64,000 nucleotides of DNA, taken from contig NZ_VFOO01000001.1 of NCBI RefSeq assembly GCF_006716115.1, positions 2,170,001-2,234,000 of the forward strand, written 5' to 3'. This DNA is from Subtercola boreus. GTDB lineage: Bacteria; Actinomycetota; Actinomycetes; Actinomycetales; Microbacteriaceae. Under the pieces are notes generated by a model, which had not been told where the DNA came from, searched no databases, and saw only the letters and a program-made list of their open reading frames with translations. Position 1 is the first letter of the stretch. Every line of letters starts with the position of its first letter. Shown here piece after piece: positions 1 to 64,000 of this stretch. The position numbers and the translations under genes were made by a program.

Positions 1-828
1 GCTTACGCACTGGATTCGGCAGCGGTGGCTGCGGACGCCGGCGGCGCTGTCGTCGACCGGATCCGCTGGACGACGCTGCTCGACGGCTGGCACTACGACT
101 CCACCTGGGGTGACGAGCCGGCCCCGGATCCGCTGCGGATCGAACTCCGCGTGCCCGCGGAGCTTGCCGCGGCGACCACGACGGCGGGCTGGAACAGTCT
201 CGACACCAGTGCCTCCGACAACCCGCGCGAGTGGCCACCGTCGGTGGTGCCGTTCGACGCACCCGAATACGCGGGTGGGGTCGGCGGGAGCAGCAGCAGC
301 GCGGCCGGCAGCACCGGCAGCACCGCTCGCGACACGACGAGCACCACCACCACGGCTCCTGACGGCACCGTCTCGCACGTTCTCGACCTGCGGGGCGGAG
401 ATGACGAGGGCGGCTACCCGTTCGACCTCACCGTCGACGGCACCGGAGCGACGGTCGACTTCCCCTCCGGAACATTCCAGGGCCCCGACACCGGAACCCT
501 CGGCTACACCCGGATCGCTGCGGCTGCGCCCGTCTCCGTGGTGCTCCTCCTCGGCGCACTCGCCCTGGTCTTCGGCGGACTGGGCGCGTGCTTCGGGTTC
601 TCCCGCCGGCCGCGGGTGTTCACCCCGGGCCTCCTCCGGGACCTGGTGCGCTGGCTCGCCCCGACCGCGTCACTTGCGACGATCATCCTGTTCATCTGGA
701 TGACGATCGACATGCCGAGCGACCATCCCGACTTCGCACCCCTCGGGATCTCTGCGCTCGTGGCCCTGGCTGCCGGCACCGCCGGGCTCCTGCTGACCCG
801 GCGGAAGCGTACCCCGAAAGCGCCGTAG
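1..828 (+). CDS. Membrane protein, 5' end missing
   Basis: The frame is open from base 1, so the gene begins upstream of the window; a GTG at position 25 is in frame but the codons before it read on normally. The visible part has an extracytoplasmic-looking first half with a Ser/Thr-rich stretch near residues 95-120. Three hydrophobic segments follow, at about residues 165-190, 210-230 and 240-258, and the protein ends in a basic tail (RRKRTPKAP). I do not recognise the family. Role unknown; probably an envelope protein. Confidence 0.75.
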   Translation, partial: AYALDSAAVAADAGGAVVDRIRWTTLLDGWHYDSTWGDEPAPDPLRIELRVPAELAAATTTAGWNSLDTSASDNPREWPPSVVPFDAPEYAGGVGGSSSSAAGSTGSTARDTTSTTTTAPDGTVSHVLDLRGGDDEGGYPFDLTVDGTGATVDFPSGTFQGPDTGTLGYTRIAAAAPVSVVLLLGALALVFGGLGACFGFSRRPRVFTPGLLRDLVRWLAPTASLATIILFIWMTIDMPSDHPDFAPLGISALVALAAGTAGLLLTRRKRTPKAP

Positions 829-845
829 CCCCGGCGCGCCCGCGC

Positions 846-851
846 TAGCCT
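846..851 (+). promoter_or_regulatory. -10 box TAGCCT of a probable leaderless promoter
   Basis: TAGCCT fits the actinobacterial TANNNT -10 consensus and ends exactly 6 nt (GAAGGG) before the ATG at 858. Transcription would therefore start at or next to the A of the start codon. No clear -35 box is visible. Confidence 0.45.
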
Positions 852-857
852 GAAGGG

Positions 858-2132
858 ATGGGCACCACCGACCAGTACACGTTCCGCACCTTCCCGGCCG
901 CCACAGCCGCCGACGGATCGGCCGACCCCGACACCGCGGCCTGGCTCGACGCCGAACGGCGGGGCTTCCATGACAACCGTCTGGACCCGGCGGGCAGGGC
1001 GGCCGCCGCGGCGCGTCTCGTGGCCGACGGTCGTCAGCTCACGGGGGTCTACACCGGTGATTCCGGGCCCGTCGCCACGTTCGCCTCGTTCACCGGGACC
1101 CTCAACGTCGGCGCCGAAGACCTCCTGCCCACCCACCTGATCTCGAACGTGACCGTGCGCCCCACGCACCGCCGTCGCGGCCTGCTCCGCAGCATGATGA
1201 CCGAGAACCTCCGCCGGGCATCCGAAGCCGGCTTCCCGCTCGCGGCGCTCACCGTCTCCGAGGCCACCATCTACCGCCGTTTCGGGTTCGGCGTGGCCAC
1301 CACCGTCGGGCACAGCACCGTCAGCACCGGCGAGCGGTTCCGGATGCTCGTGCCGCCGCCCGGCCGCGCCGAGTACATCGAACTCACCGAACTCGCGCGC
1401 CTCGCGCCCGCCGTCTTCGCGCGCTTCCACGCCGCGCACCCCGGCTCTGTCGACCGGCACGCCGCCACCTGGCAGCGCATCACCGGCGAACTCACCGACA
1501 GCGGCCAACCCGACCTCTCGGTCTACGCGGCCGCCCACTACGACGACGACGGCCATCCCGACGGCTACGTCTCCTACCGGTCGACGAGCGACAGCAACCC
1601 GCGCACGCTCGAGGTACTCGACCTCATCGCGGCCACCGACGGCGCCTATCTCGGACTCTGGGACTTCCTCGCATCCATCGACCTCGCCGGCCTCGTCGAC
1701 TGGAAGATCGCGCCCGCCGACGACCCCCTCCGCTGGGCCGTCGCGGACTGGCGCGGCATCACCCAGACCTTCGTCGAGGACTGGCTCTGGCTCCGCGTGC
1801 TCGACGTGCCCGCCGCCTTCGAGGCGCGCGGTTACCTGCCGGCCGCCTCCGGTGAGATCGTGCTGCAGGTCTCGGATGCGCTCGGCTACGCGGCGGGCAC
1901 GTTCCGCCTGCGGGTCGCGGATGCCCGGGCCAGCGTCACCCGCCTCGCCGACACCGACGCCCCCGACCTCACCCTCGACGCGCCCGAACTCGGCTCGCTC
2001 TACCTCGGCGGGGTCGACCCGCTCACCCTTCTCGCCGCGGGCCGCCTCACCGAGCACACCCCCGGCGCCGCCCGCCGCCTCGCCGCCCTCCTCGCGCCCA
2101 CCGCCCCCGTCTACGGCACCAGCCACTTCTGA
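858..2132 (+). CDS. Eis-like GNAT family N-acetyltransferase
   Basis: The 424-aa protein has the layout of the Eis family: an N-terminal GNAT domain with the acetyl-CoA-binding motif (VTVRPTHRRRGLLRSMM, near residues 95-111), a second degenerate GNAT-like half, and a C-terminal sterol-carrier-like domain. The YRRFGFG segment near residue 138 is typical of Eis and Eis-like enzymes. These acetylate lysines or aminoglycosides in other actinobacteria, but the substrate here is unknown. The ATG at 858 is supported by a -10 box placed for leaderless transcription. It is convergent with the SDR at 2351. Confidence 0.88.
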   Translation: MGTTDQYTFRTFPAATAADGSADPDTAAWLDAERRGFHDNRLDPAGRAAAAARLVADGRQLTGVYTGDSGPVATFASFTGTLNVGAEDLLPTHLISNVTVRPTHRRRGLLRSMMTENLRRASEAGFPLAALTVSEATIYRRFGFGVATTVGHSTVSTGERFRMLVPPPGRAEYIELTELARLAPAVFARFHAAHPGSVDRHAATWQRITGELTDSGQPDLSVYAAAHYDDDGHPDGYVSYRSTSDSNPRTLEVLDLIAATDGAYLGLWDFLASIDLAGLVDWKIAPADDPLRWAVADWRGITQTFVEDWLWLRVLDVPAAFEARGYLPAASGEIVLQVSDALGYAAGTFRLRVADARASVTRLADTDAPDLTLDAPELGSLYLGGVDPLTLLAAGRLTEHTPGAARRLAALLAPTAPVYGTSHF

Positions 2133-2350
2133 CCCACGGCGCGCCCGCGCCCGCCCCCGCGCCGCGCCTCGCGCGTGACCTGCCCAACGCCACATGGACG
2201 AATCTCAGCCAGAACGACACCGTATACAGCATCGTGGCGGCCCAGGCTCGTCCATTCGGCGCGTGATCCACTATCGTCGTCGGTGCCCCCACGACACCAC
2301 GGTGCGGCCTCCGGCAGGGGCGGGCCCGTTGGGTGCGGGCGCGCGGAGCG

Positions 2351-3136
2351 CTAGGAGAACTGGATGCCGCCGTCGACGAGGATGGTCTGGCCGGTGATGT
2401 AGTCCGAGTCCGGGGAGGCGAGGAACGACACCAGTTGCGCGACGTCGTTCGGCACGGAGACCCGGCCGAGCAGAATCGACTTCGCGTTCTCGGCGAGCGC
2501 CTCACCTTTCTCAAGACCGTCGCGGGCGCCGAGCTTCTCGTCGATGAGGTCCCACATGGCCGTGCCGACGATGCCGGGGCCGTAGGCGTTCACCGTGATC
2601 TTGTGCTCGGCCCACTCCATGGCGGCCGCCTGGGTGAGCCCGCGCACGGCCCACTTGGTGGCGGAGTACGGGCCGAGGAACGCAAACGGCCGGAACGCGA
2701 CGATGGATGCCGCACCGACGATCTTGCCGCTGGTGCCCTGCGCGATGAACTGCCGGGCCGCCGCGCGGTAACTGTTGAAGACACCCTTGACGTTCACGTC
2801 GAAGATCGTGTCGAAGTCGGAACTCTTGTATTCCAGCAGCGACTCGACCTGGGCGATGCCCGCGTTCGCGATGAAGACGTCGAGCTGGCCGCCGGCCTCG
2901 ACAGCCGAAGCGACGAGGGCCTCGACCGACGCCTCGTCTGCGACATCCACCGTCGCACCGGTCGCCGTTCCGCCTGCCGCAGTGATCGCCGCGACGACAG
3001 AGTCGATGCCCGCCTGCGCCCTCGGCAGGTCGGCCACGATGACGTGCAGTCCGTCCTGGGCGAGGCGCTGCGCGATGCCCTCACCGATTCCGCGTGCTGC
3101 TCCGGTCACTACTGCGACTCGTGTGTGCTGGCTCAT
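2351..3136 (-). CDS. Acetoin/2,3-butanediol-type short-chain dehydrogenase
   Basis: This is a 261-aa classical SDR. It has the Rossmann motif TGAARGIG near residue 11, NAG at about 89-91, a catalytic Ser near 142 and Y-x3-K (YSATK) near residue 157, and it ends in DGG. Features such as VNAYGPGIV and [10 protein letters not shown] followed by a helix resemble meso-2,3-butanediol dehydrogenase/diacetyl reductase, which interconverts diacetyl, acetoin and butanediol with NAD(H). The start is supported by AAGGAGG 5 nt before the ATG. It stands alone between divergent and convergent neighbours. Substrate assignment is by resemblance only. Confidence 0.85.
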
Positions 3137-3265
3137 GAAGTCCTCCTTGACTTGGGTGAAACCGCGGCTGGTGCCGCGGGCTCATCCAAGCAGCCCGGAT
3201 CGCGCGGGGGCCAAGGCGGTTCTCACTACGTGAGAGGAGAGAAGACGCGAGGCTGAAGCTGTCGC

Positions 3266-3526
3266 TCAGCGGGCGCGCGGTGGCGGCGGTTCGTCGGAGA
3301 CCTGGTCGGCATCCTCGTCGAAGCCGGGAACCGGGATGACCGCGATGTCGACGCCCTGGCTGAGCAGCAGCAGCGCCTTGCGGGGCACGCCCTCGCCGTA
3401 GTTGACGCTCAGCCACCGGGGCTCGGCCGCGGCGAGGCCTGCAGCGATCTCGGCGAGCACATCGTCGAGGTCGCGGTCGCCGACGCTGTAGCTCTCGCCG
3501 CCGTAGATGATGTTGAGGCGTTTCAT
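3266..3526 (-). CDS. Small conserved hypothetical protein (86 aa)
   Basis: The ATG at 3526 overlaps the stop codon of the upstream gene as ATGA, so the two are probably translationally coupled. The protein is mixed alpha/beta (MKRLNIIYGGESYSVGDRDL) with an acidic, Pro-rich C-terminus. I do not recognise a domain. It is a frequent kind of partner gene next to DUF7882 proteins, but I can give no function. Confidence 0.7.
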   Translation of the reverse strand: MKRLNIIYGGESYSVGDRDLDDVLAEIAAGLAAAEPRWLSVNYGEGVPRKALLLLSQGVDIAVIPVPGFDEDADQVSDEPPPPRAR

Positions 3527-3882
3527 GAGGAGGCCGATCCCCTCACGGAAGCGGTAGCGGAAGCGGAAGCAGCCATGGCCGACGGCGCCTCCGGCTCGGG
3601 TAGGAGCCGCAACCCGCCCGCCGTGTTGGCGGACTCGGCCAGCACCTCGACCCACGCCGGGTTGATGCGCGGCATCTTGCTGCCGAAGTACTTGTAGACG
3701 AGAGGCATCGACGGGTGAAGCCACACCGTGGTGCGGCCGTCGCCCACTCCGTCGTCGTCCCGCCAGCTGAAGTACAGCGGCTCGCCGCGGCGGAGCTTTG
3801 CACCGACCACGATCTGGATGTGCGCGAGCACCCGGTCGTCGAAGTCGACCTTCAGACCTGTGTTGTAGGTGAAGGTTCCCAT
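3523..3882 (-). CDS. DUF7882-type small protein of Microbacteriaceae
   Basis: The ATG at 3882 begins the characteristic MGTFTYNTGLKVDFDDRV segment, followed by AHIQIVVGAKLRRGEPLYFSW. Homologues of about 100-120 aa occur throughout Microbacteriaceae and are often mislabelled ATP-dependent DNA ligase; nothing ligase-like (no KxDG nucleotidyltransferase motif) is present. The last 30 residues are a low-complexity Ala/Ser tail. The function is unknown. A longer reading frame upstream of 3882 has no conserved content and overlaps the promoter region. Confidence 0.8.
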   Translation of the reverse strand: MGTFTYNTGLKVDFDDRVLAHIQIVVGAKLRRGEPLYFSWRDDDGVGDGRTTVWLHPSMPLVYKYFGSKMPRINPAWVEVLAESANTAGGLRLLPEPEAPSAMAASASATASVRGSASS

Positions 3883-3952
3883 GAACACCCCGTTCGACGG
3901 TGCCGGCTGCGCCCGGATCTCCCCAGGCGCCGTGCGGACGCTGAGCCGTTGA

Positions 3953-3958
3953 AGTATA
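3953..3958 (-). promoter_or_regulatory. -10 box TATACT upstream of the DUF7882 gene
   Basis: On the minus strand the sequence reads GGTTATACTTCAA, with a strong -10 element TATACT about 70 nt before the ATG at 3882. This would give an untranslated leader of about 64 nt. No good -35 is seen. Confidence 0.4.
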
Positions 3959-4058
3959 ACCTCGCGGGCGCGTGAGCGTGCATCCGCTGACCGGACACCG
4001 GCGCCCCAAACAATCAGCAAATCTCCGGGAAGTGGCATTTTCTCCGCTCCTGCGGAAA

Positions 4059-4064
4059 TATGAT
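4059..4064 (+). promoter_or_regulatory. -10 box TATGAT, probable leaderless promoter of the mod operon
   Basis: TATGAT ends 7 nt before the ATG at 4072, the usual distance for a leaderless actinobacterial transcript. This argues that translation starts at 4072 and not at the two earlier in-frame ATGs (4060 and 4063), which lie inside the promoter element. Confidence 0.45.
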
Positions 4065-4071
4065 GGGAGCT

Positions 4072-4485
4072 ATGTCGCACATACGGATTCGGGATGCCGC
4101 CCAGTACCTCGGTGTCAGCGACGACACGGTTCGCCGCTGGATCGAGAACGGCACGCTCACGAGCAGCCGGGACGATTCGGGGCGATCGGTCGTCGACGGA
4201 TTCGAACTGGCGCAGCTCGCCCGCCGGAATGCCGTGCTGCCCGACGACCCCTCGGACATCGGCCGCTCGGCCCGCAACCGTTTCGTCGGGCTCGTCACCG
4301 AGATCACCATGGACAGGGTGATGGCCCAGGTGGAACTGCAGTGCGGCCCTCACCGCGTGGTATCGCTGATGTCGAGCGAAGCCGTGCGGGAGCTGGGTCT
4401 CGAGCTCGGCTCCATCGCTGTGGCCGTCGTGAAAGCCACGACGGTGATCGTCGAAACCCCTTCAGGGAAGGTTCAGAACCCATGA
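4072..4485 (+). CDS. HTH-TOBE molybdate-responsive regulator
   Basis: The 137-aa protein has an N-terminal MerR-like excisionase helix-turn-helix (DAAQYLGVSDDTVRRWIENG, residues 8-27) and a C-terminal TOBE/MOP domain (from about residue 70). The TOBE/MOP fold binds molybdate or tungstate in ModE and Mop proteins. It probably reports intracellular molybdate and regulates the transporter genes that follow. Its stop codon overlaps the modA start as ATGA. The layout is the reverse-economy equivalent of ModE seen in many actinobacteria. DNA target not identified. Confidence 0.82.
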   Translation: MSHIRIRDAAQYLGVSDDTVRRWIENGTLTSSRDDSGRSVVDGFELAQLARRNAVLPDDPSDIGRSARNRFVGLVTEITMDRVMAQVELQCGPHRVVSLMSSEAVRELGLELGSIAVAVVKATTVIVETPSGKVQNP

Positions 4486-5321
4486 GAACGTCTGTCCGCA
4501 CCCTGGCCGCCATCGTGTTGGCGGCGGCCGTCGCGACCGGCGCGGCCGCCTGTTCGAGCGGCTCGGGAAGCTCGGCCAGCCCGGCCAGCCCGGCAAGCAC
4601 GGGCACGAGCACCTCGACCGCCGGCCCGACCGCGACCACCGCCCCGGCCGGCGCGATCACCGTCTTCGCCGCCGCGTCACTCAAGGCGACCTTCACGAAG
4701 CTCGGCACCGACTTCCAGGCCGCGAACCCGGGCACGACCGTCACGTTCAGCTTCGCCGGTTCCTCCGACCTCGTCACCCAGATCACGGGCGGCGCCCCCG
4801 CCGACGTGTTCGCCTCGGCCGACACCAAGAACATGACCAAGCTCACCGACGCCGCGCTCGTCAGCGGCACCCCGGTGGACTTCGCAACGAACATCCTCGA
4901 GATCGCGACGCCTCCCGGCAACCCGGCCGGCGTCACGTCGTTCCAGGATCTCGCGAACCCCGACATCAAGACCGTGATCTGCGCGCCGGCCGTTCCCTGC
5001 GGCGCAGCGACCGTGACCGTCGAGACCGCCACGGGCGTCACCATCCCCGCCGTGAGCGAGGAGTCGGCCGTCACCGACGTGCTCGGCAAGGTCAGTTCGG
5101 GCGAGGCTGATGCGGGGCTCGTCTATGCGACCGACGTCCAGGGCGCCGGCAGCACCGTCGAGGGGGTCCCGTTCACCGAGTCGAGCAAGGCCGTGAACAC
5201 CTACCCGATCGCCGCCCTCAGCGACACGAAGAGCGCCGGCCTCGCACAGGCGTTCATCGACTATGTGACCGGCACCGAGGGCCAGGCCGTTCTCTCGGCC
5301 GCCGGGTTCGGCAAGCCGTAG
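4482..5321 (+). CDS. modA: Molybdate ABC transporter substrate-binding lipoprotein ModA
   Basis: The 279-aa precursor has a lipoprotein signal (lipobox ending GAAAC, Cys near residue 24) and a Ser/Thr/Pro-rich tether. The periplasmic-type binding fold opens with ITVFAAASLKATFTKLG. The motifs AGSSDLVTQI and GAPADVFASAD are typical of the ModA/WtpA oxyanion-binding family, which coordinates molybdate or tungstate. The anchored protein would deliver the anion to ModB. It is coupled to the regulator upstream by an ATGA overlap and lies 3 nt before modB. Confidence 0.93.
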   Translation: MRTSVRTLAAIVLAAAVATGAAACSSGSGSSASPASPASTGTSTSTAGPTATTAPAGAITVFAAASLKATFTKLGTDFQAANPGTTVTFSFAGSSDLVTQITGGAPADVFASADTKNMTKLTDAALVSGTPVDFATNILEIATPPGNPAGVTSFQDLANPDIKTVICAPAVPCGAATVTVETATGVTIPAVSEESAVTDVLGKVSSGEADAGLVYATDVQGAGSTVEGVPFTESSKAVNTYPIAALSDTKSAGLAQAFIDYVTGTEGQAVLSAAGFGKP

Positions 5322-5324
5322 CCG

Positions 5325-6143
5325 GTGCCGCGCACCGCATCCCCGGGCCCCGCGGCCGTTCCCCGCTGGATCCTCGCCATCGCCGTCGTCGGCGCATTCT
5401 TCGTGGTGCTGCCGCTGGTGGCGATGGTCGTCCGGGTCAACTGGGGCGAATTCGTCCCGCTGATCACCTCCGACGAGTCGGTGGATGCCCTGCTGCTCAG
5501 TCTCCGCACGAGCGCAGCCGCGACGGCGCTCTGCATCGTCTTCGGGGTGCCGCTCGCGCTGGCGCTGTCCCGCACGTCGTTCCCCGGGCAGCGGATCCTC
5601 CGCTCGGTGGTGCTGCTCCCCCTCGTGCTGCCTCCCGTGGTCGGCGGCATCGCGCTGCTCTACACGTTCGGCCGCCAGGGACTGCTGCGTGAGCCGATGA
5701 ACCTGCTGGGCATCCAGATCGCGTTCTCGACGACCGCCGTCATCCTGGCGCAGACCTTCGTCGCCCTGCCGTTCCTCGTGCTGAGCCTCGAGGGGGCGCT
5801 CCGCACGGTCGGCACGCGCTACGAGGCCGTCGCCGCAACCCTCGGCGCCGGCCCGACGACCGTGCTGCGGCGCATCACCCTGCCGCTCGTACTCCCCGCG
5901 CTCGTCTCCGGCGCCGTGCTGTCGTTCGCCCGGGCACTTGGCGAATTCGGCGCCACCCTCACCTTCGCCGGCAGCCTGCAGGGTGTCACCCGCACACTGC
6001 CGCTCGAGATCTACCTGCAGCGCGAGACCGATCCCGACGCTGCCGTGGCCCTCTCCCTCGTGCTGGTCGCGGTCGCCATTCTCGTCGTCGGCCTCGCCCA
6101 CCGGGTGGGCTCCCGCAACGCGGCGGGGGGCGTGCTCTCGTGA
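5325..6143 (+). CDS. modB: Molybdate ABC transporter permease ModB
   Basis: The 272-aa protein has about six membrane segments. Its EAA loop ([19 protein letters not shown], near residues 166-184) is the contact site for the ATPase. The motifs [11 protein letters not shown] and [13 protein letters not shown] are characteristic of ModB/CysT-type oxyanion permeases. The start is GTG, 3 nt after the modA stop, and the stop overlaps the modC start as GTGA. It would form the membrane channel of the ModABC importer. Confidence 0.93.
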
Positions 6144-7231
6144 GCCTGGCCTTCCGGGCGACCGTCGCCGCGCGGGGCTTCGACGTCTCGTTCAGCCTCG
6201 CAGAGGGCGAGACGCTCGCGATCCTCGGCCCGAACGGTGCGGGAAAGTCGACCCTGCTGAACCTGATCGCGGGGCTGCTCACCCCCGATTCGGGCGAGGC
6301 CGTGCTGGGTGGAGAGGTGCTGTTCCGGGTGCCGGGGGGTGCGGGTGCGCCCGACAGGGCTCCGGATGACCGGCCCGCCCGCCGCGTGCTCACACCGCCC
6401 CACGCGCGGAGCGTCGCCCTTCTCGCCCAGGAGGCCCTGCTCTTCCCTCATCTCAGCGTGCTGAACAACGTGGCGTTCGGACCGACCAGCGCGGGGGTGA
6501 AGCGCTCCGAGTCCCTCCGCACCGCGCGGCGCTGGCTGGCCGAGGTGGATGCCGCGGAGTTCGAGTCGCGAAAGCCCGCCCAGCTCTCCGGCGGCCAGGC
6601 GCAGCGCATCGCCGTCGCCCGCGCCCTCGCGGCCGATCCGAAGCTCCTGCTGCTCGACGAACCGCTGGCCGCCCTCGACGTGGCCGTCGCACCCGCGATC
6701 CGCCGCATGCTGAGGCGCGTCCTCGAGGGCCGCACGGCCATCATCGTCACGCACGACGTGCTGGACGCCTTCACGCTCGCCGACCACGTGATCGTCCTCG
6801 ACCGCGGACACGTCGTCGAGAGCGGCCCGACCCGCCGGGTGCTGCAGCAACCGCTCGACCCCTTCACGGCAGACATCGCCGGCCTCAACGTGCTGTCGGG
6901 CATCCGCACCGCCCACGGAATGCGCACAGCGGCCGGCGACGACCTCGTGCTCGCTGAGGCCGACGACCTTCCGCCCGGCAGCGCCTGCACGGTCGCGATC
7001 CGTCCGTCGAGCATCCGGGTGACCGCGGAACACCCCGCCGGAGTCCCGAACACTCTCGCCCTCACTCTGCAGGATCTCGAGCCCCGCGGCGATCTTGTGC
7101 GGGTGCGCGCCGGCGATCTCTCGGCCGACGTGGCACCGGCGCTCGCGGCCGATCTCGACCTCACGCCGGGGGCGGCGGTGTGGTTCTCGTTCGAGCCGTC
7201 GGCGGGGGCGCTCTACGCGACCGGGAGCTGA
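6140..7231 (+). CDS. modC: Molybdate ABC transporter ATPase ModC
   Basis: The 363-aa ATPase has Walker [10 protein letters not shown] (residues 30-38), a Q-loop near 97, the signature LSGGQ (149-153), Walker B LLLLDEP (about 169-175) and the switch His at about 205. From about residue 245 it has a C-terminal TOBE/MOP regulatory domain, as in ModC. An unusual Gly/Pro/Asp-rich insertion at about residues 64-85, between Walker A and the Q-loop, is longer than in typical ModC. It is the last gene of the operon and is followed by a strong hairpin. Confidence 0.92.
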
Positions 7232-7267
7232 GCACCCCGCCGATCGGACCGAGCGCAGGCAGTAAGA

Positions 7268-7302
7268 GATGCGGCCCGGAGGATGAACCTCCAGGCCGCA
7301 TC
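7268..7302 (+). terminator. Hairpin after the mod operon, probable terminator
   Basis: GATGCGGCC (7268-7276) pairs with GGCCGCATC (7294-7302). Inside it GGAGG pairs with CCTCC around an ATGAA loop, with one C/A mismatch. No T-run follows, so it would be an L-shaped, U-less terminator of the type common in actinobacteria. Confidence 0.6.
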
Positions 7303-7503
7303 GATACGCGGAGACATCGAGCGCCTGTTCCTAGCAGACGCGACGCGTGCACACGTATAGATCAGGCCCTGTACAACCCGAATTGCTGTGAGGGCCCGAG
7401 GTCAAAGATACGCTGTCAGGCCCCGAAAGCGCGACAAGTAACGGGGCCGCCTCACCCGACTAGTGGAAAAATGAACTGTAAGGGTGACAAATGTTAATAA
7501 ATC

Positions 7504-7523
7504 CCCCCGGTACGGGGGCTTTT
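7504..7523 (+). terminator. Small intrinsic terminator-like hairpin
   Basis: CCCCCG (7504-7509) pairs with CGGGGG (7513-7518) around a GTA loop and is followed by CTTTT (7519-7523). It sits in non-coding DNA, not behind a gene. It may end a small RNA started near 7356-7368, or attenuate a leader of the downstream operon. Confidence 0.5.
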
Positions 7524-7568
7524 GTGAGGTTTGGTTCGCCCCCTATCGTTAAGTCTCGTAACCCGAAG

Positions 7569-7618
7569 TCACGGTGCGGTAGATCCCGCGGAGTCCTAGC
7601 TCCGTCTACCAGCCGTGA
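7569..7618 (+). other. Nested inverted repeat, candidate structured leader RNA
   Basis: Three helices stack in order: TCACGG with CCGTGA (7569-7574/7613-7618), GGTAGA with TCTACC (7578-7583/7605-7610), and CGGAG with CTCCG (7589-7593/7600-7604). The terminal loop is TCCTAG, with internal bulges TGC, AG and TCCCG. I match it to no known riboswitch class. It lies about 310 nt upstream of the first polysaccharide gene. Confidence 0.5.
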
Positions 7619-7923
7619 GTGACGCGAAGCTCGGCCCCGATCGGCTCGTCTTTCCTAGAGTCAGCCCTTCACAGCTCTGCTTCAACGAGCTCTCTTCAAG
7701 CAATCGGTCAGAGTCTGCGCATTCTGGCCGGTTGGGAGCACTCGTACCCGTTCCCTGACAAAGAATTCCCTGTGACCCGAAATACAGGTTGATGCAATGG
7801 CCCTTCCAGCCACACACCCCCAGCACTCCAGAGTCGGTGCGCCCAAAACGTTCCTCCCCGTCCCTCGGGAGGCCGGGCGCTCAGCCACGGGTCGCCACGC
7901 TCTCCTTCCCACGAAAGCACTCC

Positions 7924-8607
7924 TTGGCTGACATCCTGGTGATTGGAGCGAGCGCCCTCGCTCGCGAAGCCCTCAACGTGATCCGCTCCGGCTCAGAGCA
8001 CCGTGCCTGCGGCGTACTCGACGATTCCCCGCCCCGTTGGGGCACCTCGATCGGCGGTGTCCCCGTGCTCGGCGGCGTCGACACGGTGGCCCAGTACCCC
8101 GGCGCCAGCCTGGTGATCTGCGTGTCCCTCGGTTCAACGCGAGCGCGCCTGGTCAACCGGCTGCAGGACCTGGGTGTGAGAGACGACCGCTACGCCCAGC
8201 TGATCCACCCGAGTGTCGAAGTCCCCCGCAACTGCCGGGTGGGTGTCGGCAGCATCATCCTGGCAGGGGTTGTCATGACCGCCGACGTCATGATCGGCCG
8301 GCACGTGGTCATCATGCCGAACGTCACCCTCACCCATGGCAACCGCATCCAGTCGTTTGCGACTCTCGGTGCCGGCAGTGCGCTCGGGCCGGGGGTGCGG
8401 GTGGGGGAAGAAGCCACCCTCGGCATGAACTCGACCGTTCGCGACCGCGTCCGAGTCGGCGACCGGTCGGTCCTCGGCCTCGGCTCCGCCCTCCTCCGCG
8501 ACCAGCCGCCCGGCGAGACCTGGATGGGCGTGCCCGCCGCGCCGAACAGGACGACCGAGACGACAGCCTCCAACACCCCTCCGCTCCGATCGATTGGAAA
8601 CTTCTGA
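7924..8607 (+). CDS. NeuD/PglD-like left-handed beta-helix acyltransferase
   Basis: From the TTG at 7924 the 227-aa protein begins MADILVIGASALAREALNVI, the N-terminal nucleotide-binding domain usual in NeuD/PglD sugar O- or N-acyltransferases. Hexapeptide repeats forming a left-handed beta-helix follow from about residue 95 (IGRHVVIMPNVTLTHGNRI). These enzymes acetylate sialic acids or UDP-amino sugars. GAAAG lies 7 nt before the TTG. In-frame ATGs at 7789 and 7792 would add 45 unconserved residues. It is the first gene of the polysaccharide operon and its stop overlaps the next ATG by one base (TGATG). Confidence 0.82.
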   Translation: MADILVIGASALAREALNVIRSGSEHRACGVLDDSPPRWGTSIGGVPVLGGVDTVAQYPGASLVICVSLGSTRARLVNRLQDLGVRDDRYAQLIHPSVEVPRNCRVGVGSIILAGVVMTADVMIGRHVVIMPNVTLTHGNRIQSFATLGAGSALGPGVRVGEEATLGMNSTVRDRVRVGDRSVLGLGSALLRDQPPGETWMGVPAAPNRTTETTASNTPPLRSIGNF

Positions 8608-9848
8608 TGTCAGGGATTGAGCCCCGCCGCCTCCGCATAGCCCTCGTCGGCACGCGAGGTGTCCCGGCCGCCTATGGCGGCTTCGAGACGGCCGTCGAAG
8701 AGATCGGCCAGCGCCTGGTGGCCAGGGGCCACGAGGTGACTGTCTACTGCCGGAGGACCAACGCTCCGAGGCAGAAGCGCTTCCTCGGGATGAAGCTCGT
8801 GCATCTCCCTGCCGTCAAGGCGAAGACGGTCGAGACCCTCAGCCACACCGCCCTGTCCGTGCTGCACATGTTCTTCACGAAACGGAACGACGTCGCCTTC
8901 GTCTTCAACGCGGCGAACTCCCCGTTCGTCCCGATCGTCCGGGCCCGGGGTGCCGCCACGGCGGTGCACGTCGACGGTCTCGAATGGAAACGAGGCAAGT
9001 GGGGCAAGACGGGACGGAAGTACTACCGGATCGCCGAAGAGCTCGCCGTCCGCCAGGCCGACGCGCTGATCTCCGACGCGGCCGGCATCGCCGACTACTA
9101 CAGCCACGAATTCGGCATCCCCACCGAACTTCTCACCTACGGCACCAAAGTGCTGCGCGAACCCGCGACAGACCGACTCTCGGAACTGGGTCTCGAAGCG
9201 GGGCGGTACCACCTCGTCGTGGCGCGGTTCGAGCCGGAGAACCATGTCGACATCATCGTCGAGGGCTACCACGCCAGCGATGCGACCCTTCCCCTCGTGG
9301 TCGTGGGTTCGGCCCCCTACGCTGCTGCGTACACGGAACGAATCGCCCAGACGGCGGGCTCGGACGACCGCATCCGGATGCTCGGTGGGGTGTGGGACCA
9401 GGAACAACTCGACCAGCTCTACGCCAATGCCCTGAGCTACCTCCACGGACACTCTGTCGGTGGTACCAACCCGTCGCTCCTGCGCGCCATGGGCGCCGGG
9501 ACGGCCGTCATCGCCTACGACGTCGTGTTCAACCGCGAGGTCCTCGGCACGGACGGCCGCTTCTTCTCGGATTCCGCCGAGGTCGCCCTGGAGCTCGCAG
9601 CCGCCGAAGCACTCGTCGATGAGACGGCGGAGCGGGGCGCCAACCTCCGCGAACGCGCGGCCAGCATGTACGACTGGGACATCGTCACGGCGGGCTACGA
9701 AGAACTGGCGATGCGCCTGGCGCTCGGTCACTCGACCCGAGGTATCAGCAGGGGCGTGCGGAATGCCGTGCCGTGGGAAGCGCGGTCGGGCTCTGACCGC
9801 ATCGTCGCCGCCGATCGGGTCGAGGCCCACATCGAGGAGACCCTGTGA
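8607..9848 (+). CDS. DUF1972-type glycosyltransferase (GT4)
   Basis: The 413-aa GT-B protein begins near residue 8 with RIALVGTRGVPAAYGGFETA, the signature of the DUF1972 N-terminal domain of rhamnosyltransferase-like GT4 enzymes. A C-terminal GT4 domain follows, with LVVARFEPENHVDIIVEGY and the donor-site E in GGTNPSLLRAMGAG. It probably adds a sugar from a nucleotide donor to the lipid-linked repeat unit on the cytoplasmic face. The ATG at 8607 overlaps the preceding TGA and the stop overlaps the next GTG. Confidence 0.88.
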   Translation: MSGIEPRRLRIALVGTRGVPAAYGGFETAVEEIGQRLVARGHEVTVYCRRTNAPRQKRFLGMKLVHLPAVKAKTVETLSHTALSVLHMFFTKRNDVAFVFNAANSPFVPIVRARGAATAVHVDGLEWKRGKWGKTGRKYYRIAEELAVRQADALISDAAGIADYYSHEFGIPTELLTYGTKVLREPATDRLSELGLEAGRYHLVVARFEPENHVDIIVEGYHASDATLPLVVVGSAPYAAAYTERIAQTAGSDDRIRMLGGVWDQEQLDQLYANALSYLHGHSVGGTNPSLLRAMGAGTAVIAYDVVFNREVLGTDGRFFSDSAEVALELAAAEALVDETAERGANLRERAASMYDWDIVTAGYEELAMRLALGHSTRGISRGVRNAVPWEARSGSDRIVAADRVEAHIEETL

Positions 9849-10612
9849 TCGACGGACAGATCGGATCCAGATCAGCGGCGCCCCCTCGCGAGACCTACCG
9901 TGAGACAGTGGGTCGCCTGGCCTCGGCCCAGAAGAAGGCCGCGCCGGGTGCACCCGCCTACTCGATCTACGTCAATCGGAGGGTCGGGCGCTACCTCGCG
10001 GCCTGGGCATTCCGCGCCGGGCTCACCCCGAACAATGTGACGGCGATCAGCGCAGCGGGCACCTTCAGTGGGATCATCCTGATCGCGGTCCTGCCCCTGT
10101 CCTGGTACGCCGGTGTCGGGATCTGGCTCCTGCTGGCCGTCGGCTACGCCTTCGACTCCGCCGACGGCCAGGTCGCCCGCCTCCGCGGGGGCGGCTCGCT
10201 CGGCGGCGAGTGGCTCGACCATGTGGTCGACTCGCTGAAGATCGCTTCGCTGCACCTCGCCGTACTGGTCACGATGTTCCTGCACCTCGACCTCGCGTCG
10301 CCCTGGCTGCTGCTGGTTCCGATCGGGTACTCGATCGTGGCCTCGGTCTCCTTCTTCGCCATGATCCTGAACGACCAGCTGAAGCGGGTGCACGAACAGC
10401 GCACCCAGTCCGACGTCCCGCGCGGCCGCAGCACGCTCATCCGGTCCCTGCTCGTCATTCCGACGGACTACGGGTTCCTCTGCCTCATCTTCGTGCTGCT
10501 CGGTGCCCCCGTCCTGTTCTTCGTGGTCTACGCGCTGATGTTCGTGGCGAACGCCGGTCATCTCCTGCTCGCCAGCCGCAAATGGTTCCGGGACATGAGC
10601 CGACTCTCGTGA
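9845..10612 (+). CDS. CDP-alcohol phosphotransferase family membrane enzyme
   Basis: The 255-aa protein carries the complete CDP-OH phosphotransferase motif D-x2-DG-x2-AR-x8-G-x3-D-x3-D: D104, D107, G108, A111, R112, G121, D125 and D129. It has about six membrane segments. Family members move a phospho-alcohol moiety from a CDP-linked donor onto an alcohol acceptor, as in phospholipid or phosphopolyol synthesis. Its position between two glycosyltransferases, with GTGA overlaps on both sides, points to polysaccharide work rather than housekeeping lipid synthesis. A TagD-like cytidylyltransferase at 28842 could supply the CDP donor (inference). Confidence 0.85.
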   Translation: MIDGQIGSRSAAPPRETYRETVGRLASAQKKAAPGAPAYSIYVNRRVGRYLAAWAFRAGLTPNNVTAISAAGTFSGIILIAVLPLSWYAGVGIWLLLAVGYAFDSADGQVARLRGGGSLGGEWLDHVVDSLKIASLHLAVLVTMFLHLDLASPWLLLVPIGYSIVASVSFFAMILNDQLKRVHEQRTQSDVPRGRSTLIRSLLVIPTDYGFLCLIFVLLGAPVLFFVVYALMFVANAGHLLLASRKWFRDMSRLS

Positions 10613-11775
10613 GCGACGACCGCCTGGCCGAGGTGAGACTGGACGGCGTCACGGTGCTGTTCGCCCACCCCAGCGGCGAGCTCTACGGATCCGACCGCGT
10701 GCTCATCGAGAGCGTGCAGGGTGTTCTCGGTGCCGGCGGCCGCGCCGTCGTCGCCCTGCCTGTGGGCGGGCCGCTCGTCGACGTGCTCACCGCGATCGGC
10801 GGAGAGGTCAGGCTCCTGGAGACCCCTGTGCTCCGGAAGAGCATGCTGAGCCCCGCCGGGCTCTTCGGCCTCGTCCGGTCGCTCGGACCGGGGTTCCGCG
10901 CTGGGCGCGCTCTGGTGAAGGAACTGGGGCCTGACCTGGTCTACGTCAACACTGTCACGATCCCGCTCTGGATCGCTGTCGGTTTCCTCTCGAGGCGACC
11001 CGTTCTCAGCCACATCCACGAGGCGGAGGGCTCGGCTTCCCGCGCGGTCAACTTCGCCCTCAACCTGCCCCTGCTTCTGGCGAGCCGGGTCATCGCGAAC
11101 AGCAGCTACAGCGTGGCCGTGCTGAGCCGGGTCTTCCCGCGGCTCGCCAGCCGCACGCAGGTCGTCTACAACGGCGTGGCCGGCCCCGCGGCGCCGAGCG
11201 CCTCGCGCCTGACGCTCGACGGAGGCCTCCGCATCCTGTACGTGGGTAGGCTCTCCGACCGGAAGGGCGTCGATGTCGCCATCTCGGCGCTCGGTATCCT
11301 CCGCGAACGGGGATCCGAAGCCAGCCTGGAGATCGTCGGGGCGGTCTTTCCCGGCTACGAATGGTACGAGCAGCAGTTGCGCGGCCAGATCAACGAACTC
11401 GGCCTTGCGGAATGGGTGCAGCTCCGGGGATTCGAGAGCGACATCTGGCCCCGGGTCGCGCACTCCGACGTCGTCGTCGTGCCGTCCCGGTACGACGAAC
11501 CGTTCGGGAACACGGCCGTCGAAGCGGTGCTCGCCGCCCGGGCGGTGGTGGTCAGCGACACCTCGGGCCTCCGCGAGGCAGCGCGCGGCTACCGTTCCTC
11601 CCGGACCGTGCGTCCCGGCGATCCGGTGGCGCTCGCCGACAGCCTCGAAGGCATCGTCGAGGCCTGGGCGATCGTCCGCGAGGATGCGTCGGCCGATCGC
11701 CTCAGCGCCCTGGAGCGGCACTCCCCCGACCTGTACCGGCAACGCATCGCCCACGTCACACTCGAACTCCTCTGA
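10609..11775 (+). CDS. Glycosyltransferase family 4
   Basis: This 388-aa GT-B enzyme has an N-terminal acceptor domain (VTVLFAHPSGELYGSDRVL) and a GT4 C-terminal domain. The donor-site motifs are ILYVGRLSDRKGVDVAISAL and VPSRYDEPFGNTAVEAVLA; the E-x7-E pattern appears as EPFGNTAVE. The specific sugar is unknown. The GTG at 10609 overlaps the previous stop as GTGA. An alternative frame upstream runs inside the preceding gene and is not used. Confidence 0.87.
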   Translation: MSDDRLAEVRLDGVTVLFAHPSGELYGSDRVLIESVQGVLGAGGRAVVALPVGGPLVDVLTAIGGEVRLLETPVLRKSMLSPAGLFGLVRSLGPGFRAGRALVKELGPDLVYVNTVTIPLWIAVGFLSRRPVLSHIHEAEGSASRAVNFALNLPLLLASRVIANSSYSVAVLSRVFPRLASRTQVVYNGVAGPAAPSASRLTLDGGLRILYVGRLSDRKGVDVAISALGILRERGSEASLEIVGAVFPGYEWYEQQLRGQINELGLAEWVQLRGFESDIWPRVAHSDVVVVPSRYDEPFGNTAVEAVLAARAVVVSDTSGLREAARGYRSSRTVRPGDPVALADSLEGIVEAWAIVREDASADRLSALERHSPDLYRQRIAHVTLELL

Positions 11776-11795
11776 TCTGAACACGGAAAGAAACA

Positions 11796-13268
11796 ATGGA
11801 TCCCCACGACTATTGGAAGGCCCTGCGGAAGCGCTGGGCGGTGATCGTCACGCTCGGAATCCTGGGTGGCGGCGGTGCGTACCTCTACGCGCAGAGCCTG
11901 CCGGACAGTTTCCAGTCCACCAGCGCCGTCTTCGTCTCGTCGACCCAGGGCGCGACGACCAGTGAGCTGGTGCAGGGCTCGACCTACACCCAGAACATCG
12001 TGCAGTCGTACGTGCAGCTCGCCACCACCCCGAAGGTGCTGGCCCCGGTGATAGCCGAGCTCGGGCTCGACACCACGCCCAACCGGCTGGCGAAGTCGAT
12101 CACGGCGAGCACAGCGCTGAACACCGTCATCATCGACATCACGGTCACCGACGGCGACCCGAACCGGGCAGCGGACATCGCGAACGCCGTGAGCCAGTCC
12201 CTGACCTCGGTCGCGACGGCGCTGGCCCCCCAGCTCGCGGGCTCGACCTCGTCGATCTCGATGGAGATCGTCACCCCGGCACAGATCGCCGCCAACCCCG
12301 TCGCGCCGAACCGTCGCCTCATCGGGATCAGCGGTCTCGCCATCGGCATCGTCGTCGGCGTGCTCTACTCCCTGGGCCGCACACTGCTGGACACGCGCAT
12401 CCGCACCGACCGCGACATCGAACGGATCAGCGACGTTCCCGTGATCGGCAATGTCGAGCGCACGCGCCGGCGATCGCCGCAGCCCACGGGCATCACCATG
12501 CGACTCGCGCCGCACAGCCTGATGGCCGAGGACTACCGGCGGGTGCGCACCAATCTCGAGTTCGCCGACGTCGACGACGCGATCACCTCGATCACCGTGA
12601 CCAGTGCGTCCCCGGGTGAGGGCAAGACCACCATGGCGATCAACATCGCCCTGGCCATGGCCGAGCGCTCGCTCCGCACCCTGCTCATCGACGCAGACCT
12701 CCGCCGGCCGAGCGTGGCGAGCTACGCCCAGATCGAGGGTGCGGCCGGGCTGACCAGCGTGCTGGTGGGCTCCGCCACACTGGACGATGTCATCCAGCAG
12801 TGGGCGCCGAACGTCGACATCCTCGCCTCGGGGGTGGCCCCGTCCAATCCGAACCAGCTCCTCGGCTCCACAGCGATGGCACGCCTGATGGAGACGGTCA
12901 AGGGTGAGTACGACTTCGTGATCGTCGACACCCCGCCCATCCTGCCGGCCTCGGACGCCCTGACGCTGACGCACATGACGGATGGCGCCGTGGTGGTCGC
13001 CCTGTTCAACTCGACCACCCGCCAGAAACTCAGTGACACCCTCGGCGCGCTCGACGCGGTTCGGGCTCGGACGATCGGCGTCGTCATCAACCAGACCAAG
13101 CCGAAGGCCAGGGACGGGTACTACGGCCGCGACCTGAGCATCGTCCCCGCGGTCAGGACCGAGGCGGACGAGGCCGCGGGCGAGAAACCCGCCGTCGAGG
13201 GTCCCCTCGATCTTCAGGCGGTCGTCGCAGAGACCGCGAGCCGGCCGGTCCTCGGACACGTGCAGTGA
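11796..13268 (+). CDS. Polysaccharide co-polymerase/tyrosine autokinase (Wzz + BY-kinase)
   Basis: The 490-aa fusion has a Wzz-type chain-length domain between two membrane segments (about residues 13-32 and 174-195, the second preceded by PNRR). The cytosolic kinase domain follows, with Walker A SPGEGKTT (about 272-279), Walker A' LLIDADLRRP (296-305) and Walker B FVIVDTPP (about 374-381). Such proteins set polymer length and regulate export by autophosphorylation. The usual Tyr-rich tail is reduced here to a YYGRD site near residue 445. GGAAAG precedes the ATG at 11796. It is coupled to the next gene. Confidence 0.9.
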   Translation: MDPHDYWKALRKRWAVIVTLGILGGGGAYLYAQSLPDSFQSTSAVFVSSTQGATTSELVQGSTYTQNIVQSYVQLATTPKVLAPVIAELGLDTTPNRLAKSITASTALNTVIIDITVTDGDPNRAADIANAVSQSLTSVATALAPQLAGSTSSISMEIVTPAQIAANPVAPNRRLIGISGLAIGIVVGVLYSLGRTLLDTRIRTDRDIERISDVPVIGNVERTRRRSPQPTGITMRLAPHSLMAEDYRRVRTNLEFADVDDAITSITVTSASPGEGKTTMAINIALAMAERSLRTLLIDADLRRPSVASYAQIEGAAGLTSVLVGSATLDDVIQQWAPNVDILASGVAPSNPNQLLGSTAMARLMETVKGEYDFVIVDTPPILPASDALTLTHMTDGAVVVALFNSTTRQKLSDTLGALDAVRARTIGVVINQTKPKARDGYYGRDLSIVPAVRTEADEAAGEKPAVEGPLDLQAVVAETASRPVLGHVQ

Positions 13269-14419
13269 GCCTCGAGTCCGGCACCGGAGAACGGCGCGTC
13301 ACACTGCCGCACGTGCGCCTCTACCGCTCCCTCCGGAGCGCGCACCTCGAACGGGCCCACCTCCTTCGTCCGGCCACGATCCTGTACAGCGAGAAGCGCT
13401 ACGACTTCGACGACGCCCTGACTGCCGGACTGGATCTCGTGGAGGCCGGTCCGCTCGCCGGAGCTCGGCTGCTGGTGCGATCGCCTGTCCGCACGCTCGA
13501 AGTCAACGAACCGCTGATGCTCGACAGCCTGGCCGCCTCCGTGCTCGCCCTCGCTGCGCTCCGCTGGCGCCGGATGCTCGGCAGTCCCCGTACGCAGGTC
13601 GTCACCTACGCGATCGGCAACGCCGACCCTTTCACCCCCGGGCCCTCTGCCCGGTTCCGCACCCGCGTGCGCCGCCGCCTCGAACGTGCACTGGCGAGCA
13701 TCGTCTGGCGCCGCATCGACAGGGTGGCCTTCGGAACGAGCGCCGCCCGGCAGACCTACGAAGAGGTGTTCGGCAGACGGGGCCTTCCCCAGCGCGCGAT
13801 GCTGATCCCCGCGCTGCCCGCTCCCGCCCCGAGCCCGTCGAGCGGTGAGCATCCCCGCGTCGACGGCTGTGTCGTCTTCCTCGGCGCACTGAGCGAACGG
13901 AAAGGGATCCGGGTCCTGCTGGGAGCCTGGCCCCTGGTGCGTCGGGAGTGTCCCGGCGCGACGCTGCTCATCATGGGCAAGGGCGCCCTGCAGGCGGAGG
14001 TTCTGCGCTCGGCGACGACGGAGGCCGGCATCGACGTCGACATCGACCCCGGACGGAATCGGATCCACGATCGCCTCGACGAAGCCCGGGTGCTCGTGCT
14101 GCCGTCCCAGCCCACCGCCACCTGGCGGGAGCAGGTCGGACTGCCGATCCTCGAGGGCCTGTCGCACGGGCTCAGCGTCGTGACCACGACCGAGACCGGT
14201 CTCGCCGACTGGCTCGACCGGAATGGTCACTACGTGGTGTCCGATGCCGGATCCGCTGACGAACTGGCGGGGCAGATCATCCGGGCCATCCGGGATGACC
14301 GGAAACCGGCGGACATCACCCGCGATCTCCCCTGGACCGACGGACGACTCGCCGCCGACCACTGGCTGTTCGACGGCACCGTGCCGGTTCCCGCCCTCCC
14401 GAGAGTGATCGCCGGGTGA
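13265..14419 (+). CDS. Glycosyltransferase family 4
   Basis: The 384-aa protein has a weakly conserved N-terminal half and a recognisable GT4 donor domain. The latter contains VVFLGALSERKGIRVLLGAW (about 202-221), LIMGKGALQAEV and EQVGLPILEGLSHGLSVV, which includes the conserved donor-site Glu. It probably acts on the repeat unit. The GTG at 13265 overlaps the kinase stop as GTGA, and its own stop overlaps the flippase start. Confidence 0.85.
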   Translation: MSLESGTGERRVTLPHVRLYRSLRSAHLERAHLLRPATILYSEKRYDFDDALTAGLDLVEAGPLAGARLLVRSPVRTLEVNEPLMLDSLAASVLALAALRWRRMLGSPRTQVVTYAIGNADPFTPGPSARFRTRVRRRLERALASIVWRRIDRVAFGTSAARQTYEEVFGRRGLPQRAMLIPALPAPAPSPSSGEHPRVDGCVVFLGALSERKGIRVLLGAWPLVRRECPGATLLIMGKGALQAEVLRSATTEAGIDVDIDPGRNRIHDRLDEARVLVLPSQPTATWREQVGLPILEGLSHGLSVVTTTETGLADWLDRNGHYVVSDAGSADELAGQIIRAIRDDRKPADITRDLPWTDGRLAADHWLFDGTVPVPALPRVIAG

Positions 14420-15765
14420 CCCGGCAGCTGACGACGACGGCGGGGGCGCCGCCGAAGGGACGGGGAATACTGGCCTCGGTCGGCAGCACCGCTGTGGCGA
14501 AGGTCGCGGTGATGGCTCTCTCGGGCATCCTCGGAATCATCACGAGCCGGATGATCATCCATTCGTTCGGAACAGAGGCGTACGCCCAGTACGGGCTGCT
14601 CGCGAGCTTTCCGACCCTGCTCCCCTTCGCGGATCTCGGTATCGCCGCGGTCGTGATCAACGCGGTGGCCGGTTCGGCCAGCCCCCGCACCGACGACTTC
14701 GTGCGTCGCACCATCACGACCGCTTTCCGCATCCTGATCGTCTCGGGGGCGATCATGATCGCCGTGGGCGTCGTCATCACGGCTCTCGGATGGTGGCCCG
14801 CGCTCCTCGGCAACGGCCTGATCGCCGATGGAGGCAGCCTCGCCGCCTTCGCCTGCCTGGCGATCTTCGGCCTGGTCATCCCCCTGACCGTCGGGCAGCG
14901 TGTGCTTGTCGGGCTGGGCAAGACGAACGTGCAGGTGGCAAGCCAGTCGGTCGTCGCCCCGTTCATGTTCCTGGCGATCGGTGCGCTCGTGCTGCTCGCC
15001 GTACCCGCGGGAACGTACCTCGCGGTGATCTCGTACGTCGGCAACGCGCTCGTCTCGGTGATCTGCCTCTTCCTCGCCGCCCGGGTACTGAAGCCGCAGA
15101 TCGGCGCAGCGATCCGTGAGATCCCGCACATCAGGAGCTACCGCGGCGTCTCGGCCATCGGGCTCGCGTGGCCGATGCTGCTGCAGATGATCGCACTGCC
15201 GATAGCCCTGCAGACCGGCCGGCTGCTGCTCAGCCAGATCGGTACCCCGCAGCAGCTCGCCGAGTACAACCTGTCGTCCCAGCTCTTCCAGATCGTGCTG
15301 CAGACGACCGCTGCGGCAGGGCTCGCAATGTGGCCCATCTACGCGAAGGCCCGCTCGGCAGGGCGGATCGAGTCGCCTGTCGTTCCGACCCTGTGGTTCC
15401 TGGCGGGCGGCCTGGTGCTGGGCGGGATCCTCGCCGTGGCCTCGCCCTGGCTCACCGCCTTCGTCTCCGGTGGCAAGATCACCCTCGACCTCTGGGTGAT
15501 CCTGCCCTGGGTCCTCTTCGTGGGGCTCCAGGCAGCGAAGTACCCGGTGGGCATGTACATGACCGACAAGCGCGGGCTGGTCTTCCAGGTGGTGCCCATC
15601 CTCATCATGGTCCCGCTGAACCTGGGTCTCTCAGTGCTCTTCATCGGCATGATCGGCGCGGGTGGACCCGTTCTCGGGTCCACGATCTCGGTGCTCGTCT
15701 GCCAGTTCCTGCCGAACCTCTGGTACGTCTCCCGCGACCTCGCCCGCCGCCGCCGGGAAGCGTGA
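14416..15765 (+). CDS. Wzx-type oligosaccharide flippase (MATE/MOP superfamily)
   Basis: The 449-aa integral membrane protein has about 12 to 14 hydrophobic segments and the MOP-superfamily opening (VAKVAVMALSGILGIITSRM, followed by FGTEAYAQYGL). It would flip the undecaprenyl-linked repeat unit to the outside for polymerisation by the Wzy-like protein at 24396. The GTG start overlaps the preceding stop. It is convergent with the next gene: the two stop codons directly abut at 15765/15766. Confidence 0.87.
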   Translation: MTRQLTTTAGAPPKGRGILASVGSTAVAKVAVMALSGILGIITSRMIIHSFGTEAYAQYGLLASFPTLLPFADLGIAAVVINAVAGSASPRTDDFVRRTITTAFRILIVSGAIMIAVGVVITALGWWPALLGNGLIADGGSLAAFACLAIFGLVIPLTVGQRVLVGLGKTNVQVASQSVVAPFMFLAIGALVLLAVPAGTYLAVISYVGNALVSVICLFLAARVLKPQIGAAIREIPHIRSYRGVSAIGLAWPMLLQMIALPIALQTGRLLLSQIGTPQQLAEYNLSSQLFQIVLQTTAAAGLAMWPIYAKARSAGRIESPVVPTLWFLAGGLVLGGILAVASPWLTAFVSGGKITLDLWVILPWVLFVGLQAAKYPVGMYMTDKRGLVFQVVPILIMVPLNLGLSVLFIGMIGAGGPVLGSTISVLVCQFLPNLWYVSRDLARRRREA

Positions 15766-16728
15766 TCACTCGGCCGTGAGCCCGGCCCGGCGGCGCAGCC
15801 GCAGCTCGTCGCGCACCATCCGCCGGCCGTCGCGCACGCCGCGAAGGGCCGCGAGCAACGGCGCGGGTGACCGGGTGAGCTGGCGGCGACCGCCCTGCAG
15901 CAACACCTCCCAGGCGACAGCGACGGTCACACGCCGCCAGCGCTGGAGGCTCCGCGTGTCGAGGTGGCGAACCGCATAGAGCAGTCTGTTCCGGATGTTG
16001 TAGTAGTAGTAGACGTTCGATTTCGGTTCGCCGGCATGGCTCCCGCCGCCCACCTGCTGGGTACCACCCTCAGCATGCACCGCCAGAGCGTCGGCCAGGA
16101 CAGCGATGCGCCCGCCGGCTGTCAGCACGCGGTACGAGAAATCGACGTCCTCCCAGTAGAGGAAGTACTCCTCGTCGAACCCTTCCGCGAGCTGCCAGAG
16201 CCCCATCGAGAGCAGCAGGCAGGCTCCGCTCAGCCAGGGCCGGACCTCGGTCGGTGAAGGATCGGGGGCACTGCGTCGACGCGCGGAGCGGATGCGACCG
16301 TCGGTGAGATAGAGGTCGGAACCGGCGAACCAGACCGAGCCGTCAGGCCGGAGGATCTGGGGGGCGAAGAGGGTGTCGGGGCGTCGGTTGCTTGCCGCCA
16401 GCAGCGCACCGATCGCCGACTCGGCGATCTCCGCATCGGGGTTCAGAAGCAGCAGGTGCGTCGCTCCGAGCTGCCCCGCGCGGAGCGCACCTCGGTTCAT
16501 CCCGCCGCCGAAACCGGTATTGCCCGTCGGCATCACCGTGTGCCAGCCCTCTCGTTCGGCGAGCTCCGTCACCGCTACGCGTTCTGTCTCGGTCGAGAAA
16601 TTGTCGACGACCACCACCATGATGGCCGGCTGCCGCCTCGTCAGCGGAGCCAGGTTGGCCTGCAGCAGTGCGCTGGAACCGTAGTTCACGACAATGATGG
16701 CCAGCCCGCTGAAATCGGTCTCGGTCAT
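15766..16728 (-). CDS. Rhamnosyltransferase-like glycosyltransferase family 2
   Basis: This 320-aa GT-A enzyme has LAIIVVNYGSSALLQANL near the N-terminus, the nucleotide-sugar/metal site LLLLNPDAE (about 97-105) and the acceptor-side motif EYFLYWEDVDFSYRV. This set is typical of WbbL-like rhamnosyltransferases. It acts in the cytosol on the lipid-linked unit. The ATG at 16728 is chosen because AAGGAGG lies upstream; a longer frame would start upstream inside the divergent promoter region. Confidence 0.88.
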   Translation of the reverse strand: MTETDFSGLAIIVVNYGSSALLQANLAPLTRRQPAIMVVVVDNFSTETERVAVTELAEREGWHTVMPTGNTGFGGGMNRGALRAGQLGATHLLLLNPDAEIAESAIGALLAASNRRPDTLFAPQILRPDGSVWFAGSDLYLTDGRIRSARRRSAPDPSPTEVRPWLSGACLLLSMGLWQLAEGFDEEYFLYWEDVDFSYRVLTAGGRIAVLADALAVHAEGGTQQVGGGSHAGEPKSNVYYYYNIRNRLLYAVRHLDTRSLQRWRRVTVAVAWEVLLQGGRRQLTRSPAPLLAALRGVRDGRRMVRDELRLRRRAGLTAE

Positions 16729-16774
16729 GCGTGGACACCTCCTTCTGGGGACACCCGATACTTCGGAAACACGG

Positions 16775-16780
16775 GATAAT
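16775..16780 (+). promoter_or_regulatory. -10 box GATAAT, probable leaderless promoter
   Basis: GATAAT ends 7 nt before the GTG at 16788. The spacing matches that of the other probable leaderless genes in the window and supports that start over the upstream in-frame GTG at 16731. Confidence 0.4.
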
Positions 16781-16787
16781 TCGGAGT

Positions 16788-17750
16788 GTGACGCCAACCG
16801 CCCCGATCTCTCCCGTGCTGACGATCGCCGTCCTGACCTTCAAGCGCCCCCGCGACATCGCCGAGGTCCTGCCGCTCCTTCTCGCGCAGGCCGCCCGCGT
16901 GGGCGATCTGGCGAGCGCGCGGGTGCTGGTGATCGACAATGATCCTTCGGGATCGGCGCGCACCATCGTCGAAGCTGCCGGGGGCAACGGGCACGTGGCC
17001 CTCGAGTATGCGCACGAACCGGTCCCCGGCATCACTGCGGCACGCAACCGGGCCCTCAGCGAGTCCGACGACAGTGACCTGCTGGTGTTCATCGATGACG
17101 ACGAGCGCCCGTCCGACGCGTGGCTCACCTCGATGCTCGAACTTCAGGCGACGACGGGCTGTGCCGCGGTGGCGGGGCCCGTCCTGTCCGAGTTCGAAAC
17201 GGAGCCGAACGCTTTCATCACGGCGGGCAGGTTCTTCGAGCGTGTCGGTCATTCCACCGGCGACGTCCTGCAGGTGGCCGCCACGAACAACCTGTTGCTC
17301 GACCTTCGCCAGATCCGCGCCTTCGGCCTGCGATTCGACGCCGGTCTCGGGGTCTCCGGCGGAGAGGACACCCTCTTCACGCGGCAGATCGTTGCGAACG
17401 GCGGCCGGATGCTCTGGTCGAACGAGGCACGCGTCGTCGATGTCGTGCCGCGCACGCGCCTGACCAGGCGCTGGGTGATCCTCCGGGCCTTCAGCAGCGG
17501 CAACGGGTGGAGCATCACGTCGCTCCTGCTCGCCTCGGGAACCGGCGGGCGCCTGGCCACCCGGCTGAAGCTGACGGCACGCGGAACCGTTCGCGCCGCC
17601 GGAGGGCTCTTGCGCATCATCGTCGGACTCGCCACGAACAATCTCGGTTCGCGGGCTCGCGGAGTGCGCACGCTCGCGCGCGGTGCCGGGATGATCGCCG
17701 GCGCCTGGGGATACACCTACCGGGAGTACCGTCGCGGAGGAAAAGCCTGA
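16788..17750 (+). CDS. Glycosyltransferase family 2
   Basis: This 320-aa GT-A enzyme contains LTIAVLTFKRPRDIAEVLPL, the VPGITAARNRAL helix and a strong DDD site (LVFIDDDERPSDAWL, about residues 97-111). It also has the catalytic-base region GVSGGEDTLFTRQI. Basic and hydrophobic C-terminal helices suggest membrane association. Donor and acceptor are unknown. The GTG start at 16788 is supported by a leaderless-type -10 box. It is convergent with the next gene; the two stops lie in the palindrome TGAGCTCA. Confidence 0.85.
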   Translation: MTPTAPISPVLTIAVLTFKRPRDIAEVLPLLLAQAARVGDLASARVLVIDNDPSGSARTIVEAAGGNGHVALEYAHEPVPGITAARNRALSESDDSDLLVFIDDDERPSDAWLTSMLELQATTGCAAVAGPVLSEFETEPNAFITAGRFFERVGHSTGDVLQVAATNNLLLDLRQIRAFGLRFDAGLGVSGGEDTLFTRQIVANGGRMLWSNEARVVDVVPRTRLTRRWVILRAFSSGNGWSITSLLLASGTGGRLATRLKLTARGTVRAAGGLLRIIVGLATNNLGSRARGVRTLARGAGMIAGAWGYTYREYRRGGKA

Positions 17751-17752
17751 GC

Positions 17753-18823
17753 TCACCGGGTCCCCCGCGCACGAGCTCGTCGGCCTGCCGCCAGGAGTTC
17801 CCCGGCCCGCAGGTAGGCCTCATAGTGGCGGCGGCCCGCCTCGGCCCAGTCACGACGACTGAGGTCCGGAGGCGTCGCGGCGGCGGAGTGCCCGGCCACG
17901 GCGTCGAGGGCAGAGCGAATGTCGGCCGCCGTGAGGGGGCTCTCGTACTGGTGGATCCAGCCCGGCCCCACCTCGCTGGCCAGCCGGTCGTTGACCGTGT
18001 TCGCCGGCACCAGCACCGGACGATCCAGAGAGAGCGTCGTGAGAACGCTGCCGGAGTTGTGCATCTCCCTGTACGGGAGCACCACCAGCTCGGCCTCGCG
18101 CACGACCTCCACGATCTCCTCATCGCTCAGGAAGTGGAGATCCAGCTGCACGCGGGGGTCGAGGCGCGCAAGCTCCGTGAGTCCGTCTGCCAGCTCCGCG
18201 GAACGCGCTTGGCCGGCCGCGCGGAGGCTGACCTCACCGGCCAGGCCGCGGAACGCCTTCAACAGCGAATCCACCCCCTTGTACGCCCGGACCATACCGA
18301 AGAACGACACGCGGCCAGGCACCGCCTCCGGCCACCTGTACTTCGCAAACCAGTCCCGGTAGTGACCGTGCGGAATCGTCAGGTACTCGCGATCCGCCCG
18401 TTGCGGGGTGTTGTCGTTCAGGCAGAGCCAGAGCGTCGTCTGCCGCTCCATGCGCACCAGCAGCGCTCGCTGCAGGCGTGAGACATCCGAGGGCAGCTCC
18501 AGATTGTGGAGGGTGCGCACGATCGGAGTGCGGGTGAGGGCGAGCCTGACCATCAGCGCCACCGTCAGCACCTGCCTCACACGCGCCTTCAGCGGACTCT
18601 GGCCGTAGACGAGGATCTCGGGCCAGTGCACGTGGAAGACGTCGTACCGGCCGAGAAGCGCCGCCCTCCAGGAGAAGGTGCGGAGCTCCACTCCCGGAAC
18701 CGCGGCGATGCTCTCGGCCAGCATGATCAGGTACGGGTTCGTTGTCGGGCGGGGCACCGGAAAGGACTGCTGCACCACAAAGGAACGAGGACCCGCCCGA
18801 CGCGATCTAGGGTTTGAAAGCAC
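17753..18823 (-). CDS. GT-B glycosyltransferase (GumI/mannosyltransferase-like)
   Basis: The 356-aa protein has the N-terminal motif YDVFHVHWPEILVYG and the donor-site patterns SFFGMVRAYKGVDSLLKAF and VVLPYREMHNSGSVLTTLSL. These resemble GumI-like beta-mannosyltransferases; the substrate is not determined. The GTG at 18823 lies inside the end of the upstream surface-protein gene (17-nt overlap), which suggests co-translation with it. That link puts the giant secreted protein in the same transcript as a polysaccharide enzyme. Confidence 0.8.
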   Translation of the reverse strand: MLSNPRSRRAGPRSFVVQQSFPVPRPTTNPYLIMLAESIAAVPGVELRTFSWRAALLGRYDVFHVHWPEILVYGQSPLKARVRQVLTVALMVRLALTRTPIVRTLHNLELPSDVSRLQRALLVRMERQTTLWLCLNDNTPQRADREYLTIPHGHYRDWFAKYRWPEAVPGRVSFFGMVRAYKGVDSLLKAFRGLAGEVSLRAAGQARSAELADGLTELARLDPRVQLDLHFLSDEEIVEVVREAELVVLPYREMHNSGSVLTTLSLDRPVLVPANTVNDRLASEVGPGWIHQYESPLTAADIRSALDAVAGHSAAATPPDLSRRDWAEAGRRHYEAYLRAGELLAAGRRARARGTR

Positions 18824-21800
18824 TGAGTTCCTGCACCGTCAGCACCTGCGGGGCGTTGGTGGCGCTGCCGGAGACGTACCCGTAGACCCCGATGCCACCG
18901 GGCGCCTGGAGCGCTGCATAGTTGTCGGTCGCCGTCACTGTCCAGGCGGCAGGCTCCGGTGTTCCGGAGATCCAGGCCTTCGCTCTGATCGTCGTCGGAT
19001 TCGTTCCGGTGACCTGCATGCGCACGCTGATCGACGTGCCGGCGATCACCGTCGTCGAACCGGGCACCTGCACCTCGGGCGCGAGCACGACCGAGGTCGC
19101 AGAGCCCTTGAGGGCGACGAGCCCGACAGCGACCGTCCCGTTGTTCTTCAGGTGGATGACCGAACGGTACTCATTGTTCGTCCCCGTCTTCCGTCCCGTC
19201 GCCGACAGGGTGGTCCCGCCGCCCGTCGCGGCCTTGTCGAGGCTGAACATGACCCGCATGTCGGTGTTCGTCTGCGAGACGGCGTCGAGCGTCGCGCCGG
19301 ACTGCGTGCCCGCCGTCGGCATCGCGATCGTGCCGCTGCCGTTCTTCACCGAGAGGTTCGTCGCCGGGCCGTTCTTCGTCCAGGCGCCGCCGGTCTCGGC
19401 GGTGCCGAGCCCGTTGACGACCGTACGGCTGAACGAGTCCAGCGCGAACGGCAGGGCCGCCGGGGCGGTTGCCGTGACCGTGGATGTCGCGGTGCCGGTC
19501 GCTCCCTTGTTGTCGGTGACCACGAGCGACACCGTGTAGGTGCCGGCCTGGGTGTAGGCGTGGGTGACCGTTCTGCCGGTGCCCGCCGTGCCGTCGCCGA
19601 AGTCCCAGGCGTAGGCCGCGACCGTCCCGTCCGGATCGGCGGAGGCCGAGGCATCCAGAGCCACAGACAGGTTCGTCGAAGCGGCAGAGAACGCGGCGGT
19701 GGGAGCGACATTGACCGGGACCGGCGCCGTGACGGCGACCGAACCGGTCGACGTTCCTGTGGCTCCCTTGTTGTCGGTCACCGTGAGCACCACAGAGTAG
19801 GTGCCGGCCGACGAGTAGGCGTGCGTGACGGTCTTGCCGGTGCCCGTTCCGCCGTCACCGAAGTTCCAGGAGTAGGAGGCGATCGTTCCGTCGGGGTCGG
19901 CGGAATCGGCTGCGTCGAAGCTGGCGGTCAGGTCGGTGTTCGTCGACGTGAAGGCCGCTGTGGGGGGCAGGTTCGCCGGCGGGTTGGCCACCGCCGTCAC
20001 CGAGGTGGTCGACGTTCCTGTCGCCCCGCTGTCGTCGGTCACGGTCAGGGTGACGGTGCGGGTACCGGGAGTGGAATAGGTGTGCGTGGCGGTCGCCGTG
20101 GTGGCGCTGGTCCCGTCACCGAAGTTCCACAGGTATCCCGTCACCGTGCCGTCGGAGTCGGCCGAGCCGGTTCCGTCGACACTCAGCACCAGGTGGTCGA
20201 TCGCATTCGTGAACGACGCGGTCGGTGCCACATTCACATGCGGCGCGATCGTCGTGACCGTATTGGTGAAGACCCCGGTCGCTCCCTTGTTGTCGGTGAC
20301 CGTCACGGTCACCGTGTAGGTACCGGCTGCCGCGTAGACGTGGGTGGGTGCCTTGGTCGTGTCCGTGCCGCCGTCTCCGAAGTCCCAGGCGTAGCCCGCC
20401 ACGGTTCCGTCGGAATCCGTCGACGCCGAGGCGTCGAACGCCACGGACAGATTGGAGACCTGCGACGTGAACGATGCGGTGGGGGCCGCGTTGATCACCC
20501 CGGCAGAGCCGAGCGCATAGTGCTGGCTGACCGCGGCGGGGGTGAGCACGGTGTCGTACACGGCCGCCTCGTCGATGCTGCCGTTGAAGAACGAGCTGGA
20601 CGAGCCCCAGGTCGTGTCCCCACCGATACGCCAGTATCCGGCATAGGCCTGCGCCTGCGTCTGGGGGTTGGTACCCACCAGACTTCCGTCGACATAGAGC
20701 TTCAGGCCGTCGCTGCCCTGGCTGGCCACCACGTGGTGCCAGGTGCCGTTGTTGTACGAGGCGTTCGACGTGATCGTGTTCAGCTGACCGGTATAGGTAC
20801 CGAAGACGAGCCTTCCGTCATCCTGCATGTAGATGTGACGGTCGTATGAACCCGAGTTGCCTGAGGGGCTCGATCCGAAGCCGATGATCTTTCCGCCCAC
20901 CGTGGTCGACGTGTTGAACCACGCCTCGACCGAGTAGACCTCGGGATCGTTGAACGCGGTCGAACTACTGACCCCGCCCGAGGAACCGTCGAACGCCGTC
21001 GCGGTGTCGGGGTTGGCCGCCAGCGCCCCGCTGACCCCCTGGGTGTAACCACCGAAGTAGGTACCCGGGATGCCGCTGCCCGCGGCGTCCGCCGCAGTGG
21101 TGCCGCTGGCCTCGTCGAGCCGCCAGTAGACGCTCGGGGCATCCGTGAAGACACGGTTCCCGTAATTGTCCGTCGGAGGCTGCGGGAGGGTGGAGGTGCG
21201 TCCGGAGGCGACCCAGTGGCTGTCGACCTGCTGCTTGGAGAGCGCGGTCGAGTAGATCGACACGTCGTCGATGGCCCCGGCGAACCAGGCATTGCCGTTC
21301 CACGAAGAGTCACCGCCGATGCGCCAGAACCCGTTGTAGGGCTGGGCCGAGGTCGTGTCCGACCGGGCACCCACCCGCGCACCGTCGACGAAGAAGGCCA
21401 TCCCCGTGGAGGTCAGCGTACCGACCACCTGGTGCCACTGGCCGTCGTTCAGAGCCGTCGGGCTCGTCAACACCTGGGTGTTGCCGTTGTAGACGCCGAA
21501 GTTCACGCGACCTGACGGGTCCATGTAGATGTGGCGGTCGTAGCTGCTCGACGTGCCGGTGTTCGCATTGCCGAAGCCGACGATCTTGCCGCCCGCGGTT
21601 GTGGTGGTGTTGAACCAGGCCTCGACCGAGAAGGTCTGCGGACCGGCAACCGCGGTCTGGGTCGCACTGAGCCCCGTGGCGTCGCCGGAGAAGGTCGACG
21701 CCGTGTTGGTGTCGCTCCCGATCGCGCCGGGGGTACCCCGGGTCACGCCGGTGCCGGCGACCTGGTCGTTGAAACCCGACCAGTCGTAGACAGAGGTTCC

Positions 21801-23537
21801 GCTCGACTCACCGAGGCGCCAGAAGCTCGACGCGGCATCCTGTTTCACGACACTGGTGTACGCGCTGTCGGTCGCCGCGGTGACCGTGGTGGAGACGGCG
21901 TCCCCGATGACGGTGTTGCCGAGAGGGTCTGTGGCCCTGATGCGGTAACTGACGGTCGCGCCGGGCGTCAGACCGGTGTCGACGAAGCCCATGTTCGGCC
22001 TGCTCCAGGTCGACGACGACTGGGTGGTCGTGTAGATCGGGGTGGTCGTGTTGCCGTTGCGGTAGAGCGCATAGGTGAGGGTGCCGTTGTCACGGTCGGC
22101 GTTGGCCGGCCAGCTGACGCGCGCCGTGCCCGCCTGCAGCGAGACGACCGACGGCTTGAACGTCGAGCCCGAGTAGAGCGGTCCCTGCTTGTTGGGCGCG
22201 AGCGCCCGCACGGCGAAACGCACCAGACCCTGCTGCCGCACGCCGTTGACCTGGGTGAACTCGCCGCCGTAGACGACGTAGTTGCTGTTCGCCGCAACGC
22301 TCCAGGGGCCCTGGCTGGCACCGGTGTACGTGCCGGCGTTGATGTCGGGGTTCCAGTTCAGGAGGGTCGGCGACGGGGTGCCCTGGAAGTTGTAGTACCC
22401 GTAGGGATCCGGGGTGATGGTACCGGTCGGTGCGAGGCTGAAGGCGATCGCGCGATGGAAGGTCCAGACCGGGTCGGTCTGGGGGAATCCGCCGATGTTC
22501 CCGCAGTAGTGCGGATGGCCCGCCACGTAGAGGGCCGTGCCGTTCGAGGCCTGGGAATAGGTGTCGCCGTGGCAGTCCTCGACCCACTGGATCGTGGCGG
22601 TCGCCCAGTCGGCCTTGAAGCTGCCCTCCAGGTTACCGCCGGCGCCGAAGACGTAGCCTGAGCCGTAGAAGTAGTTCGCATCGGACGAGAGACTGGTGAT
22701 CGAGGCCTGGCTGCCACCGTTGCGGATGAGCGTGTTCACGGAGAATGGCGCGACCAGGGCGCCGCTGGCGTTGTCGACCATGCCGAGACCGTATCCCGGG
22801 CTGCCCGAGCCGCCGAGGGTGGTGAAGTTGCCACCGATGACGATCCTGCTGGCGTCGGGAGAGATGGCGAAAGACGTCACCGCGCCCCCCTGCGCGTTCG
22901 GGTTCCAGGGAAGAGTCGTTCCGTTCGCAGCCGAGACTGCTGCTGCGCCGTTCCGCACGTCCTTGTTGATGCCGGAGATGGCTCCCCCGACGTAGACGAC
23001 GGAGTTCGTTGCCGCGACGACCGAGACGGTCGAGTTCACCACGGGAGCGAAGGAGGTGATCAGGGCTCCGGTCGTCGGGTTCAGCGCGGCGACCCGGTAA
23101 CGGTTGGTGCCGTTCACCGTGGTGAACGAACCGCCGATGTAGAGGCGGGTGCCGTCGGGCGAGGCTGCGACGGACTTGACCTTGCCGTTCAGCACGGGGT
23201 TGAACGAGGTGTTCAGCACACCCGTCGTGAGGTCATACGAGAGCAGGTTGGTACGCGAGACCGTGTTCACCCCTGCGGCGGAGCCGGCGGGCTGGGCCTG
23301 CGTGAATTCACCGCCCGCGAAGACGGTGTTGCCGATGATGACCTGCGACCAGACCACACCGTTGATCTGCACGGTCGGCAGCGCGTCGGCCGAGACGGTC
23401 GCCGGAGATGCCGGGGACGTCGGATCGGTCGGTGCGGTGTCGGCGAACGCCGGTGCAACGGTCAGTGAACTCACAACAACTGCGGCGATGGTCGCTAGGA
23501 CGACCATGCACCGGCGCAGGGGCGCCTTTTTCCCCAT
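18807..23537 (-). CDS. Giant secreted beta-propeller/LamG/PKD surface protein
   Basis: The 1576-aa protein starts with a Sec signal peptide (residues 1-32, cut after FA-D). A beta-propeller-like domain follows (about 50-445, repeated VYIGGSFT/VVYVGGAIS strands). Next come an FN3-like domain (about 455-550), two LamG/concanavalin-like domains (about 560-985, each with SVEAWFNT and YDRHIYM), and four PKD domains of about 87 aa (1000-1360, each with WDFGDG or WNFGDG). The last 216 residues form an FxRT...GG domain shared with the beta-helix protein at 26164. There is no LPXTG or membrane anchor, so it is probably released or held by sugar binding. A polymer-binding or matrix role is inferred. 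Confidence 0.88.
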   Translation of the reverse strand: MGKKAPLRRCMVVLATIAAVVVSSLTVAPAFADTAPTDPTSPASPATVSADALPTVQINGVVWSQVIIGNTVFAGGEFTQAQPAGSAAGVNTVSRTNLLSYDLTTGVLNTSFNPVLNGKVKSVAASPDGTRLYIGGSFTTVNGTNRYRVAALNPTTGALITSFAPVVNSTVSVVAATNSVVYVGGAISGINKDVRNGAAAVSAANGTTLPWNPNAQGGAVTSFAISPDASRIVIGGNFTTLGGSGSPGYGLGMVDNASGALVAPFSVNTLIRNGGSQASITSLSSDANYFYGSGYVFGAGGNLEGSFKADWATATIQWVEDCHGDTYSQASNGTALYVAGHPHYCGNIGGFPQTDPVWTFHRAIAFSLAPTGTITPDPYGYYNFQGTPSPTLLNWNPDINAGTYTGASQGPWSVAANSNYVVYGGEFTQVNGVRQQGLVRFAVRALAPNKQGPLYSGSTFKPSVVSLQAGTARVSWPANADRDNGTLTYALYRNGNTTTPIYTTTQSSSTWSRPNMGFVDTGLTPGATVSYRIRATDPLGNTVIGDAVSTTVTAATDSAYTSVVKQDAASSFWRLGESSGTSVYDWSGFNDQVAGTGVTRGTPGAIGSDTNTASTFSGDATGLSATQTAVAGPQTFSVEAWFNTTTTAGGKIVGFGNANTGTSSSYDRHIYMDPSGRVNFGVYNGNTQVLTSPTALNDGQWHQVVGTLTSTGMAFFVDGARVGARSDTTSAQPYNGFWRIGGDSSWNGNAWFAGAIDDVSIYSTALSKQQVDSHWVASGRTSTLPQPPTDNYGNRVFTDAPSVYWRLDEASGTTAADAAGSGIPGTYFGGYTQGVSGALAANPDTATAFDGSSGGVSSSTAFNDPEVYSVEAWFNTSTTVGGKIIGFGSSPSGNSGSYDRHIYMQDDGRLVFGTYTGQLNTITSNASYNNGTWHHVVASQGSDGLKLYVDGSLVGTNPQTQAQAYAGYWRIGGDTTWGSSSSFFNGSIDEAAVYDTVLTPAAVSQHYALGSAGVINAAPTASFTSQVSNLSVAFDASASTDSDGTVAGYAWDFGDGGTDTTKAPTHVYAAAGTYTVTVTVTDNKGATGVFTNTVTTIAPHVNVAPTASFTNAIDHLVLSVDGTGSADSDGTVTGYLWNFGDGTSATTATATHTYSTPGTRTVTLTVTDDSGATGTSTTSVTAVANPPANLPPTAAFTSTNTDLTASFDAADSADPDGTIASYSWNFGDGGTGTGKTVTHAYSSAGTYSVVLTVTDNKGATGTSTGSVAVTAPVPVNVAPTAAFSAASTNLSVALDASASADPDGTVAAYAWDFGDGTAGTGRTVTHAYTQAGTYTVSLVVTDNKGATGTATSTVTATAPAALPFALDSFSRTVVNGLGTAETGGAWTKNGPATNLSVKNGSGTIAMPTAGTQSGATLDAVSQTNTDMRVMFSLDKAATGGGTTLSATGRKTGTNNEYRSVIHLKNNGTVAVGLVALKGSATSVVLAPEVQVPGSTTVIAGTSISVRMQVTGTNPTTIRAKAWISGTPEPAAWTVTATDNYAALQAPGGIGVYGYVSGSATNAPQVLTVQELSAFKP
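19460..20540 (-). repeat. Four ~260-bp direct repeats encoding PKD domains
   Basis: The string GCTCCCTTGTTGTCGGTGAC or a close variant recurs at about 19501, 19761 and 20281, with a more diverged copy near 20024. The units are about 260 bp and correspond to the four PKD domains. They are coding repeats, similar enough at DNA level to allow unit gain or loss by recombination. Confidence 0.75.
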
Positions 23538-23558
23538 GGGGGTGCCTCATTCGGTACG

Positions 23559-23576
23559 GTGAACTTCGGGGTTCAC
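23559..23576 (-). promoter_or_regulatory. Inverted repeat GTGAAC-N6-GTTCAC upstream of the giant surface protein
   Basis: A perfect 6-bp inverted repeat with a 6-nt centre lies 22 bp upstream of the ATG at 23537. The minus strand reads GTGAACCCCGAAGTTCAC. It could be an operator or a leader hairpin. Its centre resembles the AACCCGAAGT motif found upstream of two other genes of this locus. Confidence 0.35.
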
Positions 23577-23659
23577 GGTTGTACTCCGAGAGTAGGTCAG
23601 CACAGGGAATCTTCGCAGCCCCCCAAACGGGCCTCGTTCTTCGCTTCGCGAGCCCGGGG

Positions 23660-24409
23660 CTAGGAGGGCCCCGCGCCCTCGAAGACCGCGATGGGTGTGC
23701 CCGCCTCGTAGTCGACCAGCACGCGGAGGTCGCCGCGCTGGTCGAGGGGGATGTTGAAGATGTAGGTGCCAGCCGCACCGGCTCCCGCCTCGACGACCGG
23801 TGCGATCGGGGCGCCGCCGGTGCTGAGGGAATCCGCCGGGGTCCTCGCTGCGCCGTAGGTGACGTTCACCACAGTGGTCTCGAGCGAGATCGGGGCGGAC
23901 GTGGTGTTGGTCGCCGTGAGGGTGAACTGGATCGAGGGGCCAGCGACTTCGCCCACCGCGCTCGCCGTGCCCTCGACCGACGTCATGCTCGAGATCTGGA
24001 ACACGAGTCCGGGGATGGCTGTGACTGGCGCGTCGATCGCCACGGGGGCCGCCTCGACAGGCGCGGTCGGCACTGCAGCCGGATCCCCCGCCGAAGGGTC
24101 GGTCGACGCGGGGTCGCCCGTCGCGGGGTCGCCCGTCGCGGAGCCGGACGGGCTCATCGGGTCGCCACCGGGTGAGGATGCCGAGCCGGTGACCGTGGGC
24201 AGAATCGTTTGGGCGACAGAACCCGGCGATCCACGGCCGCCCGCCGAGACGGAAACCACCACCACGACGGCGACGACGACCACGACGGCGCTGGCGACGC
24301 CGATGAGCCACGGCCGCCGGGATCGCGCTCCGCCGCCGGTCGCCCGGTCGCTCCCGGGCCGGTCGCTCCCTCTACGGTCGCTGCCTGAACCGGCTTCATC
24401 CTCGATCAT
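23660..24409 (-). CDS. Membrane-anchored Ig-fold protein (DUF4352-like)
   Basis: The 249-aa protein has a short cytosolic N-terminus with GSDRP repeats and one membrane segment (PWLIGVASAVVVVVAVVVVV, about 32-51). A Pro/Thr/Ser/Asp-rich linker with repeated GDPA units follows. The extracytoplasmic Ig-like beta domain contains SIQFTLTATNTTSAPI and YIFNIPLDQRGDLRVLVDY. The fold resembles DUF4352/telomere-repeat-binding-like lipoprotein domains. The function is unknown; an envelope-anchored partner of the exported polymer is possible. The ATG at 24409 overlaps the end of the upstream polymerase gene by 14 nt. Confidence 0.75.
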   Translation of the reverse strand: MIEDEAGSGSDRRGSDRPGSDRATGGGARSRRPWLIGVASAVVVVVAVVVVVSVSAGGRGSPGSVAQTILPTVTGSASSPGGDPMSPSGSATGDPATGDPASTDPSAGDPAAVPTAPVEAAPVAIDAPVTAIPGLVFQISSMTSVEGTASAVGEVAGPSIQFTLTATNTTSAPISLETTVVNVTYGAARTPADSLSTGGAPIAPVVEAGAGAAGTYIFNIPLDQRGDLRVLVDYEAGTPIAVFEGAGPS

Positions 24410-25814
24410 GCCGAGCCTCTTTCCACTCTTCGGGTGTCTCGGCCTGCGAGTCACGACGCGATCGTACAGGGCCAGCCGAAGGGTGGTCTGAACCGGGGAC
24501 AGGGCCGGGTACGAGCCCGGGGATCCGCCTCGAGGTGCGGACACGTGCCAGCGCCGGCGTGGCCGCGAGGCCGATCGCCAGAACGAGAGTGTGCGACAGG
24601 CTGAGCAGCGGACTGAACGCGAAACCCCAGAGACTCGTCGCGACGACGAAGATCATCAATCCGCTCGCGGTGCGATTCGCGATACGCGTTGCCAGACCCC
24701 ACAGCAGAACCACGATCACCGCGGCAGCGAAGACCAACCCCGCGAACCCGAAGTGCGCCCACAGGTCCCCGAACCCGGAATGGAGTTCGATCCGGTCGCC
24801 GAACATGTAGATCTCGACATAGCCGTTGTTCGGGGCGTAGTTGATCGAGGCCATACCCGCCTTGGCGATGTTCACGTCGACCTGGCTGGGGACCGCCCCT
24901 GCGCCGTAACCTCCGGGCTGGTGCTGCATCAGCGCCCACGTCGCTGCGAGCTCCGGTCGCCCCCCGAGCAGCAGCGATCCGGACGTGTCGATCTGCTCGA
25001 CAGAACGGGCCTGGGCCGACTGCCCGAGGTAGCCGTCGAGCACCAGGGTCTGGCCGACGTTGAAGATGACCGCCGCGAGCACAGCGAGTCCCGCTCCGAC
25101 TCTGAGCGCCGCCAACCGGCGGCCGGATCGCGCCGGAATGGCCTGGAAGCACACCAGCACCAGCGCGAGCAGGAGCAGGCCGAAGGCCGAGCGCGAATCG
25201 CTGAACAGGGTGATCGCCGTGATGATCGCCAGGACCAGGATCTCCACCCATCGTCTGCCGATCTTGAAGGCGACGGCAAGGGTGATGACGGCGACCGGAA
25301 GCGCGTACCCGAACTTCCACGGGTTGAGGTGGAACATCGGCGTGTTCGGCGAGACCCCCAGGGCCAGCCCCACCCCGAACCAGAACGCCATGTTCGCCTC
25401 GCCGAGAACCCGCCGTGCCCACAGCACCACGCCCACGGTCAGAACAAGGCCGATCTGCGAGATCGTCGTGACCGCGAGCAGCAGCGAGCTGGTTTCGCCG
25501 GAGGAGGCGTTCGCCAGGCTGAGCCAGATCCCCATCGCCGCAGCCAGGAGCCCCAGCCCGATGATCCACCAGCCGCCGCGGAAGGAGGTGACGGCGGGAA
25601 TCCAGACCGGTGCGAGCACCAGCGCCACGATGAATCCGATCTGCGTTCCGGCGGGCAGCAGGATCTCGAGGGCGATGAGGATGAGCGACAGGGCGGCGAT
25701 GCCACGCACGATCCGGCGGGGATCACGCTCACCGACCGGGGGGAGCCCGCGCACGATGGATGCCCGGCGCGACGTCTCGCGGAGGATCGGCGGGGACCCG
25801 CTCGCTTGTGCCAT
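24396..25814 (-). CDS. Wzy-type polysaccharide polymerase/O-antigen ligase-like protein
   Basis: The 472-aa protein has about 10 to 12 membrane segments and one large extracytoplasmic loop (about residues 275-355). That loop contains GGRPELAATW and NNGYVEIYMFGDRIELHSGF, followed by GDLWAHFGFAGL. This layout is that of Wzy/WaaL proteins, which join lipid-linked repeat units outside the membrane. The ATG at 25814 is supported by a leaderless-type -10 box. The upstream in-frame extension to 25880 would contain the promoter. Confidence 0.83.
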   Translation of the reverse strand: MAQASGSPPILRETSRRASIVRGLPPVGERDPRRIVRGIAALSLILIALEILLPAGTQIGFIVALVLAPVWIPAVTSFRGGWWIIGLGLLAAAMGIWLSLANASSGETSSLLLAVTTISQIGLVLTVGVVLWARRVLGEANMAFWFGVGLALGVSPNTPMFHLNPWKFGYALPVAVITLAVAFKIGRRWVEILVLAIITAITLFSDSRSAFGLLLLALVLVCFQAIPARSGRRLAALRVGAGLAVLAAVIFNVGQTLVLDGYLGQSAQARSVEQIDTSGSLLLGGRPELAATWALMQHQPGGYGAGAVPSQVDVNIAKAGMASINYAPNNGYVEIYMFGDRIELHSGFGDLWAHFGFAGLVFAAAVIVVLLWGLATRIANRTASGLMIFVVATSLWGFAFSPLLSLSHTLVLAIGLAATPALARVRTSRRIPGLVPGPVPGSDHPSAGPVRSRRDSQAETPEEWKEARHDRG

Positions 25815-25820
25815 GCCGTA

Positions 25821-25826
25821 AGAATA
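25821..25826 (-). promoter_or_regulatory. -10 box TATTCT, probable leaderless promoter of the Wzy gene
   Basis: On the minus strand TATTCT is followed by exactly 6 nt (TACGGC) and the ATG at 25814. This promoter would drive the leftward group wzy-like, Ig-fold protein, surface protein and glycosyltransferase. Confidence 0.45.
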
Positions 25827-25879
25827 GGGGCTCGATTCCTCGAAATCACCTGCGGTCGCTGTCGGCCTGGTCATCCGCA

Positions 25880-25893
25880 CCCCCTTAAGGGGG
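25880..25893. promoter_or_regulatory. Perfect palindrome CCCCCTTAAGGGGG in the promoter of the beta-helix gene
   Basis: The 14-bp perfect palindrome lies just upstream of the -10 box TATACT (25896-25901), in the -35/-10 spacer. It is well placed to be an operator. The C-tract/G-tract form recalls CsoR-family operators, but no such regulator is seen in the window. Confidence 0.5.
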
Positions 25894-25895
25894 GT

Positions 25896-25901
25896 TATAC
25901 T
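25896..25901 (+). promoter_or_regulatory. -10 box TATACT for the beta-helix gene leader
   Basis: TATACT is followed by 6 nt (GGGCGC) and a GTG at 25908, the leaderless spacing seen elsewhere in the window. Transcription would begin at about 25908, leaving a leader of about 256 nt before the main gene at 26164. Confidence 0.5.
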
Positions 25902-25907
25902 GGGCGC

Positions 25908-25931
25908 GTGAAGCCCCGGTTCCTGACCTGA
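25908..25931 (+). CDS. Candidate leaderless 7-codon leader peptide
   Basis: The GTG at the predicted transcription start opens a tiny frame, M-K-P-R-F-L-T, ending in a TGA. The stop codon lies inside the first palindromic repeat (25924-25936). The short length, the position at the 5' end and the overlap with a hairpin are those of a translated regulatory leader. Codon use cannot be tested over 7 codons, so this may be chance. Confidence 0.35.
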   Translation: MKPRFLT

Positions 25932-26084
25932 GGTCAGTTGACTTACGCTGGGGTGCCACGGCCTGATCTGCGATCAGTTGATTCCCGCACGTGCTCCAGC
26001 GCCCGGTCGACGACCAGGCGGTTCGACCTGGCCCCCCTCAGCGCCTGATCCACGATCAGTTGACGTCCGCTGGCACACCTCGAT
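25922..26084 (+). repeat. Four tandem ~40-bp repeats, each with a 13-bp palindrome
   Basis: The units start at 25922, 25962, about 26002 and 26044. Each holds a palindrome: TGACCTGAGGTCA (25924), TGATCTGCGATCA (25964), CGGTCGACGACCA (26004) and TGATCCACGATCA (26046), i.e. TGRYC-N3-GRYCA. Units 1, 2 and 4 continue with GTTGA; unit 3 is degenerate. The palindromes are spaced 40, 40 and 42 bp apart. They lie in the untranslated leader between the promoter and the GTG at 26164. They could act as RNA hairpins or as a helically phased DNA-binding array. Confidence 0.7.
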
Positions 26085-26163
26085 GCCGCACCGTGCTCGC
26101 CCGGCATCTCCGATCCCCTCGTTCGACACCCGCTGCTCCAACCCCACCCTTCGAGGAGTACCC

Positions 26164-28656
26164 GTGCCCAGACCTTCCCATCGGACCACATCTCTCAGCC
26201 TCGTCAGGCTCATCAGGCTCATGAGGCTCATGAGGCTCAGGAGAACCGCGGGCATCCTCGCTGCGGCGGCCATTCTGGCGGGAACCGTCGTCGCGCTCCC
26301 CAGCACAGCGAACGCCGCAACGACGGTGGTCGTCTCCGACATCTTCAACCGGACCACCAGCTCGGGCTGGGGCAGCGCCTCGCCGGGAGGGGCGTACTCG
26401 ACGTCGGGTTCCGCCCGTTTCACGGTCGGCGCAAGTGTGGCGAGGATCTCCGGGCTGGCCCCCGCGACGGCGGCTTCCGCCTCCCTCGGCTCGGTCTCGG
26501 CACAGGATGTCAACATGGCGGCGACGATCATGGTGCCGGCATCACCGATCACCGTCTACCCGGCCTTCGAACTGCGCCGGCAGACGAACGGCGACCTCTA
26601 TCGTGCGAGCCTGCAGGTGGGATCCAGCGGTAACCTCGCGATCCAGCTCTCGCGCACCTCGGGGGGCGTCGACACCGCGCTCTCGCGTGTTCCGCTCCCC
26701 TTCACCGCTCTCTGGGCGACATCCATCGCACTGGAATTCCAGGTCACCGGCAGCGGCTCGAGCGTGCAGGTCGCAGCGCGGGCCTGGAAGGCCGGAACCA
26801 CCAGACCGGGCTGGCAGAGCGTCATCACCGACACCTCGGGCAGCCGTATCCGGTCGGCCGGATCGGTGGGCATCTTCGAGTACGCGGGCCGTTCCAACGC
26901 CGCCGCAACGAGCACCGGCTTCGACAAGCTGACGGTCACGAACGGGGTGGGTGCCGCGACGATCGTTCCGCCGGTCACCGCTCCGCCCGTCACCACGCCT
27001 CCCGTCTCCAGCACGCCGACTCCACCCGACACGACAGGCAAGGGCTCTGCGCAGGTCGGAACCACCGCGTACGCGGTCCCGGCCACCGCGATCGTCGTCG
27101 CCGTGGCATCCGGCAGCGACTCGAACACCGGCAGTCTCGCCCGACCTCTGAAGACCGTCGCCGCGGCCATCGCGAAAGCCGCCAGCGGCCAGACCATCGT
27201 GCTGAGGGCCGGCACTTACCACGAGTCAGTCACCGTTCCCGCCCAGAAGAAGCTGACGATCCAGTCGTATCCGAACGAGGCCGTGTGGTTCGACGGCAGC
27301 AGCCAGGTCACCGCGTGGAGCAGATCGGGAACGGTCTGGAAGGCGAGCTGGTCGTTCTTCCCCTCGAACTCGGTTCTCGGGGTCGCAGACAACCCGCGTT
27401 TCGTCGATGCGTCCAAGCCAATGGCCGGACGACCCGACCAGGTCTTCGTCGATGGCGCCGCCCTCACCCAGGTGGGTTCGGCAGCAGCGGTCACCGCCGG
27501 CACGTTCTTCCCGGATCCGGGCTCGAAGACGGTCACGATCGGCACGGATCCCACGACGAAGTCCGTGCGGGTGAGCAACCTCGGCACCGCCCTTGTCGTG
27601 AACGGGCCCGGCACGGTGCTGCAGGGCTTCGGAGTTCGCCGTTACGCCACGACCTACGCCCAGCAGGGCGCCGTCGGGCTCTACAACGACAACCTGACCG
27701 TGCGCAACCTGGTCATCGAAGACAACGCGATGATCGGGATCCGTGCCTGGAACAACAACCTGCTGGTCGACCATGTCACCTTCCAGCGCAACGGGATGCT
27801 GGGCATCGTCGCTACGACGTCGTACAACTCGACCATCCGGAACTCCGTCTTCACCGTCAACAACAACCAGCGGTTCAAGACCGAGCCGGAGGCGGGCGGC
27901 GCGAAGATCGCCCGGTCGCGCGGATTCACCTTCACGAACAACGACACCAGCAACAACTTCGGCACCGGCCTGTGGTTCGACGAATCGTCGTACGACCTCA
28001 CCGTGACCAACAACACCTCGATCGGGAACACGCAGGCCGGAATCGAGATCGAACTCTCCGCGAAGGCGATCGTCGCAGGCAATGATGTGTCGAACAACCC
28101 CTACGGCCTCTACATCGTCGACTCCAGCGACCTGAAGGTCTTCAACAACAGGTTCGACAAAGAGGGCCAGATGGGCATCCGCATCGTGCAGGATGAACGG
28201 CGCCAGTCCGACCCCTCGTGGCATGCGCAGGACCCCCGGCAGCCGATCCCTGATCCGACCGTGACCTGGATCGTCAAGAACATCCAGATCTCGAACAACG
28301 TGTTCGGCACCTGGCAGGGGTTCCAGGTCCTCGCCTGGGATTCGAAGACCGGGAGAACGGCCGACCAGATGAACATCACCCTCTCCGGCAACCTGTTCAA
28401 CCACCGGACGACGTTGAGCCAGGCGACGCTGGTCGCCTGGGGCACCGGAACCAACACCTTCGCACGCCTCGACAGCGTGGCCGCCCTCATGGCGAAGAAC
28501 CCGGCCTGGGTGAACCAGGAGACCACGTCGGCCCTCCCTGTCTCGGCGATGGCGAGCGCGATCGTGGCCGCTGCCGCCAGCGCGGTGCCGCTGCCCGCCG
28601 ATGTGGCGGCCGCTGCCGGACAGGCGAAGGGTCTGAAGAAGGTCGGTCTGTTCTAG
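26164..28656 (+). CDS. Secreted right-handed parallel beta-helix protein
   Basis: The 830-aa protein starts at a GTG 5 nt after GAGGAG. The signal peptide (cut near ANA-AT, residue 51) has an unusually long basic n-region, RLIRLMRLMRLRR, made by a 9-bp tandem repeat. The FNRT...GG domain (about 57-265), also at the C-terminus of the protein encoded at 18807, comes next. A Pro/Thr linker leads to a pectate-lyase/NosD-like beta-helix (about 320-760, many NN-ending coils such as NNTSIGNTQAG). Beta-helix proteins of this type bind, cleave or epimerise polysaccharides. Placement in this locus suggests it acts on the exported polymer. Catalytic residues cannot be assigned. Confidence 0.85.
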   Translation: MPRPSHRTTSLSLVRLIRLMRLMRLRRTAGILAAAAILAGTVVALPSTANAATTVVVSDIFNRTTSSGWGSASPGGAYSTSGSARFTVGASVARISGLAPATAASASLGSVSAQDVNMAATIMVPASPITVYPAFELRRQTNGDLYRASLQVGSSGNLAIQLSRTSGGVDTALSRVPLPFTALWATSIALEFQVTGSGSSVQVAARAWKAGTTRPGWQSVITDTSGSRIRSAGSVGIFEYAGRSNAAATSTGFDKLTVTNGVGAATIVPPVTAPPVTTPPVSSTPTPPDTTGKGSAQVGTTAYAVPATAIVVAVASGSDSNTGSLARPLKTVAAAIAKAASGQTIVLRAGTYHESVTVPAQKKLTIQSYPNEAVWFDGSSQVTAWSRSGTVWKASWSFFPSNSVLGVADNPRFVDASKPMAGRPDQVFVDGAALTQVGSAAAVTAGTFFPDPGSKTVTIGTDPTTKSVRVSNLGTALVVNGPGTVLQGFGVRRYATTYAQQGAVGLYNDNLTVRNLVIEDNAMIGIRAWNNNLLVDHVTFQRNGMLGIVATTSYNSTIRNSVFTVNNNQRFKTEPEAGGAKIARSRGFTFTNNDTSNNFGTGLWFDESSYDLTVTNNTSIGNTQAGIEIELSAKAIVAGNDVSNNPYGLYIVDSSDLKVFNNRFDKEGQMGIRIVQDERRQSDPSWHAQDPRQPIPDPTVTWIVKNIQISNNVFGTWQGFQVLAWDSKTGRTADQMNITLSGNLFNHRTTLSQATLVAWGTGTNTFARLDSVAALMAKNPAWVNQETTSALPVSAMASAIVAAAASAVPLPADVAAAAGQAKGLKKVGLF
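26200..26244 (+). repeat. 9-bp in-frame tandem repeat in the signal-peptide coding region
   Basis: CTCGTCAGG, CTCATCAGG, CTCATGAGG, CTCATGAGG and CTCAGGAGA follow one another. They encode LVR-LIR-LMR-LMR-LRR-type triplets in the n-region of the signal peptide. Unit changes would stay in frame and change the charge and length of this region. Confidence 0.75.
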
Positions 28657-28677
28657 ACGGACGCACAGAAGTCCAGC

Positions 28678-28716
28678 GAAAGCCCCTGGAACGCGTAGCG
28701 CGTTCTGGGGGCTTTC
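28678..28716 (+). terminator. Strong hairpin terminator after the beta-helix gene
   Basis: GAAAGCCCC pairs with GGGGCTTTC, and inside it GAACGCG pairs with CGCGTTC around a TAG loop. The A-tract and T-tract at the two ends make it usable in both directions. Confidence 0.75.
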
Positions 28717-28841
28717 CCCGCCGGGCGACACCCGGTACTGTTGCGTGAATCTCCATCGCACCGATCCGCTTTCCTAGAGCGCCGGGGCGATATCGCATCG
28801 AACTCCGCCTCGCGCGTGTTCGACTAACCCGAAGTAGTCAC

Positions 28842-29318
28842 ATGAGCCCCAGAATCGGCTATGCCGCCGGCGCATTCGACCTGTTCCACGTGGGTCACCT
28901 GAACATCCTCAAGCACGCCAAAGCGAGCTGCGACTACCTGATCGCCGGTGTCGTCTCCGACGAGATGCTGCTGAAGAACAAGGGGATCTCACCCGTCGTG
29001 CCCCTCAACGAACGCCTCGAGATCGTGCGTCACATCAGCTACGTCGACGAAGCCCGGGCCGAGGTCGTCTCCGACAAGCTCGAGACCTGGCGGAGCATCC
29101 GGTTCGACGTGTTCTTCAAGGGAGACGACTGGCGCGGAACCGAGAAGGGGCAACAACTCGAGAGAGAGTTCGCCGAGGTCGGCGTCGAGGTCGTCTACTT
29201 TCCCTACACCGTGCACACCTCGAGCACCCGGCTCCGCCAGGCTCTCGACCTGCTGAGCGGACCGGCCGTCAGACTCCCGGCACACACCGGAGAACCCGCG
29301 GAAGTCCACGGTACGTGA
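28842..29318 (+). CDS. TagD-like glycerol-3-phosphate cytidylyltransferase family protein
   Basis: The 158-aa protein has the cytidylyltransferase motifs GAFDLFHVGHLNIL (residues about 10-23, with the HxGH nucleotide site), RLEIVRHISYVDE and DVFFKGDDW. It ends with YTVHTSSTRLR, matching the RTEGISTT segment of TagD. The family joins CTP to phosphorylated alcohols such as glycerol-3-phosphate. It is about 25 aa longer than TagD, with an unconserved tail. In this locus it could supply the CDP-linked donor for the phosphotransferase at 9845 (inference). The substrate is not proven. Confidence 0.82.
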   Translation: MSPRIGYAAGAFDLFHVGHLNILKHAKASCDYLIAGVVSDEMLLKNKGISPVVPLNERLEIVRHISYVDEARAEVVSDKLETWRSIRFDVFFKGDDWRGTEKGQQLEREFAEVGVEVVYFPYTVHTSSTRLRQALDLLSGPAVRLPAHTGEPAEVHGT

Positions 29319-29426
29319 CCGCGTGCACCGCGAGCCGGGAGGAGCGAAAATCGATGGGAGAGCATACACTGGCTAGGGTCAGTCGGAGAGCAGAGCGCGG
29401 CTGGCACCGCGATCGAGAGGCCTCCG

Positions 29427-29660
29427 ATGAGATCGACGAAATCCGGATCCCGGTGGCAGGCCGTCTGCCTGACGCCGGAGCATCGGTCGTTCTCCAGCAA
29501 GCCCATGGCGACCTACGCCGCGGCGGCCGCGGAGATGTCCCGCGAGCACCCGACCTGCGTGTACGAGATGGTGCTGGTCACCGTCGGGGTGAAAGACGAG
29601 CTGGCCGGTCCGCTGAACCAGTTCCTCGGCCACTCGGCCGACGAACTCGTCGGAGACTGA
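29427..29660 (+). CDS. Small hypothetical protein (77 aa)
   Basis: The frame has strongly G/C-biased third positions like its neighbours and contains a plausible folded core (WQAVCLTPEHRSFSSKPMAT, then CVYEMVLVTVG). This supports a real gene. I recognise no family. It lies between the TagD-like and acyltransferase genes in the same direction, after a TAGGGT -10-like box at 29374-29379, and may belong to the surface locus. Confidence 0.5.
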   Translation: MRSTKSGSRWQAVCLTPEHRSFSSKPMATYAAAAAEMSREHPTCVYEMVLVTVGVKDELAGPLNQFLGHSADELVGD

Positions 29661-29699
29661 CCGCGCGTCACCGCAGCTCGACACCCGGAGGGTGCTGAG

Positions 29700-30806
29700 A
29701 TGGACAGCACCGAAGTGGCCCCGCTCCGTACGAAGACCAAACTGAAGTACGAGGGCATCCAGGCGCTGCGTTTCATCGCCGCCATCCTCGTCGTGGTCAC
29801 CCACTCCACGCTCTACGCCCAGAATCGGCTCGACCCGTCCGTCGACGTGTGGCACTTCGGCGAAGTCGGGGTCGACCTGTTCTTCATCATCAGCGGCTTC
29901 GTGATGATGATCTCGACACGGTCGCTCGAGGGCACCCCGGACGGCTGGAAGCACTTCGGCATGCGCCGACTCGTTCGGATCGTCCCGATGTACTGGCTGG
30001 CGACGACCGTCAAACTGTTGACGCTGGTCGCTGTTCCCGGGCTGGTTCTGCATGCAGCCCTCAACCCCGGGAACACCGTTCTCTCGTACCTCTTCCTGCC
30101 CAGCCGCAACATCGACGGCTCTGTCGAACCCCTGCTCGGCGTCGGCTGGACCCTCGTCTTCGAGATGGCCTTCTACGCCATCTTCACCCTCGCCCTCCTG
30201 CTGCGCGTGAATGTGCTCCGGTTCTGTGCCATCGCTCTGAGCATCCTGGCGATCGCCAGCATCTGGCGCCCCAGCGGCGAATGGCCGGTGCCCACCTTCT
30301 ACCTCAACCCGATCGTGCTCTACTTCCTGGTGGGAATGATCATCGGCAAGTGGACCGGTGACAGGAAGCATCGGGACGCCCTCGCCTGGTTGCTCGGCGT
30401 GATCGGCCTCTGGACACTGATCAGCGTGGCGTCGAGCGTCGTCGACGGCAACAGCTGGCAGCCGGCCGGCCTGATCCGGAACGTCGCCTGCACCGCCCTC
30501 GTGGTCGCCATCGTGCTGCTGGAACCGGTGACCGGCCGGTTCGTCCCCCGCGCCGCGATCCACATGGGGGATGCGTCCTACTCGCTCTACCTGTTCCACC
30601 CTCTGCTGGCGCCGATCATCCCTGCCGTGCTCGCCGTCGTCGGCCTGAGGAGCGTGGGGGTCTCGATCGGGCTCAGCGTGGTGACCATGATCATCGCGGC
30701 GGCGCTCATCTACCGCTTCGTGGAGAGACCGCTCACGGCCTGGCTGCTGAGACGCCTGCCATCGGTTCGGAGAAAGGCCATCCCCGCCGAGCACACCTAT
30801 CGGTGA
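29700..30806 (+). CDS. OafA/YrhL-like acyltransferase family 3 membrane protein
   Basis: The 368-aa protein has about 10 membrane segments. The family motif is IQALRFIAAILVVVTHSTLY (about 20-39), with a conserved His. GVDLFFIISGFVMM follows, and RRLVRIVPMYWLAT marks the RxxR(I/F) P-x-Y-W signature. These enzymes O-acetylate or succinylate surface sugars, using an acyl donor across the membrane. GGAGGG precedes the ATG by 8 nt. It closes the polysaccharide locus and probably decorates its product. Confidence 0.87.
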   Translation: MDSTEVAPLRTKTKLKYEGIQALRFIAAILVVVTHSTLYAQNRLDPSVDVWHFGEVGVDLFFIISGFVMMISTRSLEGTPDGWKHFGMRRLVRIVPMYWLATTVKLLTLVAVPGLVLHAALNPGNTVLSYLFLPSRNIDGSVEPLLGVGWTLVFEMAFYAIFTLALLLRVNVLRFCAIALSILAIASIWRPSGEWPVPTFYLNPIVLYFLVGMIIGKWTGDRKHRDALAWLLGVIGLWTLISVASSVVDGNSWQPAGLIRNVACTALVVAIVLLEPVTGRFVPRAAIHMGDASYSLYLFHPLLAPIIPAVLAVVGLRSVGVSIGLSVVTMIIAAALIYRFVERPLTAWLLRRLPSVRRKAIPAEHTYR

Positions 30807-31174
30807 GCGGAACACCGCAGTGATCCGCTCACCTCGAGGGGAAACCGCGCACAGGGTAGACGGATTGTTTCGTCCCCATGCCCGGCCCTACCGCGCACCG
30901 GCGCTAGGAACACCAGCGGGCAGCTCTGTCCGCCGTTGGACACTCTCTACCGTATGTTCACCGGCCGTCCTTGGCACTCCCCCAGAACTGGGAGTACCGT
31001 ATGCCCCGGACAGGGCCGACACACGCTAGGCCCGATGTGGTTCGCCAGCGCGCTGATCCTCACCGCGAACTGCTCGCCGGCCTGCCTCCACGTCAACCCC
31101 GCGATGTCGACACAGGCGCGGCGTAGCGTAGGCGCGGAACGGCACCTCCGCCGCTCACGACGAGAGGCACACCG
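30807..31174. other. Intergenic region without a recognised gene
   Basis: Open frames here lack conserved content. The sequence TACCGTATG occurs twice (30948-30956 and 30995-31003), flanking an imperfect hairpin (ACTCCCCCAG...CTGGGAGT, 30976-30995). No T-run or clear promoter pair is visible. It separates the polysaccharide locus from the small genes that follow. Confidence 0.4.
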
Positions 31175-31303
31175 ATGACGGACACCGAACCGAAAGACGC
31201 TGACAACGCAGCCGCGCCAGCACCCACGCCCGACGCGGCGAAGCGCGAGCTGCAGGACGAACTCGACAGCATCCGCGCAACCGGAGAAGACCTGCACGGC
31301 TGA
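31175..31303 (+). CDS. Very small acidic hypothetical protein (42 aa)
   Basis: The ATG at 31175 has GAGAGG 7 nt upstream. The 42 codons keep the third-position bias of the neighbourhood and encode a highly charged, probably helical or disordered peptide (AAKRELQDELDSIRATGEDL). It ends 90 nt before the DoxX-like gene. There is no recognisable domain; it may be real but is unsupported by homology. Confidence 0.5.
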   Translation: MTDTEPKDADNAAAPAPTPDAAKRELQDELDSIRATGEDLHG

Positions 31304-31392
31304 GACCGCCGACCGCTTGACAGCCTGGCCGAGCGCTGGAGCGCAGTCCCGCACCGCGCCGCGCCCGGGCTCCGTGGGCTCTCGCCACCGTT

Positions 31393-31788
31393 TTGATCGC
31401 GCACGGGCTGCAAAAAGTGTCGAACGGGTTCGGAGCCACCGTGGAGGGTTTCGCGGGAATGGGCATCCCGTTCGCCGAGGCCGCTGCGGCCTTCACGATA
31501 GCGGTCGAACTGGCTGGCGGGCTGCTCCTCGCGCTCGGTGCGTTCACGGCGGTCGCGGGCATCCTCGTCGCCGTCGCCATGGCGGGCGCCCTCGTCTTCG
31601 CGCACGCCGGTTCGGGCGTCTTCGCCGCCGACGGCGGTTGGGAACTCGTCGGGATGATCGGGGCGACCGGCCTCGTGCTCGCCGCGGTCGGCGCCGGCCG
31701 GCTCAGCGTCGACGGGTTGCTCGGTCGCGGTGCCGCGCGGTCGCGCACGCGTCGTCCGGCTCGCCGCTCCCGCGCCGCCACCGCGTAG
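31393..31788 (+). CDS. DoxX-family membrane protein, N-terminus uncertain or lost
   Basis: The 131-aa frame contains the DoxX core IAHGLQKVSNGFG, then three to four hydrophobic segments and a basic tail. DoxX proteins are small four-helix membrane proteins linked to thiol or redox homeostasis. The only in-frame start is a TTG at 31393. However, the upstream codons back to a TGA at 31318 (RARAPWALATV) read like the missing first helix without any start codon. The gene may have a frameshifted N-terminus or use an unusual start. Confidence 0.6.
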   Translation: MIAHGLQKVSNGFGATVEGFAGMGIPFAEAAAAFTIAVELAGGLLLALGAFTAVAGILVAVAMAGALVFAHAGSGVFAADGGWELVGMIGATGLVLAAVGAGRLSVDGLLGRGAARSRTRRPARRSRAATA

Positions 31789-31801
31789 TCCGGGCACGGC
31801 G

Positions 31802-31807
31802 TACTCT
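31802..31807 (+). promoter_or_regulatory. -10 box TACTCT, probable leaderless promoter
   Basis: TACTCT is followed by 6 nt (GGGCGG) and the ATG at 31814. The spacing is identical to that at 846-858 and supports the shorter start for this gene. Confidence 0.45.
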
Positions 31808-31813
31808 GGGCGG

Positions 31814-32452
31814 ATGCCCCCACCGAGCACCGCCCGCACCACCCTGCTCGGCGGGTTCGGTATCGTGATCGCGATGCTCGTGCCCCTCGTCGGCTCCCTC
31901 GATCCGACCTGGCCGCGCATCCCCGGCAGCCAGCTGCTGTCGTGGATGATCTTCGCCGTCGCCCTCGGCATCCTCGCTTTCGGCGTGCCCGGCGAGAGCG
32001 GCATCGTGGGCGACTCCGTCGTGGGGCGGGTGGCGTTGTTCGTCTTCGGCATCCACCAGTTGGTGCTCGGCATCGCGAGCACCGTCACCCCGGTGCCCAC
32101 CGACCCGGTGAGCGCCAAGGCCCAGGCCGGCTCGACAGCCTCGATCGTCGGCGGCTGGGTCTTCGAGGCGATCCTCGTCGCCGGACTGGTCGCCGCGGCG
32201 GTCGCGGCCGTCGTCATCGTGCGGGCGGGCCTCCTCGGCGGGCCGGCACGCTGGGCGCTCCTGCCGGTGCCCCTCGTCGACGCGATCGGGCTGGTGCTGC
32301 TCTTCGTGCCGGTGCAGGAGGTGGCGCTTGTCGGTGCCCAGCTCAGCGAGGCGGTGTTCGTGCTGCTGGCGCTCGTCGGCGCGGCGTACGCGCTCGACGG
32401 GCGGTGGCCGGCCATCCGCCGCTGGCTGCGCCTCGTGAACGAGAAGTGGTGA
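31814..32452 (+). CDS. Six-helix integral membrane protein of unknown function
   Basis: The 212-aa protein has about six hydrophobic segments, short loops and a C-terminus ending RRWLRLVNEKW. I do not recognise a family. The ATG at 31814 is preferred over an in-frame start at 31730 because of the leaderless-type -10 box. It is convergent with the TerD gene: both stop codons sit in one inverted repeat. Confidence 0.7.
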   Translation: MPPPSTARTTLLGGFGIVIAMLVPLVGSLDPTWPRIPGSQLLSWMIFAVALGILAFGVPGESGIVGDSVVGRVALFVFGIHQLVLGIASTVTPVPTDPVSAKAQAGSTASIVGGWVFEAILVAGLVAAAVAAVVIVRAGLLGGPARWALLPVPLVDAIGLVLLFVPVQEVALVGAQLSEAVFVLLALVGAAYALDGRWPAIRRWLRLVNEKW

Positions 32453-32474
32453 CCCGCACCCGCGCGCCGGGTCA
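32450..32474. terminator. Inverted repeat spanning two convergent stop codons
   Basis: TGACCCG (32450-32456) and CGGGTCA (32468-32474) form a perfect 7-bp stem. It contains the TGA of the membrane-protein gene and, on the other strand, the TGA of the TerD gene. No T-run is present. It is a plausible bidirectional terminator. Confidence 0.45.
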
Positions 32475-33050
32475 GTCCAGCGGCACGCCGAAGTCCTTCG
32501 CGATGCCCGCGAGGCCGGCCTCGTAGCCCTGACCGACCGCGCGGAACTTCCACTCGCCGCCGTGGCGGTAGATCTCCGCGAACAGCATGGCCGTCTCGCG
32601 CGACGCGTCTTCGGTGAGGTCGTAGCGCACGATCTCCTCGAGGTTCTGGTCGAGCACCCGGCAGAAGGCGGATCGGACCTGGCCGAAGTTCTGCCGCCGG
32701 TTGTCGGCGTCGTAGATGGAGACCGCGATGACGATCTTCTGCACGTCGGCAGCGACAGCCATCAGGTCGATGGTGATCTGCTCGTCGTCGCCGTCCCCCT
32801 CGCCCGTGCGGTTGTCGCCCTGGTGCACGACCGAACCGTCGGGTGTCGACGTCTGGTTGTAGAAGATGAAGTCGTCGCTCGAGCGGATCTTCCCGGTGGC
32901 CGCGACCAGGATCGCCGAGGCATCCAGATCGAACTGTTCGCCGGCCGTCGTGCGCGGGTCCCAGCCCAGTCCGACCGTCGCGATGGTCAGCCCGGGGCTG
33001 GTCTTGGTGAGCGAGAGGTTTGCGCCTTTGGAGAGGCTGAGTCCTGCCAT
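32472..33050 (-). CDS. TerD family protein
   Basis: The 192-aa protein matches the TerD fold: [12 protein letters not shown] at the start, GWDPR, then [20 protein letters not shown] and [12 protein letters not shown], which hold the acidic residues of the two calcium sites. [13 protein letters not shown] and [14 protein letters not shown] complete the fold. TerD/TerE proteins are linked to tellurite, phage and stress resistance as calcium-binding cytosolic proteins. Here it stands alone without the rest of a ter operon. A CATAAT -10-like box lies at 33115-33120. Confidence 0.9.
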
Positions 33051-33281
33051 CGGGTTGATGCTCCTTCGGAATCCTGTGTCGACGGGCCGTCCGGGCCGTG
33101 ATGTCGATCACTCCATTATGGAACGTGCCCGGGGGCTGCCGCCCATCTCACTCACCCGCCCACCGACGGCCGGCGCGCCGCCCGTACTGCGACAGGTTCG
33201 TCGTTCCCCAGAATGACCAGCCCGATCGCGAGGGCTGCGTCGAGCACGGACGCAGCCCTCGCACGGCCCCCACCGGCCGGA

Positions 33282-34010
33282 TCAGATGCTGGCCGTGACC
33301 CCGCCATCCGCAGTGAACTCGGAGCCCGTCGAATAGCTCGACGCATCCGAGGCCAGGAACAACACGAGCTGGGACAGCTCACCCGGGCGACCGAGCCGCT
33401 TCATGGGGATCGACTCGGCCAGAGCATCCATCTCCTCTGCATTGCCGTTGTTGACCATCGGCGTGTCGATCGATCCGGGATGCACCGAGTTCACCCGGAT
33501 CCCGTACTGCGCGAACTCGAGGGCTGCCGTTTTGGTCATCCCTCTCACCGCGAACTTCGACGCGTTGTATCCGATGGCGTTCGGAATGCCCACCATTCCC
33601 GCGATGGAGGAGATGTTGACGATCGAGCCGCCACCCGCCTTCCTCATCGACGGCAGCACGGCCTTCATCCCGAGGAACACCGCGACCTGGTTGACGTCGA
33701 TCAGTTTGCGGTAGGTCGCCTCGCTCATCTCTTCGATCGGCTGGTTGATCGTGATTCCCGCGTTGTTGACCAGAACGCCGATCGGCCCGAAGGCCGCCTC
33801 GGTCTTCGTCACGACGTCGAGCCAGTCGGTTTCGCGCACTACGTCATGTCTGATGAACCGCACACTCCCGCCGAGCTCTTCGGAGAGCTTCTCGCCCGCC
33901 GACTCGTTGAGATCGGTGAAGACCACCCGTGCGTCCTCATCGACAAAAGCCCTCACGTGGGAGGCGCCCATTCCCTGGGCGCCTCCCGTGATCAGTACGG
34001 TCTTGTCCAT
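33282..34010 (-). CDS. SDR dehydrogenase, hydroxysteroid/cyclic-alcohol type
   Basis: The 242-aa classical SDR has TGGAQGMG (about 8-15), NNAG (about 84-87), a catalytic Ser (SSIAG) and YNASK, and ends with TADGG. The sequence is close in style to 3-alpha/20-beta-hydroxysteroid and cyclopentanol dehydrogenases, which oxidise ring or side-chain alcohols with NAD. It is the last gene of the leftward operon with the epoxide hydrolase and monooxygenase, so it probably oxidises the diol made there (inference). The ATG at 34010 is chosen; the longer frame adds no conserved residues. Confidence 0.83.
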   Translation of the reverse strand: MDKTVLITGGAQGMGASHVRAFVDEDARVVFTDLNESAGEKLSEELGGSVRFIRHDVVRETDWLDVVTKTEAAFGPIGVLVNNAGITINQPIEEMSEATYRKLIDVNQVAVFLGMKAVLPSMRKAGGGSIVNISSIAGMVGIPNAIGYNASKFAVRGMTKTAALEFAQYGIRVNSVHPGSIDTPMVNNGNAEEMDALAESIPMKRLGRPGELSQLVLFLASDASSYSTGSEFTADGGVTASI

Positions 34011-34035
34011 CAGTCCCTGTTTCCTTCCGACTCCG

Positions 34036-34431
34036 TCATCGCAGCGAGATACCGAGGCCCGCTTCGAGGAATCCCACATCGAAGTAGTCCCGCCAGACGG
34101 CGATTCTGCCGCCCTGCATCTCCATCACTCCCATGACGGGCAGTGCGACATCCGGAGCATCTGATCCTTTCACCCCGATGTAGTCGATCCGCTCGGTGAG
34201 AATGACCCCGTCGGCCGTGGAGCCGATATGGAGTGTCTCGATCTTCAGGGTCAGACCGTCGAGAGTGCCCGCGATGTGTGCCCGGATCGCCTCGGTTCCC
34301 GGCTCGCGATGCGGCAGGGGCACGTCGATGTACTCGGCGTCAGGAGTGAAGAAGGTCATCATCCGGTCGACCTCGTTCGTCTCCCAGCACGAGAAGAAGT
34401 CGAGCACCGACGCTTCGTCCGCCGCGCTCAC
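34036..34431 (-). CDS. Limonene-1,2-epoxide hydrolase family protein
   Basis: The 131-aa protein aligns with the short LEH family: YIDVPLP (residues 34-40), TERID (79-83) and WRDYFD (113-118). In the Rhodococcus enzyme the active site is Tyr53, Asn55, Arg99, Asp101 and Asp132. Here Tyr34, Arg81, Asp83 and Asp115 are kept, but the Asn is Asp36. These enzymes open an epoxide to a trans-diol by direct water attack. The GTG at 34431 overlaps the upstream stop as GTGA. A SnoaL-like non-hydrolase role is the alternative. Confidence 0.8.
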   Translation of the reverse strand: MSAADEASVLDFFSCWETNEVDRMMTFFTPDAEYIDVPLPHREPGTEAIRAHIAGTLDGLTLKIETLHIGSTADGVILTERIDYIGVKGSDAPDVALPVMGVMEMQGGRIAVWRDYFDVGFLEAGLGISLR

Positions 34432-35624
34432 AGCAGCGACGTCACTTGCTCGTCGAGGCCGAGGAGCGCCTTGCTGTAGATCTCACGGCCGATGTCGTAG
34501 TTCGTCGCACCATGACGCCCCGCGACCTCCAGGTCACGCCACTGGCGCTGGATCGGGTTGCTCGACGCGAACCCGCCGGCACCGCTGACGTTCAGCAGCA
34601 GTTCGGCCGCCTCACGGGTGCGGCGGGCCACGTAGCCGAGGTCCATCCGTGCCTTCGCCTTCTCGAGGTAGGTCAGCGCCCGCCCCTCGGCGGCAGCCTT
34701 GTCGACGACATCGGTCGCCTGGTAGAGGTGGAGGCTCGCGGTGTCGATGAGCTGGGCCGCATCGGCCATGTTGAGCTGCACCGAGGGAGAGTCGATGGCG
34801 TGGTCGTACCGCGTGTAGGCGATGGCCCTGTTGCGGTCGAGCCCTGCACGCACATAGTCGTAAAGCCCCTGGGCCATTCCGACGAGGGGAACGGCGACGT
34901 TGAAGGTCGACGTCACACCGAACGACGACCAGTAGAGCGTCTCGTCCGTGAACTCCGAGGCGATGTTCCCGGCGAGTCCCCCGCCCATCGAGACGACGAG
35001 GTCGTCGGCGACGAAGACCTTGTCTGCAACGACGGTGTTGCTGCCCGTGGCCAGCATGCCGGCGACATCCCAGGTGTACTCGTAGCCCAGTTCTGTCATC
35101 GGGATGAACGCCAGCCCGAGATCGAGCACCGTGCCTTCGTCGTCGACGACGTTGAAGGCGACGCCCGCCCACGCCGAGTTCAGGCTTCCCGACGCATACG
35201 GCCACTTGCCCGAGACGATGAAGCCCCCAGGGACCTTCTCTGAGGTGTAGGTTCCGCCGAAGACGACACAGGCGTAGCCCTCGCCGTAGGCGTTGATCTT
35301 GTCTTGCGCGGCGCCCGGGAACATGCCCGTGACCCAGTCTCCGCCGTTGAGCAGAGCCGTCACCCACGCCGTCGAGGGGCAGTAGCGTGCCATCTCGTTG
35401 ATGACCTGGGCGTACTGATGCAGGGGCAGCTCGTAGCCACCGGTGCGCCGCGGCCGCCACATCTTCCAGAACCCGGCGTCTTCGATGATGCGTACGACCT
35501 CATCGTCGAGCCGACGGGTCTTCTCGACGTCGGCGGCTCGCTCTCTCATCAGCGGGCCGAGTTCACGGACCTTCTCGAGAAGCATCTCGGTCGTCTCTGT
35601 TGGACTGGTAATGACATCACTCAC
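34428..35624 (-). CDS. Acyl-CoA-dehydrogenase-fold flavin-dependent monooxygenase
   Basis: The 398-aa protein has the ACAD fold with features of group D flavin monooxygenases (HsaA, DszC, indole or aromatic hydroxylases): FWKMWRPRRTGGYELPLHQ, MARYCPSTAWVTALLNGG and a C-terminal helix bundle. No acyl-CoA dehydrogenase catalytic Glu motif is apparent. A flavin reductase gene lies 56 nt upstream, as expected for a two-component system fed with reduced flavin. The GTG at 35624 has AAAGGAGA upstream. With the hydrolase downstream, ring or double-bond oxygenation is inferred. Confidence 0.82.
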   Translation of the reverse strand: MSDVITSPTETTEMLLEKVRELGPLMRERAADVEKTRRLDDEVVRIIEDAGFWKMWRPRRTGGYELPLHQYAQVINEMARYCPSTAWVTALLNGGDWVTGMFPGAAQDKINAYGEGYACVVFGGTYTSEKVPGGFIVSGKWPYASGSLNSAWAGVAFNVVDDEGTVLDLGLAFIPMTELGYEYTWDVAGMLATGSNTVVADKVFVADDLVVSMGGGLAGNIASEFTDETLYWSSFGVTSTFNVAVPLVGMAQGLYDYVRAGLDRNRAIAYTRYDHAIDSPSVQLNMADAAQLIDTASLHLYQATDVVDKAAAEGRALTYLEKAKARMDLGYVARRTREAAELLLNVSGAGGFASSNPIQRQWRDLEVAGRHGATNYDIGREIYSKALLGLDEQVTSLL

Positions 35625-35680
35625 CGTGTCTCCTTTGACTGGATCGGTTCTGTCTTGCGTTGGGGTAGAACGGAAAAAGA

Positions 35681-36229
35681 TCAGATGGCGCTGTGGTCTC
35701 CAAGAGCGTGCCACGTGCGGTTGTGATAGACGAGTGGAGCAAACGAACTCTCCGGGGCGAGGGTGTTGTTGACGACTTCGAGCGCCTCGACCACCATGAC
35801 CGTCGCGGTGCCGGCGTCGATGCGCTGCACGACCCGGGCACGGATCCAGCGGTCCACGCCACCGAACAGCGGCTCCCCCGTCTCCAACCGGCTCCACAGA
35901 GTCGTGTCAGCGAAGCGGTCGATGCCGCTCGTCGAGCAGAGCCGCGCGATGTCGAGATCGGCGACCCCCAGGAGGTGCACGACCACGGTGTCGGCCTTCA
36001 GCAGCGTGGGCGTGCTCGACGAGAGCTCGGACAGGGAGAAGACCAGGAGTGGCGGGTTGACGCTCACCGAGATGACGCTCGTCGCGGTCAGGCCGACAGG
36101 ACCGTCGCCGATGTCGGCTGTGACGACGGCAACGCCGGAGGGGTGGTCACGAAAGATCCCGGTGAAGTCCTTGATCTCGACCTGGCTCTGGTGTGCTGCT
36201 TCGGTCTCTGCTGCAGGTGTTGCCTTCAT
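35681..36229 (-). CDS. Flavin reductase (HpaC/HsaB type)
   Basis: The 182-aa protein has the flavin-reductase-like split-barrel fold: FRDHPSGVAVVTADIGDGPV, GLTATSVISVSVNPPLLVFS and the LSELSSSTPTLLKAD segment. These correspond to the FMN/FAD-binding motifs of HpaC and HsaB. It would reduce free flavin with NAD(P)H for the monooxygenase downstream. It is the first gene of a leftward operon. Its TTGACA promoter (36288-36293, with GACACT at 36265-36270) is overlapped by a regulon operator. Confidence 0.87.
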   Translation of the reverse strand: MKATPAAETEAAHQSQVEIKDFTGIFRDHPSGVAVVTADIGDGPVGLTATSVISVSVNPPLLVFSLSELSSSTPTLLKADTVVVHLLGVADLDIARLCSTSGIDRFADTTLWSRLETGEPLFGGVDRWIRARVVQRIDAGTATVMVVEALEVVNNTLAPESSFAPLVYHNRTWHALGDHSAI

Positions 36230-36264
36230 CGTGCATTCCCGTCCTCGCGACTCACGTTGGTCTC

Positions 36265-36293
36265 AGTGTCATCGAAACCCTGCATATTGTCAA
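36265..36293 (-). promoter_or_regulatory. Promoter TTGACA-17-GACACT of the flavin reductase operon
   Basis: On the minus strand the -35 TTGACA (36288-36293) and -10 GACACT (36265-36270) are separated by 17 nt. The operator at 36291-36308 covers the edge of the -35 box. Confidence 0.55.
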
Positions 36294-36308
36294 CCAATTG
36301 GTCGGTAG
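36291..36308. promoter_or_regulatory. Regulon operator copy 1
   Basis: CAACCAATTGGTCGGTAG matches the shared palindrome at about 12 of 15 positions when read on the minus strand. It shares the 13-mer CCAATTGGTTGAC with the copy at 63429-63448. It overlaps the -35 box of the leftward operon. Confidence 0.6.
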
Positions 36309-36324
36309 GTAAAAGAACGATTGT

Positions 36325-36353
36325 TTGACTTCCAACCAGACGCTTGGTAGAAA
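36325..36353 (+). promoter_or_regulatory. Promoter TTGACT-17-TAGAAA of the sugar-type ABC operon, with operator copy 2
   Basis: TTGACT (36325-36330) and TAGAAA (36348-36353) are 17 nt apart. The spacer holds CCAACCAGACGCTTGG (36332-36347), a copy of the shared palindrome, so a bound repressor would block RNA polymerase. Confidence 0.6.
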
Positions 36354-36415
36354 TACAGCAGTATTGCGCGCCCGGGTCCCCGGCACAGTGCAAACGAATT
36401 GACAAAGGAGTCATT

Positions 36416-37558
36416 TTGCGAAAACCAGCACTGGCGATCACGGGCGCTGCCCTCGTCGCTCTCGCCCTGACAGCCTGCTCGTCAGGCTCCGCTTCGACGG
36501 GCGCAGGCTCCTCTGTGTCTGCTGCCGACTGCCCGCAGTTCGACAGCTCGAAAGCCCACTACACAACACCTCCGACGACCCCCAATCCCGCAGCGAAGCA
36601 GAAGAACATCGCCATCGTCGCGGTGGGGATGTCGTCACCGACCGTCGCCGTCGGTGCGGCCGGCGTCGAGGCCGCCATCACCGACATCGGCTGGCAGTAC
36701 ACGCTCTACGACGCCAAACTCGATCCTTCCGCCTTCTCAACTCTCGTGCGCCAGGCCATCACGAACAAGGCGGATGGCATCATCGGCGTCGGCCTCGACG
36801 CTCCTCTCGTCAAAGCTGCCATCGAAGAAGCAACGGCTGCGGGCATCCCCTCCATCTCCGTGCAGGGTTGGGATCTCGACCAGGACCCGGACACCTCCAC
36901 CGAGACGCCTGTCTTCTCGACCCGCATCAGTTTCGGCGACCGCTTCCCCGACTTCGCCGACGTCGTTCGCGCCAGTGCGGCCGACGCGGCCGACTACCTG
37001 ACCTCGAAAGCAGGATGCTCGGGCACGATCCTGGACTTCTCCAACAACGAGTACACGACCCTCAAGCTGATCAATCAGGGTTTCACCGGCGAGATGAGCA
37101 CGAACTGCCCGAACTGCAAGGTCGTCGATGTGCCGTGGACGGCAAGCCAGTTCGGCCCGGAGCTGACCGGCATCGCCAAGGCCGCGATCCTGAAGAACCC
37201 GGATGTGAAGGCCATCCAGGCTGGCACCAACCCGCAGCTCGGAATCACCCAGGCGATCGTGCAGTCGGGATACCAGGACAAGGTGTCGACTCTCGGCGGC
37301 TTCGGGCTCGCTGCCGACTTCGCTGTCTCGACGCAGGATCAGGGCCTGAACGCCACGACATCGTGGCCCGTCGAATGGTGGTCGTACGCGGCAGTCGACA
37401 CGCTCAACAGCTACTTCAACAAGACGGAGCCCGTCGATGAAGGACTCGGCTGGAAGATCGTCGACAAGGCCAGCGGCTTCCCCGACGGAGACTCCGACTT
37501 CAAGCCGCCCTTCGACGTTCCCGCTGCCTACAAACTGAGCTGGGGAGTCTCCAACTGA
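36416..37558 (+). CDS. Sugar-type ABC transporter substrate-binding lipoprotein
   Basis: The 380-aa precursor starts at a TTG 5 nt after AAAGGAG and carries a lipobox (ALTACSSG, Cys near residue 21). The mature part is a RbsB/XylF-like periplasmic binding fold: NIAIVAVGMSSPTVAVGAAG, ADGIIGVGLDAPLVKAAIEEA, AGIPSISVQGWDLD. Family members bind pentoses and similar ligands, but several are used for cyclic alcohols and steroids. Here the divergent catabolic genes suggest a non-sugar ligand (inference). It is followed at once by its ATPase and permease. Confidence 0.85.
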   Translation: MRKPALAITGAALVALALTACSSGSASTGAGSSVSAADCPQFDSSKAHYTTPPTTPNPAAKQKNIAIVAVGMSSPTVAVGAAGVEAAITDIGWQYTLYDAKLDPSAFSTLVRQAITNKADGIIGVGLDAPLVKAAIEEATAAGIPSISVQGWDLDQDPDTSTETPVFSTRISFGDRFPDFADVVRASAADAADYLTSKAGCSGTILDFSNNEYTTLKLINQGFTGEMSTNCPNCKVVDVPWTASQFGPELTGIAKAAILKNPDVKAIQAGTNPQLGITQAIVQSGYQDKVSTLGGFGLAADFAVSTQDQGLNATTSWPVEWWSYAAVDTLNSYFNKTEPVDEGLGWKIVDKASGFPDGDSDFKPPFDVPAAYKLSWGVSN

Positions 37559-39105
37559 TGCCGGAGACTCCGGTTCTCGAGAGCCTCGGCACCGCGCTCA
37601 GCGTGCGGGGGCTCTCGAAGACCTACGGCAGCACGAAGGCTCTCGACGACGTGGCACTCGACCTGCGCTGGGGGGAAGTGCACGCGTTGGTCGGGGGCAA
37701 TGGATCGGGTAAATCGACCCTGATAAAGATCCTCGCCGGAGTTGTTGCGGCTGACGCCGGCGAACTCCGTGCCGACGGCGAGACGACAGAGCTCATCCAC
37801 CAGACCCCCGGCGATTCGGCGCGGGCAGGGCTCCGGTTCGTTCACCAGGACATGGCGATCATGCCCCTGCTGAGCGTCACCGAGAACCTGGGGCTCGGCG
37901 GGCGTTTCGTGACCGGCAGGTTCGGCCGCATCCAGGGCAGAAGCAACAGGGCGCACGTTCTGAAGACCCTGCAGCGCTTCAACCTGAGGGTCGAGCCGAG
38001 CGCGCGCGCCGCGACACTCTCGACCCCGCAGCGAGCTCTGCTCGCGATCTCGCGCGCCCTGCAGGACATCGACGAGACCAAACGGGCCATCCTGTTCCTC
38101 GACGAACCGACGGCGGCACTGCCGCCCGAGGAGGCCGACGAGCTGCTGAGGTCGCTGCGCGACCTGGCCGACGCCGGCCACTGCATCGTGCTGGTCAGCC
38201 ACCGGCTCGATGAGGTGCGCGCGGCCGCAGACCGTGTGACCGGCATCCGCGACGGCCGGAACGCCGGCACGATCGATGCGCACAACCTGACCGAGGCCAA
38301 CCTCGTCGAACTCATCCTCGGCGCCGAACTGCCTGAAATGAGCGAAATCGAGACCGTGCAGCTCGGCGACGACTTCGTCGTCGAGGTCGAGGGCGCGACG
38401 GGCGGGCCACTGAACGGTGCGACGGTGCAGGTGCGGCCAGGAGAGATCGTCGGGCTCGCAGGGCTCCTCGGCAGCGGCCGCACCGAACTCCTCGAGATGA
38501 TCTTCGGGGTTCGCCGGATGGAGGCCGGCGAACTGCGGTTCGCCGGCGATCGCGTGAAGTCACCGGGCGCGGCGACCATGACGGCCCTCGGGGTGTCGTT
38601 CCTCCCTGAGGACAGAGCCGGCGGCGGCGTCTTCCCCGGGCACAGTATCGCGATGAACATGACGGCCGGACAGAACCGCAGGTACTTCTCCGGCCTGTCG
38701 ATGCAGAGTTCCCGCCTGGCGAAAGATGTGAGAGACGACATCGTGCGGTACCGCGTGAAAGCGTCCAGCCCCTCCGCACCCATCGAATCACTGTCGGGCG
38801 GCAACCAGCAGAAGACGGCTCTCGGCCGCTGCCTCCGCACCTCCCCTCGGCTGCTCCTGCTCGACGAGCCCGCCCAGGGCATCGACGTCGGGGCCCGCGA
38901 GACCGTGATGACCCTCATCCTCGAGGCCTCGAAGAACGGCACCGCGGTCATCGTCGCAAGCTCGGAATTCGAGGAGCTCACCCGGCTGTGCCACCGGATC
39001 ATCGTTCTCGCCGACGGCCGGAACGTCGACGAACTGCCGCAGGGCACCGGCGGCCACCAGATCCTCGAGTCGGTGCTCTCCCACAACGCAAGGACAAAGC
39101 AATGA
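37558..39105 (+). CDS. Sugar-type ABC transporter ATPase (RbsA/MglA-like, duplicated)
   Basis: The 515-aa protein has two ABC domains. The first has Walker A GGNGSGKST (about 49-57) and Walker B AILFLDEPTAAL. The second has a degenerate P-loop, GLLGSGRTEL (about 302-311), a signature LSGGNQQKTALGR and Walker B LLLLDEPAQGID. This asymmetric duplication is the norm for the RbsA/XylG/MglA class. The ATG overlaps the preceding TGA by one base and the stop overlaps the permease ATG. Confidence 0.92.
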   Translation: MPETPVLESLGTALSVRGLSKTYGSTKALDDVALDLRWGEVHALVGGNGSGKSTLIKILAGVVAADAGELRADGETTELIHQTPGDSARAGLRFVHQDMAIMPLLSVTENLGLGGRFVTGRFGRIQGRSNRAHVLKTLQRFNLRVEPSARAATLSTPQRALLAISRALQDIDETKRAILFLDEPTAALPPEEADELLRSLRDLADAGHCIVLVSHRLDEVRAAADRVTGIRDGRNAGTIDAHNLTEANLVELILGAELPEMSEIETVQLGDDFVVEVEGATGGPLNGATVQVRPGEIVGLAGLLGSGRTELLEMIFGVRRMEAGELRFAGDRVKSPGAATMTALGVSFLPEDRAGGGVFPGHSIAMNMTAGQNRRYFSGLSMQSSRLAKDVRDDIVRYRVKASSPSAPIESLSGGNQQKTALGRCLRTSPRLLLLDEPAQGIDVGARETVMTLILEASKNGTAVIVASSEFEELTRLCHRIIVLADGRNVDELPQGTGGHQILESVLSHNARTKQ

Positions 39106-40148
39106 AACGATTCCCCCATCCTTCTGAACTCTTCGAGCGCTTCGGTCTCGTGGGCCTGCTCGTGGTTCTCATCGTCTTCTTCTCGCTGAATCCGGCGACC
39201 CCCCAGTTCGCCACCGTGCTGAACTTCACCAACATCCTCTCGAACGAGTCGGTTCTCGGTATCCTCGTGATCGCCACAGTCATACCGCTCGTGGCGAACG
39301 AGATCGATCTCTCCCTCGGCCCGGTCGCCGGCCTCGGTTCGATTCTCTGTTCCGGCCTGATGTCGAAAGCCGGCTGGCCGCTCTGGGCTGCCGTCGCCGC
39401 AGCGATCATCGCCGGTCTGCTGGTCGGATGCATCAACGGTCTGTTGGTCGCCCGGTTCAAGATCAACTCGATCATTGCGACGCTCGGCACGTCGAGCATC
39501 ATCGCCGCGGTCGTTCTCGCCTATTCGAACGGCCTGTCGATCGTGACGGGCATCAGCCCGGCCCTCATCGACCTCGGGTCAGGAAACTGGCTGGGACTGC
39601 CGAAGACCTTCTGGTTCTTCGCTGCGGCCGCGTTCATCGCCTACTACTTCCTCGAACAACTGCCGAGGGGGAAGGACCTCCGGGCAATCGGCGCAAGCCC
39701 GACCGCCGCCAAGCTGGTCGGCATCAATGTGTCCCGGCTGACCATCCAGAGCTTCATCGTCGCCGGAACGATTGCGGGCGGCGCAGGAGTTCTGCTGGTC
39801 GCGATCCAGGGTGCCGGAAATCCGCAGATCGGCGCGAACTACACCCTCCCCGCCATCGCAGCGGCCTTTCTCGGCGCCACGGCCATCCAACCCGGTCGTT
39901 ACAACGTCTGGGGTTCGATCACGGCGGTGTTCTTCCTCGCCGTGAGCATCAATGGGTTGACGCTCTGGGGCGCTCCGCCCTGGGTCAATGATGCGTTCAA
40001 CGGTGTCGCCCTGATCGTCGGCGTGGGGCTCGCGGTGTACGCCGGGAAGCTCCGGCTCACGAAGTCGGCACGCAGCGAGAAAGACGAGAGCAGTCCACCA
40101 CCAGTGGCCGAGCGCGAACCGACTCCGGAATCGGCATACCGGAGCTGA
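39102..40148 (+). CDS. Sugar-type ABC transporter permease (RbsC-like)
   Basis: The 348-aa protein has about eight to ten membrane segments and the RbsC/BPD_transp_2 motifs NEIDLSLGPVAGLGSILCSG and GKDLRAIGASPTAAKLVGIN, the latter being the ATPase-contact loop. It would form the channel for the ligand bound by the lipoprotein at 36416. The ATG at 39102 overlaps the ATPase stop (ATGA). It has a hydrophilic C-terminal tail of about 30 residues. A hairpin terminator follows. Confidence 0.9.
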   Translation: MKRFPHPSELFERFGLVGLLVVLIVFFSLNPATPQFATVLNFTNILSNESVLGILVIATVIPLVANEIDLSLGPVAGLGSILCSGLMSKAGWPLWAAVAAAIIAGLLVGCINGLLVARFKINSIIATLGTSSIIAAVVLAYSNGLSIVTGISPALIDLGSGNWLGLPKTFWFFAAAAFIAYYFLEQLPRGKDLRAIGASPTAAKLVGINVSRLTIQSFIVAGTIAGGAGVLLVAIQGAGNPQIGANYTLPAIAAAFLGATAIQPGRYNVWGSITAVFFLAVSINGLTLWGAPPWVNDAFNGVALIVGVGLAVYAGKLRLTKSARSEKDESSPPPVAEREPTPESAYRS

Positions 40149-40172
40149 CGCCAGAAGAATCCGGTACGACAA

Positions 40173-40206
40173 AAGCCGGTGCGACCCGAGAGGATCGCAC
40201 CGGCTT
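40173..40206. terminator. Strong bidirectional hairpin between convergent genes
   Basis: AAGCCGGTGCGA (40173-40184) pairs perfectly with TCGCACCGGCTT (40195-40206) around a CCCGAGAGGA loop. It separates the rightward ABC operon from the leftward gene ending at 40224. Confidence 0.75.
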
Positions 40207-40223
40207 CTGTCTGTCGTCAGAAC

Positions 40224-41444
40224 TCAGGAGGGAACGGGCCCGGCTCCGCGTTCAGCGCCGGCCTGCACGAGGTCGGCGATGACGGTGGGGCCGGCCTGCA
40301 GGATGGCATTCCGGTCCATCACCAGGTGCAGGTTCATGGCGTGCACGTTCAGGAACAGCTGTCCGATGATGTTGCCCCGTCGGAGTGCGCTCGTGCCCGC
40401 CCAGTAGTAGGCGAAGTCGACGCACTTGATGGCGACGTCGACCGCGTAACGGCTGACCTGCTTCGCGCGGTCGCCCCAGTAGGCCGTCATCGGGTTCGGG
40501 TCGTTCGTCGCGTAGTCGTCGACTCGTTCTACGAAGTCGTAGTAGGCGAGCCGGGCCGCGGTGAGCTCCGCATCCAGTACAGCGATGTCGTGCTGGAACA
40601 GCGGCTGGTCGGCCACGGTGGCGTACGGGCCGTCACGGCGCTTCCGTTGCTGTGCGAGAGTGGCGATCTCCTCGAGGGCCCGGCGCGCGGCTCCGAGAGA
40701 CACGGGAGGCTGGCCGGTGACGCCGTGCACGGCAAGGCCGACGCGGTGCCGGGGCGCTCCCCTCAGCACGTGCTCGGGCCAGGGGTTCATCGAGAAGGTG
40801 AACTTCTCCTCGACCACCATCGCGGGGATCTCGTAGTCGATGCTCGACGTGGCCGACAACCCGATGACATCCCAGTTGCCTTCGAGAACAACCTTCTCGC
40901 GCGGCACGACCACCGCGATGAAGTGCGGTGAACCGTCTTCCAGCATCACGGGCCTGCCGTTCTCGTACACTGCACACCCGCCGACGAAGTGCGTGGCGAC
41001 GTTGGCGCCCGACGCGAACTGGTACTTTCCCTCAACGAGGTACCCGTCGTCGGTCTTGACCGCCTTGCCGCGCGGAGCGGCCATGCCGGCGATCGTCGCC
41101 GTGCGGCCTTCACCCCAGAGCGCCTGCACACCCTCCTCGGGCAGCATCGCGGCGAAGAGACCGGTGAACCCGCCGACAGCGTGCAGCACCCAGCCGGAGC
41201 CATCGTCGTAGCGGGAGACCTCTTCGACCATCTTCTGGCAGGCCACATAGCTGTAGTCACCACGGCCGCCGAGGTATTCCGGCACATCGAACATGGCAAG
41301 CCCTGCGTCGAGGAACGCAGCGCAAGCCGTGGGTGTGAGTCCGTTGTTGCTCACAGAGGCTGCGGACTCCGACCGCAGGATCGGGCCGTACTCGCGGAGC
41401 GCCGCTTCGGCGGACTCCCGCACAGGAGGAGCAGTGATGGTCAT
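40224..41444 (-). CDS. Second ACAD-fold flavin-dependent hydroxylase-like protein
   Basis: The 406-aa protein has the ACAD fold: N-terminal helices, a beta domain (DDGYLVEGKYQFASGANVAT, VVLEGNWDVIGLSATSS) and a C-terminal bundle. Features are closer to HsaA/DszC-like monooxygenases than to acyl-CoA dehydrogenases; I see no EIQR-type catalytic region. A substrate and flavin supplier are not evident; the reductase at 35681 could serve both oxygenases. It is transcribed alone from its own operator-bearing promoter (41495-41524). Confidence 0.75.
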   Translation of the reverse strand: MTITAPPVRESAEAALREYGPILRSESAASVSNNGLTPTACAAFLDAGLAMFDVPEYLGGRGDYSYVACQKMVEEVSRYDDGSGWVLHAVGGFTGLFAAMLPEEGVQALWGEGRTATIAGMAAPRGKAVKTDDGYLVEGKYQFASGANVATHFVGGCAVYENGRPVMLEDGSPHFIAVVVPREKVVLEGNWDVIGLSATSSIDYEIPAMVVEEKFTFSMNPWPEHVLRGAPRHRVGLAVHGVTGQPPVSLGAARRALEEIATLAQQRKRRDGPYATVADQPLFQHDIAVLDAELTAARLAYYDFVERVDDYATNDPNPMTAYWGDRAKQVSRYAVDVAIKCVDFAYYWAGTSALRRGNIIGQLFLNVHAMNLHLVMDRNAILQAGPTVIADLVQAGAERGAGPVPS

Positions 41445-41494
41445 GTCGGTTCACCTATCTTGTTGACGTCTTCGTTGAGGTCGGGCTGGAAGCC

Positions 41495-41524
41495 AAAATA
41501 CACCAATCGATCGGTTGGTAGCAA
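41495..41524 (-). promoter_or_regulatory. Promoter TTGCTA-18-TATTTT with operator copy 3
   Basis: On the minus strand the -35 TTGCTA (41519-41524) and -10 TATTTT (41495-41500) flank an 18-nt spacer. The spacer holds the near-perfect palindrome CCAACCGATCGATTGG (41503-41518). This is the best copy of the regulon operator. Confidence 0.7.
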
Positions 41525-41538
41525 GGGCTGGAGGTGGC

Positions 41539-42375
41539 TCACAGCACAGCCGAAGCCAGTTCGTCGAGTGCGGCAATCGTCTCGTCCTGGGGCAGTGTCG
41601 GCAGCAGGAAGACGCTCTCGTCCACACCCCACTCACGATAGACGTCAGCCTGCTCTGCACCCCCGGTGACACCGAAGATGTAGACGGGAATGTGGCCCCG
41701 CCCCGAGGTTCGGGAGCGGTCCCGCAGTTCCTGGAGGCGATCGGGCAGATCGGGCATCGCCGGCCAGCCGGGGTTGGGACACCAGGCATCGGCATAGTCG
41801 AGCACCCGGTCGAGAACGGTCGGCCCCATCCCGCCGAGCAGAATGGGCGGATGCGGGCGCTGCAGCGGTGCCGGTCGGAGTGTCGTGGGGGCGATGTCGA
41901 CGAGCTGGCCGTGATATTCGGCGAGATCCTTCGCCCACAACTCCTTCATCGCGAGCACGCGCTCCCGCAGCAGCTTCGTGCGCGTTCCCGGGTTCGTTCC
42001 GTGCTGGCGCATCTCGTCGACGTTCCAGCCCGCGGCGATGCCGAAGTCGAACCGGCCGCGGCTCAGGTGATCCAGTGACACGACAGATTTGGCCGTGTGG
42101 ATCGGATCGCGCTGCACCAGCACGCACATCCCTGTTCCGATCCGGAGTTCCGTGGTCGCACTCGCCGCGAAACTCAGGGCGACGAACGGGTCGTAGGTGC
42201 GGTAGTACTCCGGCGGAAGTTCGTCACCGCCCGGATACGGCGTCTCCCGGCTGGCCGGGATGTTGGAGTGCTCCGTGAAGAAGAGGGAGCTGAACCCGCG
42301 TTTCTCGGCTTCGATGGCGAGCACGTCGGGGCGGATGCTCTCGTCGGTGGGAAAAGTGACAAGCCCGATCTTCAT
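41539..42375 (-). CDS. LLM-class F420/flavin-dependent oxidoreductase
   Basis: The 278-aa protein has the luciferase-like TIM-barrel: FSSLFFTEHSNIPASR, LRIGTGMCVLVQRDPIHTAK, LDHLSRGRFDFGIAAGW and RPHPPILLGGMG. The TIGR03619-type F420 enzymes look like this. It would oxidise or reduce a hydride-accepting substrate using F420 or FMN. It is the last gene of the leftward operon that begins at 49062, and its ATG overlaps the stop of the SRPBCC gene. Confidence 0.83.
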   Translation of the reverse strand: MKIGLVTFPTDESIRPDVLAIEAEKRGFSSLFFTEHSNIPASRETPYPGGDELPPEYYRTYDPFVALSFAASATTELRIGTGMCVLVQRDPIHTAKSVVSLDHLSRGRFDFGIAAGWNVDEMRQHGTNPGTRTKLLRERVLAMKELWAKDLAEYHGQLVDIAPTTLRPAPLQRPHPPILLGGMGPTVLDRVLDYADAWCPNPGWPAMPDLPDRLQELRDRSRTSGRGHIPVYIFGVTGGAEQADVYREWGVDESVFLLPTLPQDETIAALDELASAVL

Positions 42376-42794
42376 TTTTCAGACTCTCGATTCGAACTGT
42401 CGTCGTAGGCGCCGAATCGTTCGACGAGTGCACTGATCGAGTTCTGCATCGAGCGGGCGATCGGAGCCGCCAGGCCGTCAGGACTGAGGTCGGTGCTGTA
42501 CAGGACAAGACAGCTCGACTCTCCCGTGGGGATCACGTCGACCGTGGCCAGATGGGCGGTGACGGGCAGACCGCTCCGCACCGCGTACTGGATCCGCCGC
42601 AGTTCGTCGTCGAGCGTGACGATCTCCTCGACGATCTCTCCTCCTCGCTTCAGCGTGAGTGTGCGGAGCGATCCGTCCATCACCGCCGAAGCGATGCTCG
42701 GTGCCCATTCGGTGATCGCCGACGGCGATCCGACGACCTCCCATACCGTGGCGGCTGCGCTGGCAAGCCACCCGTGTTCCCTGATCGAGACCAT
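42372..42794 (-). CDS. SRPBCC (START-like) family protein
   Basis: The 140-aa protein has the helix-grip pattern of SRPBCC polyketide-cyclase-like proteins: VWEVVGSPSAITEWAPSIAS, a run of beta-strands and a long C-terminal helix (ARSMQNSISALVERFGAY). These bind hydrophobic ligands. In the operon it could carry or present a pathway intermediate (inference). The ATG at 42794 with GGAGG 10 nt upstream is preferred; a GTG at 42803 overlaps the upstream stop and is possible. Confidence 0.7.
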   Translation of the reverse strand: MVSIREHGWLASAAATVWEVVGSPSAITEWAPSIASAVMDGSLRTLTLKRGGEIVEEIVTLDDELRRIQYAVRSGLPVTAHLATVDVIPTGESSCLVLYSTDLSPDGLAAPIARSMQNSISALVERFGAYDDSSNRESEK

Positions 42795-42799
42795 CGTTC

Positions 42800-44368
42800 T
42801 CACGCCTCCGCATGCTGTTCGTGGCGATTCTCCGCCGACGTCTTCCTGTAGAACTCCCGCAGCTCGAACTTGACGACCTTGCCCGAAGGCGTGCGTGGCA
42901 GCTGGTCGACGAAATCGATCGTTGTGGGGCATTTGTAGCCGGCGAGCAGCGACTTGCAGAAGGCGATCAGCTCGGACTCACCGACGTCGCTGCCGGGTTC
43001 ACGGATGACGACGGCCTTGACCGTCTCGATCCATTTCTCCGAAGGCACTCCGATCACCGCGCATTCGCGCACACCCGGGTGGCTCACCAAGGCATTCTCG
43101 ACCTCTGCCGGGTAGACGTTCTCGCCGCCGGAGACGATCATGTCCTTCACCCGATCCTGAAGGAACAGGTAACCCTGGTCATCCATCAGAGCGGCATCCC
43201 CGGTTCGCAGCCACTCTCCGTCGACGAGTGTCTGGGCGGAGACGGCCGGCTGCTTCCAATAGCCGGCGAAGCCCTGGGGCGAGCGCACCCACATCTCGCC
43301 GACCGTGCCACGTTCGACATCCGTCCCGGTCTCCGGATCCACCAGGCGCACGACGGTGTCGCCGATGGGACGCCCGCACGAGCGCAGCAGCGCACGGTCG
43401 AGCAGGTGGTCCGCCGGGGTCAGGCTCGTGATCAAGGGGCACTCCGTCATACCGAAGCCCTGCACGAACTCGCAGTCGAAGGCGTCGAGGGCGCGTTGCA
43501 GAATGGACTGCGTCATCGGGCCTCCCCCGTAGTAGAGGTAGTCGAGCGAGCTGAAGTCGTTGGTCGCCAACCTCGGCGAGTTCAGCAGCATCAACACGAC
43601 GGAGGGCACGGCGATGAGGTTTGTCACCCGACGCTGCTCGACGGTGTCGAGAATGAGGTCGGGATCCACATCACGCAGTAACAGTGTCGTCGCTCCTCGA
43701 TAGAGGCCGGCAACCGCCCAGCCCGTGCCGCCGATGTGGAACAACGGCATGGTCGAGAGGCTGATCGAGCCGGGCTCGAAGCGTGCCACGTCGGCGAGGC
43801 TCGAGAGATACGAGAGGAAACCCCCGCTGGAGGTCATCACGCCCTTCGGCCGGCCGGTGGTCCCCGACGTGTAGATCTGCAGCACGACAGCGTCTGCCGC
43901 GACCGGGGCGTCGACAGGCTGCCCGAGGGCGTACTGGTCGAGCAGTTCCGTCCAGCTCACCAGACCGTCGTGCGCGGAGAGCGGGATGATGCGCCGCACC
44001 CCTGGCAGACGGTCGGAGACTCCGACGATCCGGTCGATGTACTCGTCGTCGACCACGAGCACGACGGCCTCGGCGTCTGACACCACCTCGACGATCTCGG
44101 GGACGGCGAGCCGCCAGTTGACCGGAACGGGCACCGCTCCTGCCTTGATCGTGCCGACCAGGTATTCGAAGTACTCGATACAGGTCTTCGCCAGGAAGGC
44201 GACTCTCTCGCCCCGCACGACGCCCATCGCCACCAGTGCCCGGGCGAACCGGTCGGAACGGTCATCCAGTCCCTCGTAGGTGAGGGACCTTCCGCCCGAC
44301 TCGACGGCGACGACGCCGGGGCGCTCTGCAGCGTGAGCCCTCAGCGCTTCGGGGAGATCTGCAAACAT
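42800..44368 (-). CDS. AMP-forming acyl-CoA synthetase (FadD-like)
   Basis: The 522-aa protein has the ANL-superfamily motifs in order: YTSGTTGRPKGVM (about 166-178), GFGMTECPLI, EWLRTGDAALMDDQGY, DRVKDMIVSGGENVYPAEVE and the catalytic Lys near the end in PRTPSGKVVKFEL. It would activate a carboxylic acid intermediate with ATP and CoA for beta-oxidation. The chain or ring type is not predictable. The ATG at 44368 gives the family-typical start (FADLPEALRAHA). A gap of 31 nt separates it from the upstream SDR. Confidence 0.9.
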   Translation of the reverse strand: MFADLPEALRAHAAERPGVVAVESGGRSLTYEGLDDRSDRFARALVAMGVVRGERVAFLAKTCIEYFEYLVGTIKAGAVPVPVNWRLAVPEIVEVVSDAEAVVLVVDDEYIDRIVGVSDRLPGVRRIIPLSAHDGLVSWTELLDQYALGQPVDAPVAADAVVLQIYTSGTTGRPKGVMTSSGGFLSYLSSLADVARFEPGSISLSTMPLFHIGGTGWAVAGLYRGATTLLLRDVDPDLILDTVEQRRVTNLIAVPSVVLMLLNSPRLATNDFSSLDYLYYGGGPMTQSILQRALDAFDCEFVQGFGMTECPLITSLTPADHLLDRALLRSCGRPIGDTVVRLVDPETGTDVERGTVGEMWVRSPQGFAGYWKQPAVSAQTLVDGEWLRTGDAALMDDQGYLFLQDRVKDMIVSGGENVYPAEVENALVSHPGVRECAVIGVPSEKWIETVKAVVIREPGSDVGESELIAFCKSLLAGYKCPTTIDFVDQLPRTPSGKVVKFELREFYRKTSAENRHEQHAEA

Positions 44369-44399
44369 GTCATCACTATTCGTCGGTGAACAGGAATTT

Positions 44400-45305
44400 T
44401 CAGGATGTCGGGTTCTCGAAGGCGGTGAACGACTTCTCGAGCAGGTCACGTTCGTCAGCGGCGCTCATCGGCACCGAGTACCCCTCTTCGGAGAGGATGG
44501 TCGACCACGAGTCACGAACATCTTCGATGGTGAGGTCCGGCGAATAGAAGCCCCGACCCTCACCGATGAAGATGCGAGCCACGCGCCCTGCCGCCACCGA
44601 GAAGATCTCTCCACTCACCGTGCAGTCCGAGTGTGCCAGATAGGCGACGACCGGCGAAACCAGATCTGGCCTCAGGCGACGCTCCCACTCTTCGTCGAGA
44701 ATCCCGGCCGACATCGCCGTTGCGGCGATCGGCGCGATGATGTTGGCCGTGATGTCGTATTTCGCGCTCTCCAGCGCGATGACCCGCGAGAGACCGATCA
44801 GCCCCATTTTCGCTGCCCCGTAGTTGGCCTGGCCGAAGTTTCCGAAGAGGCCGGCTGCGGAGGTCGTCGAGATGATGCGGCCGTGGTTCTGCTCCTTCAT
44901 GAGGCGGTACGCCGGCAACGTCACGTTGAACGCGCCACCCAGGTGCACGTCGAGCACCGGATCGACCTGCTCGGCGGTCATCTTCGCGAAGGACTTGTCC
45001 CTCACGATCCCGGCGTTGTTGACGAGGATGTCGACGGTTCCGAACGAGTCGACGGCCTGTTGGATGATCGCCGCCCCTCCCTCGGGTGTGGCCACAGAGT
45101 TCGTGTCGGCCACCGCCACTCCGCCCGCCGCGACGATCTCGTCGACGACTCTCTGGGCGTACGACTCGCCCGTGTCGGCTGACCGCGAGAGGTCGTTCAC
45201 GACGATGCGCGCGCCCCGCGAGGCGAGCAGGAGGGCGTGGGCCCGGCCGAGGCCCGATCCAGAACCGGTGATGACGGCGACCCTGCCGTCGAACTGCATA
45301 GTCAT
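44400..45305 (-). CDS. MFE-2/HSD17B4-like 3-hydroxyacyl-CoA dehydrogenase (SDR)
   Basis: The 301-aa SDR has TGSGSGLGRAHALLLASRGA (about 14-33), NNAG (about 98-101), YGAAK (about 162-166) and an extended C-terminal region as in peroxisomal multifunctional enzyme 2 dehydrogenase domains. These oxidise 3-hydroxyacyl-CoA, including branched and steroid side-chain CoA esters. It sits between the CoA ligase and CoA-transferase genes. It starts at 45305, overlapping the upstream stop as ATGA. The exact substrate is unknown. Confidence 0.85.
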   Translation of the reverse strand: MTMQFDGRVAVITGSGSGLGRAHALLLASRGARIVVNDLSRSADTGESYAQRVVDEIVAAGGVAVADTNSVATPEGGAAIIQQAVDSFGTVDILVNNAGIVRDKSFAKMTAEQVDPVLDVHLGGAFNVTLPAYRLMKEQNHGRIISTTSAAGLFGNFGQANYGAAKMGLIGLSRVIALESAKYDITANIIAPIAATAMSAGILDEEWERRLRPDLVSPVVAYLAHSDCTVSGEIFSVAAGRVARIFIGEGRGFYSPDLTIEDVRDSWSTILSEEGYSVPMSAADERDLLEKSFTAFENPTS

Positions 45306-46471
45306 ACTCTGGCTCTTTCGTCTGCGTGTAGGGCGGCCGGCACGATGCCACCCGCTGCGATGAAGTCCTCGATGTCGCTCTCGCTGTAGCCGATCCCGGT
45401 GAGCACTTCGCGGGTGTGCTCGCCCAGCCGGGGTGCACGCTTTTCCACCTCGCCGGCATAGTCGTCGAAGTGGATGGGCTGGCGCACGACGCGCACCCCG
45501 CCCGACCCCTCGATTTCGACGATCGTTCCCCGCGCGATGACCTGTGGGTCGTTCGCGACAGCGCTGTCGTCGTTCACTCCCCCGAAGCCGACGCCGCGTG
45601 AGGCGAGTTCGTCTTCGATGTCGGCCAGTTCATAGTGGGTGAAGGCCTCCTCGAGTCGGCCCCTGAGCTCGCTTCTGCGCGCCTCCCGCTCGAGAGTCGG
45701 CACCTCGGCGAGGTCTGCCAAGCCGATGACGGCGCAGAGCTCGCGCCACTGGTGGTCCTCCCCTGTGATGCTGAGCGCTGCCAGCTCGCGCTTCGGGCCC
45801 ACCCGGAAGACACCGTAGCCGGGATCTTCGGGTGGGTACGGCGCGGGGGTCATCGCATTGAGCGACGACGTCAGCGAGGTGCTCCGCAGGGCGACGAGGG
45901 CGTCGAGCATCGAGACGTCGACGTGCGTTCCCCTGCCACTCGATGTGCGGGCGAACAGCGACGTCACTATGCCGATGGTCGCGTACAGCGCCGACGTGGT
46001 GTCTGCCAGCGGAAGCTCGACCGGTGCCGGGTTCTCGCCCTGCGAGACGAAGCCTGCAAGGGCCTGGATGGAGAGGTCGTGGCCGCCGCGCCTGCTGAGC
46101 GGCCCCGTCTGGCCGTAACTGGAGATGGACGCATAGATGAGTTCCGGATGCTGCGACCGCAGCTTCTCGGCACCCAGCCCGAGTCGCTCCATCACGCCGG
46201 GACGAAAGCCTTCCATCAGCACGTCGGCCGTCTCGAGCAACCGGTGGAACGCGCCGATACCCGGCTCGTTCTTCAGATCGAGCACGATCGACCGCTTGTT
46301 GCGGTTGAGGCCCTCGAAGTGACCGGAGAAGCGCCGCGAGGGGTCACCCCCGTCCGGCCGCTCGACCAGGATCACGTCGGCTCCCAGGTCGGCGAGCACC
46401 AGCGAGGCGAACGGCCCCGGGTACTGCTCGGCGAGGGAGACGACGCGGATCCCTGTCAGCGGACCGGTCAT
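45302..46471 (-). CDS. CaiB/BaiF family CoA-transferase
   Basis: The 389-aa class III CoA-transferase has the N-terminal GIRVVSLAEQYPGPFASLVLADLGAD, with an invariant-type small residue before the loop. It also has NRNKRSIVLDLKNEPG and DVLMEGFRPGVMERLGLG; the catalytic Asp is in the HDLSIQALAG region. It moves CoA between acids without ATP. Homologues in bile-acid and steroid pathways (BaiF type) recycle CoA from products. The ATG overlaps both the upstream stop (ATGA) and an operon of beta-oxidation genes. Confidence 0.88.
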   Translation of the reverse strand: MTGPLTGIRVVSLAEQYPGPFASLVLADLGADVILVERPDGGDPSRRFSGHFEGLNRNKRSIVLDLKNEPGIGAFHRLLETADVLMEGFRPGVMERLGLGAEKLRSQHPELIYASISSYGQTGPLSRRGGHDLSIQALAGFVSQGENPAPVELPLADTTSALYATIGIVTSLFARTSSGRGTHVDVSMLDALVALRSTSLTSSLNAMTPAPYPPEDPGYGVFRVGPKRELAALSITGEDHQWRELCAVIGLADLAEVPTLEREARRSELRGRLEEAFTHYELADIEDELASRGVGFGGVNDDSAVANDPQVIARGTIVEIEGSGGVRVVRQPIHFDDYAGEVEKRAPRLGEHTREVLTGIGYSESDIEDFIAAGGIVPAALHADERARV

Positions 46472-46944
46472 GCCACTCCCGGCTCGAACCAGAAGTCGGT
46501 GACCCGGCCCTCCGGCTCGGGCGAGAAGACGGCGTGCACCGGCGACTCGATCGACAGAGCATCCGGCAGCGTCGTGCCGTCGCCGAGGTCGACGCCGTGC
46601 ATGTAGTTGGCGATGGAGGAGGTCGCACCGTCGAGCTTCACGTAGACGACCGCGTAGGGAACGTCGGGGCTCCCGGCGAAGGGTGCAGTGACAACGGTGA
46701 CTGCTTCGATGGTGCCGTTCAGCCCCACCTGCACCAGCTTGTCCGTCGGAACGAAGGCCTGCTCGTTGAACGACTTCGGGGGCACGGCCACTTCGCCGTT
46801 CTCCTCGCAGAGCGACCCCCAGATCTCTCCCTTGCGGAGGCCCTCGAAGAAGGCACTGGCGAAGGTGCCGATGGTGTACTGGTACCCGATGTGCCATTCG
46901 CCCGGTATACGCACTGTCTCTGTCTTACGCACTGTGTCTGTCAT
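46468..46944 (-). CDS. DUF35/OB-fold acyl-CoA-associated protein
   Basis: The 158-aa protein has an N-terminal helix (YTIGTFASAFFEGLRKGEIWG) and an OB-fold (VGLNGTIEAVTVVTAPFAG, PYAVVYVKLDG), the DUF35 architecture. The usual CxxC zinc-ribbon cysteines are missing; the segment has a single Cys near residue 46. DUF35 proteins pair with thiolase-like enzymes: in steroid side-chain degradation the DUF35 part of ChsH2 binds the Ltp2 aldolase. Here it lies directly beside a thiolase-like gene, which supports the same partnership. Confidence 0.82.
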   Translation of the reverse strand: MTDTVRKTETVRIPGEWHIGYQYTIGTFASAFFEGLRKGEIWGSLCEENGEVAVPPKSFNEQAFVPTDKLVQVGLNGTIEAVTVVTAPFAGSPDVPYAVVYVKLDGATSSIANYMHGVDLGDGTTLPDALSIESPVHAVFSPEPEGRVTDFWFEPGVA

Positions 46945-46975
46945 GTCAATTCCCTTGATCGCTGGTTGGAGGCTG

Positions 46976-48157
46976 TCACTCGGGGTCGGACGCGAGAACG
47001 GCGGCCGTGTAGAACTGGTCGATTCCGCCGCACGCTGTCGCCAGCGCCAGCTTCGCCCCATCGACCTGGTGGTCGCCCGCGCGACCCATCACCTGCAGTG
47101 CCGCTTCACCGAAGCGAACGAGGCCGGTCGCTCCGATCGGATTGGCTGTCATGCAGCCACCCGAGGGAACGACGGGGATCTTGCCGCCGAGCGCTGTGGC
47201 ACCCGACTCGACCAACTCGATGCCGCGGCCGGAAGGCGCCAGGCCCATCGACTCGTAGTAGCCGATCTCGAGGTTGGAGAACGGTGCGTACACCTCGACG
47301 ACGTCGAGCTGGTTGAGTGGATCGGTGATGCCGGCCTCGCGGTAGGCATCGGCGCAGGCCCAGCCCAGGGCGCGCGGAATCGCGAGGTCGGAGTCCGCGT
47401 CCTTGATGCGGTCTCCGATGCGGTAGACGTCTGTCGCGTGACCGCCGCCGCGCATCCATGCGACGCTCTTGTGGCGCTTGGCGTTCTCACCCGAGGTCAT
47501 GACCACGGCTGCTGCGCCGTCGGAGCGCGGGCAGGTGTGCAGCAGCCGGAGCGGCCACGCCAGCGGACGCGAATTCTTGACGTCTTCGGTCGTGATGTGC
47601 TTGTGCAGGTGGGCGAACGGGTTCAGCAGGGCGTTGTCGAAGTTCTTCTTCGAGACCCAGGCCATGTGGTCCTCGGTCAGCCCGAAGTACTTCATCTGGC
47701 GTGAGGCCACCAGTGCGATGCCGGTGATGACGTTCAGCTGCACGTCCTGCTCGAAGATCGGGTCGAAGATCGTGGTGAACACGGCCTGGGCGTCGGGGGT
47801 CTCCGAGGTTCGCTGGAGCCCCACGACCAGCACCGTCTGGTACAGGCCGGACTCGATGAGCCGGGCACCGGCGATCGCCGCCGATCCCCCTGTCGCACCA
47901 CCGGTGTGCACCCGCACGACCGGCTTGCCGACACCGCCGAAGGCCTCGATGCTCCATCTGTCGGGCTCGTAGACCCCCTCGAAGACTTCGGGTGCCGATG
48001 CGAAGACGACAGCGTCGATGTCGTCGATGTCCATCTGCGAGTCGGCGAGGGCTGCGCTGACGGCCTCGAATACGAGCTCAGGGCCGCTGACGTCTTCTCT
48101 CACGGTTCGGAACTTCGTCTGCCCGAAACCCAGGATGGCTGCTGCGTTGGTCGTCAT
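46976..48157 (-). CDS. Thiolase-like protein without the nucleophilic Cys (Ltp2-like)
   Basis: The 393-aa protein has the thiolase/SCP-x fold. Where thiolases have the acyl-accepting Cys, it reads VRVHTGGATGGSAAIAGARL (about 82-101), with no Cys. The GHP motif near the C-terminus is ANPIGATG, while a late Cys (ATACGG) is kept. Such proteins do not run normal thiolysis; Ltp2-type members are retro-aldolases that work with a DUF35 partner. A DUF35 gene follows 31 nt downstream. Retro-aldol cleavage of a side chain is the favoured, unproven role. Confidence 0.82.
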   Translation of the reverse strand: MTTNAAAILGFGQTKFRTVREDVSGPELVFEAVSAALADSQMDIDDIDAVVFASAPEVFEGVYEPDRWSIEAFGGVGKPVVRVHTGGATGGSAAIAGARLIESGLYQTVLVVGLQRTSETPDAQAVFTTIFDPIFEQDVQLNVITGIALVASRQMKYFGLTEDHMAWVSKKNFDNALLNPFAHLHKHITTEDVKNSRPLAWPLRLLHTCPRSDGAAAVVMTSGENAKRHKSVAWMRGGGHATDVYRIGDRIKDADSDLAIPRALGWACADAYREAGITDPLNQLDVVEVYAPFSNLEIGYYESMGLAPSGRGIELVESGATALGGKIPVVPSGGCMTANPIGATGLVRFGEAALQVMGRAGDHQVDGAKLALATACGGIDQFYTAAVLASDPE

Positions 48158-49062
48158 TTCTTCTCCACTAGTACGGCGTTGGCGCTTTCGACTCCGAGTC
48201 CGGCCGCTGAGATGACCAGGGTCGGGCCGTCTATTCCGCTGTTCAGCGCATGAACGAGCGCAACGAGCCCTGCGGCGTAGCCGAGGTCGGCTGTCTGCGG
48301 ATCTTCCCGCACGATTGCCGATTCGGGCACGGACAGAGCGGCCGCGATGTCGGCGCTCGCGATGCGGTGGAGCCCGGCCACGAAGACCCGGCTCAGTCGG
48401 CTCGCGTCGACGCCGGCGAACGCCAGCGCAGCGGCCGCGGCAGCCTGGGTGGGCTTCAGAACGGGTTCCCCCGGCCGGAGGTACGGTCCGGTCGATGATC
48501 CGAACCCGCTCAGCACGAGGTCACCGGCTTTCGGATGCCCGTCGGCGGTGATCACCACGGCTGTCGCCGTGTCGTTCGGCTGCAGCGGTTCTGCGCTGGT
48601 GATGACCACAGTGCCGGACTCAGCAGACTCGCGAAGACTCAGAATGGCGTCGGGGTGATACTTCAGCGAGCGGTGCATCGACGGTTCCAGCGCGAGGGCC
48701 GGGATCGCCGCCGGGTCGACGACATCGCTGAACTTGTTCCAGGAGGCGACCATCAGGGTCTCGGCTGCGCCGGAACCGACTTCTGCCGCACCCATCCAGA
48801 CCGCGGCGAGACCGTCGTTGCAGACCCGCATCTCGCTCTTGTGGAACGAGCCCGACGAGCCTGTGAGGGTCATCGTCGAGATCGCCCGGCCGTCGTTCAG
48901 GTCTGACGACGCCATGCAGACTCCGTCGATCTCGCCGATCGTCATCTTCGCAGCGACCAGAGCCTCGGACGTCGCCGAGTAGATCAGCTCGTCAAGGGCC
49001 CCCGGGATCTCCGCACTCGGTGGGAGCAATGACCATCCCGCTATGCCGATCTTCAACGCCAT
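48154..49062 (-). CDS. Short thiolase-fold protein (302 aa)
   Basis: The protein matches the first thiolase half, including a Cys in the nucleophile position (EMRVCNDGLAAVWMGAAEVG, about 77-96). It is about 90 residues shorter than a full thiolase and lacks recognisable GHP and C-terminal CxG motifs. It may be a heteromeric partner of the Cys-less protein encoded next to it (ATGA overlap). The ATG at 49062 follows GAGAGG by 9 nt. A degraded enzyme is possible, but the frame is intact. Confidence 0.72.
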   Translation of the reverse strand: MALKIGIAGWSLLPPSAEIPGALDELIYSATSEALVAAKMTIGEIDGVCMASSDLNDGRAISTMTLTGSSGSFHKSEMRVCNDGLAAVWMGAAEVGSGAAETLMVASWNKFSDVVDPAAIPALALEPSMHRSLKYHPDAILSLRESAESGTVVITSAEPLQPNDTATAVVITADGHPKAGDLVLSGFGSSTGPYLRPGEPVLKPTQAAAAAALAFAGVDASRLSRVFVAGLHRIASADIAAALSVPESAIVREDPQTADLGYAAGLVALVHALNSGIDGPTLVISAAGLGVESANAVLVEKK

Positions 49063-49087
49063 CGTCGCAAGCCTCTCTGCTTGTTTG

Positions 49088-49107
49088 CCAACCAACCGCT
49101 TGATTGG
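49088..49107. promoter_or_regulatory. Regulon operator copy 4
   Basis: CCAACCAACCGCTTGATTGG lies between the MaoC gene (ends 49141) and the thiolase-fold gene (starts 49062). A leftward promoter with TTGACA (49139-49144) and CACCAT (49116-49121), 17-nt spacer, would place the operator just after the transcription start. Confidence 0.6.
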
Positions 49108-49140
49108 TTTTTTTCATGGTGCCACGCGGCACCCGTTCTG

Positions 49141-49578
49141 TCAAACGGCGGATCGCCTGCCCACCCGCACGTCTGCAGAACCCTCGAACACCACGATCTC
49201 CAGCTGGTTCACCACGCGCAGAGCGATGACGGCGCTTGAGCCGTCTTCAGAACATTCCTCGACGCGCAGCCCGGCCGTCAGGGTGTCGTCCGGCCACACC
49301 TGGGCGCGGAAACGCCCGCCGAACCGGGCCAGGCTGTCGGCGCCGAAGAGGTCGGTGAGCGCGCTTCCAGCCAGGGCCATCGTCAACATGCCATGCGCAA
49401 AGACCGAGGGGTAGCCTGCCACACCGACGGCATACGGCTCGTCGGTGTGCAGTGGATTGAAGTCGCCGGAGGCACCGGCATACTGCACGATCTGCCCACG
49501 GGTCAGATGCTGCACCAGCAGCCTCGACCACGATGCGCCGGGACGCACTTCTGCCGCGGTGACACGGTTCGTCGCCAT
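49141..49578 (-). CDS. MaoC-like hot-dog dehydratase (ChsH1-like)
   Basis: The 145-aa single hot-dog protein carries the hydratase-2 type motif YAGASGDFNPLHTDEPYAVG (about 34-53), with the catalytic Asp and His, and VFAHGMLTMALAGS. MaoC-like enzymes hydrate enoyl-CoA esters, often as heterodimers with a second hot-dog subunit; that partner is encoded directly upstream with a one-base overlap. ChsH1-ChsH2 in steroid side-chain breakdown is the closest precedent. Confidence 0.88.
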   Translation of the reverse strand: MATNRVTAAEVRPGASWSRLLVQHLTRGQIVQYAGASGDFNPLHTDEPYAVGVAGYPSVFAHGMLTMALAGSALTDLFGADSLARFGGRFRAQVWPDDTLTAGLRVEECSEDGSSAVIALRVVNQLEIVVFEGSADVRVGRRSAV

Positions 49579-50075
49579 CAGGCCTCCTGCCCGGGCGGCG
49601 GCAGGGTCACACCAACCAGGGTGCTGGTGACGACAAGCTCCCCGTCACCGTCCCGGAACTCCGTGATGCGCTCGAAGAACGCCATCGTGCCGCGCCGCCC
49701 CTCCTTCTGCCACGACCTCCCGTCACGGGTCGTCGCGAGCAGAACATCGCCCGCCACGATCGGGCGGTGGTATTCGAAGCTCTGCTCGGCGTGCAGGGTC
49801 GCGCCCGTTGCGGTCTCGCCTGTGGGCCCCGCCTCTGCCGGACTCCGATCGGCGACGCCACCGGTCCCGATCCACGGCTCATTCATGCGCGGACGGAACT
49901 CATAGTCGGGCAGCACGTGCTGCAAGGTCTGCGTGAAAGTCGGCGGAGCCAGGGCCGGCGTCTCGACGTAGGCGGGGTTCTCATCGCCGATCGCCCGCGC
50001 GAAGAGAAGAATCTGCAGCGGTTCCACCCGGAAGAGAACCGCGGCCTCCTCCTTCAGAGGTGGAGGCTCAGCCAC
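49578..50075 (-). CDS. FAS1-type/MaoC N-terminal hot-dog subunit (ChsH2 N-domain-like)
   Basis: The 165-aa protein has the long hot-dog helix ILLFARAIGDENPAYVETPA and the strand LHAEQSFEYHRPIVAGDVLL, as in the N-terminal MaoC domain of ChsH2 and in FAS1-like dehydratases. The catalytic His/Asp pair of the other subunit is absent, consistent with a structural half of a heterodimer. In ChsH2 this domain is fused to DUF35; here DUF35 is a separate gene 3 kb away. The GTG at 50075 is preferred; a GTG at 50105 is also possible. Confidence 0.78.
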   Translation of the reverse strand: MAEPPPLKEEAAVLFRVEPLQILLFARAIGDENPAYVETPALAPPTFTQTLQHVLPDYEFRPRMNEPWIGTGGVADRSPAEAGPTGETATGATLHAEQSFEYHRPIVAGDVLLATTRDGRSWQKEGRRGTMAFFERITEFRDGDGELVVTSTLVGVTLPPPGQEA

Positions 50076-51177
50076 GGGCGAAGAGCTGGGACGCGATGTC
50101 GTCACGGTGCTGCCACGTCGTGCCCATGGTCTGCCGACTGGTGATCGCGCGCCGGTAGAACAGGTGCGCCGGATGCTCCCAGGTGTACCCGATCCCACCG
50201 AGCACCTGGATGGTGCTCGCGGCGACCTTCACCGAGGCCTCCGAGCAGACCGACTTCGCAGAGCGCACCACCGGGTCCTGCTGCCCGGCATCCTGCTGTA
50301 GCGCCCAGGCCGCGTGCAGCCCCGTCGCCGATGCCGCTTCGACCAACACCGCCGAGTCGGCACAGCGGTGCTTGACCGCCTGGAACGAGCCGATCGCGCG
50401 CCCGAACTGTGTTCGGCTGGCCGCGTGTTCGACGGAGATCTCGAGGCACCGACGTGCCGCACCGACCTGTTCGGCCGTGATGCAGAGAGTGGCCACCGCG
50501 ACGACCCGCTCACGTACCCCTGCCGCCGAAGCGGCGCTGCCGATCGGCGTCACGGGGGCCGCGTCGAACCGGATGCGGCCGACCGGCCGGGTCAGATCGA
50601 GCTGTTCCCGGGCCGACCGTTCCAGGGCTTCCGGCTGGTCGACGAGAAAGCACCGCACGCCGTCGCCCGAATCGGCGAACAGCACCACCTGGTCTGCGTC
50701 GGTGCCGTCGAACACGTAGTCCGAGACACCCGAGACGATCCAGTGACCCGATTCGTCCTGGCTCGCCGTCAGGCCGGACGGCCGGTTCCACTCGAGGCCT
50801 GCGACGGCGCCCCGCACGGCACCGGCCAGCAGCTGCCCGAGCAGCTCGGCGAAGTCATCCTCTGTGTCGGCAGTGACGATCAATTCGGCAGCGAGCATGG
50901 TCGAGAGCAGTGGTCCGCCGTACAGCACACGCCCGAGTTCCTCGAAGACCACGAAGAGCTCCACCAGGCCTGCACCCGATCCGCCCCTCTCCTCGGGTAT
51001 GGCGAGGCCGACGAGTTCGAGTTCTGCACACAGCCGGTCGAACACTCTCACGTCGTGCGGGCGCTCCAGGGAGTTCTCCGTGCGCTGCACCAGCGTGTGC
51101 TCCGGGCTCTCCTGTTGGAGGAAGGAACGCATCAGGTCCTTCAGTTGCTCCTGGTCCTCATCCAGTTCGAAGAACAT
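50068..51177 (-). CDS. Acyl-CoA dehydrogenase family subunit
   Basis: The 369-aa protein has the ACAD fold with ELELVGLAIPEERGGSGAGL, ASRTQFGRAIGSFQAVKHRC and the C-terminal GGIGYTWEHPAHLFYRRAIT segment. The combination is that of one subunit of the heterotetrameric actinobacterial dehydrogenases (ChsE1/FadE28-like). The partner would be the ACAD encoded directly upstream. These oxidise CoA esters of steroid or branched side chains with FAD. It has an 8-nt overlap with the next gene. Confidence 0.85.
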   Translation of the reverse strand: MFFELDEDQEQLKDLMRSFLQQESPEHTLVQRTENSLERPHDVRVFDRLCAELELVGLAIPEERGGSGAGLVELFVVFEELGRVLYGGPLLSTMLAAELIVTADTEDDFAELLGQLLAGAVRGAVAGLEWNRPSGLTASQDESGHWIVSGVSDYVFDGTDADQVVLFADSGDGVRCFLVDQPEALERSAREQLDLTRPVGRIRFDAAPVTPIGSAASAAGVRERVVAVATLCITAEQVGAARRCLEISVEHAASRTQFGRAIGSFQAVKHRCADSAVLVEAASATGLHAAWALQQDAGQQDPVVRSAKSVCSEASVKVAASTIQVLGGIGYTWEHPAHLFYRRAITSRQTMGTTWQHRDDIASQLFARG

Positions 51178-51180
51178 GAC

Positions 51181-52413
51181 CTACCTCGCGTCTTTCGGGA
51201 GCCCGAGGATGCGCTCGCCGATGATGTTGCGCTGGATCTCGCTCGAGCCGGCGTAGATCGTCGCAGCGCGGGCGCGGAGGAAGTAGTCGGCCCACGCCCC
51301 GGAGGTGTTCGGCGTTCCCGCCTCCGCCGCGGGGAAGCTCATGCCCTGCAGCCCGTCGCCGGTCGGGATGATGCCGTCGATTCCCATGATGTCCATCGCC
51401 AACTCCGTCGTCTCCTGCAGCCACTCGCTCCAGAACAGCTTGTGGATCGACGACTCAGCGCCGATCTCGTGGCCGTTCACCCACTGGCTCACCGCGCGCA
51501 TCCCCATGCTGCGCATCTGCTCGACACCCTCGGCGCTGCGAGCGAGTCGCTGCCGGACAGTGTCATCGCCCGCCTTGTCGTACCGGATCGCGAGCTGCAC
51601 CAGTCGTTCGAGGTCCTGGCCGAACTTCATCGGCAGCGTGGCCGCGGCTTCGCCCCGCTCGAAACCGAGCAGCGTCATTGCCATCCGCCAGCCGTCGTTC
51701 ACCTCGCCCACGATGCTCTCGACCGCGCACCGGGCACCATCGAAGAAGACCTCGTTGAACTCCTCCTCGCCGGTCAGCGTCTTCAGCGGACGGAGCGTCA
51801 CGCCCGGCTGGTCGATCTTCACCAGCAGCAGGCTCAGGCCGCGATGCCGCACTGCGTCGGGATCGGTCCTGCAGAGAACGAAGATATGAGTGGCGAGGTG
51901 GCCATACGACGTCCAGGTCTTCTGACCCTCGATGACCCACTCGTCGCCGTCACGGTGAGCACGCGTGCGGACGCCGGCGAGGTCGGAACCCGCCTCAGGT
52001 TCGGAGAAGCCCTGGCACCAGACGTCGTCCTTGCTCAGGATGCGTGGCAGGTAATACTGTTTCTGGTCTTCGGTACCGAACTTCAGAAGGGTCGAACCGA
52101 GCATCTGAATGCTGAAGTTGTCGTTCAGCCCACCCTGCGGAACACCGGCCTTCGTGAACTCCTCCGCCAGCACCAGCTGGTCGAGCGGGGTGAGCCCTGC
52201 TCCACCGTACGACTCCGGCCAGCTCACGGCGAGCAGGTTGTTCCTGTGGAGCGTCGCCCGCCAGGCGTCGATGAAGACCACCTGTTCCTCGGTCGGGATC
52301 GAGCCGAGCCCGTTCCAGCCCGCGGGCAGCTGTGCAGAGAGGAACTCCTGCACGCGCTGACGGAACTCTTCGGCGCTGTCCGGGTAGGGCGAAGCGGCCC
52401 TTTCGCTTGTCAT
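51181..52413 (-). CDS. Acyl-CoA dehydrogenase family subunit
   Basis: The 410-aa ACAD has SWPESYGGAGLTPLDQLVLA (about 64-83), CQGFSEPEAGSDLAGVRTRA (FAD/substrate loop) and the C-terminus AATIYAGSSEIQRNIIGERIL. The Glu usual in YEGTSEIQR is Ala here, so the base may sit elsewhere or be supplied by the partner, as in the alpha2beta2 ChsE complexes. It lies next to another ACAD gene, 3 nt apart. A GTG at 52419 that overlaps the thiolase stop is an alternative start. Confidence 0.87.
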   Translation of the reverse strand: MTSERAASPYPDSAEEFRQRVQEFLSAQLPAGWNGLGSIPTEEQVVFIDAWRATLHRNNLLAVSWPESYGGAGLTPLDQLVLAEEFTKAGVPQGGLNDNFSIQMLGSTLLKFGTEDQKQYYLPRILSKDDVWCQGFSEPEAGSDLAGVRTRAHRDGDEWVIEGQKTWTSYGHLATHIFVLCRTDPDAVRHRGLSLLLVKIDQPGVTLRPLKTLTGEEEFNEVFFDGARCAVESIVGEVNDGWRMAMTLLGFERGEAAATLPMKFGQDLERLVQLAIRYDKAGDDTVRQRLARSAEGVEQMRSMGMRAVSQWVNGHEIGAESSIHKLFWSEWLQETTELAMDIMGIDGIIPTGDGLQGMSFPAAEAGTPNTSGAWADYFLRARAATIYAGSSEIQRNIIGERILGLPKDAR

Positions 52414-52415
52414 AG

Positions 52416-53564
52416 TCACAGCAGCTCCAGAATCGTCACGTTGGCCTGCCCGCCGCCTTCGCACATCGTCTGCAGGCCGTAGCGCTTACCCGTGCGCTGC
52501 AGTTCGCCCAGCAGCCCGGTCATGATGCGGGCCCCGCTCGCCCCGATGGGGTGTCCGAGGGCGATGGCACCGCCGTTGACGTTGAGGCGTTCCGATTCGA
52601 CCCCGAGCTCCTTCTGCCACGCCAGTACGACAGAGGCGAAGGCCTCGTTCACTTCGAAGAGGTCGATGTCATCGACAGTCAGGCCGCTCCGTTCCAGGGC
52701 ACGGCGCGTTGCGGCGATCGGTGCGGTCAGCATGTAGACGGGGTCGTCTCCCAGCACGGTCATCGTGTGCACGCGGGCGATGGGCTTCAGGTCGTGGCGC
52801 TCGACGGCGTCGGCAGAACACACCAGCAGGGCTGCGGCGGCGTCGGAGATCTGGCTGGAGAGTGCCGCCGTGACGCGGCCACCCTCGCGGAGGGTCGGCA
52901 GGCCGGCCATGCGCTCGAGGCTCGTGTCCCGCCGGGGGCCCTCGTCCACCGCCAGGCCGCCGAACGGCGTGATCTGGCCGGTGAAGTACCCCGAGTCGAT
53001 GGCGTGCACAGCCCGCGCGTGGCTGGCCAGCGCGTACTCCTCCATCTGCTCGCGGGTGATGTTCCACTTCTCGGCGATGAGGTCGGCTGCGCGGAACTGA
53101 TCGATCTCCTCGGCGCCGTAGTGCCGCTGCCAACTCTCGCTCTGGAACGGGCTGGAGAAGGCCAGGTCGTGTCCGACGGTCCAGGCGAGATTGATCGGAA
53201 CGACACTCATCATCTGGATTCCGCCGGCGACCACCACATCCTGTGTTCCGCTCATCACGGCCTGGGCCGCGAAGTGCACGGCCTGCTGCGAGGAACCGCA
53301 CTGGCGATCGATGGTGACCCCGGGGACGTGCTGCGGAAGACCTGCCGCCAGCCAGGACAGACGGGCGATGTCGCCGGCCTGCGGGCCCACGGAGTCTGTG
53401 TTGCCGAGAATGACGTCGTCGACCGCGCCGGGATCGATCCCGGTTCTCTCGATGAGCGTCTGGAGCACGTGGGCAGCCACGTCTACAGGGTGTTGCGACG
53501 ACAGGCCACCGTTCTTCTTTCCGACCGGTGTTCTGACAGCTTCGACGATGAAGGCTTCTGGCAT
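52416..53564 (-). CDS. Acetyl-CoA C-acyltransferase (thiolase)
   Basis: The 382-aa thiolase is complete: VEAVRTPVGKKNGGL at the start, nucleophile C89 in TIDRQCGSSQQAV, NVNGGAIALGHPIGASGARI with the catalytic His, and the C-terminal TMCEGGGQAN with the second Cys. It would cleave 3-ketoacyl-CoA with CoA to release acetyl- or propionyl-CoA. It is the first gene of a five-gene operon; the promoter carries a regulon operator. The ATG at 53564 gives the family-typical PEAFIVEAVRTP start. Confidence 0.92.
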   Translation of the reverse strand: MPEAFIVEAVRTPVGKKNGGLSSQHPVDVAAHVLQTLIERTGIDPGAVDDVILGNTDSVGPQAGDIARLSWLAAGLPQHVPGVTIDRQCGSSQQAVHFAAQAVMSGTQDVVVAGGIQMMSVVPINLAWTVGHDLAFSSPFQSESWQRHYGAEEIDQFRAADLIAEKWNITREQMEEYALASHARAVHAIDSGYFTGQITPFGGLAVDEGPRRDTSLERMAGLPTLREGGRVTAALSSQISDAAAALLVCSADAVERHDLKPIARVHTMTVLGDDPVYMLTAPIAATRRALERSGLTVDDIDLFEVNEAFASVVLAWQKELGVESERLNVNGGAIALGHPIGASGARIMTGLLGELQRTGKRYGLQTMCEGGGQANVTILELL

Positions 53565-53589
53565 TGGGGCTCCCTGACTGACAGAATCG

Positions 53590-53619
53590 AGCTTATCAAT
53601 CAATCGGTTGGTTTGTCCA
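53590..53619 (-). promoter_or_regulatory. Promoter TGGACA-18-TAAGCT with operator copy 5
   Basis: On the minus strand the -35 TGGACA (53614-53619) and -10 TAAGCT (53590-53595) flank an 18-nt spacer. The spacer contains CCAACCGATTGATTGA (53596-53611), which matches the best operator at 14 of 16 bases. The geometry is the same as at 41495-41524. Confidence 0.65.
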
Positions 53620-53639
53620 GAATGCCACACGACGCAGAA

Positions 53640-53668
53640 AGCCCCCGGGCCGAAGTGGCGCGGGGGCT
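53640..53668 (-). terminator. Hairpin terminator after the TetR gene
   Basis: AGCCCCCG (53640-53647) pairs with CGGGGGCT (53661-53668), with a further GCC/GGC step inside. On the minus strand it is followed by TTTCTG. It separates the long Liv operon, which ends with the TetR gene, from the thiolase operon. Confidence 0.65.
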
Positions 53669-53707
53669 CTCTGGGAGGCTGGTGAAACTGCGTTCAGCGG
53701 CGGTCGA

Positions 53708-54340
53708 TCAGTGCTCGGGACGGTCCTGCGAACGGAAGATGGCAGACATGGCCATGTCGGTGTAGTCCTTCGCAATCGACTCCGCCGAGTCGGGCCCGTC
53801 TGAGCGGAACCAGTCTGCGACCCAGTTCGTGCCCCCGATCACGAACGACGAGATGTGCTTCAGCTGCACATGGGACTCGACGCCCTCCGCCTTGTAGGCC
53901 TCGGAGATCAGCTCCCGCAGAAAGACGTCATACTGTCGCCGGTGCTTCGAGATGGTCTCCTGGCGCTCACCGGTCAGGTACCGCCAGTCGCGGAAGTACA
54001 GGGTGGTGCGCTCGATGTTGTTGAGGGTGACGAGGAGGGAGCGCTCGAGGTAGGTGCGCAGCTTGTCCACCGGACCGACATCCAGTGCCGAGATCTCGAT
54101 CATCAGCGCTTCGTTCTCGACGTGGGCGTCGTCGAAGATCCTGAACAGCAGGTCTTCCTTCGAGCCGATGTAGTGGTAGACACTGCCCTTCAGAACGCCG
54201 ATCGCATCGGCGACATCCTGCACGCTCGCCGCGGAATAGCCTTTGCGCGAGAACAGGGCAAGGGCCGCACGCATCATCTCAGGATCGCGATTCCTGCGCT
54301 CCCGAGGTGCCTTCTCTGCCGTTCCTTGCGGATCCGCCAC
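53708..54340 (-). CDS. TetR-family transcriptional regulator
   Basis: The 210-aa protein has the TetR DNA-binding domain MMRAALALFSRKGYSAASVQ, DVADAIGVLKGSVYHYIGSK (about 21-60) and a ligand-binding core with DWRYLTGERQETISKHRRQY. It resembles KstR2/FadR-like regulators of acyl-CoA catabolism, which release DNA on binding a CoA ester. It is the only DNA-binding protein in the catabolic region, so it is the likely reader of the CCAACCGATCG-type palindromes. The GTG at 54340 is preceded by GGGAAGGGA. Confidence 0.88.
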   Translation of the reverse strand: MADPQGTAEKAPRERRNRDPEMMRAALALFSRKGYSAASVQDVADAIGVLKGSVYHYIGSKEDLLFRIFDDAHVENEALMIEISALDVGPVDKLRTYLERSLLVTLNNIERTTLYFRDWRYLTGERQETISKHRRQYDVFLRELISEAYKAEGVESHVQLKHISSFVIGGTNWVADWFRSDGPDSAESIAKDYTDMAMSAIFRSQDRPEH

Positions 54341-54402
54341 GTTGTCCCTTCCCGATCTACGTCTACGGTATCTTCGCACACGCTCATCAACCCCCGGCCG
54401 GT

Positions 54403-55500
54403 TCAGGATGTGCGACTGCTGCCGATCCCCGCGAACTCGCGTGCGCCCTCCAGAAGCCGGGGCACACCCGTCTCGAGGGTGGGCCCGAAAGTGTCACCCG
54501 GTCGCTCACCGTCGAGCCAGCGTGTGTACATCGCCTCGCAGAAGATCGCCGCCTTCCAGAGCGCAAGCGCCTGGTACCAGCGGAGGTCGCCGAGGTCGAC
54601 CTTCATGCGCTGCTCGTAGAGCGCCGCAATTTCGTCCCGTCGCAGATAGCCCGCTTCCCGCGTGACAGGAGTGAGCTCCAGCGGCGTCGGTTCCACGCCC
54701 GGCTCGGCATAGGTGGCCGTCAGGTAGCCGAGATCGGCCAGGGGATCGCCCAGGGTTGCCATCTCCCAGTCGAGGATGGCGGTGACTTCGGCCGGCGCCC
54801 GGCTGGCGAACATCAGGTTGCCGGCGCGGTAGTCGCCGTGCACGACAGATGCTCGCTGGCTGTCGGGCACGGTGCCACGCAACCAGTCACCGAGCTCGGC
54901 GACAGCCGGAAGCGTGCGCTTCGAGGTCACTCCCCACAGGGAGGCGAAGCGTTCGACCTGCCTCGCGAGGTAACCGTCGGGACGACCGAATGCCGCCAGA
55001 GGGCCGGTCGTCACATCGACGCTGTGCAGCGCGACGAGCGATTCCACGATGGCGACGCTGGTCGCGCGGCGCTGTTCGAGAGTGTCCAGCATCACGGGGA
55101 TCTCATCGGTGATGACCTCCCCGTCGAGGAACGACATGACGTAGAAGGGAACACCGAGGATCGACTCGTCCCCCGTCGACGCCAGGATGCGGGGCACCGG
55201 AATGCCCCGTTCGCCCACGAGGTGCTGGATGCGCGCCTCGCGCAGCATGTCGTGGGTCGACCGCGGCAGAGGCGGCCTGGGCCCCCTCCGCAGAATGAAC
55301 GTCTCGGCTCCGCGGTCGATGCGATAGGTGATGTTCGACTGGCCGTCACCGATGCGCTGCCAGTCGATCGGCCCATCCCCCAGAGCGTTGTCGTCAAGGA
55401 ACTGCGTCACCGAATCGACGATCAGCAGCGGAGGTGAGGGCAGTTGCAGGGCTTCGGCGCGGGAGGCCACGACCTCTGTGCCATCGGGTGTCGTCGTCAT
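54403..55500 (-). CDS. APH-fold phosphotransferase (ACAD10/11 N-domain-like)
   Basis: The 365-aa protein has the choline/aminoglycoside kinase fold: GDGQSNITYRIDRG, ILRRGPRPPLP, the catalytic loop VVHGDYRAGNLMF (about 218-230) and AILDWEMATLGDPLADLGYL with the metal-binding Asp. In human ACAD10/11 such a kinase is joined to an acyl-CoA dehydrogenase and phosphorylates 4-hydroxyacyl-CoA. Here the dehydrogenase is the adjacent gene, with an ATGA overlap. This suggests handling of 4-hydroxy acids in the pathway (inference). Confidence 0.85.
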   Translation of the reverse strand: MTTTPDGTEVVASRAEALQLPSPPLLIVDSVTQFLDDNALGDGPIDWQRIGDGQSNITYRIDRGAETFILRRGPRPPLPRSTHDMLREARIQHLVGERGIPVPRILASTGDESILGVPFYVMSFLDGEVITDEIPVMLDTLEQRRATSVAIVESLVALHSVDVTTGPLAAFGRPDGYLARQVERFASLWGVTSKRTLPAVAELGDWLRGTVPDSQRASVVHGDYRAGNLMFASRAPAEVTAILDWEMATLGDPLADLGYLTATYAEPGVEPTPLELTPVTREAGYLRRDEIAALYEQRMKVDLGDLRWYQALALWKAAIFCEAMYTRWLDGERPGDTFGPTLETGVPRLLEGAREFAGIGSSRTS

Positions 55501-56735
55501 GAGTGGGTGTTCTCCTCATCGTCATAGAGCGTCGCGAGGAAGGGCTCACCGTGCTCGACCGCCTTCTTCCGTCTGGCGGATGCTCGCCTGGAGATCACCC
55601 ATTTGTGAGTTTCGTTCGATCCGTCGTAGATGCGGAACGGCCGCACCTCGTTCAGGTACGACGCGAGCGGCAGATCATCGGAGACGCCGTCACCACCGCA
55701 GAGCTGAATCGAGCGGTCGATGACTCTGTTGACCGCCTCTGAGCAGTACACCTTCGCAATGGATGACATCGCGGAGCCTGCCTTGCCGTCTGTGGCGAGA
55801 AGCCCCGCCGTCTTCGTGATGATCGCGTCCGACGTCTCGATGTCGATGACGCTCTGCGCGATCATCTCCTGGGCGATGCCCAGCTCGTCGATGGGCGCAC
55901 CGAAGATCTGGCGCTGCCCGATCCGGTCGAGAGCGATGTCGAGCGAACGGCGGGCGAGACCCAGCCAGCGCATGCAGTGCGTGAGACGAGCGGGGCCGAG
56001 GCGCACCTGCGCGTAACGGAAGCCGAGACCGACCTCACCGAGCACAGCGTCACGGTCGACCAGGCAGTCCTCGAAATCGACATGGGGGTGCCCGCCCCCG
56101 ATCGCGCGGTCGATGGTGTGGATGTGCCGGCCCAGGCGCACGCCCGGGTTGGCCGCATCGACCAGGAACATCGTCGCCCCTGCTTTCGCACCTTCGACAG
56201 CCGGAGTCCGGGCCATCACGATGAAGAAGCCGGCGCCGTCCGCACCGCTGATGAACCGCTTGCGACCCGAGATCGACCAGCGCTCGCCTCGCAGCTCGGC
56301 CGTCGTCATCAGCGCATCCGGATCCGAGCCCGCACCGGGATGCGGCTCGGTCATCGCGAACGACGAGCGCACCTCGCCCGCGGCGAGCGGCGTGAGATAC
56401 CGGATCTTCTGGTCATCGGTTCCGATCAGATTGAGCATGTGCATGTTGCCTTCATCGGGCGCCATGCAGTTGAGAACGCTGGCGCCGATGGGCGAATAGC
56501 CGGCCTCCTGGAAGACCGGCGACCAGTACTCGATCTCCAGACCCTGCCCGCCGAACTCCACGGGAACGTGGGGTGCGAAGACCCCGGCCGCCCTGGCCTG
56601 CTGCTGCAACCCCGCCTTGGCCTCGTCGGTGAGCCGTGCGCCGGGACGGGGTTCTGCCGGGATCACGACCTCGCGGATGAAGTCGTGGGTGCGCGTCCGC
56701 AGGTTCTCGACATGTTCGGGTAGAACGTTCGTCAT
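55497..56735 (-). CDS. Acyl-CoA dehydrogenase, ACAD11-like
   Basis: The 412-aa ACAD has HVPVEFGGQGLEIEYWSPVF, SSFAMTEPHPGAGSDPDALM and the C-terminal FRIYDGSNETHKWVISRR. The DGSNETHKW motif marks the ACAD10/11-related bacterial group. In ACAD11 the dehydrogenase acts on 4-phosphoryloxy-acyl-CoA and eliminates phosphate, together with the kinase domain. The kinase gene lies directly downstream. Substrate class is inferred from this pairing. Confidence 0.88.
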   Translation of the reverse strand: MTNVLPEHVENLRTRTHDFIREVVIPAEPRPGARLTDEAKAGLQQQARAAGVFAPHVPVEFGGQGLEIEYWSPVFQEAGYSPIGASVLNCMAPDEGNMHMLNLIGTDDQKIRYLTPLAAGEVRSSFAMTEPHPGAGSDPDALMTTAELRGERWSISGRKRFISGADGAGFFIVMARTPAVEGAKAGATMFLVDAANPGVRLGRHIHTIDRAIGGGHPHVDFEDCLVDRDAVLGEVGLGFRYAQVRLGPARLTHCMRWLGLARRSLDIALDRIGQRQIFGAPIDELGIAQEMIAQSVIDIETSDAIITKTAGLLATDGKAGSAMSSIAKVYCSEAVNRVIDRSIQLCGGDGVSDDLPLASYLNEVRPFRIYDGSNETHKWVISRRASARRKKAVEHGEPFLATLYDDEENTHS

Positions 56736-56737
56736 GG

Positions 56738-57523
56738 TCAGGCCACCCCACCGGCGACCAGCAGGCCGCCATCGAGGTTGAGAACCTGGCCGGTGATCCA
56801 GCTCGCGTCGCCTGAGGCCAGGAAGGCCACAGCCGAGGCGATGTCCTCCGGTTCCCCGAGGCGGCCGAGCGGGTACTCGGCCGCCACCTCGGCTTCCCTG
56901 CCCTCATAGAGCGCTTCGGCGAACCGCGTCTTCACCACGGCAGGCGCCACCGCGTTCACGCGGATCTCCGGGCCGAGCTCGACAGCGAGAGTGCGGGTGA
57001 GGTGCGCCACCGCCGCTTTGCTGATGCCGTAGAAACCGATCCCGGGTGACGGATTCTGCCCGGTCACCGACGAGACGCTGACGATGACCCCGGAGCGCTC
57101 TCGGAAACCGAGCCGAGGGTGGTGTACGACATCCTGGGCCCAGGCGAGGTTGCCGAGCACGTTCACCTCCATGATCTTTCTCGCGGCCGCCAGGTCGAGC
57201 TCCAGGAGCGTGCCGTAGACCGGATTGATGCCCGCGTTGTTGACCAGGATGTCGAGGCCGCCGAATTCGGTTGCGACCGTGTCGAGAACTGCGGCGCGGT
57301 GCTCGGGGTCGTCGGCCTTGCCCGCCACGGCGATCACCGAACCGGCTGGGAAGTCTGCGGCGGCTAGTTCGAGGGCCTCGGCTTTCCGCGCGGTGATGCA
57401 CACCCGTGCTCCCTCCGAGACGAGTCTGACGGCGACGGCCAGACCGATGCCGCGACTCGCACCGGTCACGATCGCGACCTTCCCGTCGAGGCGATGCGTC
57501 TGGTGGATGATGGGATCGCTCAT
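56738..57523 (-). CDS. Short-chain dehydrogenase/reductase
   Basis: The 261-aa classical SDR has TGASRGIGLAVAVRLVSEGA (about 20-39), NNAG (about 98-101), SSVTG with the catalytic Ser and YGISK (about 167-171). It ends with LNLDGGLLVAGG. It is FabG-like; a 3-hydroxyacyl-CoA or 4-oxo/4-hydroxy acid role would suit the ACAD11-type neighbours. It lies 2 nt from the ACAD gene and its start overlaps the livF stop as ATGA. Confidence 0.85.
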   Translation of the reverse strand: MSDPIIHQTHRLDGKVAIVTGASRGIGLAVAVRLVSEGARVCITARKAEALELAAADFPAGSVIAVAGKADDPEHRAAVLDTVATEFGGLDILVNNAGINPVYGTLLELDLAAARKIMEVNVLGNLAWAQDVVHHPRLGFRERSGVIVSVSSVTGQNPSPGIGFYGISKAAVAHLTRTLAVELGPEIRVNAVAPAVVKTRFAEALYEGREAEVAAEYPLGRLGEPEDIASAVAFLASGDASWITGQVLNLDGGLLVAGGVA

Positions 57524-58278
57524 TCGGTCTCTGTTCCTTTGTCTGCTCGTGAATCTGACGCTGTGTCTGCACTGAATCCCATGTGTTGCTCGAGCAGGAG
57601 GTCGAGTCCTGTACCCGATTCGCTCGAGCCGACGATCTCGCCGCGGATGAGAACGTATCCGCGGTCGATGACCCGGTGCAGGGAACGGATCGACGGCTCC
57701 GCCATGACGATCGCCACCCCGCTCGCCGCGAGCTCCCGCACCACATCGATGATCTGGGTCACGATGAGCGGGGCAAGGCCGGTCATGGTCTCATCCAGCA
57801 GCAGTACATCAGGTCGGCCCATCAGCGCTCGGGCGACCACCATCATCTGCTGCTCGCCGCCGCTCATCACGCCCGCCAGGGCCTTCGACCGGGTTCTGAG
57901 CACAGGGAAGCGGTCCAGCGCGTGATCGACGGCGGTGCGCTCCAGCGAGAGCATGTCGGCCATGATCTGCAGGTTCTCGCGAACGGTCATGCTCGGGAAC
58001 AGCTGACGCCCCTGGGGGACGATGGCGATCTGCCGGGCGCGCTTCCGGGCGGTGACGCCGGCCAGCGCCACGCCACCGAGCCCGACCTCACCCGATGCCT
58101 GCACACTGCCGTAGATCCCCAGCAGCAGGCTGCTCTTGCCCGCTCCGTTCGGCCCGGCGATCGCCGTCACGGTGCCCGGGGGCGCTGAGAACGAGATGTT
58201 CCGGAGCGCCTGGGCCTTTCCGTACTGCACGCTCAGGCCGCTGACAGTCAGGCCGGGATCCGCAACCTGCGTTGTCAT
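57520..58278 (-). CDS. livF: Branched-chain-type ABC transporter ATPase LivF
   Basis: The 252-aa ATPase has Walker [10 protein letters not shown] (about 42-50), the signature MSGGEQQMMVVARAL and Walker B VLLLDETMTGLAP, the LivF pattern. The Pro usual after DE in Walker B is Thr. It lacks the C-terminal extension of LivG. The ATG at 58278 overlaps the livG stop. With the other Liv genes it forms a high-affinity importer whose ligand need not be an amino acid in this catabolic context. Confidence 0.9.
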   Translation of the reverse strand: MTTQVADPGLTVSGLSVQYGKAQALRNISFSAPPGTVTAIAGPNGAGKSSLLLGIYGSVQASGEVGLGGVALAGVTARKRARQIAIVPQGRQLFPSMTVRENLQIMADMLSLERTAVDHALDRFPVLRTRSKALAGVMSGGEQQMMVVARALMGRPDVLLLDETMTGLAPLIVTQIIDVVRELAASGVAIVMAEPSIRSLHRVIDRGYVLIRGEIVGSSESGTGLDLLLEQHMGFSADTASDSRADKGTETE

Positions 58279-59042
58279 GAATGCTCCTCCCCGAAGTAGA
58301 CGAGCTTCATCTGCGGGCTCGCGAGACACTCGATCGGGTTGCCGTCGAAGACGACCTCGCCCTGCTGCATGAGAATGATCCTGTCCACGATCTCGCTGAC
58401 GAGGTCGACATTGTGGTCGATGAGAATGACGGCGTGGCCCCTGCTCTTCACGATGCGGATGGCCTCAGCGATACTGGCGATCCCGCTCGAGTCCGCCCCG
58501 GCGAAGGGCTCGTCGAGGATCAGCACCAGTGGCTTCTGGCCGAGGGCCCGCACCACTTCGACGAGTCGCTGCTCGCCGAGCGAGAGATCCTTCACCGGTC
58601 GATCGAGCCCGTTCAGGCCGATCTCCGCAGCAAGAGCCTCGACCTCGGCCCGCCCCTCGGAGTTGCCGCCTCGGACGACTCCCGAGAAGAACCCGGCGAC
58701 CATCTGCCAGATCGTCGCGTGCCTGACGCCCGCCGTTCCCACGACCAGGTTCTCGCGCACAGTGAGCGAACTCGCCAGCAGTGGATGCTGGTAGGTGCGT
58801 GCCAGCCCGGCCCTGGCACGCTTCGAAGGAGGCCCCGAGAGATCCTGACCGCTGAGGGTGAGCGTGCCACTGTTCGCGACCTGGGTTCCGTAGATCAGGT
58901 CGACGAGGGTGGTCTTGCCTGCACCATTCGGCCCGACCAGGCCCAGGACCTCCCCCGCAGCCAGGGAGATGTCGACGTTCGTGACCGCCCTCACCCCGCC
59001 GTACTGCTTGGTCAGATTCCGTCCGGCGAGGAGCTCTGTCAC
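58275..59042 (-). CDS. livG: Branched-chain-type ABC transporter ATPase LivG
   Basis: The 255-aa ATPase has Walker A GPNGAGKTT (about 36-44), ARTYQHPLLASSLTVRENL, the signature LSLGEQRLVEV and Walker B LVLILDEPFAGAD. The end, NPIECLASPQMKLVYFGEE, is typical of LivG/LivF tails. The GTG at 59042 overlaps the livM stop as GTGA; the longer frame upstream overlaps livM and is not used. Confidence 0.9.
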   Translation of the reverse strand: MTELLAGRNLTKQYGGVRAVTNVDISLAAGEVLGLVGPNGAGKTTLVDLIYGTQVANSGTLTLSGQDLSGPPSKRARAGLARTYQHPLLASSLTVRENLVVGTAGVRHATIWQMVAGFFSGVVRGGNSEGRAEVEALAAEIGLNGLDRPVKDLSLGEQRLVEVVRALGQKPLVLILDEPFAGADSSGIASIAEAIRIVKSRGHAVILIDHNVDLVSEIVDRIILMQQGEVVFDGNPIECLASPQMKLVYFGEEHS

Positions 59043-60013
59043 GGTGTCCTCCTCGAGAGTGAGCGCATTCGGCCGAACAACGACCGTGCGTTGGCGAAGT
59101 ACCCCAGAACGCCCTGGGGTGCAAGCACGAGGATGGCGAGAACCGCGATCGACAGCACGAAGGACCCGTTGCCACTGAAGAGGGAGGAGTTCACCGTGAG
59201 TTCGACCACGATCGCCGCACCCACGATCGCCCCCCAAGGCGTGGCCAGCCCGCCGATGAGCGGCATGAACAACACGAGGAAGACGATCTGCACCGTGAAG
59301 GTCTCCGGCGTGATGCCCCGCACGGAGGTGGCGAAGGCCGCGCCGCCGAGCGATGCGATCGCCGCACCGAGCGCCAGGATGACGATAGTGATGCGGGGCA
59401 CGCGAGTACCCGATCCCTCGACGGCGACCGGCGTCTCGCCGAGCGCTCGCACGAGGATTCCGAAGTCGCTCCGGCGCACCCTGTCGATCGCGAAGCCGAT
59501 CACCAGCACGACGATGACGCCGCCGATCGTGAGCACGAGTGCGGAGGGCTTCCAGCCGAACACCGACAGGGGCGGGACTCCGCCGATGCCGTTCGGGCCG
59601 CCCAGCGCGTCAGAACTGATCAGCCAGGTCTGGAATGCCGTCGCGAAGAGCAGCGTGACCGCCGCGAGGTGGTCGGAGCTCAGGCGGGACGTGACCAGTC
59701 CGAGCACGATCGCCAGCGCAGCAGCGACGATCGGGCCGAGGATCCAGCCCAACCAGCCGGGAAGTCCCAGGCTTGCAGCCAGGTACGCCGTTCCGTAGGC
59801 ACCGATCGCCGCATAGGCGCCGTAGGCGAGGGAGAGCGATCCGCCCCAGGCCAGCGGCATGTACATGCCGAGTGCGATCAGCGAGTAGCTGACGCCGAGC
59901 GTGATCACGCCGAGCCGGTAGTCGGATCCGCCGCCCCAGACGAAGAGTGCGATGGCGAGCACGGTGGCCACGACGAGGGCGCCCCAGCCCTGGGAGAGCT
60001 TTCTGGGCTTCAT
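59039..60013 (-). CDS. livM: Branched-chain-type ABC transporter permease LivM
   Basis: The 324-aa protein has about ten membrane segments and the LivM motifs SLAYGAYAAIGAYGTAYLAA, DFGILVRALGETPVAVEGSG (ATPase contact) and FMPLIGGLATPWGAIVGAAI. It forms half of the channel with LivH. The ATG at 60013 overlaps the livH stop (ATGA). Confidence 0.92.
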   Translation of the reverse strand: MKPRKLSQGWGALVVATVLAIALFVWGGGSDYRLGVITLGVSYSLIALGMYMPLAWGGSLSLAYGAYAAIGAYGTAYLAASLGLPGWLGWILGPIVAAALAIVLGLVTSRLSSDHLAAVTLLFATAFQTWLISSDALGGPNGIGGVPPLSVFGWKPSALVLTIGGVIVVLVIGFAIDRVRRSDFGILVRALGETPVAVEGSGTRVPRITIVILALGAAIASLGGAAFATSVRGITPETFTVQIVFLVLFMPLIGGLATPWGAIVGAAIVVELTVNSSLFSGNGSFVLSIAVLAILVLAPQGVLGYFANARSLFGRMRSLSRRTP

Positions 60014-60885
60014 ATTCTCACCTGCCGGGTTATCAGGCCCCGGGGTCTGAAGGCGAAGAAGATCAAGGCGATCGCCAGAATGGCGTAGTCGGCGAACTGG
60101 CCGGACAGATAGAACGGAACGAACACCTGCAGCAGGGCGAGGATCAGGCCTCCCAGGAGCGGCGCCCACCACGAACCCGATCCGCCGATCACCAGAGCGA
60201 GAAAGCCGAGGAGCGCCCAGCCGAGGCCGCGGTCCCAGGAGACTCCTCCCTTGGCCGCGTACGACACCCCGGCGAAGGCGGCGATCACGCCTGCGATCAC
60301 GAAAGCCGTGATGCGCACTCGGCCGGTGGGCAGTCCCAGCAGTTGGGCTGCCGGCCGGTTGTCACCGACCGCCCTCAGCATCCGCCCCGTTCCGGTGACC
60401 CGCACCCACACGGTGACGCCGACGAACGACACCACCGTCAGCGCCATCGTGATGATCATCGGGCCGGAGACGTAGGCGCCCGCGACCTCGAGGGGATCGA
60501 TCACCAGCAGCTGCTGGCCCGGCAACTGCTTGCGGCCGAAGAGCAGGCCCGCCGTCTGGGTGATGGCGAAGAGCATCGCGATCACCGCCACGAGGGCCGG
60601 CAGTCTGGCACCTCCCGAGCGGCGCTGGATCGGCCTGACCACCCCGACCTCCGTGAATGCGGCCAGCAGGCCCGCGAGCGCCAGCGCCGCGACCACCGCG
60701 AGCCACACCGGCAGGTGCATCGTCTTGGCGAACGAGGCCGCCGCCACACCGCCGATCATGGCGTAGGCGCCGATCGCGAAATTGAAGAAGCCGGCCCCTT
60801 CCAGAATGAGCATGTAGGCGAGGCCGAGCAGGCCGAAGAAACAGGCCTGCTCGACAACGGAGTACCAGAGTTGAACGTGATCCAC
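60010..60885 (-). CDS. livH: Branched-chain-type ABC transporter permease LivH
   Basis: The 291-aa protein has about eight membrane segments. It has the LivH features FFGLLGLAYMLILEGAGFFN, FAIGAYAMIGG and GRMLRAVGDNRPAAQLLGLP (ATPase contact), ending FAFRPRGLITRQVRI. It lies 21 nt after livK and is coupled to livM. Confidence 0.92.
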   Translation of the reverse strand: MDHVQLWYSVVEQACFFGLLGLAYMLILEGAGFFNFAIGAYAMIGGVAAASFAKTMHLPVWLAVVAALALAGLLAAFTEVGVVRPIQRRSGGARLPALVAVIAMLFAITQTAGLLFGRKQLPGQQLLVIDPLEVAGAYVSGPMIITMALTVVSFVGVTVWVRVTGTGRMLRAVGDNRPAAQLLGLPTGRVRITAFVIAGVIAAFAGVSYAAKGGVSWDRGLGWALLGFLALVIGGSGSWWAPLLGGLILALLQVFVPFYLSGQFADYAILAIALIFFAFRPRGLITRQVRI

Positions 60886-60906
60886 GAGTGGGCGACGATC
60901 CGTTCG

Positions 60907-62130
60907 TCAGCACGCCGGCTGGAAGGTCGACCATTTTCCAGCAGGTGTGTTGTCGGAACCGAAGTCGAACAGAGCGAGACCGCAGAGGCTGTCTGCCCCG
61001 ACGTGCTTGGTCGGGGTGTATGAGATGCGGAAACCCTCCTGGCCGACGTGCGGCTGGTAGTCGGTGGTGGCATCCATTGCGGCCTTGATGGCTGCAGGAT
61101 CGTCCGTGCCGCCAGCGGTCTTGATCGCATCGAGCAGCACCATCAGGCCGTCATAGCCCTGCGCAGCGAAATAGCTCATCGTGAAGTCCGAGCCGAGCGC
61201 TGTGGTGAGCTTCGCCTGCAGGTCTTCGGTTCGCGGATTCGTCAGGTCGAGCTGTTGCATGAACACGAGGCCGTCGAGCGCGCCGGGGGTGGCGAGAGCC
61301 CACGAATCACTCTGGCTGCCGAACGATCCCTGGCTGAACCGGGGCACATCGGGCATTGCCTGGTAGAGCGCCGAATGGGCGAGCGCCTCGAACTGGCCAC
61401 CGACACTCTGCACGAAGATCGCGTCGGGGTCGGAGTCCTTGATGCGGGTGGCCTGGGCCACGAGGTCGGTGGAGGCGACAGGCGCGACCTCGTCGGCGAC
61501 GATGGTCACACATTTTCCGAAAGCGTCCTTCAGCGGTCCGGCGAGGGACTTGATGGCCGGTGAGTCATCCTGCAGGTAGGCGAGTTTCTTGATGCCGGCT
61601 TTCTCGAAGGCCCCGCAGAAGACGCTGCCGTAGTCGGTGACAGGGTTGACCAGCGTGTAGACGTAGTCGGCGTCGGGCTGGTCGGTGAGCGTCGGCAGCA
61701 CGGCGACGGGTGCGATGGTGACGACCTTCGCCTGCTCGATGATCGGCTTGACCTGTGCCACGACCGATGCGGTCGAGAGCCCCAGAATTCCGACGGCCCC
61801 CTGCTCGATGAGCGACTGGTAGACAGCCGGCCCCTTGGCGGGGTCGCTCTCGGTACTCTCCTCGATCAGCTTCACCGGCCGGCCGAGGATGCCTCCGTTG
61901 GCGTTGACTTCGGCGACACCCGCCACGACGGCGGCGCCGGCCAGCGGGTTGTACGAACTGCCCGGCCCCGTCTTGTCGAGGTCCATTCCGATCAGGATCG
62001 GGTCACCGGTCGGGGCTGCGCTCGCTGCCCCGGGCAGGATGCTGGTGCCGCCGCCGTCATCCGAGCATCCGCTCAGTGCCAGCGCCACGGTCACCGCTGC
62101 GGCTGCGAACAGCGCTGCTTTCTTTTTCAT
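60907..62130 (-). CDS. livK: Branched-chain-type ABC substrate-binding lipoprotein LivK
   Basis: The 407-aa precursor has a lipobox (ALALSGCSDDGG, Cys near 22) and the type I periplasmic binding fold: PILIGMDLDKTGPGSSYNPL, GAAVVAGVAEVNANGGILGR, PVKLIEESTESDPAKG. Two later Cys pairs may form a disulphide. Liv-type receptors in catabolic islands often bind aromatic or organic acids. The ligand here is unknown; the operon also encodes the TetR regulator and ACAD genes, so it is probably the growth substrate or a derivative. Confidence 0.88.
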   Translation of the reverse strand: MKKKAALFAAAAVTVALALSGCSDDGGGTSILPGAASAAPTGDPILIGMDLDKTGPGSSYNPLAGAAVVAGVAEVNANGGILGRPVKLIEESTESDPAKGPAVYQSLIEQGAVGILGLSTASVVAQVKPIIEQAKVVTIAPVAVLPTLTDQPDADYVYTLVNPVTDYGSVFCGAFEKAGIKKLAYLQDDSPAIKSLAGPLKDAFGKCVTIVADEVAPVASTDLVAQATRIKDSDPDAIFVQSVGGQFEALAHSALYQAMPDVPRFSQGSFGSQSDSWALATPGALDGLVFMQQLDLTNPRTEDLQAKLTTALGSDFTMSYFAAQGYDGLMVLLDAIKTAGGTDDPAAIKAAMDATTDYQPHVGQEGFRISYTPTKHVGADSLCGLALFDFGSDNTPAGKWSTFQPAC

Positions 62131-62172
62131 CGGATTCTCCTCATTGAGAGTGGTGCAGGGTTGTCTTGCGGA

Positions 62173-62192
62173 GTGCTGTGCTGTGCTGTGCT
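62173..62192. repeat. Short tandem repeat (GTGCT)x4
   Basis: Four perfect 5-bp units lie in the 81-bp gap between the LLM gene and livK. The gap also has no evident promoter, so livK is probably transcribed from upstream. Confidence 0.6.
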
Positions 62193-62211
62193 GCTGTGCG
62201 CCGACCTGCGT

Positions 62212-63282
62212 CTATGCAGGGTCGACGATCTTCGGCGTCACTTCTGCGGCGAAGCGTGCCAGCGACTCGCGCCACGGGCTGGGGTCGGCGGTGTAGTCGT
62301 AGTCGGTGATGAGAAGAGTGCCGATGCCGCCCACGTTGTCGACAAAGCTCTGGATCTTCTCGGTGACGGTCTCGGGGCTGCCGACGAGCCAGACATTGTC
62401 GACGAGGTAGTCGAGGTCGACATCGGATGCCTCGACATCGAGGCCCTTGACGATCCACTCGGTGAGACCGGCGGCCTGGTAGATCGGCAGGATCCGCTCC
62501 GCCCAGACCTTCGCCAGGGTTCCGTTCAGGGCCTGCTCACGGGCCTCCTTGTCGGTGTCGGCGATGTACAGCTCCCGGCAGACGCGCACCTTGCTGCGTT
62601 CTGCTGTGCGGCCGGCCTCGCGGGCGGAGGTGTCATACGTCTCCCAATGGTTCTTCAGGAGCTCGTCTCCCGCATAGAAAGAGATGGGCGAATACCCTCG
62701 CGCACCAGCCAACTTGACCGATTTCGAGTTCGGGCTGAGGCTCGTCATCGCGATGTCGATGTGGCCACCCCACGGGCGCACGTCCCGGAGCGATCCGGCG
62801 GGCTCGTCCTCGGGGAACCCGGCGCGGAAGTACTTGCCCTCGAACTGAAACGGCTTGGCCTCCCAGATGCGCTCCATGATTCCGATGGCCTCCTCCTGCA
62901 TGGCCGCGTTCTCAGACAGGTCGGTGTGGCCGTGCACGAGTCCGTCGTTCGGGAACGCACCAGGCCCGATTCCGAGCATGTAACGTCCCTGCAGCACATT
63001 GCTGAGGAAGGCCGTCTGGATGGCCAGCGTCGCCGGGTTGTGGTACGGCAGCAGGTGGGCGCCCGGGGCGAGCATGATGTTCGTGGTCTCCCGCGCGGCC
63101 GCCGCAATGACCAGCTCCGGGCTCGGGATCTCTTCCAGCGTCACGGTGGAGTGCTCAGCGATCCAGTATTCGTGAAAACCTGCCTTGTCGGCGAAGATGG
63201 CCTGATCGACGGCCCAGTCGAAGCTTCGGCGCGGCGTGTTCGGCGCGAGCATGTACGGCGACTGAAAGATTCCGGACTTCAT
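62212..63282 (-). CDS. LLM-class flavin-dependent monooxygenase
   Basis: The 356-aa protein has the bacterial-luciferase-like fold: FADKAGFHEYWIAEHSTVTL, NIMLAPGAHLLPYHNPATLA, QGRYMLGIGPGAFPND and SPETVTEKIQSFVDNVGGIG. The LPYHNP and GxGPG features are found in the group that includes limonene 1,2-monooxygenase and alkanal monooxygenases. It would use reduced FMN and oxygen on a hydrophobic substrate. AAAGGAG lies 6 nt before the ATG. It heads the long leftward operon that continues into the Liv genes. Confidence 0.85.
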   Translation of the reverse strand: MKSGIFQSPYMLAPNTPRRSFDWAVDQAIFADKAGFHEYWIAEHSTVTLEEIPSPELVIAAAARETTNIMLAPGAHLLPYHNPATLAIQTAFLSNVLQGRYMLGIGPGAFPNDGLVHGHTDLSENAAMQEEAIGIMERIWEAKPFQFEGKYFRAGFPEDEPAGSLRDVRPWGGHIDIAMTSLSPNSKSVKLAGARGYSPISFYAGDELLKNHWETYDTSAREAGRTAERSKVRVCRELYIADTDKEAREQALNGTLAKVWAERILPIYQAAGLTEWIVKGLDVEASDVDLDYLVDNVWLVGSPETVTEKIQSFVDNVGGIGTLLITDYDYTADPSPWRESLARFAAEVTPKIVDPA

Positions 63283-63507
63283 TGTGGCTCCTTTGCCAAC
63301 GTGATGCTCGGGCGACGGGGGAGAGAACTTTCCCGATGCACGTCTGATAAACAACCAACTGATCGTTTGATTGGATACTACGACAAACCCTTCGCCGCCC
63401 TCAAGAGTAAAGACACTATCGTTGTAAGCAACCATCCAATTGGTTGACTTTAACGCTTCTCAGGTCGAAGCTGGCTGCCACATCATTCATCACACAAAGG
63501 CGTGACC
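63283..63507. promoter_or_regulatory. Divergent promoter region with two operator copies
   Basis: For the leftward operon, TTGAGG (63399-63404) and TAGTAT (63375-63380) are 18 nt apart. An operator copy, CCAACTGATCGTTTGATTGG (63355-63374), lies directly downstream of the -10. For the rightward gene, TTGACT (63444-63449) is overlapped by the second copy, CAACCATCCAATTGGTTGAC (63429-63448). The arrangement mirrors the divergent region at 36265-36353. Confidence 0.6.
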
Positions 63508-64000
63508 ATGAAGATCTCCTGCGCATTCGGACCCTCACGAACAACTCCCGGTGACATCAGGCTGGCCGAAGAGCTCGGCTACGACGGAGCATGGATCTAC
63601 GACTCCCCCGCCGTCTACCTCGACCCGTGGATGACGCTCGCCCTGGCGGCGTCGCTCACAGAACGGATCGATCTCGGCGTCGGGATGCTGACTCCGGCGC
63701 TGCGCCACCCCCTTGTCACCGCCTCTGCGATGGCGACGGCCTACGAACTGGCGCCCGGCCGCATCGTCATCGGCGTCGGAGCGGGCGCGAGCTCGCGCTG
63801 GCTGCTGGACGAGAAACCCATGCGCTGGGCCGAGATCGGCGACTACCTCGGAACGCTCAAGGCACTCCTCCGCGGGGAGGTCGCCGAGTGGAACGGTCAT
63901 GTGCTGCAGATGAAGCACCCGGACGGCTGGGGGCCGGAACGGCCGATCCACATTCCCGTCCTCGTGGGGGCAGAGGGACCCAAAGGGCTTGCGGTCGCAC
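63508..64000 (+). CDS. LLM-class F420-dependent oxidoreductase, 3' end beyond window
   Basis: The ATG at 63508, with AAAGG upstream, opens a frame to the window end (164 codons seen). The protein begins MKISCAFGPSRTTPGDIRLA, with the N-terminal TIM-barrel of LLM enzymes (ELGYDGAWIYDSP, RIDLGVGMLTPALRHPLVTA). It is F420- or FMN-dependent by family. It is divergent from the LLM gene at 62212 across a shared operator region, so it belongs to the same regulon. Confidence 0.82.
   Translation, partial: MKISCAFGPSRTTPGDIRLAEELGYDGAWIYDSPAVYLDPWMTLALAASLTERIDLGVGMLTPALRHPLVTASAMATAYELAPGRIVIGVGAGASSRWLLDEKPMRWAEIGDYLGTLKALLRGEVAEWNGHVLQMKHPDGWGPERPIHIPVLVGAEGPKGLAVA

Follow-up and report, generated by a model that had tools for sequence, protein, structure and literature searches.

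The locus and its leader

The window analysed here, a 64,000-nucleotide stretch of the Subtercola boreus genome, contains two divergent genes, one encoding an O-antigen-ligase-like protein (minus strand) and one a beta-helix protein (plus strand), whose intergenic region (25815-26163) holds a set of palindromic repeats. The locus raises the question of whether these repeats act as DNA, act as RNA, or have no function at all. The features are listed in Table 1. Judging by the glycosyltransferase, Wzz-like, acyltransferase and cytidylyltransferase domains in neighbouring proteins, among the window proteins scanned, the region resembles a locus for surface polysaccharide. Two observations support 26164 as the start of the beta-helix gene: the Shine-Dalgarno-like GAGGAG, and matching starts in the orthologues of four related genomes (G001, G004, G008 and G010). 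In G011, the corresponding codon is TTG. On the same evidence, a longer N-terminus running through the repeats, in the frame open from 25942, was rejected. The signal-peptide region of the gene contains a 9-bp tandem repeat (26195-26239; TCAGGCTCA, 5 copies), which encodes an RLMRLMRL repetition and could vary in length.

Table 1. Coordinates of features at the beta-helix locus (positions within the window)
Feature	Position	Strand	Basis or remark
O-antigen-ligase-like gene, divergent	24396-25814	-	Pfam Wzy_C, 26.6 bits, below the 31.7 cut-off
Promoter box CCCCCTTAAGGGGGG and -10-like TATACT, beta-helix gene	25880-25901	+	sequence; similar box in orthologues
Possible leaderless ORF GTG...TGA, 7 codons (MKPRFLT)	25908-25931	+	sequence; six bases after TATACT
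Predicted 5'-end RNA hairpin, if transcription starts at 25908	25908-25960	+	-25.2 kcal/mol, z -3.41
Repeat unit 1	25922-25961	+	perfect dyad 25923-25937, GTTGA tail
Repeat unit 2	25962-26001	+	perfect dyad 25963-25977, GTTGA tail
Repeat unit 3	26002-26043	+	degenerate: one broken pair, 42 bp, without GTTGA tail
Repeat unit 4	26044-26083	+	perfect dyad 26045-26059, GTTGA tail
Shine-Dalgarno-like GAGGAG	26153-26158	+	sequence
Exported right-handed beta-helix protein, 830 aa	26164-28656	+	PF13229, E 9.1e-36

The array sits between the promoter and the Shine-Dalgarno site, in a leader of approximately 256 bases as against some tens in relatives. The core of the unit is a 15-bp palindrome, CTGRYC-N3-GRYCAG, followed in three copies by a GTTGA tail. 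An initial annotation of this DNA had described four repeats with the palindrome TGRYC-N3-GRYCA, which is correct for three perfect 6-3-6 dyads, CTGACC-TGA-GGTCAG (25923), CTGATC-TGC-GATCAG (25963) and CTGATC-CAC-GATCAG (26045), but not for the copy at 26003 (CCGGTC-GAC-GACCAG), which is degenerate, with one broken pair and a left side that departs from TGRYC. The spacing of 40, 40 and 42 bp and the retention of the tail in three repeats, both also given there, agree with the sequence. Tandem Repeats Finder (TRF) at score 30 did not report the array.

Upstream of the array, a box of the form CCCCC-AAA-N2-3-GGTGT precedes the beta-helix gene in all six same-genus orthologues, and the box of the window itself (AAGGGGGGTTA, CCCCCTTAAGGGGGGTTATACT) aligns with it as a looser match; in the orthologue from another genus (G015), CCCCCAAAG is present and the remainder is missing. 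The likely -10 element, judged by eye, varies: TAACCT/TACCCT in G004 and G001, and TAGGGT, TACGGT or TAGAGT elsewhere. A scan of 25700-26300 gave no promoter of the TTGACA type. The putative promoter box is the conserved part of the region, the array and the peptide not being common to the relatives. At up to two mismatches, the box has six sites in its own genome versus two for a reversed control; two of the other five were inspected by eye, one preceding a permease-like frame and one lying inside a frame. A draw of 249 family genomes, not including G001, G004 or G010, yielded the strict form once (in G008, at the orthologous gene), and no regulon for the box could be shown in its own genome or in the 249. 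The GC-rich, palindromic CCCCCTTAAGGGGGG, directly before TATACT, may itself be a regulator site.

Distribution of the array

The tailed unit CTGRYCN3GRYCAGTTGA has three exact sites in the 4.2-Mb genome, all within the array. None of the 66 genome sites listed carried a single mismatch, and at two mismatches 63 sites were counted versus 28 for the reversed control pattern. The untailed CTGRYCN3GRYCAG occurs at 36 genome sites, among which the GATC/GATC form is confined to 25963 and 26045; with no exact tailed site elsewhere in the genome and this form found only here, twice, no regulon became apparent. Clusters of arbitrary palindromes are less rare: the window contains 52 6-3-6 palindromes against 32 expected, and in 31 of 300 simulated 64-kb windows at least three fell inside 140 bp. 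What exceeds chance is therefore the sequence common to the copies, and not the mere clustering of palindromes.

Within its own genome the array DNA matches only itself, and a mobile or dispersed repeat was rejected; a CRISPR-like array was dismissed by eye, the units being degenerate. A search with the array DNA against 99 related genomes gave pieces of 24-60 bases in seven others (E 6e-4 to 1e-3), and among 15 plasmid and 6 phage records the best E value was 0.02.

The beta-helix protein was matched in 27 of the 99 genomes, its own included, at E <= 0.001, and in 11 genomes besides its own below 1e-100. Upstream DNA was read in the seven nearest orthologues, six from the same genus (G001, G004, G007, G008, G010 and G011) and one from another (G015), and the array was absent from all seven, a count that omits four more distant matches (G084, G043, G044 and G038). 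The start codon lies 33 bases after TAACCT in G004, with G001 similar, and 51-55 bases after TANNNT in G008, G010 and G011. The initial annotation had named the absence of the repeats from relatives possessing the gene as grounds for giving up its proposal, and such absence is what we observed in those seven orthologues.

A covariance model of the unit was built from the four copies, which it scores at 35.5-51.4 bits by construction. The next-best site in the same genome (25.8 bits) is a reading-frame stretch without a full dyad, and in the other 11 genomes of the genus no tandem set was present among the matches listed (best site 27.3 bits). Across the family, matches at E <= 5e-4 appeared in 12 of 398 genomes, with more than one match only in the genome of origin; nine of the 11 foreign matches were inspected, and all nine lay inside open frames of at least 150 aa, which are weak evidence in GC-rich DNA. 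This family search used stricter filters, scored 15 first-look candidates per genome and may have missed weak relatives. The two-unit pattern was present in six of the 398 genomes, the five foreign ones as single matches, and among 59 loci only six had two RY dyads within 90 bp, all of them this locus itself. Pattern and covariance searches yielded no second array in the 398 family genomes.

A scan of all bacteria for two RY dyads 22-30 bp apart returned at least 119 stretches in genome contigs and 3 in viral contigs. In nine of the 122 loci listed, three RY dyads fell inside 140 bp; a pair of GTTGA-tailed units that close together was seen in none. The pattern is too loose for GC-rich genomes, and the scan therefore says nothing about the absence of such arrays elsewhere. 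Literature searches for palindromic promoters of exopolysaccharide genes in Microbacteriaceae found no paper, and those for comparable repeat or operator layouts nothing relevant by title. The tandem array is real but private to one lineage.

Comparison of the copies

Between units 1, 2 and 4, identities amount to 32/36 in the arms and 13/15 in the tail, and to 3/9 in the loop and 29/57 in the spacer; unit 3, degenerate and two bases longer, was dropped from these counts. With unit 3 included, arms and loop together score 63/90 and the spacer 56/114. Complementarity is kept in all but one of the 24 arm pairs, and changes on both sides are seen in two of the six pairs, a result equalled in 27 of 500 shuffles. 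The compensatory arm changes anticipated in the initial annotation are therefore seen between copies, but not between species.

In neutral simulations at the spacer-level divergence (0.316 per copy), 23/24 pairs were kept in none of 20,000 runs; the proportion was 0.05% at 0.2, 4.5% at 0.1 and 21% at 0.06 per copy, so that neutrality is possible if the true divergence was lower (0.1 or 0.06). All these comparisons involve three or four copies and motif limits chosen after viewing, and constitute moderate evidence. As conservation is higher in the arms than in the spacers and two pairs are compensated, the dyad itself was probably under selection. A repeated dyad with conserved arms, as expected of an operator array, is present in three perfect copies and one degenerate copy.

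RNA folding and the leaderless reading frame

The predicted RNA fold of the complete leader is unremarkable (z -0.45; 65 of 200 shuffles do as well), and single units are slightly better than their own shuffles (z -1.23 to -1.42). The predicted hairpin at the presumed transcript start (53 nt) was equalled by none of 200 shuffles; when 53-nt pieces were drawn at random from the window, however, 8 of 700 (about 1%) reached z -3.4, and a piece shifted by two bases gave only z -1.63. No Rfam family matched the leader at E <= 1. Secondary structure conserved across species was not observed, the seven nearest orthologues lacking the array and Rfam being negative. No G-U pairs were seen in the palindrome arms. 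The lack of such pairs and the merely ordinary overall stability of the RNA lean towards action at the DNA rather than the RNA level. A search of 25700-26300 revealed no terminator-like site. Far upstream in the window, a GC palindrome (7504-7518; CCCCCGGTACGGGGG) followed by CTTTTGT is terminator-like by eye.

The initial annotation also drew attention to a box, TATACT (25896-25901), followed after six bases by GTG AAG CCC CGG TTC CTG ACC TGA, and placed the TGA within the first repeat. Both details are confirmed by the sequence, the stop codon (25929-25931) being exactly the loop of palindrome 1. A single copy of the full pattern TATACT-N6-GTG-N18-TGA is present in the window, where 0.03 would be expected, although the pattern was written down after the site had been seen. 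A similar geometry, TANNNT-N6/7-ATG, is found at the divergent O-antigen-ligase-like gene (24396-25826, minus strand) in 8/8 genomes, with six bases in six of them and seven in two; in the window itself, TATTCT at 25821-25826 lies six bases ahead of the ATG. This arrangement, recognised from the sequence, is a conserved candidate leaderless start, and on its account a leaderless GTG at 25908 is credible in this lineage, provided that transcription begins at that point. A 5'-terminal ATG or GTG is enough to initiate translation in mycobacteria, as described in PMC4633059.

None of the relatives examined has TANNNT-N6-start codon at the position of the peptide. In four of them a GTG stands six bases after TACCCC (G008 and G010) or TGCCCC (G007 and G011); these cases were not counted, as neither hexamer fits TANNNT and a sequence that does lies close behind, but they could tell against dismissing the peptide. 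MKPRFLT contains neither a codon run nor a residue that recurs, and its GUG is base-paired in the hairpin predicted at the 5' end. We regard this short leaderless ORF as probably incidental.

Possible functions of the array

Tandem operator arrays of dimeric bacterial repressors consist of several short DNA dyads, regularly spaced, by a promoter. The array described here resembles them in having several regularly spaced short dyads beside a promoter, and differs in that it lies downstream of the presumed start, is not conserved in relatives, and offers candidate sites with no assigned protein and none elsewhere in the genome. Our preferred reading, held tentatively, is a lineage-specific tandem array of operator-like DNA sites in the leader. 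Approximately four 40-bp units lie between the conserved promoter and the Shine-Dalgarno site and lengthen the leader to about 256 bases, the 15-bp dyad and its GTTGA tail being the part of each unit that is conserved. Most likely, the dyads would be operator-like sites, set at intervals, for a dimeric DNA-binding protein; once bound, this putative protein would hinder or modulate RNA polymerase a short way beyond the promoter. Of this scheme, transcription from TATACT, the binding of the protein and the repression are steps that we infer. The array of protein-binding sites suggested in the initial annotation has thus become the leading explanation by virtue of its anatomy, although the notion of phasing suffers from 40-bp steps that are not exact 10.5-bp helical turns. 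Arms kept above spacers, compensated pairs, ordinary RNA stability and the lack of G-U pairs in the arms speak for operators; the decay of unit 3 and the lack of conservation between species speak against them. The 28 window proteins scanned included none recognisable as a binding protein or dedicated regulator.

The absence of the array from the seven nearest orthologues, one copy already degenerate and the abundance of 6-3-6 palindromes and of their clusters in windows of this size would suit a neutral or near-neutral tandem duplication of a leader segment that included a chance palindrome and is now decaying without function. This is a serious possibility, though not the one we prefer, as arms and tail are much better kept than the spacers and two pairs are compensated. 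Stabilisation of the mRNA or slowing of translation by leader hairpins, chiefly that at 25908-25960, seems unlikely: the predicted 5' hairpin and the slight excess stability of each unit alone favour it, but the leader as a whole is unremarkable, random pieces occasionally equal the hairpin, a two-base shift weakens it, and neither Rfam nor the comparison of species lends it support. An RNA switch governed by translation of the leaderless peptide, the other proposal of the initial annotation, is very improbable. The start geometry shared with the divergent gene speaks for it, as does the precedent of M. smegmatis, where small leaderless ORFs that contain cysteine codons act as attenuators of the genes behind them (Canestrari et al. 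2020, as reported in the review PMC9031893). Like those attenuators as the review describes them, the ORF here is short, would be leaderless, and lies at the presumed transcript start and upstream of a larger gene; unlike them, it lacks a run of cysteine codons or of any other codon, is not conserved, and is accompanied by no attenuator structure that we could find. Its paired GUG, the ordinary fold, the missing Rfam match and the lack of a terminator-like site weigh further against the switch. A young array, private to one species, in which DNA operators combine with RNA action through the 5' hairpin of the first dyad so as to control the surface beta-helix protein of a polysaccharide locus, is improbable.

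Should the dyads bind a protein, as the operator reading proposes, they would represent a young cis-regulatory array separating a gene from its conserved promoter, and a usable case of operator arrays arising by tandem duplication. The array reveals no new class of RNA leader. The candidate leaderless start geometry, kept in 8/8 genomes at the divergent gene, is a cleaner signal on gene starts in this lineage.
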